Assembly: GCA_019096065.1 (NCBI GenBank)
Contig: JAGUCH010000002.1
Location: 6,832,501-6,896,500, forward strand
Origin: Paracyclopina nana
Lineage: Eukaryota; Arthropoda; Copepoda; Cyclopoida; Cyclopettidae
Reading direction: 5' to 3'
DNA length: 64,000 bases
Positions 1 through 64,000 of this stretch are shown here, one piece after another. The notes under the pieces were generated by a model. It saw nothing but the letters and a program-made list of their open reading frames with translations. It was not told the origin of the DNA and searched no databases. A program made the position numbers and the translations under genes. Each line of letters opens with the position of its first letter. The first letter of the stretch is position 1.

Positions 1-398
1 GGCATGGCCAATAACGCGTTTGAAACAAATTGCCATTTTGAAGATGGCAATCAACATCGATCGAATTTGACATCGAATTTTCGCAAATAATTCAAACTCG
101 TTCCATCATCGAGTTTCGTTCCGGTTTCGCGTTACCCCTACAATAATAAGGAACGCGTTTGAGGGGGAACTTTTGATCAAGTTTTTGACTAATTTTTAAC
201 GAATTAGTAAATAAAAAAGGGTTCGCTGGGTACTCAGTTGGTGGCGGATAAAATATCAATTTAATGTGACCCGTGTTTTTTATAAAACCTCTTTGCTATA
301 ATTTGATATCTGTACACTCACATTTTATTTGACTTATACTGATTGTAGTATTTGAACTGAAGTGCATTTTAAGTTATTTCACAAATAGTGCGCCAAAA

Positions 399-1826
399 AT
401 GGGATGCGTTATTGGATTTTGTTGCTTTTTGCATTTGCTGCAAAGTGTTGCTCCCTCTCGCGTTAATGTTATAATTGTATTAGAGCAAACTGCTGAAGTC
501 GCTAATTTCAGGCCAGAGAAATACTCTTTTGTGATGGTATCACATGGAATGGTACCGTGCAGGATTGCCAGAGGCCTGAAATGATTCCAGCTTTAAAATG
601 TGATTTCAAGGGAGGTGATTTTTGCGGATGGTCCCAATTAGAGAGTCCCTTAGATGACACCGATTGGTTAATGATTGATGCCCGTCTTGGGCCTCAGAAT
701 GCTACCGCTGGAACAGGAACTTCTAAAATCAGTCCTTACTATGATTATCATTTGTATTTTGAAAGCTCTGGACTGGCTTGGAATTCAACTGCAGCTATAT
801 TCTCTCCAGTATTTCAGAAGAGCCTATTACCAGCTTCACCTGGAGTTCGCTCTTGTTTTGCCTTTTTGTTTAACATGAACGGGGCTAACATGGGATCACT
901 GAGTGTTTTCCTCATGCCAGAAAATGATGAGAATTTCGACGGCAAAGTTCCTCTTGCCTTCTTCGAGGGTAACAAAGTAAACGCGTGTGAAGGTCAGTCC
1001 TTCTCTGTGTGACGCATCTGTTGGCTTTCTAGGGACCCTATTGGATTTTTTGGGCTGTACCTATTGCTTCCTCCGATGTAGATGGCCCTTTCCAAATAGC
1101 TTTTTTGGCCAAAAGGGGATCCTCTTATTTGAGCGACATTGCTATCAATTATGTGGAGCTTATCATAAATGACTCGATGAAATGTCAAAGCTTGATCGAA
1201 GCATCGAGTTTCCATGTTCACTTGGCCACAAATAGCAATTCGTCGCCGGAGACGTGCTCTAACCGATGTCATTTTTCCAACGCCTCTAGCAAGTGGTGGA
1301 GCGAGGGATTTTGCACTTGCGATGGTTTACCGACTGACTGCCCGGATTTTTCTTTATTGTGTGAAGCTCACGCTAATGGAGAAGTTCCAGCCATTTTACG
1401 GCAAATCGGGCTCCGCAGTTGGACTCTCGTGGGATCAGCAATTGGCGGCGCTATGCTCATGCTTGTTACCTTAGTTTTGGTAATTGCAGTTCTTTTCAAG
1501 AAAAGATCTGCCACAACAGTCATGGAGCAAACTAGAAGACATCAGTCAGTAAGCCGTTCACTGTGTATATTATCGTTTGTTCCAACCCAGATTTTCTGCA
1601 GACAGCATTTACTGAACACTCTGACATTCGATACATGGTTGAGGATGACTTTGATGACGAGGACTTTATTAACTTTGAGTTAGCCGCGCCTTCCGTGAAT
1701 ATTCCTTTGCGGTCAGAGCCTCAGGACGATCATGTGTATGCAGCTCTTGAAGATGTTGAGCTCCATTATGAAGAGCCTCCGCTCGAAGCCATTGACTTGG
1801 CTGCAGTCTTGGAAAACACTAAATAG
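399..1826 (+). CDS. Single-pass receptor with half Sushi-like stretch and MAM domain
   Basis: Proposed exons are 399-461, 512-976, 1033-1548 and 1602-1826; all phases fit and give about 422 residues. The start is the ATG at 399, which begins a hydrophobic signal-like stretch. After it comes LFCDGITWNGTVQDC, which resembles the second half of a Sushi/CCP module. A MAM-like domain follows, with CDFKGGDFCGW at its start, FQIAFLAKRG late and a closing Cys. One transmembrane helix (around WTLVGSAIGGAMLMLVTLVL) leads to an acidic cytoplasmic tail with several Tyr (DDHVYAALEDVELHYEE) that could be phosphorylated. MAM domains mediate adhesion at the cell surface, so an adhesion or receptor role is inferred; the ligand is unknown. 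The first exon is the weakest part, because the first half of the Sushi module is missing and could lie in an exon I did not find. The closing exons are firm. Confidence 0.7.
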
Positions 1827-2033
1827 ATTTAAGGTTGGAGCATGATCTTGAGTTATTTGAATACACTTTTGGGATCCAATAATGACAGCAAATATTCTTC
1901 TTTTACGGCTTTTGATGGCCCAATAAGGGCCTTTTTGCAAGACAAGTAGCCAAACCTACTTAAAGATCAGCATGGAGTAACCAGGCTTCAGGGATTATTT
2001 TATTGGACACATCTAGTACTATAGTACACAACA

Positions 2034-2710
2034 TCATTGCTGTGAACTATCTGAGTCAGCAGCTGAGACACCTGATCTTACTCCCAAAATGCTTAAAAGT
2101 CCATTCAGAGGCCTATTTCCTCTCCGGGAACCCCCGCCTAAAATTCCTCCAATGATATTTCCCAAATTGCCTCCAAAGTTGAGACCTTGAATGGGCCTAC
2201 TGCCACCGTAGTTGGGTCTGCTGATTCCATGGTGAGGCCTCTGGGAACCATGGCCGCAGTAGGGAAAGTCTCCATCGCCAAAATTGTCACTGTATCCATT
2301 GTTATTGAAGCATTGGTTCCTTGGAGGAGTTGTGCAGGCTTCGTAAGAGAAAAAAAGCTGCCTCCCTCTTTTGTCCTTCAAGGCAACTGAGGTTTGAACA
2401 TCCCTGCATGCACACAAAGCAGAGCCAGACACGTAGCAAAAAAGTCTTCCAGTTTGGGCATGTTGACTGCGTAATCGAAATCAGTGTCTTTAACTTTATC
2501 CAATGCCATGTATGAGATTGATTCATACCTCTGGCAATTGCCACTCAGACTGTAGCCGTCAGTTGTTGTGATAGAGTCGCATTGGCAGTCGCAGTTTTGG
2601 TAAGTGGAGGCTGCTCTCACCCCGGTGTCAATTTCCAAAGCGGACTTCTCGGCCACATCCTGGCAGTGAGACAAAGACCAAAATGAAATGAAAACTGCCA
2701 ATACCTGCAT
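2034..2710 (-). CDS. Secreted cysteine-rich protein with CxCxC...CYV...YEAC domain
   Basis: Two exons, 2529-2710 and 2034-2445, are joined by an 83-bp GT-AG intron and give 197 residues. The ATG at 2710 starts a signal peptide (MQVLAVFISFWSLSHCQ). The domain reads NCDCQC, then GNCQ, then FCYV across the splice junction, then CRDVQ and YEACTTP. I recognise this layout from small secreted proteins common in crustaceans and other arthropods, but I know no function for them. The C-terminal half is low complexity, rich in Gly, Asn, Pro and Arg (repeats such as GGNLGNIIGGILGGG). Splicing is needed to restore the CYV block. Expected location is extracellular. No enzymatic motif is visible. Confidence 0.75.
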
Positions 2711-3239
2711 TCTATCAGATACGCTTGGCTTCTGAAAAATCACCTTGTGGGAGAGCCCACAGTGGACCCAGCAAAATACAGCCCGTACGTGCTTAACTGA
2801 CTCTGCTCGCAGCTTTTGTGGATCTATTTTAGCTGGACTGGCTTATTCTTCTTTTCTGAGAACGGCCAAAAACCAGTCTATTGTATAAGCTAGCTCGCAA
2901 CTTTAAAAAAACCTTTCAAAGAACATTGTAGCAGCACATTTGCATTTTGTCCCCTTCTTTTCTTTTTATATCATTTTGGCTTATTTGCATTTTAAGGATT
3001 CATTTCGTGAAATACAAGCGCGTCTCCATCATGCTCAACGCACAAAAGAAATAATAAAACTCAATCCAAAATTAGATACATGCATGTACATGTACATGTA
3101 TGCATGGAGTTGCACTTTGCTTGCTTTCCCTTGTGTGCGCTAAGAAGAAAAGTGATAAAATAATAGATCCGGTAGCAGCACAATGAACTCTCGGGAAAAC
3201 AGACGCGCGGTGACTTTTTCATGCAGCAGCCGCGCGTGG

Positions 3240-3282
3240 CCGCGACTGCATAGGCAGGGATCAAATGCAAGCAAAACTTAGA
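3240..3282 (+). repeat. Left terminal inverted repeat of the foldback-like element
   Basis: Begins CCGCGACTGCATAGGCAGGG and is the exact reverse complement of 8963-9005 over 43 bp. GC-rich flanking sequence outside it (CGCGCG) is also partly shared. Confidence 0.85.
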
Positions 3283-3310
3283 TTTATTTTCACAAAAAAT
3301 ATAGATTACG

Positions 3311-4222
3311 CCGTGTGAACCCGTGTTTGGTGTGTTCGGTGTGTTCGCCGTGTTCGGTGTGTTCAGTGTGTTCGGCTGTTCGCCGTGTTCGGTGTGTTCG
3401 GTGTGTTCAGTGTGTTCGCCGTGTTCGGTGTGTTCGCCGTGTTCGCTGTGTTCGCTCGTGTTCGCTGTGTTCGCTCGTGTTCGCCCGTGTTCGTTGTGTT
3501 CGCTGTGTTCGCTCGTGTTCGCCCGTGTTCGGTGTGTTCGGTGTGTTCGCCCGTGTTCGGTGTGTTCGCCGTGTTCGTTGTGTTCACCCGTGTTCACCCG
3601 TGTTCGGTGTGTTCGCCCGTGTTCGGTGTGTTCGCCCGTGTTCGGTGTGTTCGCTGTGTTCGGCCGTGTTCGCTGTGTTCGGCCGTGTTCGCTGTGTTCG
3701 GCCGTGTTCGCTGTGTTCGGGCGTGTTCGCTGTGTTCGGTGTGTTCGCGGTGTTCGGTGTGTTCGCCCGTGTTCGGTGTGTTCGCCCGTGTTCGGTGTGT
3801 TCGCCCGTGTTCGGTGTGTTCGCTGTGTTCGGTGTGTTCGCCCGTGTTCGGTGTGTTCGCCCGTGTTCGGTGTGTTCGCCCGTGTTCGGTGTGTTCGCCC
3901 GTTATCGCCCGTGTTCGGTGTGTTCGTCCGTGTTCGCTGTGTTCACCCGTGTTCGCTGTGTTCACCCGTGTTCGCTGTGTTCGGCCGTGTTCGCTGTGTT
4001 CGGTGTGTTCGCCCGTGTTCGGTGTGTTCGCCCGTGTTCGGTGTGTTCGCTGTGTTCGGTGTGTTCGCCCGTGTTCGGTGTGTTCGCCCGTGTTCGGTGT
4101 GTTCGCTGTGTTCGGTGTGTTCGCCCGTGTTCGGTGTGTTCGCCCGTGTTCGGTGTGTTCGCCCGTGTTCGGTGTGTTCGCCCGTGTTCGCTGTGTTCGC
4201 CGTGTTCGCTGTGTCTCGCTGC
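3311..4222 (+). repeat. 19-bp minisatellite array, GTGTTCG orientation
   Basis: About 0.9 kb of units built from GTGTTCG plus 2-3 variable bases. The commonest pair is GTGTTCGGTGTGTTCGCCC (19 bp). Because 19 is not a multiple of three and no register contains a stop, long reading frames run through it; these are a by-product of the repeat and no gene is called. CpG is present in nearly every unit. Confidence 0.95.
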
Positions 4223-4255
4223 GTGTCTGCCCGTATTCGCTGCTAGTTTCAGTTC

Positions 4256-5605
4256 TAATTTTGCACTAGGAGACCAGTCTTGTCAAAACTAGATGAAAAA
4301 AAGGCCAAAGTTTGGTCTTTGTCAAAAATGCAATTTTGCTCTTGCAATTATTCACATTACGCGAGTTTCGCTCCAAGCTCAAAAAGTTGCAAAAATATAT
4401 GCTATTTTCAGATCTTATTTTGCACTAGGAGACCAGTCATGTCAAAACTAGATGAAAAAAAGGCCAAAGTTTGGTCTTTGTCAAAAAATGCTATTTTGCT
4501 CTTGCAATTATTCACGTTACGCGAGTTTCGCTCCAAGCTCAAAAAGTTGCAAAAATATGCCAGTTTCAGATCTTATTTTGCACTAGGAGACCAGTCATGT
4601 CAAAACTAGATGAAAAAAGGCCAAAGTTTGGCCTTTGTCAAAAATGCAATTTTGCTCTAGCAATTATTCACGTTACGCGTGTTTCGCTCCAAGCTCAAAA
4701 AGTTGCAAAAAAATATACTATTTTCAGATCTTATTTTGCACTAGGAGACCAGTCATGTCAAAACTAGATGAAAAAAAGGCCAAAGTTTGGTCTTTGTCAA
4801 AAATACTATTTTGCTCTTGCAATTATTCACGTTACTCGTGTTTCGCTCCAAGCTCAAAAGGTTGCAAAAAAATATGCCAGTTTCAGATCTTATTTTGCAC
4901 TAGGAGACCAGTCATGTCAAAACTAGATGAAAAAGGCCAAAGTTTGGTCTTTGTCAAAAATGCTATTTTGCTCTAGCAATTATTCACGTTACGCGTGTTT
5001 CGCTCCAAGCTCAAAAAGTTGCAAAAAAATATGCTATTTTCAGATCTTATTTTGCACTAGGAGACCAGTCTTGTCAAAACTAGATGAAAAAAGGCCAAAG
5101 TTTGGTCTTTGTCAAAAATGCTATTTTGCTCTTGCAATTATTCACGTTACGTGTGTTTCGCTCCAAGCTCAAAAAGTTGCAAAAAAATATGCTATTTTCA
5201 GATCTTATTTTGCACTAGGAGACCAGTCATGTCAAAACTAGATGAAAAAAGGCCAAAGTTTGGTCTTTGTCAAAATGCTATTTTGCTCTTGCAATTATTC
5301 ACGTTACGCGTGTTTCGCTCCAAGCTCAAAAGGTTGCAAAAAAATATGCCAGTTTCAGATCTTATTTTGCACTAGGAGACCAGTCATGTCAAAACTAGAT
5401 GAAAAAAGGCCAAAGTTTGGTCTTTGTCAAAAAATGCTATTTTGCTCTAGCAATTATTCACGTTACGCGTGTTTCGCTCCAAGCTCAAAAAGTTGCAAAA
5501 AAATATGCTATTTTCAGATCTTATTTTGCACTAGGAGACCAGTCTTGTCAAAACTAGATGAAAAAAAGGCCAAAGTTTGGCCTTTGTCAAAAAATGCAAT
5601 TAAAA
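4256..5605 (+). repeat. 158-bp satellite, about 8.5 tandem copies
   Basis: The marker CTAGGAGACCAGTC recurs at 4266, 4425, 4583, 4741, 4900, 5057, 5215, 5372 and 5531, giving spacings of 157-159 bp. Units are highly similar and differ by single changes and homopolymer length. The monomer is close to nucleosomal length, as in many satellites. It is not coding. Confidence 0.95.
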
Positions 5606-5674
5606 AGTAGAAGTACCGCGCGATGCGCAAGTTTTCACCCTTGCGAACTCAAAAAGAGTCAACAGTTTAGTAAA

Positions 5675-5775
5675 AGCTTAGTAGAAGAGTCTATTTCAGA
5701 GATAGCAGACAAAACTTGATCTAACACATCTTTTAGCTTCAAAAAGTGCCAAATTCAAAATGCACACATATATTC
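5675..5775 (-). repeat. Copy of a 100-bp dispersed repeat also found at 61453-61560
   Basis: The reverse complement contains AGCTAAAAGATGTGTTAGAT and closely matches the stretch at 61453-61560, including GATCAAGTTTTGTCTG. This links the interior of the foldback element to the repeat cluster inside the TDP2 intron. Confidence 0.85.
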
Positions 5776-5786
5776 GTGCGCACTGT

Positions 5787-6052
5787 AGCACTGATAGGAC
5801 GAGTGGTTAAAGGAAGGACGTATGTAGCACTGATGGACAAATTGACCACTCGGCGATTTCTCAGCTCCTGGTGATCAGAGGGAGCTGGGGTAATTTTTTT
5901 CTGAAACTAGACCCTAAAATCTATCATTTTGCCAAGTTTCATCAAAATCTGAGACATTCTATTTTTATTGTACACTGATGGGACCTTTTGGTTTTATTAT
6001 ACACTGATGGGACTCAGTCTGACTTTTCCTATCTTATTATACACTGATGGGA
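5787..6052 (+). repeat. Degenerate CACTGATGGGAC repeats
   Basis: GTAGCACTGATAGGAC, GTAGCACTGATGGAC and three copies of TACACTGATGGGAC occur across 265 bp with unequal spacing. No function is visible. Confidence 0.7.
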
Positions 6053-6439
6053 CATGCAATAAGACCACTCCATAGTAAGACCTTTAAAAGCCTCTTTTAA
6101 CAGCAAGGCCAAAGGCACATCAAAAGTTTGACTTTGGCTCATTATCTTCCACGATAAGGTAATGAGCCTTTGCCTCATAGTTTGAGTCAAGTTGACCCAA
6201 ACTATCAAAATTGACTTGGTCAAGAATTTCATGATTTATAAGAAGTAAAGTTAAAGTACCGCGCGATCCGCAAGTTTTCACTCTTCCGAATTCAAAATAA
6301 ATCAATAAGTTTCGGCATTTGCGAATTCAAAAAGTGTAGTAAGTTTGAGTTTGCCTCACATTTTGAGTCAAGTTGACTCAAACTTTTGATTCATTTTGAA
6401 TTCGCTAGAGAGAAAACCTGCGCATCGCGCGGTACTTCT

Positions 6440-7378
6440 ACTTTACTGCTAATAAAACACGAAATTCTTGACCAAGTCAAATTTCAGTCAAAATGTCAAT
6501 TGCAGTTGATAGTTTGGGTCAACTTGACTCAAAATGTGAGGCAAAGTCAAACTTATGACACTTTTTGAATTCGCAAATGCCGAAACTTGCGCATCGCGTT
6601 ATGCTACTAGGTGACTGCTATGAAAACACGAAATTCTTGACCAAGTCAAATTTCAGTCAAAATGTCAATTGCAGTTGATAGTTTGGGTCAACTTGACTCA
6701 AAATGTGAGGCAAAGTCAAACTTATGACGCTTTTTGAATTCGCAAATGCCGAAACTTGCGCATCGCGTTATGCTACTAGGTGACTGCTATGAAAACGCGA
6801 AATTCTTGACCAAGTCAAATTTCAGTCAAAATGTCAGTTGCAGCTGATAGTTTGAGTCAACTTGACTCAAAATGTGAGGCAAAGTCAAACCTTGACACTT
6901 TTTGAATTTGCTAATGCCGAAACTTGCGCATCGCGTGATACTACTAGGTGACTGCTATGAAAACGCGAAATTCTTGACTTAGTCAAATTTCAGTCAAAAT
7001 GTCAGTTGCAGCTGATAGTTTGAGTCAACTTGACTCAAAATGTGAGGCAAAGTCAAACCTTGACACTTTTTGAATTTGCTAATGCCGAAACTTGCGCATC
7101 GCGTGATACTACTAGGTGACTGCTATGAAAACGCGAAATTCTTGACTTAGTCAAATTTCAGTCAAAATGTCAGTTGCAGCTGATAGTTTGAGTCAACTTG
7201 ACTCAAAATTAATGTGAGGCAAAGTCAATTTTTTGATTCATTTTGATTTCGCAAATGCCGAAACTTGCGCTTCGCGTTATGCTACTAGGTGACTGCTATG
7301 AAAACGCGAAATTCTTGACTTAGTCAAATTTCAGTCAAAATGTCAGTTGCAGCTGATAGTTTGAGTCAACTTGACTCA
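6440..7378 (+). repeat. 168-bp satellite, about 5.5 copies, each with a TGAGTCA palindrome
   Basis: GAAATTCTTG recurs at 6461, 6630, 6799, 6967, 7135 and 7308 (spacing 168-173 bp). Each unit carries the near-palindrome TTTGAGTCAACTTGACTCAA (TTTGGGTCAA variant in the first units), which contains TGAGTCA and TGACTCA. The last unit runs straight into the right minisatellite at about 7379. Related but inverted material lies at 6249-6445. Confidence 0.93.
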
Positions 7379-8957
7379 ACAGCGAACGCGGCCGAACACA
7401 GCGAACACGGCCGAACACAACGAACACGGCCGAACACAGCAAACACGGCCGAACACAGCGAACACGGCCGAACACAGCGAACACGGCCGAACACAGCGAA
7501 CACGGCCGAACACAGCGAACACGGCCGAACACAGCGAACACGGCGAACACAGCGAACACGGGCGAACACAGCGAACACCGCGAACACAGCGAACACAGCG
7601 AACACGGCCGAACACAGCGAACACGGCCGAACACAGCGAACACGGCCAAACACAGCGAACACGGCCGAACACAGCGAACACGGCCGAACACAGCGAACAC
7701 GGCCGAACACAGCGAACACGGCCGAACACAGCGAACACGGCCGAACACAGCGAACACGGCCAACACAGCCCAGACACAGCCGAACACAGCGAACACGGGC
7801 GAACACAGCGAACACCGGCGAACACATTCGAACACAGCGAACACGGCCGAACACAGCGAACACGGCCGAACACAGCGAACACGGCCGAACACAGCAAACA
7901 CGGCCGAACACAGCGAACACGGCCGAACACAGCGAACACGGCCGAACACAGCGAACACGGCCGAACACAGCCCAGACACGGCCCGAACACAGCGAACACG
8001 GCCGAACACAGCGAACACCGCGAACACATTCGAACACAGCGAACACGGCCGAACGCAGCGAACACGGCCGAACACAGCGAACACGGCCGAACGCAGCGAA
8101 CACGGCCGAACACAGCGAACACGGCCGAACACAGCGAACACGGCCGAACACAGCGAACACGGCCAAACACAGCGAACACGGCCGAACACAGCGAACACGG
8201 CCGAACACAGCGAATACGGCCCGAACACAGCGAACACGGCCGAACACAGCGAACACGGCCGAACACAGCGAACACGGCCGAACACAGCGAACACGGGCGA
8301 ACACAGCGAACACCGGCGAACACATTCGAACACAGCAAACACGGCCGAACACAGCGATCACGGCCGAACACAGCGAACACGGCCGAACACAGCGAACACG
8401 GGCGAACACACCGAACACGGCCGAACACAGCGAACACGGCCGAACACAGCGAACACGGCCGAACACAGCGAACACGGCCGAACACAGCGAACACGGCCGA
8501 ACACAGCGAACACGGGCGAACACAGCGAACACAGTGAACACGGCCGAACACAGCGAACACGGCCGAACGCAGCGAACACGGCCGAACACAGCGAACACGG
8601 CCGAACACAGCGAACACGGCCGAACACAGCGAACACGGCCGAACACAGCGAACACGGCCGAACACAGCGAACACGGCCGAACACAGCGAACACGGCCGAA
8701 CACAGCGAACACGGCCGAACACAGCGAACACGGCCGAACACAGCGAAAACGGGTGAACACAGCGAACAAGGGCGAACACAGCGAACACGGGCGAACACAG
8801 CGAACACCGGCGAACACATTCGAACACAGCGAACACGGCCGAACGCAGCGAACACGGCCGAACACAGCGAACACGGCCGAACACAGCGAACACGGCCGAA
8901 CACAGCGAACACGGCCGAACACAGCGAACATGGGTGAACTCGGGCATACACAGCGAA
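7379..8957 (-). repeat. 19-bp minisatellite array, CGAACAC orientation
   Basis: About 1.6 kb of CGAACACGGCCGAACACAG units (19 bp), the inverse orientation of the left array. Its dominant dimer (GTGTTCGCTGTGTTCGGCC when reversed) differs from that of the left array, so the two arms have been homogenised separately. Frames are open for hundreds of codons on both strands purely because of the repeat. Confidence 0.95.
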
Positions 8958-8962
8958 AAAAT

Positions 8963-9005
8963 TCTAAGTTTTGCTTGCATTTGATCCCTGCCTATGCAGT
9001 CGCGG
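8963..9005 (-). repeat. Right terminal inverted repeat of the foldback-like element
   Basis: Exact reverse complement of 3240-3282 over 43 bp. Confidence 0.85.
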
Positions 9006-9098
9006 CCCCGCGCGTTGCTGTCATTTTGGGCGTAGTCCGTACGGAATCTTATTGCTACTCTTCTACGAACTGGAAAGCTTTACAACAATTTGGAAAAG

Positions 9099-9661
9099 AT
9101 GGCATTCTCGCTTAACACGAGTGTTTTCAAAACTCCACCTGGAATGCTTAAAGTCGTGGAAATTGTAAGTGCGCGTAGTGAGTCACGATAATCTGTCATT
9201 TTCATCTAAACTAGGTTTTTGTGCTGACGTGCGTGCTTTTGGCTAGATTCGGAAACAAAGGCAACAACATTTTGCGATTCGGCGATGACGATCACACATT
9301 TTTGGGAATTGGTACAGTTGTGGGCTATGCCATCATTGTCCCAGCAATCCTTTGCACCTATCTCATAGGAGCCAACCTCACGATTTTGGTAAGGAAAGAG
9401 CAATGTACCTGAACTTATATACTTATATGGTCATAATTTCAGGAGCTGTTTATCAATCTCCTGGGCGGTATATTATTTATAACCACAGGTGCCTTGACAA
9501 TTCAAGATGCGCAAAGGCACTATGACAACACGGCCCAAATGGCCCTGGGGGTCCTTTGTATCATTACCGGAGTCTTTTTCCTCATCGACTTTTTATTTTC
9601 CATCAAAAACTCGAGGATCACTGTGGTGCAGTCAAGAACGACCACAAGAACCATCATTTAG
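9099..9661 (+). CDS. Four-helix MARVEL-like membrane protein, possibly Snakeskin-related
   Basis: Exons 9099-9164, 9215-9388 and 9443-9661 give 152 residues. Four hydrophobic helices are visible: around VVEIVFVLTCVLLARF, GTVVGYAIIVPAILCTYLIG, LFINLLGGILFITTGALTI and MALGVLCIITGVFFLIDFLF. Size, helix spacing and the conserved ALGVLCIITGVFFLID segment recall insect Snakeskin, a MARVEL protein of smooth septate junctions in gut and Malpighian epithelia. That identity is a guess from layout; a MAL or synaptophysin-like relative is possible. It starts about 90 bp outside the foldback element, whose end may therefore lie in its promoter. Confidence 0.7.
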
Positions 9662-9849
9662 AACTGTTACTACTACTACTACTACTTTTTTAGCATTCAA
9701 ATACACCCGATCTATATGCGGAACATGGACCGCTATCACCCAACCAAGATCTAGCTATGACATTTTGATTGAGGAAGAAAGCGTTTTTCTCAAAAGAAAG
9801 CAAGGTCAGCAACAGCTGACTCGACTATGTTAGCCTTTTCGTGTACTGC

Positions 9850-10742
9850 ATGCTATGGAGAGAGAGGCACCACATAAAAATGACTATGGGGAAGATCATC
9901 TACTGCTCAGACCTTGTTCTCCGAATCGACGAGTCCGAAGACGTCACCAACATCACTGAATGGCTTATGGAGTCCACGGATTACAGGCCACTCAACCCCG
10001 AAGGCTGTGTTATCCGTCAAGAAATGACCACGATGGGCAAACTGACAGTCATTCTGGTCGTCTGGATCGCCCTGGTTGTCCTCACCACGTTTTACTGCTA
10101 CTTTTGCGAGCAGCGATTGTTCCCTGCCAACAAGGCCAAAAGGTTAGCAGAGTCTCAATACGCTGACGAAGGCGGAAAAGATGACTCTGTCACAACTGGG
10201 CATCTCAGTGAAAACATGGCTACAGCTTTGCCCAAACCGAGGATCAAGAGCCGAAAAGAGGTACGCGTATATGTTCCTTACTGAAATCAACCAACTCCTA
10301 TAATACTGTGATTTTTCTTCAACTCTTGGCTGCTGCCTCCATAATATAAAAATATTATTCGTGCAGCATTTTGAGAATCTAAGCGCCACATATGCAATAA
10401 TTATTAACTTTTTGGCTCCGAGCGCGCGCATATATGGTTGATATTGACTCTTTGCGAATTTTGCAGAGCTTGGCTTCCACTTGTTCTTGTAACTCCGTTG
10501 CCACCTCGAGCATCACAGGAAGTGTGGGCCCATATCGGAGGTTCTGACAATCACAGTCACCACTGTCACCGTCTAGTATATCATCAATGTCTTCAACGAT
10601 GACCACCTTCGGAGAGGAGGAGGAAGTTCTGGAGCTGGACAACTCACCGAGACCAGTTCGCAAAGCACTCGCGAGAAAAGCCAACAATGAAGACGATGAT
10701 GGTGGCAGGGTGAAGAAGCGAATTTTGAATCTTCCAAGCTAG
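9850..10742 (+). CDS. Unrecognised single-pass membrane protein
   Basis: Proposed exons are 9850-10260, 10467-10540 and 10577-10742, all in phase. The single membrane helix is near MGKLTVILVVWIALVVLTTFYCYF. The N-terminal side holds Cys (IIYCSD, GCVIRQE) and a possible N-glycosylation site (NIT). The cytoplasmic side is acidic then basic, ending VKKRILNLPS. The start could be the ATG at 9850 or the one at 9883. The last intron is only 36 bp. I do not recognise a family. It is co-oriented with the MARVEL-like gene about 190 bp upstream. The membrane helix and first exon are well supported; the 3' exons are less so. Confidence 0.5.
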
Positions 10743-10777
10743 CCCATCAGTTTTATACTACAACTTCTTTTATGGCT

Positions 10778-11860
10778 CTACAAGCTATGCATCAACTTTT
10801 TGGAGTATTCAACTGCACAAAACAAGGCCCCAGTGGCTGGAAACGTTCGAATCAGCGAAGGGAGAAGGCCATTGTACAGAGCCAAGACGCCTTCATTCCG
10901 GATGACAGCCAGGGTTGCTTTTACCAGGGGTTCTGATATGCCCGACACCTGAAAACAAGGCTCAATAAAACAATCATCTCATTGATCTACAGGAGTTTAC
11001 TTGTTGTCTGGATTTGATCACATCAGCAGGAAAAATCACAGTCCATAAGGCAACGCCTGCCATTCCTCCAGATATCATTGTTCTCAAAAATCCAATTTCA
11101 TCTTTGGTTTTGCCTAAAGCGAATCACGCTAATATTTGGAACATATTTGCACAATATATATGTAGGTTCGTACCCTCTGGAGTGAAGAGATCTCTCGAGA
11201 ATTCATAGGCGAAAAAGAAGCAAAAGTATCCAGGCATTTCACGAGCAAAAGTGGGGGAAAGACCATGAAAAAGGCCACGGATGCCCTCAGCCTTCAAAAT
11301 CTGCCTAGTTAAAGCTACAGGTCCAATCCTTGGCGGTTCGAGGCCTTTTTCCATGTGAGCTTCTCGCATGGCTTGCAGCCTGCATTTGACTAACTCCGTT
11401 GGGCAGAGGGCTAAACTGGACCAGAATGCGGCCAGAAATCCGGACACACCATTGGACAAGGGTGACAGCTCCTCCACTGTCGATTTTCCTTGCATTTTCA
11501 TGAGCATTTTTTGGCAGACACCGTTGGCCGCGAACAAAATTGAATTCTCAGCTATATTGGCAGCCAGAGAGGGGACAGTTCCAGCATAGAGGCCTCGAAC
11601 CAAGCCCTCCTTGTTCCATGTGTCCCTAAAGCAAAATTGAAAATAACTTACGCATAATACCTCGGAAAGAGCAAACATTGCCTGAAGCATTTCGCCAGAT
11701 TTGGGTACAGTTTTGGGTAAGTTTGCATTTTCACTTTGAGCGTGTCCATGGGCTGGCCCACGTAAACTGAGGCCGTGGCGCCCAAAGATCCGGCCACGAG
11801 GTCGATAATGACATCTTTGAAGCGATGCTCATTACCGGTCTCGGTGGAACCATGATGCAT
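10778..11860 (-). CDS. SLC25A15: Mitochondrial ornithine transporter (SLC25A15 / ORNT1 family)
   Basis: Exons are about 11682-11860, 11174-11625, 11001-11101 and 10778-10948. It is a mitochondrial inner-membrane carrier that exchanges ornithine and citrulline, linking cytosol and matrix for the urea cycle and arginine metabolism. Carrier-repeat signatures are visible: [26 protein letters not shown] and [11 protein letters not shown], with [10 protein letters not shown] and [18 protein letters not shown] typical of the ORNT branch. With the second exon joined through a GC-AG intron at 11626-11681 the protein is 300 residues, the family's usual length. A 35-bp GT-AG alternative (11626-11660) would insert seven residues. 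The start is the first in-frame ATG, MHHGSTE. Confidence 0.88.
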
Positions 11861-11939
11861 TTTTCTCTTGTAGTTCACTGAGGCGACAACGGAAGCATAG
11901 TAGCTTACAGACAAGTCTTTGGATGAGCTGTCCTGAAAC

Positions 11940-12620
11940 GAGATTCACGTGGTCAAAGTCCGAGCTACTTGACCGGCTTTGGCCTCATTTTTATGTTGAG
12001 TTTCTTTTACCATGTTGAACAGAGCCTTGACGTATGGGATGCTCGTGATACGTAAAGATTCAGCCGCGTACCGTATTGCAATTTTTTCAGATTTGGTGAC
12101 ATCGGGTTTTAATTAGGGGATTAGCTATATGTAGCGTAAACACATATTGCATCTATCTCTTGTACCCTTTGAAACATTAATTACATACAACTTGCTGCAG
12201 ATATCACTATGCAAGAAAATCGCCACAAATAGTACTTATTCTGGTTTTCTATCCAAATTAATTTCTTCAAAAGCTGTCTTTTTATTACCTTTGGTTGAGT
12301 CGCGCTGAAGCAATGATATAGTAGCAAGAAAATATGCTCAAAACAATGAGCAAGCAACTAAAGTCGTGCTTTCTTTGCAAATCTGTGCCAAGAAATAAAG
12401 AAAAGTGTATATTTGGTTGGAAAAAACTCACGCTGATCCATTCATATAACATATTCTAGAAGCATTGCATTTTCTTTTAAATGAATACTTGATCAGCTTA
12501 TCACGAAAGTGCATCAATCTTTACGAGATAAATGTTCGTAACGGTAAACAAACCTTTTATTTCGCGCCAAATTCAAAATTGGATAACAAATCATCTCAGA
12601 AAATGCTGTGCACCAATTTG
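11940..12620. other. Intergenic, no gene seen
   Basis: AT-rich sequence upstream of the ornithine carrier. No coding pattern, RNA gene or clear repeat was found before the foldback element at 12631. Confidence 0.6.
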
Positions 12621-12630
12621 CCGTAATGCT

Positions 12631-13543
12631 ACAAGCGCGCGACATGCGCGCGACATGCGCGACAAGCGCGACATGCGCGCGACATGCGCGACATGCGCGA
12701 CAAGCGCGCGACATGCGCGACAAGCGCGCGACATGCGCGACAACGTGCGACATGCGCGACAACGTGCGACATGCGCGACAACGTGCGACAAACTGCTAAA
12801 ATGCGCGACATGCGCGACTACTAAAATTCGCGACATGCGCGACTATTAAATTATGGGACAACCAAAAGTACATGGATTATTAATCCATTATTAATGTAAG
12901 AATAATATACAGTCTGTCCATTCAACATTGGACAGTGCTAGCTAGACAGTGCTGTACGGAATTTAAAGTATTTTTTCTATTTTGACAAAAAAGATGGGAA
13001 AAGGCTCCAGCTTTCCAATGAGATTTTTTAAGTCCAGTATTTCTGGATTATGAAACCCAAAGTTTAGATTCCCACACCGTCCAATATTGAACGGATGAGT
13101 ACAGACAAAATGATAATTTTTTTTAAGTCTAACATTGTAACTTTTTTCAAGTCTAACATAGCAATTTTTTCAATTCTTACTTTTTTTCAATTCTAAAAAT
13201 TTTGCATTGTTTTATCTCCTCTCTGATAAAAAACTATGCCATAATTTCGGCCATAACTATAGGTGAACAGTGCAGAGTGAGCTACTTCAATGTAATATTT
13301 ATGAAAAAGCATAACAATTAATCAGTAGCAGTAAAAAGAAAAAATATTTCAAGAAGTGGTAACTAAACATTTTTTTTGCATTTTAGTAACCTGAGTTAAA
13401 GATCTCCATCGGCTGAACCGATGGAGTTCTTTACCTGTGGTGCTTGTCGCGCATTTTAGTAGTCGCTCATGTCGCGCATTTTAGTAGTTTGTCGCACATG
13501 TCGCGCTTGTCGCGTATGTCGCGCATGTCGCGCATTTTAGTAT
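12631..13543. mobile_element. Second foldback-like element, GCGACATGCGCGAC arms
   Basis: The left arm (about 12631-12843) is a tandem of GCGCGACATGCGCGACAAG-type units. The right arm (about 13443-13543) carries the same motifs reversed, as GTCGCGCATTTTAGTAGT and similar. Mosaic blocks such as GCGACAAACT(G/A)CTAAAATG are shared arm to arm. Inside them is a second inverted pair, about 12912-12934 against 13079-13106, around GTCCAATATTGAAC. There is no coding sequence inside. The layout repeats that of the 3.2-9.0 kb element with unrelated sequence. Confidence 0.7.
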
Positions 13544-13544
13544 A

Positions 13545-14090
13545 TCCCTAAAAATATAAATCAGCTAAAAAATGAATCAAGAATGTTAGGAAAATATGGA
13601 ACAAATCGGAATGTACATGTAGCAAAAGGCAACACAGCATGATAAGTTTCTGTCAAATTCAAGCATGAGACAATTTTTAATAGGTTTGTCCATTGCTTGT
13701 CTGAAAAAAATGGCTGCTGAATAGATTAGGAATGCATGCAAAGATCCGCCGCCAAGAATCTAGTTTTGGTTTCTTGACCGATCATCTTCTGGCGGCTGCT
13801 GAGCGAATAAGGTGGCTTCTTTTTTGTACCCCACTGAACAGTTTGGGCCTCCAGGCAACAAATAAATTAGAAGCTACATACGTATCAGTGTGGGAGTGGC
13901 TCTACCTGTGATTTTACGTCGTTTCAAGGCCAGCCAAGTTTCATTATAGTTTCTTCATGGCTAGCTGAACTGTGAGCGTTGTGCGGCTCACTAGTCACCA
14001 TGAATTGCATAACCACAGTGGTTTTTTATCTTTGATGAGCCGAGCATATTTAAAGTAATTTTTTTAAGCCAAGTCAATTGGAAAAGATAA
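13545..14090. other. Intergenic, no gene seen
   Basis: AT-rich sequence with no convincing reading frame or RNA gene. Confidence 0.55.
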
Positions 14091-14544
14091 AAGATTTTGC
14101 ATCACTTAAAGAGCGGACGTTCAATTTTGTGGGTCGAAAAAAGCCAGCCCGTGCTCAGCGATTTTCTGCGCTAATAGCTGTCTAAAGTGTAGTTGAGTGA
14201 TAATACCTTATTTGTTCCGCCGAGATGCTACTGCTTCAGGAAAGGTTTGACTAACTGAGCCAAGCAATTATCTTTTGCAGAACTTTAAACAAAAATGCGA
14301 CTAAAATGGTGAAAATCAAAGCTTGTGTTAGGAATTGCCCAACTATGATGATTTTTAATTATATGCTCCTATTTCATTAAAGAAATTAAGTCATTGTTTT
14401 ATCAAAAAAGGCAATTTTTTTTGCCCAAATATGTTGGATCGTTTCATTATAATCATGATTCCGACCCACGCTAATAAAATTTCAGTCTACGTGCTGAGAT
14501 CGCAAAATAGCTTGTCCACTCTTTAAGTGATGCAAAATCTTTTG
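14091..14544. mobile_element. Miniature inverted-repeat element
   Basis: AAGATTTTGCATCACTTAAA at 14091 continues to GAG (23 bp) and is exactly reversed at 14519-14541. Inner arms around GTGGGTCG also pair. The direct repeat AAAAGATAA flanks it at 14082-14090 and 14545-14553, a plausible 9-10 bp target duplication of the size left by Mutator-type transposases. It is non-coding. Confidence 0.7.
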
Positions 14545-14965
14545 AAAAGATAAATGCTCGTTGCTACATTGGACATAGAAAAATGAGTAGCTTTTTCAGC
14601 AACATTATGTGAAAGAAATCAAAGATACGCCATGATAAGCACGAAAGACCCCAAAATTATTAATTCTAACGCATGCATGTAGAAGTGACGTAACATAGCG
14701 CAGGTCATTAAATGTTCAAACCAAATAGCTAAGATTTCTTCACACAGACTGATTTATAGGATTATATCAACTTTGGCTTGGCTTTGTCTGAATAAAGCAG
14801 TATATTCAATTAATGCTATCCATTTTTGTGGTGATTGTTTAGTTCGGGTGTGGAGCATCTTCCCCGCTTTTCACAGTCTCTAAAAAAGCAACGCCGAAGC
14901 CAAAATTGGTGCACAACTACGTATATCAGGGGTGTCATGCCTACCTTTAATCTCCCAGCCCATCC

Positions 14966-14973
14966 TATTTAAG
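14966..14973 (+). promoter_or_regulatory. Candidate TATA box of the structural-protein gene
   Basis: TATTTAAG lies about 70 bp before the ATG at 15043, a distance that fits a short 5' UTR. Confidence 0.5.
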
Positions 14974-15042
14974 GCTTGTACCTGGCGTTGGACCGCACTA
15001 TTTCGATCCCAGCATTCGCAGAGCTCGGTTAGCTTCTCAAAA

Positions 15043-15677
15043 ATGAAGGCCCTGGTGAGAAATTGGCACCATTTAACTCTCTTCTATATTTGTCGCATTA
15101 TCCGAACATTGCTTTGCAGTTGGTGATTGCCCTCATCGCTGCCGTCAAGGCAGAGTCCAACCCAGGATTCGTGTACACAGTTGGTGCTAACCCCGCTGTC
15201 TACGCTACTCCCTACACCTACACCCCTTACACTCCCTTGGTCTACAACACCGTTGCCCCCGTCGCTCCCGTTGTCTACACTGCCGGCAATACCTGCAAAA
15301 ATGAGGCTGGTGCTCTCGTGCCTTGCGCCAACCCCGCCGCAGGCGTTGTGCCCAATACCGTTTATGCCTACAACAATGCTCCTTTTGGCTATGTCCAACC
15401 TGCCGTAGCTACTCCCGTTGCTGCCGCTGAGACCCCCGCCGCAGAAGAAGGTGTTGTCTCCGTCGAGAAGCGCGAGGCAGATGCCGATGCTGAGGCTGAA
15501 TCTTTGTTCTACGGATACTACGGATACCCAGGATTTGCTGCATACCGCCCTTACTACTCCGCTTACAGCTACTACGGCCTTCCCTACACTTACGGAGCCG
15601 GATACTATGCCTCTCCTTACTTCTACGGAGCTGGTTGCCGCAACGCCTATGGAGCCCTTGTTCCTTGCGCCAAGTAG
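15043..15677 (+). CDS. Secreted Tyr/Ala/Pro-rich structural protein
   Basis: Exon 1 is only four codons (15043-15054); exon 2 is 15120-15677. Together they start MKALLVIALIAAVKA, a clear signal peptide. The body is rich in Tyr, Ala, Pro and Gly. A motif of two Cys around an (A/Y)GALVPCA core occurs twice, as GNTCKNEAGALVPCANP and GCRNAYGALVPCAK. A dibasic site, VEKREADADAEAE, lies between the halves and looks like a furin/propeptide boundary, giving a C-terminal YGYYGYPGFAAY-type peptide. This is typical of arthropod cuticle or other extracellular matrix proteins. Codons are strongly biased to C-ending synonyms compared with neighbours, suggesting high expression. A poly(A) signal lies close behind. 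Confidence 0.85.
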
Positions 15678-15710
15678 AAGCTCAATTTTACCTTTACTCT
15701 GACTTTTTGA

Positions 15711-15716
15711 AATAAA
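15711..15716 (+). terminator. Poly(A) signal AATAAA
   Basis: AATAAA lies 34 bp after the stop codon of the structural-protein gene. Confidence 0.75.
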
Positions 15717-15947
15717 CTTGCAAAAATTGCGTCAAATCGCACCATTACTAGTGACTAGAAGCAATTCTTTTACTTCTACTTTGGTGCATGCGTTAATACT
15801 ATAATGCTAGTTGGGAATACCCAGAACTATTCTGGCAACTCTGAATAGGCTGTTTTATTGCCTTTCATTCTGGTAGCTCGTTCTGTAACAGCTCAAAAGT
15901 CAAAACAATCAACATTTAGCGCTCATTCATCGAAAGTTTTAACGGAG

Positions 15948-17795
15948 ATGCTCGCTAATTTGAAGCTTTCCAACCCTGGTCAATATTTGACGGAAGGCCT
16001 TGAAGGCTGTTTGACCGCCATTCCAAGTGATCTTGTCATCCATTGTGGCGATGGACAGGTTTTTCTTCATGCAGTCATTTTGGCGCCCCGAATTGTCTCT
16101 TCAGCGTTTGTTAAGGCCTTAAAAGCCAACATTGAGCTCGATGACTTTGCTCACATCCTGCTGCCAGATGTCACCAAGTCTCAGGTTGAACATTTGGTGC
16201 AATTGCTCTACCTTGGCAAGACCAGCTCCTTTGTCTCAAATCAAGACTTGGAAGGCTTGAAAGTGTTGACTCATTTGCTCAAGGTTGGATCCCTGGAGCT
16301 ATCAACGTCATCCGAAGGTGTTGTTTCACATGAGCATGCTGAGTCAAAGCTTTCAGTTGCTTACTTCGATAAGAAAAAAACCGTCAAGAAAGTCTGCATT
16401 GAAGACCACCTAGGAGAACCTGGAGGATCCTTGAGGCGATCCAAACGTCCCAAAGTTAGGAGCAAACGACTGGAAGATGAAGCCTTTTCCAAAGAGGAGC
16501 TATCAGGTAAAGTTGATCAGCACCAATCGTTAGGAAATAGTACTAGCCTAAAGACCATTGCCAACTTCAAAGTGGAAGTGTCAGAGCCAAAAGAAGAAGC
16601 GCTAGAGTTGCAAGCATCGCAAACTTTGCTGCCTGCCGAAGTTGTGCGGCATTGTTTGATCTGTGACAAGAAACTTGTTGGTAAGTTTGCCTTTTCCAAG
16701 CATCTCAAGTCCAGACATGCTGATGGCTGCTTCCGATGCAAGATTTGCGATCTCCCCTTCTCCTCTGGATTCAAGTTGCACGAACACGCTAGGCTGAAAC
16801 GGCATCAGGATTTAGAGCCGAAAAAGTACCAGAAAACCTCTTATGAGTGTGGTCTTTGTCAAGCAAAGTTTGCAACTTTCAATGCTTTTCAAAGTCATAG
16901 CTTGACCGCACACAACCTGTTCCCTCTGGAATGCCATATTTGTAAAAAGAGATACAAAGAGCAAGCCACTTACAAGAATCACATGGAAACCCATCAGGGT
17001 GAGCTGAAGTACGAGTGCGATGTATGTGCTAAAAAGTTCGTCACGAGAGAGAGGCTGTTTGCTCACAGAAGGCTTCACTTGGGCAAAAGATTCATGTGCT
17101 CTCAGTGTGATTTCAAGGCCAGGTCAAGTACAGCATTGCGCACTCACATCCAGATGAAGCATATGGAGCCCAAGTTTGAGTGTGTTTTGTGCACGAAAAG
17201 GTTCGGAAGCAAGCAAAATTTGGAGCAACACGAAGTTGTCCACACCGGTCTCACCCCTTGGCATTGCAATATTTGTGATGTGAGGTTCAAACGCCAGCAC
17301 CACTTCAGAGCCCATTTGAATAGTAACAATCACAGAGCGAAAAAGCCTCCGGTTGAATCCGACAAAGATGAGCTACTCACTTGTGACGGTAATAAGCCAG
17401 CAATAATGGACATTGTTCAAGATCATGAACCTCCCGCTGCCGTGGAGTGCCAAGTATGCGAGGCTAGCTTCAAGTTTGACTTCCACTTAAAGCAACATTT
17501 GCGCTCCAAGGCTCACCTCAGTAAGGTGGAACAGAAGCTCAATAGAGGCGAAGCAGTGCCTGATCATCTGATTGTTGACAAGAGTCCATACGTCGTACCT
17601 CTAGCTTTAGACCAAACATTTCCCAATGACGACTTCTTACAAGATCAAAATGAGGGGCTGTTTCTGGATGATAGCAATGTGCAATTGATCGTGATTAATG
17701 AGGCCAACCAAGATGTCATGCTGATGGCTCATGGGGATGTCAAGCTTAGTGATGCTGCATCGGAAGATAACCTTATGTCTTTATCCCTGGAATAG
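15948..17795 (+). CDS. BTB-like / C2H2 zinc-finger protein 1
   Basis: 615 residues from the first in-frame ATG at 15948. The N-terminus (DLVIHCGDGQVFLHAVILAP... VEHLVQLLYLGK) has the form of a BTB/POZ dimerisation domain. A basic linker follows, then about nine C2H2 fingers from CLICDKKLVGKFAFSKHLKSRH to the isolated last finger CQVCEASFKFDFHLKQHLRSKAH. The C-terminus is acidic. BTB zinc-finger proteins are nuclear DNA-binding transcription regulators; the target is unknown. No intron is visible. It lies only 40 bp before a second zinc-finger gene with the same closing pattern (H...AVPDHLIVDKS against PVPDPVFSVTKS), so the two look like tandem paralogues. Confidence 0.85.
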   Translation: MLANLKLSNPGQYLTEGLEGCLTAIPSDLVIHCGDGQVFLHAVILAPRIVSSAFVKALKANIELDDFAHILLPDVTKSQVEHLVQLLYLGKTSSFVSNQDLEGLKVLTHLLKVGSLELSTSSEGVVSHEHAESKLSVAYFDKKKTVKKVCIEDHLGEPGGSLRRSKRPKVRSKRLEDEAFSKEELSGKVDQHQSLGNSTSLKTIANFKVEVSEPKEEALELQASQTLLPAEVVRHCLICDKKLVGKFAFSKHLKSRHADGCFRCKICDLPFSSGFKLHEHARLKRHQDLEPKKYQKTSYECGLCQAKFATFNAFQSHSLTAHNLFPLECHICKKRYKEQATYKNHMETHQGELKYECDVCAKKFVTRERLFAHRRLHLGKRFMCSQCDFKARSSTALRTHIQMKHMEPKFECVLCTKRFGSKQNLEQHEVVHTGLTPWHCNICDVRFKRQHHFRAHLNSNNHRAKKPPVESDKDELLTCDGNKPAIMDIVQDHEPPAAVECQVCEASFKFDFHLKQHLRSKAHLSKVEQKLNRGEAVPDHLIVDKSPYVVPLALDQTFPNDDFLQDQNEGLFLDDSNVQLIVINEANQDVMLMAHGDVKLSDAASEDNLMSLSLE

Positions 17796-17835
17796 CTTAG
17801 GATGAGACTAGCTTTAGTTGTGTACATGAATAAAA

Positions 17836-19029
17836 ATGATGATGGTTTTTCCAGATGGAGATGAAGTTGTGGAAGTAAGCGACGCTCACGCCATTGTAAA
17901 AGTCACCGAAGCATCAGCAGCTCCGACTGATGAGGATGGAAACATCGCTTCCAACGGCTTGAACTGGAGAGCTAATTTTTCTGAGTCGGCCTACAAAGTT
18001 TGTTATCTCTGTGGCCTAAAAACTCTCGGCCTCCATCAGCTCACCAAGCATTTGCGGCTGATGCACGAAAAGACGGCCAATTGCATTGAATGTGCCAGAA
18101 AAGTTCCAAATGGACTAGCTCTGCATGAACACCTAAGGTCCCATTTTAAGGGGTTCATTCATCCCGATGGCCAAGAAGTGAACGTTTGCGAGGGCTGTGG
18201 TCTCAGTTTTAGAACTAAGAGTTCCCTACTGAAGCACTTTTCCCTCCAGCACTCCTTGTCAAAGCAAAATACCTATAGGTGTCAAGAGTGCACCTACACC
18301 TGCTTCACAGCCAAAAACTTTTCCGACCATATGCTTAGCTTGCATAACCGAAATCCCTTCCAATGCGAGGATTGCGGGGCTGGGTACAAGCACAAGGCCA
18401 ACTTGGATGACCACATCAAGGCCAAGCATGGCTCAGTGGACATTCCATGTGACAAGTGTGAGAAGAAGTTCAAAACCAAGACCAGCCTTTTCGTTCATCG
18501 AAGGGAGCAACATGAGTTGGGTGACAGGCGAAAAGTTAAATGTGATGTGTGCAGCTTTGAAGCCAAAGGCATGAGGAATCTAAAGAAGCACAAGGAGACG
18601 CATAGCAAGGCCGCCTACAGCAAATACCAATGCTTGTATTGCAATAAGACTTTTCGGAACCGAAACAGCCTTAATGTTCACGAAAGAGTGCACACTGGAG
18701 AGACACCTTACAGGTGCAATTTGTGCGCAAAGCATTTCAAGCGAAGCCATCACTTGTACTCACATCTCAAGTGCCTGGATCATGCCAACAAGTTGGCTCA
18801 ACTTGAGTCCGAAGGCAAACCTGTACCTGATCCCGTCTTTTCAGTCACCAAAAGTGTTCAATTTACAAGCAATGCCTCCAATCCATCAGCCAGCAATGAT
18901 TTTACTCAACCTATCTACATGGAAGTAACAGAAGTGGATGGATCTGTGCAGGTTGTGATTCCTGGAGATGTGACAGCTTTAAACAGTGCAGATCAAATGT
19001 TTCTTATGCCTAATGAGTTACTCTCATAA
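17836..19029 (+). CDS. C2H2 zinc-finger protein 2
   Basis: 397 residues from ATG 17836, with no intron visible. About ten C2H2 fingers, from CYLCGLKTLGLHQLTKHLRLMH through CLYCNKTFRNRNSLNVHERVH with the HTGETPY linker, to CNLCAKHFKRSHHLYSHLKCLDH. The C-terminus (SVQVVIPGDV) matches the C-terminus of the neighbour (QDVMLMAHGDV). It lacks a BTB domain, so it may have lost it or have an unseen 5' exon. The gap to the upstream stop codon is 40 bp and contains AATAAA immediately before the ATG, so the two may be co-transcribed. Presumed nuclear transcription factor. Confidence 0.83.
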   Translation: MMMVFPDGDEVVEVSDAHAIVKVTEASAAPTDEDGNIASNGLNWRANFSESAYKVCYLCGLKTLGLHQLTKHLRLMHEKTANCIECARKVPNGLALHEHLRSHFKGFIHPDGQEVNVCEGCGLSFRTKSSLLKHFSLQHSLSKQNTYRCQECTYTCFTAKNFSDHMLSLHNRNPFQCEDCGAGYKHKANLDDHIKAKHGSVDIPCDKCEKKFKTKTSLFVHRREQHELGDRRKVKCDVCSFEAKGMRNLKKHKETHSKAAYSKYQCLYCNKTFRNRNSLNVHERVHTGETPYRCNLCAKHFKRSHHLYSHLKCLDHANKLAQLESEGKPVPDPVFSVTKSVQFTSNASNPSASNDFTQPIYMEVTEVDGSVQVVIPGDVTALNSADQMFLMPNELLS

Positions 19030-19280
19030 ATATATAGTAATGGTCCTTGCCTACGCAGCATAGCCATCAATTGATTTAAACAGTGCTACAAGGCCAGGTT
19101 TCTATGGCTGGTGAATTTGATGTGCTTTGCTTTATGGTTGGCGTTTTCCTAACAATTCTGACTTCTTCAAAAGCCAAATATCTGGATATACTTACTCCAT
19201 TGCATAAGCGGGGAAAACGTAAACACAGAATTTTCTAAAATCCATTTTCGACCTTGTTAGTGTCTGTCATTGGGAAAACA

Positions 19281-20156
19281 ATGTCTTTTTGCGCATGGTC
19301 CAAGGGGGAGGTGTATAAGGATCATTTTGAGCCAGGTAAGCACGCTGTCACCGATTCTTTTTGCCCTAAGAACATTTTCATCGCATGCGTTCCATCAGGG
19401 GTTTACACATGCGTCAAATGCAACTACGAGTTGTTCGGAAGCGAGAGCAAATATGGCCATCATACGCCGTGGCCCGCTTTTGCTCACACTAAGCACTCAG
19501 ATTCTGTCAGAAAATTCGAAGAGAAGAAGGGCACGTATAAGGTAGCCTATTCTGAAGGTTTCATCACAAATCCATAGTAGATACACTTAAAATAGTAGCT
19601 GGAAAACGGCTTTAAGTAGGCAGTTTTTTCTTCATTCTCGATTGTTTACTTGATGTCTTTTGCTTTGTGCTCCTAGTTACTTTTTTCGATGCATGTTAGT
19701 GATTTTTTGGTTTAGTTTGTCCATTTTCTTCTTTTGGCTTTTGTAGGCATTTACGTATGTGCTGAGTGTGAACATCCCTTGTTTTCGTCCCACTCCAAGT
19801 ACGAGCATCACACGCCTTGGCCAGCTTTTGAGACACCATTGCTGCCTGATTCTTTGAGCAAAAAGCCTGAACAAGAAGCTCAGGAAAGCTCTGAATGCTT
19901 TGCCTTTAAGGTTGTTATTTTTGTTGAATTACGCTCATTTGTTGCTCGAGATGTGATAACTTTTTGGTCCGACTAGGTGAGCTGTGGTAAATGTGGCAAT
20001 GGCCTCGGACACGAGTTCGTAGGCGACGGGCCAGGTGGAAAGGGGTCCAGATTTTGAATATTCAGCCACTCCCTTAAATTTGTGCCCAAGAAAGGTAATC
20101 TTACTCTCTTATCGCTTTTGGCATAAGCAAAATTATTCTCCCAATGTTCAGCCTAA
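19281..20156 (+). CDS. MSRB1: Selenoprotein methionine-R-sulfoxide reductase B1, with alternative exons
   Basis: Exon 1 (19281-19335) encodes [19 protein letters not shown]. It is followed by either exon 2a (19399-19541, VYTCVKC...HHTPWPAF) or exon 2b (19747-19910, IYVCAEC...HHTPWPAF), then exon 3 from 19977 ([14 protein letters not shown]). In exon 3 the catalytic position is the TGA at 20055-20057, within [18 protein letters not shown]. Reading continues in the family pattern after it, so TGA encodes selenocysteine. The enzyme reduces methionine-R-sulfoxide in cytosol and nucleus using thioredoxin. The two CxxC pairs that bind zinc are kept in both isoforms. The end is either 20156, through a 57-bp intron at 20095-20151, or 20126 without it. 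A SECIS candidate follows. Confidence 0.9.
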
Positions 20157-20199
20157 TTTGATGGAGATGCAACAAAGAAAAAGCTAACTAAGCCCGCTT

Positions 20200-20258
20200 C
20201 TCACCAATATGACGCCATTGGGATAAATCTTCGAGTCTCCTTGGCCGATGATGCAATC
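20200..20258 (+). promoter_or_regulatory. Candidate SECIS element of MsrB
   Basis: ATGA at 20209-20212 and the unpaired AAA at 20225-20227 are 12 bases apart, the spacing required in eukaryotic SECIS hairpins. CGAT near 20246-20249 supplies the opposing NGAN. GCCA at 20213-20216 pairs with TGGC near 20242-20245, and GG/CC pairs follow above an internal loop. It lies in the 3' UTR, before AATAAA at 20298. SECIS elements recruit SBP2 so that UGA is read as selenocysteine. Confidence 0.75.
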
Positions 20259-20297
20259 AAAAAAAGAAGCAACATATTTCTCTGATATTTGCCTTTC

Positions 20298-20303
20298 AAT
20301 AAA
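20298..20303 (+). terminator. Poly(A) signal AATAAA of MsrB
   Basis: AATAAA lies about 40 bp after the SECIS candidate and about 70 bp before the next gene's ATG. Confidence 0.6.
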
Positions 20304-20370
20304 AGCCCTCGGGCTGCTTAAACTAGTTCATGCCACCACACCAGCATAGTAGTGCTCTGTTGATCCGAAG

Positions 20371-20940
20371 ATGCGCATCATTCTCTTTGTTCTTCTTCAA
20401 TTCACGTTTAGTGGTGCAATTCCCGCAGGGGGAAAATGCGAAACGTCTGCAGACTGTGTGGCTCCCAACGTATGCTCCAAATGGGGTTGGTGTCAGTGGA
20501 CTAAGATTTATGGCGAGGATGGACCCACTCAGGGAGCAAGTGCTCCTGGCGGAGGTAGAGCTGGGCAATGCAAAACGAGTGCTGATTGCGCCTCTCGAGT
20601 GCCATATTGCTCCAAGTTGGGATATTGCCACGGAGGACGTCTGCCTTTTGACGAGGAGCAAATTGAGATATCTGGATCCAAAGATGCTCAAGGATTCATA
20701 AATAACAATCCTAGCAAGAATAGCCCCAGCCTGCAAAGCGGAACAAACAGGTCACCGACGTCACCTGAAACTAGCTCAAGCAACAAAGATAGCAAAGTTG
20801 ATGCTACTTCAGGCGATGGAAACGGAGGCTGTCCTGGAGGATCAATTGAGACTTGCGTTGACAATGCTTGCGTGCCTCTGAAAGCTGTAGATGCGTATGG
20901 TGTTTGTGTGACTGAGTGCGGAAAGCGTTGCCCAGAGTGA
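20371..20940 (+). CDS. Secreted protein with two CxTSADC repeats
   Basis: 189 residues with a signal peptide (MRIILFVLLQFTFSG). Two similar Cys motifs occur, KCETSADCVAPNVCSKWGWC and QCKTSADCASRVPYCSKLGYC, each of form CxTSADC...C(S)K.G.C; these resemble short chitin-binding or knottin-like folds. A Ser/Asn/Thr-rich linker and a C-terminal cluster with six Cys (CPGGSIETCVDNACVPL...CVTECGKRC) follow. Likely extracellular. The function is not known to me, and the Cys pattern alone does not make it a protease inhibitor or toxin. Confidence 0.75.
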   Translation: MRIILFVLLQFTFSGAIPAGGKCETSADCVAPNVCSKWGWCQWTKIYGEDGPTQGASAPGGGRAGQCKTSADCASRVPYCSKLGYCHGGRLPFDEEQIEISGSKDAQGFINNNPSKNSPSLQSGTNRSPTSPETSSSNKDSKVDATSGDGNGGCPGGSIETCVDNACVPLKAVDAYGVCVTECGKRCPE

Positions 20941-21039
20941 TTGAATAAACTTATATCTACATTTTTTAAATGTTGTGTACGCATGCAGGTGGTTATTTTT
21001 ATCAGAAAAGTCTACGTACGTGTATTTTTCAACTATTTT

Positions 21040-22386
21040 CTATACCCAAGTATCTGGTGCATTATGAGAAAATGTAGAGGAACTACTCGCATCTTCAGCA
21101 CTAGTTTCTTCTTCATCAGAGGTAGATGTGGCATTGGCTTCTCCTGAGGCCAAGTCAGCCAAGTGTTTGAACTTGGGCCCGAAGGAGCGTAAGGTGTCCG
21201 ACCAATCCCTATCTGGTTCTAAGCTATCGAGGCTCGAGAAAGACGTGGCAGCGCTGATGGAACGTCCGAAGCCTTCCCATCTGTATATGAGGAGCTCATC
21301 AGACGGAAGGTCCGCATAGGGATCCGGCATGAGTAAGCGTTCATAATTTCTTGGCTTCACTACTAGGGGTGGGGGAGCTGGCTGCTGGCGTATTTGAGGC
21401 TGCTCATAGTGAATCACGTACGGAGTTCCACTCTTCGGCTCATCGTTTACCTCCAGCGCTTGAGGCTGTTTCTCAGCCCTTCTCCCTTTGAAGCAGCACC
21501 AGCCGAAGCAAAATGCCAGAATGAAGACGATGACGATGAGCACAATCGGAACGATGACAGCCAAGGCAATGCCAATCTTGGCCTCGAGAGACAAATCAGT
21601 GATTTTGTTGGGCGACACTACCGTCACTGCCACTCGGGCTGGGGCTGAAATGACGACCTCTCCAAAAGAGTCTGTTTGCGTGGAGAAGCAGTCGAGGTAC
21701 GAGTCTCCTTTCTTTGCTTTGTACGTAATAGTGCTATCGAAAACGCAGAGTTCATTGTAAAGCCTCAAGCTGTTGATTGTGCAATCTCTCTTTGTCTCGT
21801 TGACAAGTCCGTAATCCGCGTTGAAGTAGATGTCACCGTTGATGGACCAACCAAAAATGCGGTCATTCTGCTGCGGACCATACACTGCATTTGAGGAGGA
21901 GCACCGCACCTGCCTGGCCTCGTTTTCATTCAACGTTAATGCATTTTGATCCAAGGCTGGAATGGCTTCTCGCAAAGCCACCATTTGGAGCATCAAGGGA
22001 TCCGTGGTGTTGATCCCACCATTGAAGGTGAGCAGTATGCAATTCCATTGTCCCTGGTGAAGACTCGGCTGAAAACTGTCCACACTCGCAACGCATTTTT
22101 TGCCTTCTTTTCTGAGTGCTGCTGGGCAATCGCCGACTTGAATGCCGTCAATTAATCGGCAAGGCGTCCCACTTGTTTGCGGAAGAGTCCAAAAGCAATC
22201 GCTGAAGTCGTCCGAGTTTCCGCAGTACACTTCAAAGCTCCCTCCAGCCGTTTTGGTCACTTGGCCGCTGCAATTTGTCACTGGGACAAATGAGTTGGAG
22301 AGCTTTGATCTTATGCCTATTTCAAAGGTGGCAGTGCTCCAATTTGCAACTTGGAGTAGGACGAAAAATAACGACTGCCATTCCAT
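21040..22386 (-). CDS. Ig-like receptor with cadherin-type catenin-binding tail (receptor A)
   Basis: 448 residues, intronless, starting at the ATG at 22386 (MEWQSLFFVLLQVANW signal peptide). The ectodomain has an atypical Cys-rich Ig-like fold (EVYCGNSDDFSDCFWTLP ... GQWNCILL) and a second Cys-containing domain. The helix IGIALAVIVPIVLIVIVFIL leads to a Cys-containing juxtamembrane segment and an acidic tail. The tail reads SDELLIYRWEGFG, then SFSSLDSLEPDRDW, then TLRSFGPKFKHLADLASG. Classical cadherins have the same order: SLLVFDYEGSG, SLSSLNS, a D-rich stretch, then W-G-x-R-F-K-K-L-A-D-M-Y. The protein ends DTWV, a strong class I PDZ ligand. I infer a surface receptor that binds beta-catenin through its tail. 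No cadherin repeats are present. Confidence 0.82.
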   Translation of the reverse strand: MEWQSLFFVLLQVANWSTATFEIGIRSKLSNSFVPVTNCSGQVTKTAGGSFEVYCGNSDDFSDCFWTLPQTSGTPCRLIDGIQVGDCPAALRKEGKKCVASVDSFQPSLHQGQWNCILLTFNGGINTTDPLMLQMVALREAIPALDQNALTLNENEARQVRCSSSNAVYGPQQNDRIFGWSINGDIYFNADYGLVNETKRDCTINSLRLYNELCVFDSTITYKAKKGDSYLDCFSTQTDSFGEVVISAPARVAVTVVSPNKITDLSLEAKIGIALAVIVPIVLIVIVFILAFCFGWCCFKGRRAEKQPQALEVNDEPKSGTPYVIHYEQPQIRQQPAPPPLVVKPRNYERLLMPDPYADLPSDELLIYRWEGFGRSISAATSFSSLDSLEPDRDWSDTLRSFGPKFKHLADLASGEANATSTSDEEETSAEDASSSSTFSHNAPDTWV

Positions 22387-22525
22387 CTTGACAGCCTCCC
22401 AGCTTGCATCATGCCACAAATAATCGTTTGCCGACTGCTTGCTGCTAAACTACTGATAAGGGCTTTGAGCACACAAGCTGATAAAGAATTCAGGTCTTGA
22501 ACGGATATCGCACAACCGTGCTATA

Positions 22526-22538
22526 CCCCACTAGAAAA
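22526..22538 (+). repeat. Left terminal inverted repeat of the CACTA element
   Basis: CCCCACTAGAAAA matches the right end reversed. The preceding TA may be target-site sequence. Confidence 0.88.
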
Positions 22539-23659
22539 GTCCGTCATAACTATAGTATAAAACCCTCATAAAAATCACTTTAGCAGTATTTGCACTTTTT
22601 TTTGCTTTAATAGGTTCTATGATATGTGGTAAGTGCTTGTGTAAAAAAAAAAATATCTTAAGATTAGCAAAAAATTTTTGTAATTTCACATTTTCAGATT
22701 TTTTCTGTCTCTTATGGACGCTTATAAATCCCTCTTTGTCCCTTAAGATAAAAATCCGAAATATCAACTTTCGTGTTTACAAAGATATGATTCATTTCAT
22801 TGGTGATAATACCTTCATACTAATTGGTTAGACTGCTAGTAGAGAGAAATTTAATTTTTTTAATTGTTTAGCGAAAATGGCATATGTGTCATAACACCCT
22901 TATGCCAAATCAGAGTTTTATATGGGACATGCTGTTAACGCCATTCAGGCACAGTAATGACCTAATTGCTGTAATTATGTATTCTCATTACATTTGCAGT
23001 TACATACAATCAAAATTATGGAAATATCCTTTAAATTCGGCATATAATTTTTTTTTACTTCCTTGTCAATGTCGTAATATATACACTTACAAAAAAAGGC
23101 TGTGTGTGCATCTTTTTCTTGCAGTAATAACCCCTTTTTCTTCTCAAGTATATGTCATGTGTCCTCAATTATTGCATATTTCCTTCTTAAAGTACAATGG
23201 TCGTTTACTTTTTTTAAAACTTACTCTTCTTTAGCAACTCTTATATTTCTCTTATGAATCTTATATGTTATACCTGATTTATCTTACAGAACATATGCTC
23301 TAACTTCAACAATTTTGAATAGGATAAAATATTAGTGGTAGTGGTAGTTGCAAAGGGAAAGTTGATATATATGTGTGTACATGCATGCATTAATGTGTGT
23401 CCATTCTTGTCACACTTTCAGGGCAATTACTACGTCTGGGCAACTTTCTCAGCTAAACTAGAAAAGAGCCGTAGCAGCCGCAACGTTTACTATGTACAGT
23501 GTAACTGTCCTCACGATTAAGTTCAATGCAATTGTGGTTCTTAGAAGAAATCGTCTACTCAAGAATGATCTTCCTTTACTTTTTTTTTAAAAGACATATA
23601 AATATCTGTTCTCTTATAAATACCATAAGAAACGCTTATGTCATAAGGTATTTATTATT

Positions 23660-26600
23660 TCACACGAATAATGCTGGAAAGGATACACAATAGATAATGT
23701 CGCCGTGAATAACTCCCTTCGCAATCACATGGGGCTTCGGAATGTCAATAGTCACTTCTCCGTGAAGTACATACTTGAATTTTCTCACCAGAATTGCATC
23801 AAAATTCAAGTCAGCTGCCTCTGGATGAGTAAACTTTGACGTTTTAATGACATGGCACTTGTAGCATGTCTCGTCTTCCTCCTGGATCTCGTAGAATATC
23901 ATATCCTTTGCCAATATGATGGAATCATCGCCGTTGCGCTTGCCCTTAGATGTGGTGATTCTGATAGTCTTGTGGCAGAAGTGCTCACGCATGTTTAGTA
24001 GGTTTGCTTTCAGCATAACGCTTTTGCAGTAGCTTTGCGTGTTATTAAACAGAAAGCTCATCATCTTGCCATAATGCCCCTCATAGTTTTCAGTGCTGAT
24101 TTCGTCGAGCGAGTAATCAGCACGTGTCTCAACAAGGTGGGAAAAGGCATGCCAATTATAGGACGTCATAGTAATGTCGTACACATCGAGCCATTTGTAG
24201 AAAGCGTCGTGTAGCTTCTGGAGATCCACATACTTCTGGCAATAAATCCATAGCTTGTCATCTTTCAAAGCAGCATTTATCAGGAATGAGAACCTAAGCA
24301 AGATTCTTCTTTCGTCAACATACTGATCACCCTCAAATGCATCTGCCAACTGGACAAAACCGCATGTTATAATGGCACAGTACTCCTCTCCTTTGAGATG
24401 GCGAATGCTTTTTGTAAGCTCTCGTGGCTTTCTTGAAAACTCAGAAGGCAAGTCGACTTTTGTCCAAGTTTCATCAAACCTTGAATGCAGAAAGCATGTT
24501 ATATTTTTTTGTTTGTACAAAATATCAACGCCTATAAATCAGGTATAAAACTAACCTAACATAACAAAGTCATGCTTACTTTCGTAGAATTTTCAAAATT
24601 CTCTCAGGGAGCTCTCCAGAACTTGTCCTCACATTGAGCAGCCGCTTTAATAACCCTCTTGCGCATCCTAGGAACAATAGGTGTAAAGGCTCCAATGGCA
24701 CATTTTGAACTATGTCAAAGCCAGGTATCTTCGTGAGCGGCGACGGACCCTTGATGCCCTTAGTGTCATCATCTGTCAACTTGACATTTTTTGCTTTTGC
24801 ATCTTCAATCTTAGCAAGGACTTCCATCCACTTCTCATGCGTCCGCTTTGGTTGGTCCTCTGCCATGTAAGATGGGAACAGCACTGTTTTCTTGGTTCCT
24901 CCTGCACTAGTTGTTCCAATTATTTCGCATTTGGAGCAAGAACAAAACCCTGCATGGCCTTTCATGTTCAGAATTTCGGCTCGCATTGGAGCGTCACACA
25001 GGCATCGGTAAAGAGTGAACCCAGCTTCATGAGCACCCAAAAGGAGAGGCTCCAACAGACTTGAAGTCTTCTTGTATGATCCGTGTCTAGGTGAATGAAA
25101 TAAATTTTTTTAATGCACTACTTTCTTGTCTCTTAAGAAACACATATGAAACAATAATATCTTAAGAGTTTCTTACCTTGTTTTGTGCATGGCTAATACA
25201 TATATTAGTCTGCACAGATCGAACCGAACGCAACAGACATTGACTTTGTCAACACCTGACACTGTCACTGGTATGCCATCAATGCTCAAGTCATAAGCAA
25301 CAGGTGTCTCATCATCTATTTTGTGGATCATCCGATGGAAGTCATACAACTCTTTGACAGTGTGGAAAGTCCACTCGTCTAAAGTTTCGAACTTGTACGC
25401 CTTGTACATCCGTCGGGGGAATTCCGATACATTGTCAATGACCACAAACTCTCTGGTATCACGATTGATTAGAAGAATATCCATTTTGATTGATGGCAAC
25501 TTCTTGTAGTACTTGTTCCTCACTGTCTTGTAGCATGGCATCTTTCCATACTTGTCTCTGTTAGTTGCACAAATCCATGACCACCATGCATCAGCTTGTG
25601 TCTCGTTGAGATGAAGGTTGGCTGAAGCAATCATGAAATAGTTTTCCAGCTTTAAAACGGCTTCATTCCGATCAAGGTCTTGTATCGACTCCAAAAATCG
25701 TGAGAATTCTGCCTGATCGTATTTTGGCTGCAATTTTCCATTCCTTGGATTCACGTAAATGTATTTGCCATCTTCAGAGATGCAGCAGCCATCTGATATC
25801 ATTTCTGGGAAATCGCCATCGTTGATCTTGTCAGACTCTTCAATGGCTTCCATGTCGTTGTCGTTGTCATTGTCAGATTCCTGCAATTGTATATTTTTTT
25901 AAAGTAATTTTCATTGGACTCTTAAGAATCGCTTAAGAATCGCCTATGTCATATGCTAGTTATTATGGACTTACGTTGCTATTACATCCTGACAATGAGT
26001 CGTAGTCAAATTTAGTCGGCTCTCGATGCTCACCAGGAAATTCTTGTTCAATGAGAGCCTCACGTTGAATTGTTTCCTTGATAGCTTCAGCCTCTTGAAA
26101 GTTCTGAGTCATGAAAGACTGCTCGCATACATCGCTGTCAGTTTCTTCAGATGACACAGATGTGGTCCTAAAGCGATGTCTGCTGATCCCATCGAGGCCA
26201 TCACTTTCATTGTCATCCCTTCTGAGTTGTTTCCGAGGTGGCGTTTCGGGTGCTGCGATCTCTCTCTCCGATTCCCTTCTTTGACGTTTTCTTTGCATGC
26301 TCACAAATACCTGGCTCTCTTCCTCTGTGTCAGTTGGCATGCCATCATTGTTGACTTCCTTGTACAACGGCTGACCACAATAGTTCAAAGTCATGTCTAT
26401 AGTTTCTTGTTCAATCGTATTTCCCTGAAAGGTTATGAATTAAATATGATCCGTAATAAAACCCTTATGAAACAGCTATGAAATAAGCGTTTTTTAAGCT
26501 TACTTGATAAACTAAACGTTTACTTACTTGATGTTGTCCCCTAGCTGCTGAACTTGTTCCAGGCTGAGGATTGTTGCATGGATCGTATTCCGGAGATGCA

Positions 26601-26686
26601 TTGTTTGTCCTCTCTGAACAATGCAACGATGCCAAGTCCTTCTTGTCCTTTTGTGTCTTTCCACTATCAACGCCCAGTGCGTCCAT
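23660..26686 (-). CDS. CACTA/EnSpm transposase
   Basis: A multi-exon gene running leftward. Its exons cover about 26520-26686, 25975-26430, 25180-25880, 24585-25088 and 23660-24533, with good GT-AG junctions (for example RGQHQ before gtaagt and HKTR before gtaaga). Conserved blocks of animal EnSpm transposases are present: the CDAPMRAEILNMKGHAGF - CSCSKCEI zinc-knuckle region, VPLEPLHLLFLGCARGLLKR, LPSEFSRKPREL, and SYNWHAFSHLVETR with ENYEGHYGKMM. The acidic N-terminal exons are not conserved. The protein would cut and paste the element by binding subterminal repeats. The true start is uncertain: a further basic stretch (MKTRKLRLLNF) lies at 26704-26949 and could be an upstream exon. Confidence 0.88.
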
Positions 26687-26997
26687 ATTTGCTTTCTTCG
26701 TCTTTAATTCATGAACAGTTCGGCCATCCGTTTATTGCGCAAATATCTTTTCTGCCGTTCATATGCTCTGTTGTCTGGGCGTGACGGCACGTCTAATTGA
26801 GCATTCACATTGTACTGCTCACAAATGCTTCTTATCTTGCTCTGTGGTCCGTTTGCGCTACGCTTCTTAATTGTTTTTCCTCGCATAACACTAATTCTTA
26901 CACAAAATTTACTGGCAAAGTTAAGTAAACGCAGTTTTCTTGTTTTCACTTGCCGTTTATACGGAACTGTACCGGCACGGCAAGACAGTGACTCTTC

Positions 26998-27195
26998 TCG
27001 GCTGGAGGGCAGACACGGCTGTACAGGGAACAGCTACCTGCCCATGCGCCACATAACTGCAGCAGCCTAGTGCAGCCTATGCGGCCGGCACAAAGCTGGG
27101 CTGATGGGCAGACACGGCAGTAGATGGGACAGCTACCTGCCCATTCGCCGAGTAATGACGTCAGCCCAATGCTGCCACATCGGCCGAAAGTTGTT
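26998..27195. repeat. Tandem pair of GC-rich repeats between the transposon's divergent genes
   Basis: Two copies about 110 bp apart share GGGCAGACACGGC, then ACAGCTACCTGCCCAT, then CGCC. GGGCAG and CTGCCC pair within each unit. The pair sits in the shared promoter region and could be a transposase-binding or promoter module. Confidence 0.75.
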
Positions 27196-27278
27196 CGCGC
27201 CAAAAAAAGGACGCCACGCCAAGGAAGCGACGCCAACCTCAGTCTTGGAAAAGTGCGCCATTGAAGTGGACGCCGAAA

Positions 27279-30200
27279 ATGTCGGATCTCGAGAAAACGT
27301 TCACGGAGGAAGAATTGCCGAGGAGAGGCACCTACGACCGACTTATTTTGTTCGACAAGACCCACCCGATCAGGCCATTCTACACAGACGACGTCTGTGC
27401 CGTGGATTACGTCGACAAGACCTGGAAAGAAATTTTCGGATTCAATGTCGTCCATCGGCTCACTATTAGGCATCGATCCACGAAGGGCATGCAGCATCTT
27501 GGCCAAGATGGGCAAATCCCGCTGTATGTCTTTGCCCGAGTACATGAAGGTTAGTATTGCATTAGTTTATTGGCCACTTCACTGCTATTTCAATAGCGAA
27601 CATATTTTCCAGGCGTCAGTGTCCCACAACTGCGTTCAGTGTTGATGGAAGTCAACGCTAGGTTTGGCAAACATTTGCTGACCCCAGAGGAACGCGAGCT
27701 TTTCTACAAGAAGTTCGTGAACCACTATCCTGAGCGAGTCGTCCCTAAATACGATTTTCCCTACCGAGAAAATCCTGTGGACGAATTTGTGTACCGCCAT
27801 TGGGGAGCAATCAATACGCGGAGGACGGATGGGAAAATTACGAAAATTACGAGTACTGAGTCAGAAGTAAGTATAAAAGTCTTATATCTTAAGGGTTTCT
27901 TAACCGATTCTTAAGCGAGCAGAATCTTAAGTAAATTTTTAAAAAAAAAACTTATAACAACACTCATTCTTCAGGGAGAGACAAGCAAAACGGCAGCTGC
28001 CGCAACGAGTGGGGTTGAAGCAACTCCTAGCCGAAGTACGTCTAACCCCGAGGAATCCACATCGCCGATCATGACGACAATTCATGACACAACATTCGAT
28101 CCCAATGAAGAGATTCCCAGCAGTCAGCCGCCATCAGGCCCTACTCGGAAGAACGCCTCCAGAGCTTCCAAAAAATTGGCTGGGGAGACCATTCGCTCTC
28201 AATTCGCTAGTCCAGCGAAGCAGACAGCAGCAGCGAAAACGTCCACTCCTTGCAAGGAAGTCGATGCGAGACCTGAACCTGCAAGTCAATTGCAGTCGTT
28301 AGAAGAAGAGCAAGCTGCTGGAGTCGACAATCAAGGTAGTATATATTGTTTCTTACTCAATTTATTGTTATCTCATTACGCTGTTTCTGTTAGAACCCGT
28401 TGATGCCATCCTGCCATCAAACGAAGCCGCCGACGACGCTTTGGGCGATGAGCCACCTCCATTAGTTGCTGACAGTGACGAGGAGACTGCTGATACTGCT
28501 CCGCCCATGAAAACTACAACTTTGTCGGCAGTCATGAAGCGCAAATTGCCCGCAATTGAAGAAAAGGAGGACGAGGACGACGACATTCCGGATTTGGACA
28601 AACCTGCGGGTTCAAAGAGGGGTCAGCCAAAATCGCGTCTGGCTCGTAAGAGGAAATTGGCGAGCGACGGCAGTGACGACAATGATGCCATCACACTTGC
28701 AACTACTGATGGAAAGGGCATCACGCTTGCCGATTTATTCAAGAGATTGGGCGACTACTTGGTCCAACGGCCAGATTTCAAGCAAAAGTCCGGTCATTCG
28801 GAAGGCCAGTTAAATGCGATTCGTGGGCACATCCTTGATTTGCGCAATGCCGTTGACAACTTGTCTAAAGCGAGTACATCCGCTTTGAACGTAAGTTACA
28901 TTAATAGCTTAAGATATAAGCTAGTCATACCCGTTTCATAAGGGACAATTTCTTAGTTCAAATTTTTAAAAAACAAAACTTTTGCAGAAAACTTCAAAGC
29001 AGTCTCTTGAGACGGATGCAAAGATGAATCTGCTTATTGCAAATCAACAAAAGATTCAAGTGGACGTGAAGGGGATGGGTACGGCAAAGGAGGCAAGATT
29101 GCAACATGCTTGCGTTATTTTGGCCGGCTTCTTGCCATTCAACATTTTGACGCCGGCTCATGATGTCTTGCTTTCGTGCAATGTCATCAAAATGTTGATC
29201 ACGAATCTCGTCACTCCCCATGTCAATGGATTGCCAATGAAGACCATGGCAAAGGAGATTGCTGGCGTCGTCATCTCCTTCCTGTACAGTCAGTTGGCTT
29301 CTGGACACCACGTTTTGGGAGAAAAGTCAAGGTGAGTGATTTATATTCATAACGCGGCGGTCTCTTTTGGCGGTCTCTTTTTGCGGTCTCTTTTGGCGGT
29401 CTCTTTTGGCGGTAAATTCTTCGACAGTAATTATTTCTCGTCTTTTATGTTGCCGCTACCTTAATGTAGCTGTCTCGTTTAACTAGTAATTACCTTTAGC
29501 GTCTGTCTCTTTGTGTTTAGCGGCCAGGTGTTGATGGAATGGCCCAAGCGAGCCTTGCACCCGTTCATTTTGAAGCTGTTCAGCACTTTGTTGCTAACCA
29601 TCTACGGCCAGTCAAAGAAGAACAACAAATCAGCTGAGGAACTCGTGCAGGTTAATCTTGAGACGGTCAAGGAGTTCATTCGTCGTAAGTTGAGCGCAGA
29701 CCGAAAGCGGATGCAGGATGATGCGATAAAGTACTCGCATACTCCAGAGGAAGCAATCATTGCTATGTACGAGTGCGACGTTGCTTACAGGAAAGACATG
29801 GATGTAAGTAAATCTTGCATTTTATTAAGAAACTCTTAAGTTATACTCTAGTCATAAGCGATTTATAGGCGAGTAAGAAAAAATATGATTTTTTAAAAAA
29901 TCTTTCAGCACCTACTTAACTCGAAGATTCCTTCGCAAGAGGATTACGTCGAGACGAAATTGAAGAGGGAGGACTTCAAGAAGTTTGCTCTGATGCGTCG
30001 GGATGCCAATAAAGTCATCTACGATGGGCAAGAAAAGTTTCGGTTCATGGTCAGCCGATCCACGAAGAGTCTTCGTACTGCTAGAGATGCCGTTGAATGC
30101 ATATTCACCATCTGCGACGTATTGGAGCGTGATAGATCGACGATCACGTTTGACAGCTTCGTGAGACATGTGCCGCATGTAAGTTTGCTATCTATAAATC

Positions 30201-31077
30201 ATTGACTCATCTTCCTACTTCTAAAAATGAAACATATTTGCAGTTCGAAGATGATTACAAGGTCTGGGAAAAAGAGATTGTCAGCACTGAAACGTTCAGG
30301 GAACGTTACTTAGCGAGAGATGAGACTGACTTTCGTGATGACCCAGAGGAAATTGCACAACGCGAGAAGGCTGAAAAGAAAGCTGCTGCTGAAGCGAAGA
30401 AAGATGAGGTACGACGTCGCAAGAAGGAAAAAGACGGACCAAGGGCATCAGTGTTTCGCCAAAGCCAAGACAGCAGCGACGAACTCGAGCTAGTCATCAA
30501 CTTGTCAAAATCAGGCAAGAAGCGCTCGGCTCAAGAGGAGGAGGAGGAGGAGGAAGAGGCGCCGCAATCCAGACGCAAGCGCCGATGCTCTGGTCGCAAG
30601 AAGTCAACGTAAGTTATCTAATAAAGAAACTCTTAACATAATAGCTACTTATAAGCGATTTATATGCGTCATGAAAAGTTCGAATGTTTTAAAAAAAAAT
30701 CCTTGTTTCAGCGCCAAGTCGGCAAAGGAGGTCGCGTCCTCCAGCTCCAGTGGCTCCTCAAGTGATGATGATGACGACAATCCCAAACCTCCAGTGAGTC
30801 CTTTACCTAAAAAAAAGAAAAGAAACCAATTACCTTACTTACCTTTCATTTTCATTAGGCACGAAGTCAAAAAGCCTCCAATTTGAAGGCTAAGGAAACG
30901 GCAAAGAAGGTTGCTGCTGCCGTCACCTCCGCAAAGAAGGCAGCTACAAAGGTAGCTGCAAAGAAGAAAGGGAAGCCAGACGAGGAGGAGGAAAAGGATC
31001 AGACAACAGATGCCTCCGATCTCGGTAGCTCCGATGAGAGCTTTCATGGCTATGACGACCCTAAGGCAAAGGAATAG
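27279..31077 (+). CDS. Second CACTA-encoded protein, function unknown
   Basis: Ten exons, in phase throughout (27279-27549, 27613-27866, 27975-28335, 28394-28890, 28988-29331, 29521-29803, 29909-30178, 30244-30608, 30712-30793, 30859-31077), give about 981 residues. The start is the ATG of MSDLEKTF. The N-terminus is folded-looking (FYTDDVCAVDYVDKTWKEIFG, PQLRSVLMEVNARFGKHLLT). The middle is acidic with KRK/RKRK basic clusters, a helical region spans exons 5-7, and the C-terminus is Lys/Ala-rich with Ser-Asp/Glu runs. Plant CACTA elements carry a second, DNA-binding accessory protein (TnpA-like). A similar role is inferred from position only, as I see no sequence match. Confidence 0.8.
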
Positions 31078-31974
31078 CTAGTCAGTGACGCTAATCAGCA
31101 GGAATTGCAGGATTTATTGTAAACGTTTCGGCCTTTCAAGAGCAACAGAGTAGTGCTTTCTAAATTATAGTGTGACATCGTACCTGAAAATAAAAGAATA
31201 TGTGTATGGAAAGCGCTTGTATTTCATGCAACGGCCCATGCGGGCGCGGGCGATTCGCGTGAAAATTATGCCCCTTAAGAATAGCTTCTATTATAAGCGA
31301 TTATAAGGGGCAATTAATAAGCGAGGGGTTTTTTTAAAACGCTGGCGAAAAAATTGTCTCTTATGACACGGTTATGTCTAGCGTATAACTTAAGCTAGTT
31401 ATAAGGGAATCTTAAGAGACAACTAAAAAAAGGAAGTTTTTAAAAAAAAGACTCACAATAAACCATTACAACTCTCGTATGCCAATAGCTATTCTTAAGC
31501 GATTCATAAGGCAGCTTACGCCAGCTGGTTTTTTTAAAAAATATATCATATGCCGTTGGAGCTGTACGTAAGGAGTGACAAGGCAGATTAGCGTTTGGTA
31601 ATGATAGTTGCAACAAATACAACCATATGGATGCTTGCAAATGTGTGTAAATGCATTATTTAAAACAATCTTGACTACTACAAAAATAGTATGCATCTCC
31701 AGATTCATGACCCAAACATGACAGCGGCGAATTTAGTCCAATCCAAGTAGCTAATGCTTTAAATGAAGCGCATGTACTCACTGATGAATAATATCAAGGC
31801 ATTTTAGAGATAACTTTATCCCTCGTGGAGATAACAACTTATGAAAATCCCATGAATTTTGGCTGTCCCTTATAAATTTTTGCGAAAATGTGACATGAAA
31901 CTCTTATATTTAGGCTACTTATAATACATTTATACTTATAAATGCCATATAAATCTGGAGTTTCTTACGTTCAT
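31078..31974. other. 3' subterminal region of the CACTA element
   Basis: Non-coding, AT-rich, with repeated TATAAGCGATTATAAG, CTTAAG and poly-T/TTTAAAA blocks that resemble the introns of the element's own genes. Confidence 0.7.
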
Positions 31975-31987
31975 TTTTCTAGTGGGG
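31975..31987 (-). repeat. Right terminal inverted repeat of the CACTA element
   Basis: TTTTCTAGTGGGG followed by TA is the mirror of the left end. Confidence 0.88.
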
Positions 31988-32293
31988 TATCTTTAGAACA
32001 AGGAGAAAACAAACGCAAACTTTAAAGCTCAGACTACTCGCAAATGATTTCCGACGTTTCAAAAGGAATGGAGAGGAAATGCTACTATGTAATAGTCGGA
32101 GGAGAGCATTGTATTCTTGGATATGCTATAAGGCTGGAGTTCAGTCACAAGGCCATGCAGCGAAACAATGAACTTTTGGGGGCAACTAGTTAGCATTTAT
32201 TTTAGGCAAACAATGCTCGACGAGAGCACGTGGCTATCATTTGTTTTTGCGGAACTGCCTCGCTAAAGCTTTTACTTTTGTTGACACTTCCGG

Positions 32294-34342
32294 TCATACC
32301 TCGGTGCCGCTCTCTAAATAACCAGTGCTGCTGTCGCTCGATGAATCTGAGGAGTAGCCATCCACCATCTCAGCTAAATGGTCAAATTTAGGGCCAAACG
32401 CTTTCAGAGTGAGGAACCAGTCCCTTTCGGAGACTTGCGTGTCCAAGCTGGACAAGGAAGTGGTCTTGCTCTGGCATTCTTCATCTTTCCATAGGTGCAG
32501 CTCATCTGGGGACAGGATCAGCTCCAGCTTGGAAACGTCCGAGAGGCTCGTCGATCTTCCTAGCAGAGGCTGAGTGTCCTCAGTTGGCAGTCCCCTTGGA
32601 GGTTTGCTAGGGCCAAAGCTCGCAGACACAGAATGGTCTTGGGTCTCTAGATGGATGCTTTCCCCCTGCCCATTTCTGGGCTCTTTCCGTGCCCCGAAAC
32701 AAGCTTTTTTGGTCCACCAAAGGGACAGAATAATCAGAGCTATCAAGACAATGAGAACGGCCAATGAAACAATTGTGGACAAAACACCGGTGCTGAGCCC
32801 AACTGCCAAGTCAGGATTTTCACTGATCTTCAGTTGAATTGTAGCCTCTGTCACCACCTCATTGCCTACGTCGTCCTTTTGAATCACTTTGCAGGCCAAC
32901 CTTTGGCCAGAGTGAGACAATTTTGCCTCGTATGGAAAAGTGTGGGAGCCTGCTGACATTTTACCATCAATGAAAATTTGCTGATCGCCCACAAACCATT
33001 GAAAAGTTGGGGCTGGAAAGGCGTCTTTGTTGCTGATAGAAACAGTCAGCTCTTTGCTGTCTCCTTCCAGCATTTGTAAAGATTCAGGCAATTGCCTGAA
33101 GTCTACTTGCGCGGGTGTTATAACTTCAACCCTGAAGTATTCTTGTACAGAGTCATACGTGTTATGAAGATTTTCTATGGGGAATGATCGCATGTGGCAG
33201 TTCCACTCTTTTGCATCCTGATGATCTATTTTGCTCCCAGTTATGGAGCAGGTCCTGTCAGATTCATGCTTCACAGTCCATTGCCTACAGACCAAAGTTA
33301 GTTAAATTTTGGCTTTATTTAACACTTTTGACTCCTACCCTCCGTTGGAATTGGTCCATTGGCACACCTTTGGCGAGGAATCGTAGTAAATACTACAAGG
33401 GGTGGGAAATTGGGGGTGCTTCCAGTCACAACTAAGCCAACTGGTGGTAATAGAGCATGTGAAGTTGACTGTCACCGAGGGGGCTAAAATGATCTTTTCG
33501 TTCCTGCAAAGAAAGGACGGAAGTTTTATATGACGCAATCGGCAAACCTCTCCCTAATTACTGCGGATATTTGGTTGTCAATTGGAATTCCCCAGCTTTC
33601 GCTGTTTTTCCCAGAACTCGGTCCAATTCTGATTCCTGCACCACTTGCACTCTCCTCTCATCTGACGTTTCCAAAATATTGTCCTTAGGGAAGAAGCTAC
33701 AAAATCATTGCATTTTTGTTTTTTGCTCAATCTTACAAATGAGTCTTTTTGCTGAACAGAGCATCTCAGCATTTTATCGTTCCAATCTTTGGTGATATTG
33801 ACTGTGATCGAGTAACCCTCCTCGTTGATTTTCTCGTCATTTATGTACCATTTTACAGTTTCTAAGGGGATAGGATCTCCACCAGAGACCGAGCATTCCA
33901 AGGTCCTGAGCCTATTCCCAACAGCTTTCAGAAGGTTAGCCTCAGACATCAAGACTTTGGGCTTCCGAATTAGTTTGAGCTCTGTACTCTTGCCATCTTG
34001 CTCAGAGCCCACCATAGTGCAAGACCACGTGCCCTCTTCACTTGGTCCAATTTTATATAAATCCACAGAACAGACATTTGTTTTTTTCGAAACAATCCAT
34101 TTCTCTTGCTTTCCATCTCGCCGACAAGTTTGCTCGTCGTCAGTGTCCGAAATGCCACACACCTGAGAAGTTGGCCTCACCCACTCACACCTGTGAAAGC
34201 TTCCTGAGGACTGACATTGCAGCTGAGCTGTTTTGCCCTCCACTACATAAAGGGTAGCTGCATTGGAGTCCTTGATGACTGAAAAGGCATCAGCAATGTT
34301 GCACGCGCAGTACGCTACCACAACAATCAGAAAAGCCTTCAT
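32294..34342 (-). CDS. Ig receptor with cadherin-type catenin-binding tail (receptor B)
   Basis: Exons 33737-34342, 33562-33683, 33339-33503 and 32294-33284 give 627 residues. The signal peptide is MKAFLIVVVAYCACNIADA. Four Ig-like units follow: a Cys-rich one (LQCQSSGSFHRCEW...GTWSC), a regular one (LECSVSGG...MLRCSV), another Cys-rich one (VNFTCSITTSWLSCDW) and a membrane-proximal one (PAPTFQWFVGD...RLACKV). After the helix IVSLAVLIVLIALIILSLWW the tail reads SPDELHLWKDEE, TSLSSLDTQVSERDW, TLKAFGPKFDHLAEMVDG, then Ser/Asp-rich. This again parallels the cadherin order (LLxFDYEG, SLSSL, WGxRFxxLADMY). The end, GTEV, is a class I PDZ ligand. It is paralogous to receptor A on the same strand. 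Confidence 0.85.
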
Positions 34343-34675
34343 TTTATCTTCTGTTTTAACTGAAACTTCGCATGACCAATGCTTGCACAGTCATTCCTCG
34401 TCAGCAGCGGCACTGCTATCATTTCTAGATACTGTTGTTGAACTGATAAGACGAAATTGGCTTGAAAATCATGCATGAGCAAATCTTTTACAATATTTAA
34501 TCTATTTCCAAAAATAGTTGACTTAATTAGATGGCATTTTCATCACACGCCAAAAATTTTCCCAAATGCAATTTTTTCCATCAGAAATACCGTGTAATCA
34601 AATAAATCAACAATATAGACCATCAGTTACGTTTTGTGACTCACGCTGACGTCTCATAAGCTTTTCTTGGAACGT

Positions 34676-36037
34676 TTAGTCACTCCAGTCTTCATCATCG
34701 GATTGCCCTTCGTCCTCCGAGCTCGAATGGTTCAAGTGCGGAGCTATGTCGTCCAATTTGGCTTGTAGGACGTTGATAATTGACCCATCATTGGCCGGTG
34801 GCGGTTTCTCCTTGGCTGCGCTATCCACGTGCCGCAAGCCGCTCTTATTTGCCCCAAAGCCGCGAATCTCCGAGAGCATATTTGCCCTAGCATCGGGCGC
34901 TTTTTTGATTGGAGCAGCCGGTTTCGAATTAACTGGTGGCGGCGCGGGAAAGCTTGCGATTGGTCCAGGAGGGGGAGGAGGCGGGGGAGGAGGGGGAGGC
35001 GCTACGCTCATTGAGTTAACGCTTGAAGGAACGGGTTTACATTCAGTCTTGGGCACATACCTTGGATGAATTTCTTCTTCAATTGGCGCGTGCTGTTGTA
35101 CCCTTGGAGGCCTCGTTTGCAATTTTTGCGGGGGAGGAGCTGGGGGTGGAGGTAATTCTCTTCTAGGAGGCGGCATCTCTTGCCTTGGAGGCCTGCTAGT
35201 TCTTGCATTCTTTCTCGCTTCCTTCCTACTCATGTGCCTCAAAGCGTCCTCATTTCTCTTAGCAAATGCCTCAATTTCGGACTTTTTGCTAGGATCACTC
35301 AGGAGGGTCATATCCATGCCAGTCATTTGAAAAAGTGCTCTCAGTCCTGGCTCAATCTCATTGGTATTGTCCACCATTGAAAACCCCTCAGTGGACGAAT
35401 GAATTCCTTTAAGGTGGATAAAGTTGGTAGGGGCCCCTATATCAGTCTTGGCAATCTTTTTCTCCCTGGGCTTCCGCCAGGTACCAAATGTGTTTTTATC
35501 TTCCTTTTGCTTTTTCCCTATTGGTGTTGCTGGCCTCTCAAGCTCTACTTTGTGAATGAGCTCGGGCCTTACACCTGGGCCCTGTTCCATTGCAATTCCG
35601 CCTCTCTGTTGCTGGTGACAGCTACGTGATGGATACCTCAGCTTGGCTAGCCTTTTTTCTACCTCTCCATTGAAGTCGTCAGCTTCTTTGACATTGGCAA
35701 AGTACAATGCAGCCATACTCCGATCAGCCTCAAACATGTAAAAATCAGGCCTTGCTCCTCTGAACTGGAATTCTGTGTAGATTTCCTGCTCGAAAATCTT
35801 GATGCGTTGGTCCATGTGGAAGACTTGAATGTAGTAGCTTCTCCTATAGAAGTCTTTGACCAGACAAGCCACACCTGTCGCTTCAAGGTACCAGGGCTGT
35901 TTGCTGACGGAGGTTAAGAGCTGAACAACCGCAGTCGACAGACTTTGTGCTCGAGGATCAAGTAGTTGGAATACCAGATGGTTGTCATTGGGATCCAATA
36001 CACCCGAGGGTCGCGATTTTGAAGCTTGGTGGGCCAT
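34676..36037 (-). CDS. WAS: WASP family actin nucleation-promoting factor
   Basis: 453 residues, intronless, ATG at 36037. The N-terminal WH1/EVH1 domain spans about residues 20-130 (WYLEATGVACLVKDF, YIQVFHMDQRIKIFEQEIY, FEADRSMAALYFAN). A basic linker with KKK precedes a CRIB/GTPase-binding region (DIGAPTNFIHLKGIHSS, GLRALFQMTGMD). Then come long polyproline runs, a single WH2 motif (ARANMLSEIRGFGANK), the central helix and an acidic end with a terminal Trp (SDDEDWSD). The protein activates Arp2/3 to branch actin under Cdc42 control, at membranes. Mammalian N-WASP has two WH2 motifs; one is seen here, as in WASP itself and in fly WASp. Confidence 0.93.
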   Translation of the reverse strand: MAHQASKSRPSGVLDPNDNHLVFQLLDPRAQSLSTAVVQLLTSVSKQPWYLEATGVACLVKDFYRRSYYIQVFHMDQRIKIFEQEIYTEFQFRGARPDFYMFEADRSMAALYFANVKEADDFNGEVEKRLAKLRYPSRSCHQQQRGGIAMEQGPGVRPELIHKVELERPATPIGKKQKEDKNTFGTWRKPREKKIAKTDIGAPTNFIHLKGIHSSTEGFSMVDNTNEIEPGLRALFQMTGMDMTLLSDPSKKSEIEAFAKRNEDALRHMSRKEARKNARTSRPPRQEMPPPRRELPPPPAPPPQKLQTRPPRVQQHAPIEEEIHPRYVPKTECKPVPSSVNSMSVAPPPPPPPPPPPGPIASFPAPPPVNSKPAAPIKKAPDARANMLSEIRGFGANKSGLRHVDSAAKEKPPPANDGSIINVLQAKLDDIAPHLNHSSSEDEGQSDDEDWSD

Positions 36038-36362
36038 CGCTGCCTTATCTCTATTTGCTGGCTGTAGGACTGCTGTTATACTAAGAGTGTGTCATTGCAA
36101 TCGCACTTGTTTAGCTGCTGCTGAAAATGCAGGCAGCAGGCGCACATGCATTGTTTTTAGTAACAATCAAGTTTGCTCAACTATCAGCTAAACAGCTTAG
36201 AAATGAGGCACAGCGTGATTTCTTTGCCTTTCCTGCAATAAAGCAACTGGATTGGCATGAGGCCAACATAAGGTTTTTTATCACCACCGAATAAAGCTTA
36301 TGAATTATTCAGCGGAACAAACATTTATTCACAACAGAGTAAAAATGCCAAAAGTAATAAGC
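36038..36362. other. Intergenic between WASP and OSTC
   Basis: Promoter side of WASP and 3' side of OSTC; no other feature seen. Confidence 0.5.
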
Positions 36363-36940
36363 TTAGCTTTGCATGTATCCAGGTAGCTTGATTTTCATAA
36401 AAATCCAGCAACAAGAAAAGGACAAAAGAAGCGATCCAAAGCCAATGAACTGAAGCATGATTCTGTTTAGTTTTGGTATGTTTGAGCTGTGCGTTTGATC
36501 TAGAACGATGAAACCGCAGCCACCCAATACAAACATGAACGCAGCTGCAAGGCCTTCCATGATATATTGCCTATGAGATGTTTTAAAAACAGAATGACAA
36601 ATGAAGGTGACGGCCAAATTTAAAATAGATATAAGCTCTTACCCATTAATTCTGTATTGCATAAAAGCGACTGGACGAGAATGGCCGTGTTCGTCCGTTG
36701 TGGAACCAATTGACGGAGGCTCAACAATGACATCATAGATGAGACCCCCAGTGACTAAAAAGTAAGATACCAGAACGAAGAATAAGACTGTGTTGCCCGA
36801 TGGCTGGACAAGCCATGACGGCCACTTGTACTTCAAGTCGGGTACAGCCAAGACAGAGAAAATGGGCTACAAAAGAAAATATTTCCGTTAGTGAAAACGT
36901 TCAGCATAAGAGAAAATACCTTCAAGAGGAAATCTGCCAT
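36363..36940 (-). CDS. OSTC: Oligosaccharyltransferase subunit OSTC (DC2)
   Basis: Exons 36920-36940 (MADFLLK), 36643-36866 and 36363-36570 give 150 residues, one more than human OSTC. Highly conserved blocks are [48 protein letters not shown] and KLPGYMQS. There are three membrane helices. It is part of the STT3A oligosaccharyltransferase in the endoplasmic reticulum, bridging it to the translocon for co-translational N-glycosylation. Splicing of the seven-residue first exon is supported by good donor and acceptor sites and by alignment to the family N-terminus. Confidence 0.96.
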
Positions 36941-36999
36941 TAATTTTTTTTTGGATTCCGGCTCTGATATTTGTTTACTGCCCACGTCAGCTAAGAGTC

Positions 37000-37660
37000 G
37001 ACTCTGGCTCGATCCACGAAATAAATAATTCAAAAATCTGTAACTGTGCCTAAGTTCCAGAACTGTGAAAGCGTGTAATTCGCAAAATTACTTTTCAGGC
37101 TAAATGAGCAATGGGAAAAACTAGTGTTATTTTAAAAAATGCCTAACATGGGTCCTCAAAAATTATGAATGCCTTATAAATCCTAGATTAATTGACTTTT
37201 GTGAAAATTGTTTGTCAAACGAGATTCAGCAAATAGGTTAGCTTTCTTAGAGATAGCAAGCAGTGCTATAACAGTTGAAAGAAATGATATGGCCCACTTG
37301 TCTCTTTGCGGTAGCGCACCCATAGAGACAAAGTGTTATGCTGCACCACTGTACTCGCCAAAAAATACCGCATATGGCGTTATTCGACCAAAAACGGGCC
37401 CAAATCGCGGAAGTTGTCCCCAACTCATGTTAAAACAGTTCTCCGAGAATTCTGCTTAAGATGGCCGCATGATCTGTGGCATACAAATTTGATGTGATCC
37501 CTGCGGCAGGAAGTGAAATGAGCTCCTAACATAACCCGCAATGACGAGTGAAGGAAATTTGTCATCAATCTGAGAAAGTTGCTGAATCATCACGTTTTTC
37601 GTCAGCCATTTCTCACACCCAGCCATACTTGAGTGAATTGATCAAACAAAAAATAGAACA
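37000..37660. other. Divergent intergenic region OSTC/KCMF1
   Basis: Holds the promoters of both genes. No further gene or repeat was recognised. Confidence 0.5.
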
Positions 37661-37670
37661 CTACGCCATA

Positions 37671-39124
37671 ATGTCTCGCCACGAAGGAGTCAGTTGTGAC
37701 TCTTGCCTCAAGGTTTCTATCAGTGATTTTCACCCGAAAAGTCTAGTGTTTCTTATGCTACTTTTTACAGGGCAATTTTAGGGGACGACGATTCAAGTGC
37801 CTTGTCTGCTATGACTATGACCTGTGCGCTGCCTGCTACGAAGCAGGCGCATCATCCACCAGCCATCGCTCAAATTCTCACAGTTCCACACATGCTATGC
37901 AGGTGAATACTTATTGATTTTTCACTTAAGGAGCATTTTCCATCTTATGACGCTCTTCCAGTGCATATTAACAAGAGCTGATCATGAGCTGTTTTATTCG
38001 GGCGAAAATGCCGCCGGGATCGTTCAGCCACAAGCGCTGACTTGCCCATTTTGCGGCAGGCTGGGCTTCACCGAGTCCTCCCTGGTGGACCACGTGACTT
38101 CATCTCATTCAGACTCTTCGCATGACTCACAAGAAGTGATCTGCCCCATCTGCGCCTCTACCCCAGGTGGAGACCCCAATCACTTGCTGACTTGGTCAGA
38201 CTTCTCCACTCACATCAATCTGGAGCATCGATCCACGGGTGGAGGTGGGCAACGTGACCTCATATCGTTTTTAGACGAGCCTTCCCGTTCTGGGGCGGGT
38301 GTGAGAAGGGTGCCTCACGCACGCGGAGGAAATGGGGCAACAAACGGAGCAGGTATAAATCATCCATGTTGCCAGTATTTTTGGCAAATTAGCTCATACA
38401 TCAGCTGCTATTTTCTCAGATGACCGCATATGTCTGTTTTTTGATATTTTTCTTCGTTGTCTGAGAATTTGATTTGAAAGTCATCCGCATTGCAGGAAGT
38501 GCCAGGGCCCGCAGGACAGCTAACGTGCACCATCACCCTGTTCAGGCCACTGTCAGAGAGTCCGTGGTCTCGTCTGACCCAATTGCCGAGCTGCTGTCCC
38601 AATTGTCAGGTGTGAGACGGTCCGCATCCTCATCCTCCACGAGCTCGTCTCAGCAGTTGCAACAGCTTCAGATGCAACTGCAGCTTGAACGACACCGTCA
38701 GCGGGGAATGCATCAATACCATTCCTTAGCCGCTACAAATGCTGCAGCTGCGGCCTTTTCTAGGGCTGCTCGCGACAGCGCAGCGGCTGCTGCTTCGGCT
38801 GCGCCAACAGCGGCCTCAAGTGGCATGATTATCAACAGCAGTACCAGTCATGCAGCCATGGGCTCGCACTTATGGACTAATGTGTCTTCATCCTCGTCGT
38901 CGGCTGCTGCCATGACATTGGCCTCAAAGGCTGTAGGGGCATCTAGTGTGAGTGGTGGTGGTGCTAATTCAGGGACTTTCTTGCTCAGCCAGTTGTCCGA
39001 CGAGGAGCACTCCGACGAGGGAGCTGATGAGCGTAAAAAGCGGGGCCTTTTCGTGGAAGAACTCGTACTTGCAAGCTTAGCGAGTCAAGAATCCAAGGAT
39101 GATCACCAGGATGCTGACAATTGA
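37671..39124 (+). CDS. KCMF1: E3 ubiquitin ligase KCMF1
   Basis: Exons 37671-37712, 37771-37902, 37962-38352 and 38496-39124 give 397 residues (human about 381). An N-terminal ZZ zinc finger (CDSCLKGNFRGRRFKCLVCYDYDLCAACYE) is followed by a C2H2-type zinc region (CPFCGRLGFTESSLVDHVTSSH...CPICAS...HINLEH). A Ser/Ala-rich, Gln-rich C-terminus carries the conserved DPIAELLSQLSGVRR. KCMF1 acts with UBR4 in degradation of N-degron and stress-induced substrates and is linked to autophagy and lysosomal traffic. Both start and junctions match the family. Confidence 0.95.
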
Positions 39125-39360
39125 TTTATTATTAATTAGCTTTGGAAGATAAAACTGTGATGTTGAATGCAAGTCAGAGATAAAGAATCATCCCCTGAGC
39201 CTGTCTCGCTTTTTGTGATGATGGTTTGAAGACGAAAGCAACCGGACAAACAGCGATCATGTTGGGGAATTTCTGTGAACATGTTGGTCATTCAACTTAA
39301 AAATCAAGCTGCGACGTAATGCCAAGCTGTTCTCCTAAGATTTTATTCATTTGATTGAGT

Positions 39361-41697
39361 CTACTTGGATAACGCATTTTCCGCACTCTCCACGCGAGAC
39401 TTGAGAACTGGATCCGACTCTTTTTTGCTCTTGAGCAAAAAGTGGTGCATAAACAGTCGCAAGCTTTCTCTTAGCATGTGATGCTCCTTTTTGCCGGCTA
39501 TCACATGAAATGGTGCATTTCGTTCCTGCTCGTTTTCAACCTGCATGAGCATGTCTTTGATCAGGGTGCGCAAGTACAGAGTTAGATTTTTGTTCATATC
39601 GGCAAATTCCACCTTTTTCAGGCATGTCATTGGCAGGGCACCCTCCCTGATCAAGATAGATGTGAAAAGAGCCAAGTTAGTGGCGAAGCTTTTCTCGGCC
39701 TTTCCACTTACAAGAGCAGAGAGCCTGTCCCAGATAGCACATTGAACAGCCATTCTAAACTTGCGGTCATGCCTAGCCAATTTTGAGGCCACGTGGGGGT
39801 AGAATAGGTTGAACTTGGGCTCGCTGACGCAGCATATAGTGAGGACGAATGCGCTTTCTTTCTCCTTCACCGGTGATTTCATGCCCAGTTTGATGATTTT
39901 CTCAAAGGCATCCATGAAGTCATTGGAAGACATGATTGTGCAAAAAATGTTTCGGCGATTGTCGGTGTTCATACGCATTTTACGAGCAGCCTCCAGCAAT
40001 TCACTACTGAAATTGGGCTCAACTGATTTTACAGAAGCCTTTTCGTTAGCCTCCTCACGGCCGGACCAGGCACTTCCCACAATCCACCAACGACCTCGTG
40101 AATCTGCATTCAACAAATCGTCCAGTTTTACGCTGAGTGGAGTGATTTCAGCTCCAGGCCTTAAGAAGCTGCGGACTATCTTTGACAAGTGTACTTGATG
40201 TGTGGGATCATAATTGGGCATCTTTTTGACATTGTTGTTGCGAATTGCCATCAATGTTTCTAACATGAATTTCACCCGAGAGTCAGAGCTGTCATTTTCT
40301 GTTGATTTCCGTTGCACTTGCACTATTAGATCTTTGAGTCGGCCTGAGTCATCCTTTCGCAAGTTGAACCCCACTGTTTTTAAGGCTAGTATGATAAGTT
40401 CAATGTCCTTGACACTGTAGTTGGTCAAAAACTTGAATAGGATGTCAAACACTAGCTCATGGCTTACCACACGAAATGCATAGAGATAGCTCAAAAACAT
40501 GAGGTGGTTATCGGTTTCTTTGGAGTCAACTTCATTTCTTTCATACAACTCCATTAAAGATTCCACCCACTTCTGCGTGATGGTTGCACCCACTTCAGAC
40601 CCTACATTTGCATGCAAAATGGCAACTAACACTGCATGCTCCATTGCAAGCCTCTCAGGTGTAAGAGCATTAGTTAGGGCTAACGAAGCTTTGAGGACTT
40701 TGATAACACACTCGTTCATGTCATTCCTGCTATTTTTGGCATACAAGTCCTCAATCAGGCGTGCAATGCCTTGCATATTGCTCTCTGCAAGCCTATTCAA
40801 CTGGCCCTTAACTATTTTCTCTAGCCTTGTTAGGTCGTTAGAGGCTCCTCTTAAGGCGGGGGGAATGTATTTTTGCTGAATAACGTTGCCGCTCACATCC
40901 CTTTTACGGCCATAAATATCCTCCCATGTATCTTTGTCACTAAGTTCCTTAGCTTCCAGATCATCCACATCTGAGTTAGCTTCAACATCATCACCATCTT
41001 CGTTGTCAGTTCCATCATCTTCAACACTATCCTTCTCGCACTGTTCGCCGTTGCCTTCCATGTCGTATGAATCTTCATTTTCTTCCTCTTCTTCTATTTC
41101 TGATAGCTCCTGATCATAGTCAGACTCATCACTGGCGCTTTGACTATGAGCCCTAGAATTATTAGTAAACCCAGACAAACCCTCCTGATCTGAATCCTGA
41201 TCCGACTCAGCTTCAGACTCTGATTCTTCAAGGTTTAAGTGACTGAGTTTGCTTGAGTCACACACTTCAAGAATATAGTCGAGGCCGTCTTCTTTGAAAG
41301 TTTTTGGCAATGAAGTTTTCGTCTCTTCCTTCTGCTTCTTCCCTTTCCTTTTAGTCAAATTGAGTTGCTTTTCGAGTTTTTTTAAATTTCTCTCCTCTTC
41401 GAAATTGGCCTCAACTAACAGTTTCTTTCTCTTGGCCTCAGCAGCCTGCTTCAATTTTATAATCGGGTCTTTCTTTGGTAGGACAACCTCAGGCTTATCA
41501 TTGTAAAGCGAATCTCTTTCATCCATAGAAGCTGCGGCATTGCTCAACTTTCCATGTTTTTTGCAGTGAAACTCGTTCTTCAGAGCCTTCTTCTGCTTCC
41601 TCATTTCCTTACGTTTTTGCTTCCTGTTCAGCACAGGTGCCACAATGGGCTTCTCAGATGAAGCTTTGACCTTTTTCTTGAATTTTGCCATTTTCAT
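39361..41697 (-). CDS. NOM1: Nucleolar MIF4G-domain protein NOM1 (Sgd1 family)
   Basis: 778 residues, intronless. The start is MKMAKFKKKVK (ATG 41697), leading into a basic N-terminus (NRKQKRKEMRKQKKALK). A long acidic stretch and the NOM1 signature YIPPALRG follow. A MIF4G domain spans about residues 285-480 (RLEKIVKGQLNRLAESNM, CVIKVLKASLALTNALT) and an MA3 domain about 580-700. NOM1 works in 18S rRNA processing and recruits PP1 and the helicase eIF4A3 to the nucleolus. The neighbour NOLC1, divergently transcribed about 1 kb away, is also nucleolar. Confidence 0.94.
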   Translation of the reverse strand: MKMAKFKKKVKASSEKPIVAPVLNRKQKRKEMRKQKKALKNEFHCKKHGKLSNAAASMDERDSLYNDKPEVVLPKKDPIIKLKQAAEAKRKKLLVEANFEEERNLKKLEKQLNLTKRKGKKQKEETKTSLPKTFKEDGLDYILEVCDSSKLSHLNLEESESEAESDQDSDQEGLSGFTNNSRAHSQSASDESDYDQELSEIEEEEENEDSYDMEGNGEQCEKDSVEDDGTDNEDGDDVEANSDVDDLEAKELSDKDTWEDIYGRKRDVSGNVIQQKYIPPALRGASNDLTRLEKIVKGQLNRLAESNMQGIARLIEDLYAKNSRNDMNECVIKVLKASLALTNALTPERLAMEHAVLVAILHANVGSEVGATITQKWVESLMELYERNEVDSKETDNHLMFLSYLYAFRVVSHELVFDILFKFLTNYSVKDIELIILALKTVGFNLRKDDSGRLKDLIVQVQRKSTENDSSDSRVKFMLETLMAIRNNNVKKMPNYDPTHQVHLSKIVRSFLRPGAEITPLSVKLDDLLNADSRGRWWIVGSAWSGREEANEKASVKSVEPNFSSELLEAARKMRMNTDNRRNIFCTIMSSNDFMDAFEKIIKLGMKSPVKEKESAFVLTICCVSEPKFNLFYPHVASKLARHDRKFRMAVQCAIWDRLSALVSGKAEKSFATNLALFTSILIREGALPMTCLKKVEFADMNKNLTLYLRTLIKDMLMQVENEQERNAPFHVIAGKKEHHMLRESLRLFMHHFLLKSKKESDPVLKSRVESAENALSK

Positions 41698-41808
41698 AGA
41701 AGCTTTCTTACAACTACAGTGACAATCATTCAGTCAGTCAGGCAATAGCGGACGCTTGAAACTGAGTTTAGTGAGCCACGGTCCTACTGAGAACTTATTA
41801 GAGGTGCT

Positions 41809-41816
41809 GGTAGAGC
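41809..41816 (+). repeat. Left 8-bp target-site duplication GGTAGAGC
   Basis: Identical to 42455-42462, directly flanking the hAT-type miniature element. Confidence 0.9.
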
Positions 41817-42454
41817 CAGAGACTTAGATTATAAGAGAAGCGAAGTAAAAATGTAAACATTCCACTTTTCTGCTACGCGTCAATAAGTTATCTTTTTCAT
41901 CACTTTTATGTAGACGTATACTTTCAAAAAATGCCACACTCGGCATTTGTTTGACAATAAAAATCCCATTTAGAGTAACGCCAAAATCAGTGCTATATCA
42001 GAAAGAGATTAGACATACTGCCTTGGTTCCCTTAGAGCCGAGATTTTCCGTCAAATGATATTAGAGTAACCAGATTCGCAAGTTTGATCATATATGTTAA
42101 AAAATCGACTTTTTCTGAAAGTGTTTGGCCGTTTCCAGGAACGCTCAGCCGGGAACGATAAAATGGCTGTACCATAAAAATGATTCTTAAATAAATTAAA
42201 ACTTTCAATAAGAACCTTAAAACTGTTGAAAATAAAAGTTAGAGGCACTTGGTCAACTTACATTCAAACTATACTTGACATTGATCAAAAATGGATCATT
42301 TCTGAAATATTTGGAATGAAAAGTCAGCCCCAGCCCAAACTCAGGCAGCCAGCGCCAAAAAGCCATTGTATTCTCTTTTGGAGCGTCCCAAAAAAGAGGC
42401 ACGCACCCCCTATGACGTCACATAATTTCGCTTCTCTAGTAATCTAAGTCTCTG
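41817..42454. mobile_element. hAT-type miniature element (MITE)
   Basis: The ends CAGAGACTTAGATTA... (41817-41844) and ...TAATCTAAGTCTCTG (42427-42454) are inverted over 28 bp with two mismatches. They are flanked by the exact 8-bp duplication GGTAGAGC. CAGAG ends and 8-bp duplications are typical of hAT transposons. It is 638 bp with no coding capacity. It sits between the divergent starts of NOM1 and NOLC1. Confidence 0.9.
42413..42420. promoter_or_regulatory. TGACGTCA (CRE-type) palindrome inside the MITE
   Basis: A perfect CREB/ATF site about 270 bp upstream of the NOLC1 start codon. It lies within the inserted element, so it could have been added to the promoter by transposition. Confidence 0.5.
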
Positions 42455-42462
42455 GGTAGAGC
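42455..42462 (+). repeat. Right 8-bp target-site duplication GGTAGAGC
   Basis: Second copy of the target duplication of the hAT-type element. Confidence 0.9.
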
Positions 42463-42689
42463 GTGCCAATATTATTGTTTTGATGACGCTGAGATGAAGC
42501 GTTTCTTCTTTGACGATAAAAAGTCGCCGCAGGATTGAATTTGGCGTTTTATGTGCTCTGATGGTGATATTCTGAGGTATTGCCCCATAGCTCATAAAGA
42601 TTTGTTTTGAGTTTCTGTATTTTGCGTTTTCTAGAAGCGCACGTGGTAAACTCGGAATCAAAGGCCGACTTCACCCCAGATCTTTGACA

Positions 42690-44972
42690 ATGTCGAAAGA
42701 ATCGGAACAACTGTCTGACCTTGTTGTCGCAGCTTACCTTGAGAAGCACAGCCCGGGTAACATTGCCAACGCATTCAAGAAAAGCCGTGGCATTTCTGCC
42801 ATTCCTAAAACAGGAGGCTTTTACAACTTGCCTGAAATCTTGAGCCTTTATAACAAAAGTGTTCCTACAAGGAAACGCTTGAGTCTCGAGACTTGTCCAG
42901 GATCTGTCAAAAAGGGACGGAAGCTGCCCTCTTCGAATGATGATGATTCCTCTGAGGAAGATGAGAAAGTTCAAGCGGCAAAGCCTGTGGCACCGAAAAT
43001 ATCGAAGGTGTCCTCTGATGATGACAGCAGCTCGGAGGAAGAAGTGAAGCCCAAAATAGCCGTAAACAAGAAAAGCAGCTCAGATGATGACTCCAGTAGC
43101 GAATCTGAGGATGAAGTGAAGAAGAAAAAAGTTGCTGTGAAGGTGAACGGAAAGGCACCTGTTGCCAATGGAATCAGCAAGTCCTCATCCTCTGATGACT
43201 CTACCTCTGAAAACGAACCGGAGAAGAAGAAGCCTGTGGTTCAAGCTACCAAGAAGCAAGATAGTAGTTCAAGCGAGTCTAGCGATGAAGAACCTGCGGC
43301 CAAAACCGAACCTTCAAAAATGCCTATACCTCAACATGCTGCAGCTAAAAAAGATGATAGCAGCTCAAGCGATGCCTCTAGCGATGATGAGCCAGTCGCG
43401 GCAAAAAAGCCCACTACTGTAACGCAGCAGCATGCTAAAAAGCCAGAAACTAGCTCAAGCGAGGACTCTAGCGATGAGGAGCAACCAAAGCCTGTAGCTA
43501 AGATAGAGCCGGTAAAAAAGAAAGGAACCAGTTCGAGTGAAGACTCGAGCGACTCTGAGGCGGAAGTTAGACCTACTCTTCCAGCAAAAGTTGCTCCTAC
43601 ACCTGCAACAAAAAAGAAAGATTCAAGTAGCGACTCTGACGATTCTTCATCCGAGGACGAGAAGAAGCCACCAATGCCAACTGCGATAAGCAAAGTTAAG
43701 GCCAAATCTGAATCTTCCTCGAGTGACGATGACAGCAGCGAAGATGAAAAGAAGAAGCCAGACATAAAAGAGGCTACTGTAGTCAAACCCAAGGAGAGCA
43801 GTAGTGATGATGATTCTAGCAGCGGAGATGATGAGCCCCCTGCCAAAAAACCTGCTGCAATTGTTTCAGCTGCCAAAAAATCCGTTGATGCTGGCAAAAA
43901 GGAGAGTAGCAGCTCCGATGATTCCAGCAGCTCTGATGATGATGATGAAAAGCCCGTATCAAAAAGTCCATCTGTGACTACTGCTGCCAAGAAAGCGGAA
44001 AGTAGTAGCTCTGATGATAGCTCTGATGAAGAACCCAAAAAAGTTGCTACAGCAGAAAAAGCCTCAGCCAAAAAAGCTCCGGCCAAGAAAGCTTCATCAC
44101 CAACTAAAAAGATTGCTGCTCCTAGAAAAGCTCCCGCCTCAAAGGAGAGTGTTAGCAGCAGTGATGATGAAAGTAGCAATGATGAACCTGCAAGAAAAAT
44201 AACAGCCACAAAAGCTACCAAGAGTTCAGCTCTATCTAAGAAGGACTCGTCATCTGATAGTAGCAGCTCTGATGATGATTCTCCCCCGGCTAAAAAATCA
44301 GTTGCTGCCAGTGCTCCTGTGCCTAAGGTTGCATCTAGAAAGGATTCTAGCTCCGATGATAGCTCAAGTGACGAAGAAAAATCATCAGAGAAGACACTGG
44401 ATGCTTCCATGAAGGCCCCAGTTGTTGCTTCGAAGAGTCCTGTAGCAAAAAAGGACAGTAGCTCTGATGACTCGAGTAGCAGCGATGATGAGCCTCCAGC
44501 AGTGAAAAAGCCACTCGTTCAGTCCAAAAGCAGTTCAGACGATACCAGCTCAGATGAAGAGCCTTCTAAAGCTGCTCAAAACAAAGACTCCGGGGTTGAC
44601 AGTGGGAGCAGCATTGAGCTAAAGAAGGGAGGAAATAAAAGAAAGAAGTCATCAAGCGATGACTCGAGTGAGGATGAGGCACCAGCCAAAAAAGGCAAAC
44701 TGTCTTCGTCACTTACTGAAGCGAAGACTCCCAAGAACAAGAACTCTCCGTTTCGCAGAGTCGAGTCTGAAAAGATCACAATCGCGAAGCCAGAGCTAAG
44801 AGACAATTCTTACAAGAGCTTCGACACCTGGGGTGCTAAGGCCAACAAAGATCTCATTGTGACTCAGGGCAAAAGCTTCAGACACGAAAAGACGAAGAAG
44901 AAAAGGGGAAGTTACAAAGGTGGCCAAATCAACACCGGGGTCAACAGCATAAAGTTTGATGACAGCGAGTAA
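42690..44972 (+). CDS. NOLC1: Nucleolar phosphoprotein NOLC1 / Nopp140
   Basis: 760 residues, intronless, from the ATG at 42690. The N-terminal LisH-like dimerisation motif (LSDLVVAAYLEKHSPGNIANAF) is followed by about 14 acidic serine blocks (SSSDDSSSDDE type) alternating with Lys/Ala/Pro stretches. The acidic blocks are ideal CK2 sites. The C-terminal SRP40 domain is conserved (SPFRRV, SFDTWGAKANKDLIVTQGKS, FRHEKTKKKRGSYKGG). Nopp140 shuttles between nucleolus and Cajal bodies and binds box C/D and H/ACA snoRNPs and RNA polymerase I. It converges with the CCA-adding enzyme gene, whose stop lies 31 bp away. Confidence 0.96.
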   Translation: MSKESEQLSDLVVAAYLEKHSPGNIANAFKKSRGISAIPKTGGFYNLPEILSLYNKSVPTRKRLSLETCPGSVKKGRKLPSSNDDDSSEEDEKVQAAKPVAPKISKVSSDDDSSSEEEVKPKIAVNKKSSSDDDSSSESEDEVKKKKVAVKVNGKAPVANGISKSSSSDDSTSENEPEKKKPVVQATKKQDSSSSESSDEEPAAKTEPSKMPIPQHAAAKKDDSSSSDASSDDEPVAAKKPTTVTQQHAKKPETSSSEDSSDEEQPKPVAKIEPVKKKGTSSSEDSSDSEAEVRPTLPAKVAPTPATKKKDSSSDSDDSSSEDEKKPPMPTAISKVKAKSESSSSDDDSSEDEKKKPDIKEATVVKPKESSSDDDSSSGDDEPPAKKPAAIVSAAKKSVDAGKKESSSSDDSSSSDDDDEKPVSKSPSVTTAAKKAESSSSDDSSDEEPKKVATAEKASAKKAPAKKASSPTKKIAAPRKAPASKESVSSSDDESSNDEPARKITATKATKSSALSKKDSSSDSSSSDDDSPPAKKSVAASAPVPKVASRKDSSSDDSSSDEEKSSEKTLDASMKAPVVASKSPVAKKDSSSDDSSSSDDEPPAVKKPLVQSKSSSDDTSSDEEPSKAAQNKDSGVDSGSSIELKKGGNKRKKSSSDDSSEDEAPAKKGKLSSSLTEAKTPKNKNSPFRRVESEKITIAKPELRDNSYKSFDTWGAKANKDLIVTQGKSFRHEKTKKKRGSYKGGQINTGVNSIKFDDSE

Positions 44973-45003
44973 AATATTGTAAAATACATGTATTTTTGGC
45001 ATT

Positions 45004-46326
45004 TTATTTCTTCTTCCTCGACTGTTCAGTGAATGCATCGATAGCTTTAGGCAGCTCAACTTTCAGCAAATGATCGCGATCATATGAAAAGTCGCTATCT
45101 ATCCAAGCCTCTTTGAGAAGTAGCATGCAGAACCCAATGCCTTTTCCAGGAGGAACTCCTTCGGACTTGAGATCAAGACCATTGATGGGAAACTGCGGAG
45201 CCTCCCAATTCTGAAAAACTTTGTGAAGATCCTCGCTTTGTTCTTTGATTTTGATGGCCTCCATAATCCATTCTCTCACACTTGAAGGCTTCAATTTAGT
45301 CATCAAGAGAACTTTTTGCCAGTACTTCAGAGTTTGCATTGCATCCCTATGCTGCAACAAGAACATGCCCAAATCTCGCTCATAAGCCGACATTTTTAAC
45401 CTTAAATTGAGCTTAGTCATTTCATCTTGGGTTCTTAACAGATGACTCAAAAGGGTGACATGGTGCAAGGTATTCTTTCGTAGCTGCCACATTCGTTCCA
45501 ATTCGGTTACGTTGGGATTTTCAGGCAAGCCAATGTAAGGCGAAAGTCCAACCTCTACCATCTTAATTGTCAACGGTCCACCCATAGGACCAGACAAGAT
45601 TTTTTTCCACTCTGACCAGATTCTTTCGCCAGAGATGCGCTGCAATCCGGCCGCATTTTGCCTTATTGCTTCAAGGGTGGCATCTTCATGAATATCTTCG
45701 CGATCAGCTATGCGGCCGTAGAAGCGAAAGTAGCGCAAAATGCGCAAATAATCTTCTTTGATTCGAGCATCAGCACTCCCCACAAAAGCAATACGCTTCT
45801 TCTTGAGATCTTCCATTCCATTGAAGTAGTCATATACGGTGCCATCGATGCCCATAAACATTGAATTTACAGTCAGATCCCGACGCTCTGCATCTAACAT
45901 CCAATCAGTGGTGAATTCAACCTCTGCATGGCGTCCATCGGTGACTTTATCAATGCGAAGAGTGGTCACTTCGTAATTAGACTTGTCATCGATTCTGACC
46001 GTGACTGTGCCATGTTTTTCTCCTTGTTCATTGATCGTTCTAACAGACTCTTTAGCAAACATATCCTTCATTTGTTCTGGTGTGGCCACAGTTGCAAGAT
46101 CCACATCATCAGGAATTTTTTCTCCTGAAATAAGATCTCTAACAGCTCCACCTGCGATCCGCACCTCGTAGTTGTACTTGCTGAAAATGTCAACTAGTTT
46201 TTCTAGCTCAGGAGTGATGACTAGTTTCATCTTCACTGGATCAATGACAGTGGTCGCGAGCATTTTCCGAGATATGCTAGCTACTGGAGGTGATTTGAAT
46301 AAGTTGACCAGACTCTTCACAATCAT
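45004..46326 (-). CDS. TRNT1: CCA-adding tRNA nucleotidyltransferase TRNT1
   Basis: 440 residues, intronless. Class II motifs are present: RIAGGAVRDLI, the catalytic DxD in PDDVDLAT, ERRDLTVNSM, DYLRILRYFRFYGRI, and the nucleotide-choice region near RISGERIWSEWKKIL. The enzyme adds CCA to tRNA 3' ends in nucleus, cytosol and mitochondria. The first ATG (46326) opens MIVKSLVNLFKSPP, which is basic and amphipathic like a mitochondrial presequence. A second in-frame Met at residue 22 (MLATTV) would start a cytosolic form. That is the usual dual-start arrangement for this enzyme, inferred here. Confidence 0.96.
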   Translation of the reverse strand: MIVKSLVNLFKSPPVASISRKMLATTVIDPVKMKLVITPELEKLVDIFSKYNYEVRIAGGAVRDLISGEKIPDDVDLATVATPEQMKDMFAKESVRTINEQGEKHGTVTVRIDDKSNYEVTTLRIDKVTDGRHAEVEFTTDWMLDAERRDLTVNSMFMGIDGTVYDYFNGMEDLKKKRIAFVGSADARIKEDYLRILRYFRFYGRIADREDIHEDATLEAIRQNAAGLQRISGERIWSEWKKILSGPMGGPLTIKMVEVGLSPYIGLPENPNVTELERMWQLRKNTLHHVTLLSHLLRTQDEMTKLNLRLKMSAYERDLGMFLLQHRDAMQTLKYWQKVLLMTKLKPSSVREWIMEAIKIKEQSEDLHKVFQNWEAPQFPINGLDLKSEGVPPGKGIGFCMLLLKEAWIDSDFSYDRDHLLKVELPKAIDAFTEQSRKKK

Positions 46327-46781
46327 CAAAACTCACGTTGATTTCCAAATTTCTCAATCACTTTATTTCCAAGTTACAAATATCAACAAAAATGATCGAA
46401 TAAAAATCGAGCTTCCTGGAATTGAAAGAAAAATCTCAAAGGCATTTATTGGGATAATCATAAGTATTACGTATTGGCTACTTAATTTTCAAACCAAAAT
46501 TCAGCTAATGAAATACAGGCAAAACCTTATAAAATGACACTTCCCATGGCATGTGGAATTTTCTACTGAAGCCTTAACTATGCCCGCTAGGTTTAAAAGC
46601 TTCTCTAGCATCGTTATCTTTGCAAAAGTGACGAATTTCGTCATTCTGGCTTTTTCCGCCATTCTGTGACTATTAAAAATGTTATCAATAAGCTCTCCAA
46701 ATCCTCATTTGTTTTCTTTTGCTTTTGGCTTTGTGCAAGATCAGCCAAAAAACATCCATTCACATTTCCGCGAAATTAGCG

Positions 46782-48710
46782 ATGGCCAATAACGAGAATT
46801 TTGAGCCGATGCAAGTCGACGCGAACGAGGAAAACGAGAATGATGGTGACCTCGGCGTGGCCGCTTTCCACCACATCGATGGCGCGCTAGGAAGTGCAGC
46901 TAATGGATTCCCGGCCGGAGGATTTGCTGCTCCTGGTCTTATGCCAACTGGAAACTACCAAAGAGGTGACGTTTATGGAGAAAACTCCCGGATCTGCTAC
47001 AACATTGAAAACCCCAGCATCGATTTGGAGGCCTACGCTCAAGGGTATACCGGTCTTGCACTTCTATATCGCCTGCGGTATATTGCGCACCATTGCCCTA
47101 TTCTAAGAATAGAAGCTCTCAAGCTAGCGATTTCTCACGTGATGAACACCCATAACACTGGGTTGTATGCAGAGTTGCACAAAAAGCTGGTGGCTGCTCT
47201 TGGTGAACTCCAAAATGGATCGTCGAACTTGCCTGACGTTGCTGCTGGAGCTGGCTCTAACGGAGTTGATCGCTCCGCTAATGTTGTGGGTAACGCGGCC
47301 TCTGTACGAGAGTGGATTGAAGTGCGTAACAAGAAAGCTGCGTTAAAGTTGGAGAAGCTTGACACTGATCTGAAAAACTACAAATCCAACTCTATTAAGG
47401 TAATTACCGCGCTCCATTGTTCTGCCTTTACTAAGTGTGCGTTTAGGAAAGCATCAGACGAGGTCATGATGATCTAGGTGACCATTTCCTGGATTGTGGC
47501 GATCTGGCTAACGCGCTCAAGTGCTATTCTCGAGCCCGAGATTACTGCACTTCGGGCCGCCATGTGGTCAATATGTGCGTCAATGTCATCAAGGTGTCCG
47601 TATACTTGTTAAATTGGTCTCACGTCGTCTCGTATGTCAATAAGGCAATGGCGACACCCGACTTTAACGATGGCAGTGTCAAAGGCAGTGATCATCAACA
47701 GCTGTTGACCCGGTTGAACTGCGCCATCGGCCTCGCCGAGCTAGAGACTTACAAATACAAATCAGCAGCAAAACATTTCCTGCTTGCCAACATTGATCAT
47801 TGTGGCATTCCAGACCTCATGTCTGCCCAGGTACTGAAAAGGAGTTCAAGTAAAGCTAATTGTGGATATTCATTTGTATTTCTACAGAATGTCGCTACTT
47901 ATGGTGGACTGTGCGCATTAGCCACCTATGATAGATCCCAACTGCACAAACAAGTTCTTACGTCCAATACATTCAAGCTGTTCCTCGAGCTTGAGCCGCA
48001 GCTCAGGGATGTCATCATAAACTTCTACGAGTCTAAGTATGGCAAATGCTTGAAGCAGTTGGAAGACATGAAAGACAACATGATGCTGGACATGTACCTC
48101 GCCCGTCATGTCAACACACTTTTCTCCATGATTCGAAGCCGGTCTCTTGTGCAGTATTTTAGGTAAAATTCTGGCTCTTGTGCTCGAGCAGAGGTAGTAA
48201 CGCGCTTTTCATTTTCAGTCCATATTCGTCTGCTGATCTGCGCCTCATGGCTAGCTCGTTTAACACTACAGTTGGCGCGTTGGAAGATGAGCTGATGACA
48301 TTGATTCTGGAGGGGAAAATTCAGGCCAGGATTGACAGTCACAACAAGGTAACCTATCTTCGTTTTTCCTAAATACACCTGGAGGCACAAGAAAGCGGTT
48401 CACTATTAGATATGATAGCCGTTGATACAGGCCTCCTATAGCACATCAAGAGAATCTTCACAGAACACCTATTAGCTCAAGGAACTTGCTTTTGTGGCTA
48501 CTCTGCATTCTCACATCTTTTTAGGTCCTGTTCGCCCAAGATACAGACCAGAGGAGCGTGACGTTTGAGAAGGCAATCGAAATGACCAACTTGTACGAAG
48601 AAAGAGCGCGAATGATGATTTTACGCTCCGCCATTCTCAAGAGCAAAGTCGTGTTCAAGACTGAAAGCATGGCTGCTCAAGGAGTTGATCCCGCTGATCC
48701 ACCAAATTAG
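46782..48710 (+). CDS. GPS1: COP9 signalosome subunit 1 (CSN1/GPS1)
   Basis: Exons 46782-47399, 47447-47830, 47888-48162, 48219-48348 and 48525-48710 give 530 residues. Family blocks include [59 protein letters not shown], and the PCI domain with [14 protein letters not shown]...[18 protein letters not shown]1 is part of the COP9 complex, which removes NEDD8 from cullin-RING ligases. The downstream neighbour DCAF8 is a substrate receptor for such ligases (CUL4), an interesting but probably accidental adjacency. The Ala/Gly-rich N-terminus ([17 protein letters not shown]) is not conserved. Confidence 0.96.
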
Positions 48711-48790
48711 TACTTTTTATTTTTTTGCAACAACGGCGGAGTGATCTTGCATAAATGGTATATTAATATTGAAAATTGCTATCACTGAAT

Positions 48791-51005
48791 TTACGAGGGT
48801 GCACATTGGATCGGTTCATCGTCATTGACATCATCGTCCATGTCATCTTCATCCTCGGAAGTGTTTTCTTCACTTTCCTCAACATCTTCCCCGCGCACCT
48901 TCGAATATATATATGTGAATAAGTACGTAAGGATGTTGAATAAGATATTTTACCCTTCGACGGTTCCGCTCATTGCGTTGGAATTGGCGTAAAATGTGCC
49001 AAATCATTTGGCCACCAATAATGCTTCCTGGGCCGTGGGACCTTCTTGCAGATGAATCTGCATTTTCTATCACAACTTTCTCAATTGAGCTGCGTTCAGC
49101 CTTTTCTTCGGCTAAGGGCATCCATATTTTGACCTCATCATCTAAACCTGAAGTAGCCATCATGGGCAAATTCGGGTGAGGCTCTAGGCAATTAACAACT
49201 CCATTTTCATCTCCTTTGACAACATGGACTATGTCCTCGCCTTCCGTATCCCAAAAAAAGATATTTCCACAGTCCGAGCCAGAGACTACAAACTCGCAGT
49301 CGGGGCCATAAAAGTTGACACCTTTAACTGAAACGCAGAAAATGCATCAAGGTCGACAATAAACCAAACACTCATAAAAAAGAAAATCAATGTTATACTT
49401 GAGAACTAAGTAGCTTTAACTTGAAGTGAATTCGGCTTGTGCCAAAAATACGTACCCGTGGCGCTATTACAATGCCCTTGATAACGCTTTACATAATCTT
49501 GGCCTTCACTTGATTCCTTTGTTTTGAAAAGGTAGATATCTTCCTCGCTAAAAGAGCCCAGAATTCTTTGGCCATCATTGCTGAATACCGCACACGTTAT
49601 GGTACATCTGACATCTCTCTATAACAGAAATCGGCCTTTATGCGAGATAGCTCATTCCCTTTTCCACCACTTAAAATTCCTTACGAGGTGACTAGGACAA
49701 AATTTGGTGACAGGGTCTGGCCTAGAAGGCGACGCAAATCTGGTGTCATAAAGGCGCATGTACCGATCACTGCCAGAAGTCACCAACAAGTGCTCTTCAG
49801 CTGGACTTGCATGAACACTGTAGATGGGGACTAACTTGTCATTATCCCTTTGAGTGAGTAATTTGCTGGACTTGGGCTGCCTCACATCCATTCCTATGAT
49901 TGAGCCGTCCTCTCCTCCGGTGATGAACTCATGCGGCTTATTAGCCAAAAGTGCAATTTTGTGGCAAGCTCCCCTATGTTGAGCTACCTTTTTGGTGGAT
50001 CGGCAGCTACCCGCGTAGCTGAGCTCAGCGAGGCGAACTTGTCCATCTCGGCTAGTTGTAACGATGTGGGTGTCACCGGATAGAGGCAAGAATTTGGATT
50101 GAAATACATTGGAAGTGTGGCCAGATTTGAAGGAGAAGAGTTTTTTGCCCCTTTGCCAATCCCAAACGTAGACGTCAAGGTCATCAGAACCCGATGCTAG
50201 CATGCTGCCGTTCTCATTGAAGTGGCTAAAAATGGAAGTTATCAGCATGACCGAAAGAATTAAAGGATGCTTGAGCATACATAGCGTTGACGCATCCAGT
50301 GTGGCCTTCGAGTTTGTGAGACAGTGAAAACCGTTGAACAAGCCCTACATCGCTCATTCGGTGCCTTGCAAATTCTTTGGGCTTCAAGCAGAATTGCTGA
50401 CTAGAAAATTGAAGAAAAGACTTTTAAGCTAACTTTTTATTCATGCATAAAAAGTTGTACCTTCGAAGGAGATCCTGAACAAGAGAGTACCGAGGCCTTG
50501 ATTCCTGCTTCTGAAGAACAACAGGGGGTTCTTTTGCAGCGCTAGGTTGCCTATTTGCTCGGGGCCTGATGTGAATGGGCAGTTCGTCTTCGTCATCTGA
50601 GGTTTGGGACGCTTCCTCTTCGTCTCCCTCTTCATCGTCCTCAATGTCTACCTCTGGTTCACCCTCAGAATCGTCCACAGACTCCAAAGGCTCATCGAGA
50701 ACGGCGGAAGGCTCCACACTTCTTCTATTGCATTTCCTGTTTTAGAAAGAATAACGATTTGTCAGGTCACTTCAATTACCAAGTTACCTTTTTACGCGAG
50801 CCTCCGATTCTTCGACATCCTCGTCAGAATCTTTATTTTCAAGCAAAGATGCATTAGACGCCGCTCCTGACGACGAGGGCTCACTTAGAGCTTCTTCGGA
50901 TGGTCTCGGCCTTCTGCGGGAGCCTGTGTCGCTTGCGCCAGAACTTGAGGGCTGCGACGCAAAGTCGTCTTCGCAAGACCTGTCAGGCTCTTTTTCTTCA
51001 TCCAT
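48791..51005 (-). CDS. DCAF8: DDB1-CUL4 associated factor DCAF8 (WDR42A)
   Basis: A multi-exon gene running leftward from the ATG at 51005 to the stop at 48791-48793. The first exons (50788-51005, 50461-50736) encode an acidic, Ser-rich N-terminus. WD40 repeats start at [34 protein letters not shown]. The family block SGHTSNVFQSKFLPLSGD with DGQVRLAEL is clear, and the last repeat is ATSGLDDEVKIWMPLAEE. The C-terminal tail is very acidic (EDEDDMDDDVNDDE). DCAF8 is a substrate receptor of the CUL4-DDB1 ubiquitin ligase, in nucleus and cytosol. Central exons between about 49170 and 49640 were not individually resolved, but WD-type sequence continues there. Confidence 0.93.
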
Positions 51006-51584
51006 GGCTCAAAGTCAATCGTAGGTTTCCAAGTATCAATCTCTCTTATAAAATCTCTCTCCTTTGCTTGTAGTCCGGCCTGCTTTGTTGTCTTTAAGGC
51101 CAGCTGAGCGAGAGCGCAGCACCGTGGAGTCGTGGACTCGTGGATTGTCAGGCTGTCAAAACAAGCTAAGAGGCGGCAGTACATGACTTTAGCCTTCTCC
51201 GGATTTGGCCGCAAACCAAACGTACTAGCACATAGAACTTTATAGGCGGATTTTTACCAGACAATAATTTGATTATCAGGTGACATTTGTGTATCCATAC
51301 ATATGTATATAAGCACAATATCCCTCCCAAGGCCTTGGCAAGAAAGTCATGCGTGCGTTCTGTTTGTAGTAGCTAGGTTATTTGCAGCAACAGCACTTCC
51401 AAAACTCAGCAGCTGTTTCACTTCTGCCACTTCCATGTCGATGAGGGATACAATGTTGACCTGCCAAACTTCAAGTTATACAGGGGTATCCAATTTCAAG
51501 TCCAGAAGACTATAGAAACATACAAGTGGAATATCCCTATCCTCAAGATTGGCCATGACATGACACCTCAAGAAGGGATGCCTA

Positions 51585-52645
51585 TACCATGAACTACAAA
51601 CAGAACTCACGCAAAACTACAAATAACGGACGTGCACATGGATCTACAAAACTTTTTTTATTAAACCAACCGCATATGGACCTACACTGAACCAAGCACG
51701 CTCAAGCTACATTTAGCAGATACACAGTTTTTAAACATGAACCTAAAAAGCTGTTAGCACAATGAACACAGATGATTCGCACATGAAACTACATTGACTA
51801 AACACACTTTTTAAAAAGTGGTAGTATTTTGGCATTATTCTCTTCAAAGCATTTTAAGACTATTATTCGGTTTGCAATTGCAAAAGCTGCATCAAATTAC
51901 CTTTATTTTTGTTTTAAATAGTATAAGCTACTATTTAATACCTTATATTTCTAAAAGCTATTTTCATGTTTGGCTCACAACAAGCACACAAAGGTCTCAG
52001 TGGTAATTGCCTGAATTTCGGCATTATCTCAGCAAAGCAAAGTCAGTAAATTTTTCTGTTTATATTTTTGGAAGCTGCATCAAATTATCTTTATTTTTTG
52101 TTAAATAAGATAAGCCAAATTTTAATTCTTAATAATTTTAAAAGCTACTTTCATAATTGGCACACAGCTAAGCTATAAACAGACTATCAAGGCTGTTCAC
52201 TCCAATTTTTGCAACCACTTTCTAGCTTACATTTTGAATTCATTTAATTTTTTTATTTTTTTAACTTGATGTGCGCCTTTTAGTAATTGTGTGCCGGTTG
52301 TGTGCCTTGTGGGTGTTGTGGGCATTGTGTGTGTTTTAGTAGGAGCAATCATTAATATCATGTATTTCTATATCAACATGAAAATGTAGGGATTTTATGC
52401 CAGTTGATTTACTCTTGTGGATTCTTTTTGAACGTTGAACGTGCTTTCGTTCTGTTGCTCAAGTGCTCTATTATTTGCTTGTAGTTTAGCGTACGTTTCC
52501 GCCATTTGTAGTTCATGTGCGATTAGTTGTATGTAGATTCATGTGCGATAGGAGGTGTTTAAAACATTCTGGGCCAAAAATCTTTGTAGTCTGACGTGCG
52601 CACTGTTTTGTAGGTTTATATGCGATCGGTTGACTGTAGGACAAA
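51585..52645. mobile_element. Third foldback-like element, CGCACATGAACTACA arms
   Basis: The left arm (about 51585-51800) repeats units such as GCACATGGATCTACAAAAC, CGCATATGGACCTACA and CGCACATGAAACTACA. The right arm (about 52490-52645) carries them reversed (TTTGTAGTTCATGTGCG, TGTAGATTCATGTGCGA, TTTGTAGGTTTATATGCGAT). Units are degenerate and loosely spaced. Between them are two tandem copies of about 190 bp (around 51829 and 52019). There is no coding sequence. Confidence 0.6.
51829..52175 (+). repeat. Two diverged 190-bp tandem copies
   Basis: TGGCATTATTCTCTTCAAAG at 51829 corresponds to CGGCATTATCTCAGCAAAG near 52019. GCTGCATCAAATTA and TAAAAGCTA(T/C)TTTCAT recur in both. Confidence 0.75.
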
Positions 52646-52680
52646 GTATGCGCCCCCATTTGGAGGCCCCTCGGTGTAAA

Positions 52681-52962
52681 CCCAACCAGAAATTTTCCCA
52701 AGTTTTCTGAAGGTTATTGTAACGTGTTAGCACTGCTTCGTTTTACCCAGGTTGAGTTTATGTCGTTATGTAACATTAACTTCCGTACCACCTATGAAAA
52801 AAATTTGAGAAAAATCGAATGTGACACGGAAAATTTGCATTTTCGATTTTACCTAGGTGTCAAGGCTAATGTTACATAACGACAAGAACTCTATGTTGAT
52901 AAAAAGTATAAGTTTCACTGAGGATTTTTTTGCCGTATGAGGGCCCAGAATTTCTGGTTGGG
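52681..52962. mobile_element. 282-bp miniature inverted-repeat element
   Basis: CCCAACCAGAAATT at 52681-52694 is exactly reversed at 52949-52962. Inside, GTCGTTATGTAACATTA (52760 region) pairs with TAATGTTACATAACGAC (52867 region). It can fold almost fully. The flanking duplication is unclear (perhaps AA). Confidence 0.75.
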
Positions 52963-54245
52963 AACTGACAACTGGTTCATTCCCGTGGGCATGATACAAT
53001 CATATAATTGGCGGATGGAAAAGTGACAGTTCTTGATAGCTTGTTGGTGGTCAGCCAAGTATAAAGATATAAAGCAAGATGGCCGGGTTTGATTTCTTGG
53101 CTAAGTATGAGATATGGGGACTGATCATGGATCTTCTCCTAAAGGTTCATGTCAGTGAGTGACAGTTCAATATGTGAGCCAGATTCTTCATGGAAATCCA
53201 GGATGTCATTCTTAGGGTGAATGTCAACTGTCAGTCCGGGGATGATTTCAATGGGAAAAGGTAAGTAACAGAACAAAGTGAAGATTTTGTAAGGTTTGGA
53301 TAGATATTAGTTAAATATCAATTGGATGTAACTTGGCTATTTTCATGTGAGTAAAATTACTCTGGTAGCACTGATCTGGTAACACTGTTAATGATGTATG
53401 TTTAATGTTGCTGTTATTATCAGAGCTGCACAGAAAGAGTATGACAAACCGAGCAGCTAATTGTCAGTTCTGGAAAAAAATGCCACAATAGAAGGCAAAT
53501 AGCAGCTTCGATGTAGAAAAAATGTCAAGTATTTAAGTAATTGTGAAATAAGTGCAACATTTAACTAAAACTAAGTTCTGAGTAAATCCCGTAAAAATAT
53601 TTTGTAACATAATGTTTTGATTTGGATTTCTAAATTCCAACTGGCGGACTGGCTTCAAATTTTGGCTGTCACGGCTTCTTTCCAGAAGTTTAATTTTAAC
53701 CTAACATACATTTGAATATAATTAATAAAGATTGACCCTTGTTGTATTTCAACATTTAAATCTAAGATTCATGAAACGTCTGATCACAACTTTTCGGCTG
53801 GCTTTTTTCAACTTTTCTTAGCCTTTCCAATCCAGTACAAAAACTACACCATGGCAGACATAATTGCAAGAAAGTACTTTTTGCGCTATTTTTATTTAAT
53901 CCACTCAAGTTGAACCTGTTTGTTCTGAACTCAAAGAGCATGGAGTAAGGTAATGTAAGGCAATTTGGAGCAATTTTTAGGAAATCTGTAACTCCACCTC
54001 GCCAAGTTAATAAGTTCGACCTTCGCAAATTATGGAAGGCTCACGATGATCTCAGCTAGCCAAGATTGCCGCTCTCTCTGATATTCATTTGAACTAAGCT
54101 TGTCTGTATCATCGTATGAGCTACTTCTGTTTTTATGTGCTTTGTAACGTGCACAAACGTCAAAGCAAAAGCGCGCGAATTCGGCAAGATTGAACAAGAC
54201 CAAAATTAGTTGTCAAAACTCAAAAGTGCGTTGATGTATAATATT
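52963..54245. other. Intergenic, no gene seen
   Basis: 1.3 kb of AT-rich sequence upstream of the deoxynucleoside kinase. No supported exon, RNA gene or repeat. Confidence 0.5.
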
Positions 54246-54251
54246 GTTATT

Positions 54252-55241
54252 ATGCCGACTAAAGTGAATAGAGAAAATTGCCATTCAGAGGCTTTAAAAA
54301 TGAACATATCGCAACGGCCATTCACCATCCTTGTGGAAGGAAATATTGGGTCAGGTAAAACAATTTCATTAAAAGCTAGGCATTTGCAATTTTGCGTTGG
54401 CATTGAGCGTGAAATTTTAGTTTCTCCTATGTTGGGTTCTTTTTTTTGTTAGTTCACTTTTTCCGTCAAATGATGCAAACACATATAGCTGCTTGCATCG
54501 TCAGTTTGTTGGTGGTGAGAACATATTAAAATCAAAGGAATTAACGTAGGGAAATCCACTTTTTTGGAACATTTCGGCCAACTGGAGGGCGTTTCGGTAT
54601 TTTCCGAGCCCGTGGATAAGTGGAGGAACCTGAATGGTCACAATTTGCTCCAACTTATGTACGAAAATCCAGACCGTCATAGCCTCACCTTCCAATCCTA
54701 CGCTCAACTGACAATGGCTCAAATACACGCTGAGAAACCGCCACCGGGCAAGATAAAAATGATGGAGCGAAGCGTATGGAGTTGCAGGTATGTTTTCTCC
54801 GAGAATTTAAGACGATCCGGAAAGATGGCGTGCTCCGAGTTCGAGGTCCTCAATTCTTGGTTTGAGTTCTTGCGGAACAGTCCCAATGAGGTGGACATTG
54901 GTGCTGACTTGGTCATCTACCTCCGCACAAGTCCCGAAGTCTCTTACGAGAGGCTCAAGGCCAGAGCCAGACCCGAAGAAAAAGTCGTTTCCATCGACTA
55001 CTTGCGAGAGGTCCACGAATTGCATGAAAAGTGGCTGATGAAGAGCCAGGACAATTCCAAGTATGGATGCGCTAATCTTCTAGTAATAGATGCCAACAAA
55101 GACATATCGGAGATACCCCAAGTCTACTCCGAGCATGAGGCCCGCATTTTCGAAGCTATTGATAGCTTTCACGAAAAACTGAAGCGTCCAAGACGACGCT
55201 TGTCCACTTCATCAGCTTTAGTCGATGTAACAAATGCTTGA
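54252..55241 (+). CDS. Deoxynucleoside kinase (dNK / TK2 family)
   Basis: Exons 54252-54354 and 54550-55241 give 264 residues. The intron splits the P-loop: VEGNIGSG before it, KSTFLEHF after. Other family motifs are SEPVDKWRN, FQSYAQLTM, ERSVWSCRYVFSENL (the ERS motif), YLRTSPEVSYERLKARARPEE (the LID region, R-x-R-x-E-E) and DYLREVHELHEKWL. It phosphorylates deoxynucleosides in the salvage pathway. Two in-frame starts exist, at 54252 and 54300. The longer one adds 16 residues that do not look strongly like a mitochondrial presequence. Multisubstrate dNK of arthropod type is the likeliest identity; TK2 is the vertebrate relative. Confidence 0.94.
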
Positions 55242-55331
55242 TTTTTACTAAGTATGCATAGGCATCAACTGGGGAATTTTCTAATTAACGACTTGGCAAA
55301 AACTGGCCAAACATTTACACATGAAAATAAA

Positions 55332-58300
55332 TTAGTCAATTGGTGAATCGTTGTCATAAGGGATGGCGATGAGAGTAGAGGTTGGAACTGGGGCGGGAAT
55401 GGCTTCCGGTGGCAGGGTTGATAACTGAACATTTTTGTCGTCTGCCTTTTTTGCTTTCATGCTATCTTTCATCATGGCCTTGAGTCCTTCAAGCTCATCT
55501 GACAATCTTTCCAAAATTTGCGTTTGCTCTCTCTGTTCTTTATCCTTTTTATCTTTGGCAGAGTTTGATGCAGCTTCCTTATTATCCAGCCTTTTGGACT
55601 CCTTCAGCAAAGAAATAGGCAGTCTTATGTCTTTGCGTATGACAAATTTCCGTAAGAACACATTAGGAATCATTCTCTCGACGTCGAGAACTGTTTCGAC
55701 TTGCATAGCGAGTCGTTTAAGAACAGCCTGATCTTGTACAGCTTTGATGTCGTCAACTGCCAAGCCGACGAGTAGATTGACAATAATGATTGACATGATC
55801 ACAAGAAAGAGCAAGAATAATAGATAGGTAATGACAGGATACTGAGGTGCCTCTTCCGAGTGAAATATGCCTTCATATTCAAACTCCCCTATCATCATAA
55901 TGGACGTCTGCAATCAAAAGAGCCCGATAATTATGACATGTTTCTATGCAAAAAGAATAAAAGTTACCTTCAAAAACGAAGTACCCACGTAAGCGAAAGG
56001 AGTTTGGTTTTTTAGTAAAATATGAAAGCCTAAACCAAAGGAAATGATAAAAATGATGAACACAAATGCAAACTTAAAGAAAGTCCTCAGAATGTCAAAG
56101 AACATAATGACGTAAATCCCAAGCAATGGTAACTGCCTAATCACACTCAACAGATTTAACCAAGCCATAGTAACCACCAACGCTCCAACTTGCCATTGCC
56201 AGCAAGTTCTGAGACCAGTTTCATTTGAGCCATCGCGAATGTCGATGACCACAAATATAGCCAGTCCATAAATTAGCCAATCAAATAAATTGTGCCATTG
56301 AAGGTATTGTCTCCTCGACTAATCAAGGAAGGAAAATATTGTCATGGAGGCATAACGAAAGTAGTCAAATGATTACTCTTAAAAGCTGTACGCCTTCGAG
56401 CACGAGGTTAAGCACTGCAAGTGTAATAATTCCAAGCTGGCAGATACCCTGCAATGGCTCTTTAATATGGCCCAAGGAATAGCTGAAAGAAAAGTTAATT
56501 CTTTGTGGAGGCCAGTCATTGAAACATGTTCGGCCTTTTAACATACATAGCTTCTGTGCATGTCGCGTTTAGCCCTCCAGGATTAGTGGTCACTAGCGAA
56601 AAGGTCGTGAGCATGGCTAGAAATCCGAGGTAGGTAACCAAATTAGCGTAGTAGATGTAACGGCCGTATTGATTCCACTTTCTGGACAATAGTGCAATGC
56701 AAACTGGATCTCTAAGGAGTTCCATTTGACCCTCCTCTACCATGATCATCAAAGGGTGATTTGACATGACAACCTTTCCATTTCTGTGGTATTGACTGTC
56801 ACTTATTTTCAGCTCTTGGGTAGAATCCAGTTCACGCAAATGGTTGTACTTTTGACCTCTGGATTCGATTCCGGAGTTTTGAACGAAGTTGTAGCTATCG
56901 TCGAGAAACTCGTAGTCAATATCTAACGAGTCTTCGGAAACGATGCAGCACCTGTCTAGAACAACTTTTGCGAGCTCTGGCACAATTCGTATCATCATTC
57001 TAAATGGAGTATTTGGGACAATGGACCCATAATGCTCCGAGTCTATACAGTTCCTCATGGCCTCTTTCCACTTGGGGGTAGCCAAAATCAAAGACGCACA
57101 TTTCCTGTTAAAAGTCAATTTTTTACGCAACCTACCTAGATCTACGGCATAAAAACGGCTTACTTTTGCTCAAATCGTACGGCATAGCATAGCGAATTTA
57201 GACCATCTTGGTCTCTTGTGGTGATGTCAGCACCGAACTCAAGCAGAAGCTTGACAATTTCATGCCGTCCCAACTGAGCTGCATAGCATATCGCTGTCCG
57301 ACCTTTGCACTTGCTTTCTACGGACGCATGATTCTATATGCAAAATACACCAGTGTCAAACATATTAGCATGCGCGCATGAAGTGAGAATATAATGAAGG
57401 CACAAACCTCTAACAGAACTTTCGCACACTCAGGCGAATTAGAATTAATCGTCTCTGCGAGTGGACTGAGGCCTAATGAATTATGCACATCTATGGCGGC
57501 TCCATATTTGAGCAACATTTCTGCCGATTTGGGGCAATTGTTTCGGCAAGCCGAATGCAATGGAGAGTTGCCCAAGTCATCTTCAGACATGATTGAATTT
57601 CTGTCATATTTGATAATTACTTCTATCACTTCAGGAAAGCCATTCTCTGCTGCCAAGTGGATCGGTCTGCGTCGACGATTGTCCTTTCGGTCCACCGATG
57701 AGCCGGCCTCTATGAGAATGCTAACAGCCTCAAGTTGGCCCTTTTCAGCTGCAATGTGCATTGGTGTTTTGCCATCCTTGTCGTTGTCATCCATAAGCAA
57801 TTTCCCGTCAAGGGTGTCGAGCAACTCTTTTAGTATTTCTTGCCTTCCATTCATGGCAGCATAGTAAACTGCAGATTTACTCTCGTCATCCGACAAGTCA
57901 ATAATGGCCCTGCGATCTAGCAAAAATTTGACCGCTTCCAAGCTACCTTCCTTTGCTGCCACCATCAATGCAGTCCTTCCAAGCACACATTCTTGGTTCA
58001 CATCCGCGCCGCTACATTGTAGGGAGGAAAATCAAACATGTTACCTTATAAGAACATATTCATGGCTTTCGAGCTTCGTCAAAACTTAGAAAGCCACAAA
58101 TTATTATAGTGTGCTTACTTGTCTATGAGGAATTTGATGACCTCAACAATGTTATTTTCAGCGGCTATGTAAAGCGGGGCCTTATTCGAGGCATTCAGAG
58201 AGCTTATGCTAGCTCCGTATTGCAGCAATATGTCAAGCATGTCGATGCTGCCCGTAATTGCAGCCGAATGGGTGGGGAAAAATCTGTCCAACTCGTGAAT

Positions 58301-59653
58301 AATGCTTTTGTTAAAAAAGGGCATCAATTTCTTAACAATGGATACGTTGCTGCTTTTTATTGCCACGAGCAGAGGAGTCTCATATTTGGTGTCCTCGTCT
58401 TGTACCAAATTAGTGATGAATTCGTCTCCATACAGTGATTGGCACTCTCGCACAAAGACCTCAACCACTTTGTCATTTCCCTCCTTGGCAGCCAAATGTA
58501 ACGGCGTTTTAAGCTCAGAGTCTTTCATTCTGGGATTAAGACCTCTTTCAAGCAGCATTTTGACGGCCTCCGGCTGATTATACATCGTTGCCAAATGCAA
58601 TGCAGTGCGTTGCTCTCCTTTGTTAGTGATCTAAAATTACATTGATGCGCATGGAGACTTTCTCTCTATCGATATCACTTAGAAAAGTGAAAATTAGCAA
58701 GATTTCATTTTCGCGATTTTTTAGTGGAGTCGACGCATTTTTTCGCGAGAAAAACGGAAACATCTCACCTCTCTCTGCACATCAGGCTTAGATAAGAGCG
58801 ACTTGATTGAAAACAGATTGCCTTTCATAGCAGCTATGTGCAAGGGCGCAAACCCTTGACTGTCCAACTTGTTCAAGTTGCCACCGAATGCAAAAAAGTC
58901 AAATTCCTCTGCCACGTCCGGAATCGCTTCCTCAACAATATCAGAGATCACCACTGAATTGGAGACCCTCTTGAACCTAAACTGATCGTAAAAATTGCCT
59001 TTAGCGTCATCAAGTTCGGATGGCTCGTCCAACTCGGTCTCCTCGTGATCATGAGAAGGAGATATTGACCATGTCGACTCATCTTCTGCTCCCATTCGAG
59101 CTGGCTTCTTCGATTCTCGCCTCTTCCTAGAAGCCTTTCCCTTCTTTCTCGCTGATTGAACTTTAGCTGGATTCACGGTGGGGGACTTGACAGGTTTTCG
59201 TCGATACCTATAATACTGAATAAGTGTAGCAAGAATTTGCGCTTATCGAGCTTTTTTACCTTGCGGTGTAATGGACAGCAGTCATACCGTTGCCGTCTTC
59301 CGCGTTTACATCTGCCCCAAAACCTATCAACACTTTCATAGCATTGCTGTTTCCCAATCTGGCAGCATAATGGAGAGGTGTAAGCTTCTTGGCATCTGCC
59401 TCGTTGATGATACTTGACAACTTTCCCTCCCCATCAAGACGTTTTAGCTCCTTTGCGAGAGCTTCGACGTTATTTTCTTGAGCCAACTGACTAAGTGACT
59501 TAGCTGAACTTTGAATGTTGCAAAGGCTACAATTAGGATAGAACATGCTCTTTATCACAACTACAACGATTCAATACCTTAATTGACTGGTCATGGTTAC
59601 CACTTCTTCTAATTCTCCCTTTTGAGGTTGCACATAGCTTTTCCTTGTCATGA
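55332..59653 (-). CDS. TRPA1: TRPA1-type ankyrin cation channel
   Basis: A many-exon gene from the ATG at 59653 (MTRKSYVQPQKGELEE) to the stop at 55332. About 14-16 ankyrin repeats are read through the exons (LTPLHYAARLGNSNAMKVLI, ALHLATMYNQPEAVKMLLERG, TPLHLAAKEGNDKVVEVF, TPMHIAAEKGQLEAVSILIEAG, and so on), interrupted by a very basic insert (KKGKASRKRRESKKPAR). The pre-S1 region is TRPA1-like (TPFRMMIRIVPELAKVVLDRC). Six membrane segments follow, then a pore TSIMMIGEFEYEG and S6-TRP-like IIIVNLLVGLAVDDIKAVQDQAVLKRLAMQVE. The C-terminus has a coiled-coil stretch. TRPA1 channels sense reactive chemicals and temperature in sensory neurons; other arthropod TRPA members (painless, pyrexia) are alternatives, but VGLAVDDI favours TRPA1. 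Confidence 0.92.
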
Positions 59654-59704
59654 TATTTTTAGACTATAAGAATGCGAATTCCACTCTACGAAACATTATT
59701 GTGT

Positions 59705-60240
59705 GCATTAGCAACGAGAGGGGTACGTGCGAAGGTCAGCCTTAAATCAATAAATTATTGAAATATATAGCCAAACAAGCTTTCTGCTTCAATGGCATTT
59801 TCAATGCAAGATTTTGGGAGGGAAAATATCTCTAGCATATTTGATAGCATAAAACGAGTTGGGTATATCTGTGTCAGGGCCAAAAAGATTTCTTCGCCTA
59901 AAGAGAAAGTAATGTGTAGAAGGATGATGTACTTTGCTCAGCTTTTTAAACGGAGAGCTAAGCTATCGTCACCACTCCTCTATACCTATTCATATTTCGG
60001 TAAAAAAGTATAAATGGCTAAATTCTATTAGAATGCTTCGCTTTATTGTCGAAAGTAAAAGACAGTGTCTAAAAATAAGCATTGTTGTCATTCCTTGGGA
60101 ACTTCATGCATGAAGCTTTTTTGATTATGCGCTCATCTTCGAAATAGCAAGAAAGCTTCTCGAACAAGGAGGAGGCATGAAAGCGGGCCTTGAAGACTTG
60201 AAAAGCTATAAAACACAGACACGGACAAAGTTCAAGGCAT
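59705..60240. other. Intergenic, no gene seen
   Basis: Divergent promoter region between the channel gene and the Ser-rich protein gene; nothing else recognised. Confidence 0.5.
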
Positions 60241-60255
60241 CAGTGCGAGGCAAAC

Positions 60256-60770
60256 ATGTCTTCAAGACACTCAGGAGGTTCAAGATATCCATCGGCCTTC
60301 GGCCACACCCCATCCTATAGAAGCTACTCATCCATCCCGGATGCTACCATCAGCGACTTGACAAGGGATTTGACGCGTGATCTAGGACTTGGATCATCCA
60401 GCATTGGCGTCAGTGCCTTCAACCGCACTCCTGCATCGTCCCTACTATTGGACTCTGACTTTCATATGCCATCATCGTAAGTTTCATATGATCGATACCC
60501 CAAAAAGCAATTGCAATACTTTTTACCAGCTTGGGAGCGACGACCTCGTCTTCAGCCTCTAAAAAAGTCCAGTCCTACTCGAGCTCCTACAGCAGCTCCA
60601 GCCAAAATGGAGCCCGACCTGTGACTGAGTACTCTTCCGATTCGATGTACAAATCTACTGCTACTGGCCCATCCGGAATCCCGCATACTTCTTACGCACG
60701 CACCAGCTCTGGATACAGCAGCGAGAATCCTTACAAAAACAGGGTCTCATCATACTCTTATAATATTTAA
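60256..60770 (+). CDS. Small Ser/Tyr-rich protein, unknown
   Basis: Exons 60256-60476 and 60530-60770, with a clean 53-bp intron, give 153 residues. It is low complexity, rich in Ser, Tyr and Thr (SSYSSSSQNGARP, YKSTATGPSG), with one more structured stretch, ATISDLTRDLTRDLGLG. There is no signal peptide or membrane helix. It looks like an intrinsically disordered protein and I recognise no family. The in-frame splice and uniform composition across the junction support a real gene. Confidence 0.65.
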
Positions 60771-60828
60771 ATTCTTATCATGTACACAGCAATTAACAGC
60801 AGAATGTGCAAATATACTACTTGGATAT

Positions 60829-63800
60829 TCACTCAGTGTGTCTGAGATCAAAGGAAGCCAAAAGTCCCCAATGATCTGATGCAAAAGATTGGGTCCCTGG
60901 TACTTTTTCCAGACCGATCAAGTTGAAGGTTTTTGCCTTCGCGTTCTTGGGATTAGAATCTCGGATGAGAATTCTGTCGAATCTGCACCTGGGCTTAAAC
61001 TTTCCCGGGAACTAGACGAAAAATAGCCCAGTTACATCAGATGCAAGGAAAGTTAGTGTGATCATTGACTTAAGGGTGAATCCAACCCCCCAAAAATGAG
61101 GCGTATAATATCTATTTATATATGTAAACAATTTATAAAACAAGCTAATAAAATAGCTGAGCAAATTTTGTAAAGTAAAAATCGAGTGGCAACTTTGCGG
61201 GCTCGAGCTTGCGAGAGCCAAGTAATGCTACGAGATTTTTACTTTGTAAAATGAGCTCAGACATTTTGTAAGCCTGTTTTATAATTTGTTTACATATATA
61301 TACGATTTTATATGATGGAAAGTAATTTTCAAATGTTAATGAAGTTACCAGACCAGGCAATCTTGACTTAGCATTTGATCCATTACTTTGAGGGCTTGGG
61401 TTGAGAGGCCCTCAGCAGTGCAAGAGTAGCCGAAAGTGTTAATGAATCACTTAAAAAGTGTGCATTTTTTATTTGGCACTTTTGAAGCTAAAAGATGTGT
61501 TAGATCAAGTTTTGTCTGGTATCTCTGATAGAGACTCTACTCCTCTGCTAAGCTTTGCTCAGCTTAGAAGAAGAATAAAAGGAATTCTAACAACAATTTT
61601 TTCTATCTGTAGTGGTAGCTCAGTCAGTAGAGCGTCGGATTCCTAATCTAGATGATCAGGGTTCGATCCCCATGCAAGGCATTTTTCTCCTTTTTCTGCA
61701 ATGGGATTTACTTCTTGGACAATATCTGGTCAAACAGAGGAGCAACACACCTTATAAAATACTTTATAATGTGTGTCACTTGGTAAAGTTAAACGTCAGA
61801 GCCTTTATATATGTGTAGTAATATGAACTGAGACAAATTGGTAAACTGAATTATACATGCGAAAATTACTTTCCATCATATAAAAGGTATAATTCATAAA
61901 AACAACACTAACTGCAAAACAAATAATGTAACCAACTTTTTCATAGAACCAAGCGCACATTGAACTGCAAAACTAAACGCACATATATTTACAAAACAAA
62001 CCTGATCGCACTCGCACCTCAATCTGCTCTAGTAGCCGAAAGCCTACTACTTGCCCGAAGTCTACTAACCTCCTTGCCCAACGTATATTAGCTCACCAAA
62101 AGTCCAGTTCCCAATAGCACTAATTTTTCGACCAACCCAAACTGTAATAACCCCAATCCTACAAGCCCCAAGTAAAATAACATAGTGGGCATATAGTTTC
62201 ATAAAAATAAGTAGTTTCAAGTGCGTGTCTGCTATACGTAGGTCTTGTGTGTTCAGTTAATTGCAGGTCATAGAGATTTTGCTTCAGTTTTGAAGATTTG
62301 CATGCGTATCTATTAATTAAAGTTTCTAGTGCGTTATGTTAATTTGTAGCACCTGGCATCCAGCTGGGGGTATTAGTCGAGTTTTCGTCAAGCTTAGTGA
62401 ACAATCTGTTTCAGAGAACTCTACGCACTTGGCAATAAGAAGTATCCGTAAGAAATTCAAGAATTACCGGCACCGGGTACGATGGGCATCGTTGGAAAGC
62501 TTTAACAATTAACCCTCTTTTTTATAAATAATTTGGTTAAAAAAGCCAAAGTCAAAAGATGCCAAAAAGCACCAATTTTAAAGCAGAAATGACTCTGTCA
62601 TGGAAAAATTTGAATTCAATGCACATTTAAATTAACTGGGAACATGATCGTCATTAATAAAACTGAGAAAACAACCAGAAATCACTTTTTTGATGCGTTG
62701 TTTTCATGGTTTTTTATTTAAACTTCAAAGCTTAGCTACGTCCTTAGGGTCAATTTGGTAGCATACAAGCAGTGAAGCTGCTATATTAGTTTTGTTACAG
62801 CCTTGTTACGATTGAACAACCAACTTCCCCTCTCCTGAGTTCATTTTATCAAGGCTATAACTTCTTTTCTGTTGAAGTCAAAAATTATATTTCGGAAGGA
62901 GTAAATGATATTTCTTATCCCAGAAAAATTAGCCATTCCTGTGCTACACATTTATTGAAATGTTCCAGATTGGGAATGTATAAGAATGGATTTTAAAACT
63001 ACCACTAAACGAATCCTTGAGACGTAAGTATTCAGAAAAAAAGGCTCCCAAGATCCACCCTCAAGTCAATGTGGTTGGCTCACTAGACATCTATAGCCAA
63101 ATGTAAGCTCATAATTTTTAAAAATACGGCTAGCTAATCAACATTATTATGGGAACGAATTTTTAACACTCACTTGCAAGTTGGTGTTCCTTGAGCAATC
63201 CCAAGTGTACCTTACTTCCGTTCTCTTGCCTAATTGCTCCCACACATCTTGAACATTGTATGGCAATCCGCTACCGTTATTCAAACCAGCAATTTCTGAG
63301 TCCCGGATATTCATGTCACCAGCGAAAATAACAGTGACAGATTCATCAACATTTTTAATGATATCAATGCACTCCTCCATCTGCATGCACCTTTGTTGCC
63401 CATAATCCTAAGTAGAAAAATTGGTAATCGACGTCCTCACAAAAGCGTTTAACTTTACTTTTGTTGATTCCAAGTGAACGTTGATAAAGCATAGCTTCAC
63501 TTTCCCAACATGAGCTCGAATAATTTGCATGCCTCTGCCCATGACCGAATTATCGAAGTTCTTGGTAGCAAAATCATCCAAGTAGATAGTGGTTTTTCGA
63601 AACAGGGCGCATGTGAAGTAACCACTTGAATCTCCTCCTTCTTGCTTGATGACTATGTATTCATCGAGCTCACGTTCAAGGCTATTCAAGGAAACAATGA
63701 TGACTTCTTGTAGCATGACCACATCCGGTTTAATACGCTTAATTTGGTCAATGACGTAAGTGACTCGCTTGACCAAATTCTTCTCATCTAACCCATCAAT

Positions 63801-64000
63801 GTTCCAGGTGATGAAAGACAAGAGATCCGGTGGTTTGGTCGTGATCTGCGCACCCTCGGGAATGCTTTGCCTAAAATACGCATTGATAGCAGACTCTAGG
63901 CTCCATTCGTGTTCTTGCAAAATTGATTGAGCAAATGCCTCATCAGTGCTGGTGACTTCAACGAATTGATCAATCCTTCCCTGACATTCTTGGGCTGTCA
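60829..64000 (-). CDS. TDP2: Tyrosyl-DNA phosphodiesterase 2 (TDP2), 5' end beyond the window
   Basis: Exons seen are 63459-64000 (open at the edge), 63174-63407 and the last one, 60829-61011. A UBA-like N-terminus (EHEWSLESAINAYFRQ) is followed by exonuclease-endonuclease-phosphatase motifs: FITWNIDGLD, VVMLQEV, INVHLEST, FAGDMNIRD, and in the last exon RCRFDRILIR, NLIGLEKVPG and FASDHWGLLASFDL. These are the catalytic TWN, LQEV, GDxN and SDHxxL signatures. TDP2 removes trapped topoisomerase II 5'-tyrosyl adducts from DNA in the nucleus. The final exon is separated by a 2.16-kb intron full of repeats. The phase-0 junction NLQ / FPGKFKPRCRFDRI restores the family sequence. Confidence 0.94.
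61112..61303. repeat. Imperfect palindrome in the TDP2 intron
   Basis: Around 61115-61195, TATATGTAAACAATTTATAA followed by AACAAGCTAATA... pairs with ...AAGCCTGTTTTATAATTTG near 61271-61300. GAGCAAATTTTGTAAAGTA mirrors the TTTACTTTGTAAAATGAGC segment. A MITE-like hairpin. Confidence 0.65.
61453..61560 (+). repeat. Copy of the 100-bp dispersed repeat also found at 5675-5775
   Basis: AGCTAAAAGATGTGTTAGAT and the following GATCAAGTTTTGTCTG match the inverted copy inside the first foldback element, with a few mismatches. Confidence 0.85.
61609..61682 (+). pseudogene. tRNA-derived sequence (SINE head or tRNA pseudogene)
   Basis: The A box TAGCTCAGTCAG and B box GGTTCGATCCC are near perfect, and the loop TTCCTAA would give anticodon CCT (Arg). 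The acceptor ends (TGTAGTG against GCAAGGC) do not pair, and the anticodon and T stems have mismatches, so it is unlikely to be a working tRNA. A SINE head is the better reading, since it sits in a repeat. Confidence 0.7.
61890..62345. repeat. Possible fourth inverted-arm repeat, weak
   Basis: Left motifs (GCGCACATTGAACTGCAAAA, ACGCACATATATTTACAAAA) and right motifs (TTTCTAGTGCGTTATGTTAA, TTTGTAG) resemble the units of the 51.6-52.6 kb element in inverted order, but are very degenerate. Confidence 0.35.

Follow-up and report, generated by a model that had tools for sequence, protein, structure and literature searches.

The window analysed here is the whole 64,000-nucleotide stretch of DNA, in which two Ig-type genes, receptor A and receptor B, lie 10 kb apart on the minus strand. 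Receptor A is contained in a single exon, whereas receptor B is modelled with four exons whose splice sites are predicted by a splice model. Their features are listed below in window coordinates.

21040..22386, minus strand: receptor A, 448-residue open reading frame from Met to stop, single exon
21601..22326, minus strand: receptor A ectodomain, residues 21-262, two predicted Ig domains (AlphaFold; Foldseek/VIA-align)
21484..21588, minus strand: receptor A transmembrane helix, residues 267-301, within hydrophobic stretch 264-302
21142..21330, minus strand: receptor A cadherin-like tail, residues 353-415
21274..21300, minus strand: receptor A core motif DELLIYRWE, residues 363-371
21142..21213, minus strand: receptor A terminal helix region, residues 392-415, counterpart of the E-cadherin WGNRFKKLADMYGG region
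21043..21054, minus strand: receptor A C-terminus DTWV, class I PDZ-ligand form by sequence
34342-32294, minus strand: receptor B, four modelled exons, 627 residues
33737..34342, minus strand: receptor B exon 1, comprising the start, a signal peptide-like stretch, a V-set-like Ig 1 and the larger part of Ig 2
33562..33683, minus strand: receptor B exon 2 (splice model), after a 53-nt GT-AG intron
33339..33503, minus strand: receptor B exon 3 (splice model), after a 58-nt GT-AG intron, with a probable Ig 3 containing WLSCDW, by eye
32294..33284, minus strand: receptor B exon 4, after a 54-nt GT-AG intron, with the rest of Ig 3, Ig 4, transmembrane segment, tail, GTEV and stop
32363..32509, minus strand: receptor B cadherin-like tail, PF01049 32.1 bits against a cut-off of 24 (E 1.3e-7), found independently in the genome search

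Several other features were observed in the window. Similar 19-bp units, GTGTTCGGTGTGTTCGCTC and, in the opposite orientation, ACAGCGAACACGGCCGAAC, make up two large arrays (3323-4226 and 7379-8930), which flank two further arrays, a 159-bp one at 4241-5601 and a 169-bp one at 6378-7379. At 506-1683 an ORF with a MAM domain (E 3.8e-10) precedes one in which a hydrophobic stretch can be recognised by eye, and this region is perhaps another surface receptor, cut or spliced. The ORF at 15033-15677 has a look suggestive of a copepod. The first ORF of 19239-20094 matches SelR (methionine sulfoxide reductase B; PF01641, E 8e-9), and a similar stretch can be seen by eye in the next ORF. Consecutive minus-strand ORFs at 23660-26439, three of which were searched and gave no Pfam match, look like, and may be, an old transposase gene.

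Receptor A is organised, from N- to C-terminus, as a signal-like N-terminus, two predicted Ig domains, one transmembrane helix, a cadherin-type tail and DTWV, with approximately 240 extracellular and 147 cytoplasmic residues. Hydrophobicity exceeds the threshold in one internal stretch (264-302); the N-terminus stays below it, and the model places a helix there only at residues 4-14. The initial annotation had described the ectodomain as Ig-type, a claim that stands on the predicted fold and on the relatives of A and fails in Pfam, which found no Ig domain match in A. The predicted fold gave 1,334 PDB matches at E <= 0.001 in Foldseek, and all 50 of the listed titles were Ig proteins or complexes holding them. 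Within the second Ig domain, residues 167-213 have pLDDT below 50 in the AlphaFold model, and the VIA-align rows for the ectodomain were mostly tied Ig proteins with large rmsd, which give no particular family. On its predicted fold and relatives, the ectodomain is thus of Ig type, and Ig adhesion molecules are among the many Ig proteins that the model resembles. The first Ig domain carries an FxxCxW motif that also occurs in B and in L009, another Ig receptor gene of this genome.

The cytoplasmic tail of A resembles that of classical cadherins. The three strings on which the initial annotation had based this likeness, SDELLIYRWEGFG, SFSSLDSLEPDRDW and TLRSFGPKFKHLADLASG, occur in that order in one uninterrupted minus-strand frame (residues 353-415, window 21330-21142). 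The Pfam cadherin cytoplasmic family PF01049 matches residues 359-412 with 36.7 bits against a cut-off of 24 (E 4.4e-9), a significant match that bears out the proposed cadherin-type tail. When A was compared with all PDB sequences, the top matches were the E-cadherin tails 3ifq_C (E 1.6e-6) and 1i7w_B (E 4.2e-6), and a three-sequence profile matched the E-cadherin tail in the PDB at 4.5e-7. A small tail profile, for which the only training sequences were the three cadherin tails of E-cadherin, EP-cadherin and the genome's own L001, scored A at 34.2 bits, compared with a best score of 13.7 bits among 5,000 shuffles of its cytoplasmic region. Among the window's 1,169 stop-to-stop ORFs of at least 30 residues, only the ORF of A and the last-exon ORF of B appeared within the top 12 rows for this profile. 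At the sequence level, the cadherin-likeness of the tail exceeds chance. The core DELLIYRWE fits the form D-x-hydrophobic-hydrophobic-x-aromatic-x2-E, which we take to be the consensus of beta-catenin ligands. E-cadherin S684 and S686, presumably phosphosites, follow the core and have no aligned serines in A, the register being uncertain near a three-residue insert. In the AlphaFold model, residues 301-448 mostly have pLDDT below 50, so that the tail model is of low confidence, as are the helices predicted at 396-401 and 404-413 in the terminal region.

Homologue searches with A in a 5.8-billion-protein collection, probably poor in spliced animal genes, returned only two relatives among the 7,201 and, in a profile search, 7,999 candidates scored. 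P0001 (465 residues, probably from another species) is 61% identical to A over its whole length, with its parts in the same order and a complete tail, and P0002 (435 residues) is 35% identical to A. The search for relatives yielded one with an intact tail and one with a partly eroded tail, in addition to receptor B in the window. The three-cadherin-tail profile scored P0001 at 31.8 and P0002 at 18.5 bits; with PF01049, P0001 lies above the cut-off of 24 (31.7 bits) and P0002 below it (21.8 bits).

In receptor B, the exon 1 ORF (34348-33578) matches Pfam Ig_3 above the cut-off in two stretches (E 1.4e-7) and V-set below the cut-off (1.6e-4), while the exon 4 ORF matches I-set below its cut-off (E 0.0014). 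Four Ig units can be recognised by eye, two of them of the FxxCxW type, and hydrophobicity exceeds the threshold in one internal stretch (456-494) and at the N-terminus. The tail of B scores 18.3 bits with the three-cadherin-tail profile, a modest margin over the best of 5,000 of its own shuffles (13.2 bits). Its core lacks EG-x-G and has His at the position of the second Leu of A, a position at which the genome's cadherin L001 has Arg. No homologue of B was found at E <= 0.001 among 8,000 candidates scored, which may be because the database has few spliced animal proteins. Directly upstream of B on the same strand lies a WASP-like gene (34676-36091; WH1 E 1.5e-17), which we take to be WASP, an actin-assembly factor, by its proline-rich and acidic end; its position next to B is probably due to chance.

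Similarity between receptors A and B covers the membrane-proximal Ig domain and continues to the end of the tail region (BLASTP 2e-12; hhalign 1.4e-12), and the two Ig domains of A align with the first two of B (hhalign E 3.1e-5). As the alignment covers both Ig domains and tail, the genes probably arose by tandem duplication of a single Ig receptor in which the tail was present beforehand. L009 (C9, around 2121655-2121981) is an Ig receptor of the FxxCxW type with a long cytoplasmic tail. Its Ig domain matches the first Ig domain of A with a common extra-cysteine pattern (hhalign E 1.6e-5), B matches it by BLASTP at 2e-5, and the genome search gave no PF01049 match in its long cytoplasmic part. 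L009 is a candidate sister gene that may represent the state before tail capture. Fasciclin III is a possible relative of such FxxCxW-type Ig receptors.

PF01049 was found in at least five places in the 92-Mb genome at E <= 10, all above the family cut-off; the count is a lower bound, as scoring was confined to first-look candidates (five of five). These places are L001 (C2, in L029), L002 (C1, in L030), L005 (C9) and receptors A and B. Pfam cadherin repeats (PF00028) are present in L029 (2.5e-86), L030 (6.4e-56) and L005 (1.8e-14), the last presumably a Dachsous-like gene. The same repeats, found in these three controls, had no match in A at E <= 10 or in the two ORFs of B at E <= 0.1. The p120 site, RENIINYEDEGGGE in L029 and L030, was equally not found: with the L029 segment as phmmer query, A and B gave no match at E up to 10000, and P0001 and P0002 scored below the best shuffles, while the positive control L030 reached 41.5 bits. 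The same phmmer comparison led us to reject the idea that the membrane-near VIHYE segment hides such a site. Receptors A and B are thus not cadherins, with neither cadherin repeats nor a p120 site found in them. The initial annotation had called A a non-cadherin protein, and its own Met, signal-like N-terminus, Ig-type ectodomain and transmembrane segment in a single exon, together with the separate cadherin genes of the genome, agree with this. Because the p120 site was not found, the receptor cannot be a full cadherin-like junction receptor. As a separate observation, the genome contains 69 Chitin_bind_4 (cuticle-domain) places, which speak for an arthropod.

The genome also encodes catenins with which such a tail could be coupled. 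Three beta-catenin loci were identified, L031 (C3:5046000-5051500), L032 (C4:4890500-4896500) and L033 (C2:5164000-5170000); one exon of each was compared with the PDB, and beta-catenin 2z6g was the best match in every case (4.3e-68, 5.8e-71 and 1.3e-184, respectively). The residue at the K312 position (beta-catenin numbering) is Lys in all three; at the K435 position L033 has Arg and the other two have Lys. A DSG-x-x-SG degron-like stretch lies upstream in L032, and the DSG-type pattern had no match in the L031 and L033 stretches. Their sequences make a division of labour among the three beta-catenins possible. The N-terminal RVRAAMFPETL segment, presumably responsible for alpha-catenin recruitment, is kept in 3/3, and an alpha-catenin segment, L040, was found on C8 (E 1.6e-56). 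Two sets of candidates were rejected: the Arm-repeat loci L026-L028, which we take to be importin alpha by their family look, and L037, the best vinculin-family place, which is vinculin and not alpha-catenin.

From these comparisons, we consider it likely, with a probability of roughly 0.7, that A and B belong to an Ig receptor family that acquired a classical-cadherin tail, coupling Ig recognition directly to beta-catenin. The Ig domains would recognise a partner outside the cell. Inside it, by homology, the D-x-L-L-x-aromatic-x-x-E segment, the Ser/acidic segment and the F-G-P-K/R-F-x-x-L-A-D/E helix would lie along the armadillo groove of beta-catenin, and the core D363-E371 would occupy the same place as the E-cadherin and TCF cores (the mapping of D363 is our own). 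Beta-catenin bound to the tail could recruit alpha-catenin, since RVRAAMFPETL is kept in all three proteins, and through it actin. According to a review (PMC9698307), TCF, cadherin and APC use the same armadillo repeats of beta-catenin and exclude each other. Beta-catenin held by the A or B tail would thus be kept from TCF, because the cadherin and TCF sites overlap. The C-terminal PDZ ligand (DTWV or GTEV) may tether the receptor a second time, to a scaffold at the junction, and so stand in for the p120 site that is missing. A bolder proposal, to which we would give rather worse than even odds, is that this arthropod lineage has a second kind of adherens-junction receptor, in which Ig adhesion molecules with a cadherin catenin-binding tail bind beta-catenin directly, independently of calcium and without p120, with an expanded complement of three beta-catenins at their service, of which at least one may be specialised for A and B.

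The acquired-tail reading has to be weighed against several others. The tail might bind beta-catenin and yet play no mechanical part, acting at the surface as a sink or competitor that deprives TCF or classical cadherins of it. This is unlikely but has points in its favour: only the catenin-binding part of the cadherin tail is seen, no p120 site having been found, and the overlap of sites makes cadherin and TCF binding mutually exclusive (PMC9698307). The C-termini, however, suggest scaffold anchoring. All four end in the S/T-x-hydrophobic form that defines a class I PDZ ligand (DTWV in A and P0001, DSWV in P0002 and GTEV in B), and the form is kept in A and both homologues. The C-termini of delta-catenin and ARVCF are of the similar DSWV/ETWV type. 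The Erbin PDZ domain is reported to bind the C-termini of these two proteins (a study cited in PMC2553845). The resemblance of the A ectodomain to Ig adhesion molecules, among many other Ig proteins, also argues against a mere sink.

It is quite unlikely that the tail is a cadherin relic with another use, such as trafficking or Atg8 binding, from which beta-catenin binding has been lost. The current Pfam name of PF01049 refers to a Y-type LIR motif, which favours the relic, as do the partial divergence of the B tail and the erosion of P0002. In P0002, DEFLNYKWEGFG and SLSSLDS are kept, most of the terminal helix is missing, and the Tyr before the core Asp remains, as in E-cadherin. This Tyr is Ser in A and P0001, so that the Tyr has gone while the catenin core has been kept, which argues against the relic if the LIR register is as assumed here. 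Furthermore, core and helix are conserved between A and P0001, which share 51/63 residues in the cadherin-like tail, compared with 28/51 in the preceding linker, 8/28 in the Ser/acidic stretch after the tail and 85/117 and 82/123 in the two ectodomain halves. D363, E364, L366, Y368, W370 and E371 are invariant in A, P0001 and P0002. The erosion of P0002 and the divergence of B are nevertheless the main warnings, and suggest that in some family members the tail may be under relaxed constraint or acquiring another function.

Convergence, in which an Ig receptor evolved its own beta-catenin-binding linear motif, like APC, Axin and TCF, without cadherin descent, appears improbable. DELLIYRWE also fits the general motif of non-cadherin ligands, and the reading frames hint at an intron directly ahead of the tail segment in L001, with none there in A and B. 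However, the likeness runs in order through separate blocks over approximately 60 residues, and a cadherin-specific Pfam model recognises the tail, its three other matches found in 92 Mb being genes with cadherin repeats. Both L029 and L030 contain the Ig-like domain PF24811 Ig_Shg (2e-35 and 1.5e-39), followed by LamG units, which is presumably the arthropod-type layout of cadherins (with the Ig-like domain of DE-cadherin). This raises the thought that A and B are truncated cadherins in which such a domain was left after loss of the repeats. That origin was rejected as very improbable, given that Ig_Shg had no match in A at E <= 10 or in the two ORFs of B at E <= 0.1, no LamG is reported in either, and both carry FxxCxW Ig units, in common with L009. 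Finally, a gene-model artefact, either a cadherin 3' exon misjoined to an Ig gene or a pseudogene, is barely credible and was ruled out for A by its unbroken ORF from Met to stop, by the same order of parts in P0001, and by the location of the genome's classical cadherins elsewhere, with tails of their own.

No description of an Ig receptor with a cadherin catenin-binding tail was found in searches of open-licence PMC listings. Direct coupling of a surface adhesion receptor to beta-catenin is generally regarded as a cadherin function. Ig adhesion molecules connect through adaptor proteins, for example afadin or ankyrin, and the nectins are among the closest known systems. The arthropod FxxCxW Ig receptors represented by L009 have the first Ig domain pattern of A, with a tail in which PF01049 had no match. 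TCF/LEF, APC and Axin are cytosolic or nuclear and are without the cadherin SLSSL and LAD helix, whereas A and B would be membrane receptors. These non-cadherin ligands have the same general core motif as A, facing the K435/K312 region of beta-catenin (in part PMC9698307).

Classical cadherins (E-cadherin, L029 and L030) differ from A in having cadherin repeats, LamG and a juxtamembrane p120 site, none of which was found in A, and A differs from them in its Ig ectodomain and PDZ-ligand-like C-terminus. They have in common with A the core D-x-L-x-x-aromatic-x-x-E-G, SLSSL, the acidic spacer and the F/W-G-x-R/K-F-x-x-L-A-D helix (L030 was left out of the helix comparison). If an Ig receptor has naturally come by a cadherin tail, which occurs in two related genes and is conserved in a homologue, then the catenin-binding module is one that can be transferred to an unrelated ectodomain and persist there. 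Receptors A and B would then be the evolutionary counterpart of the engineered chimeras used to learn what part of a cadherin makes a junction strong, and with them one could test cleanly whether junctions can be built, or signals sent from them, by a tail that does not bind p120.
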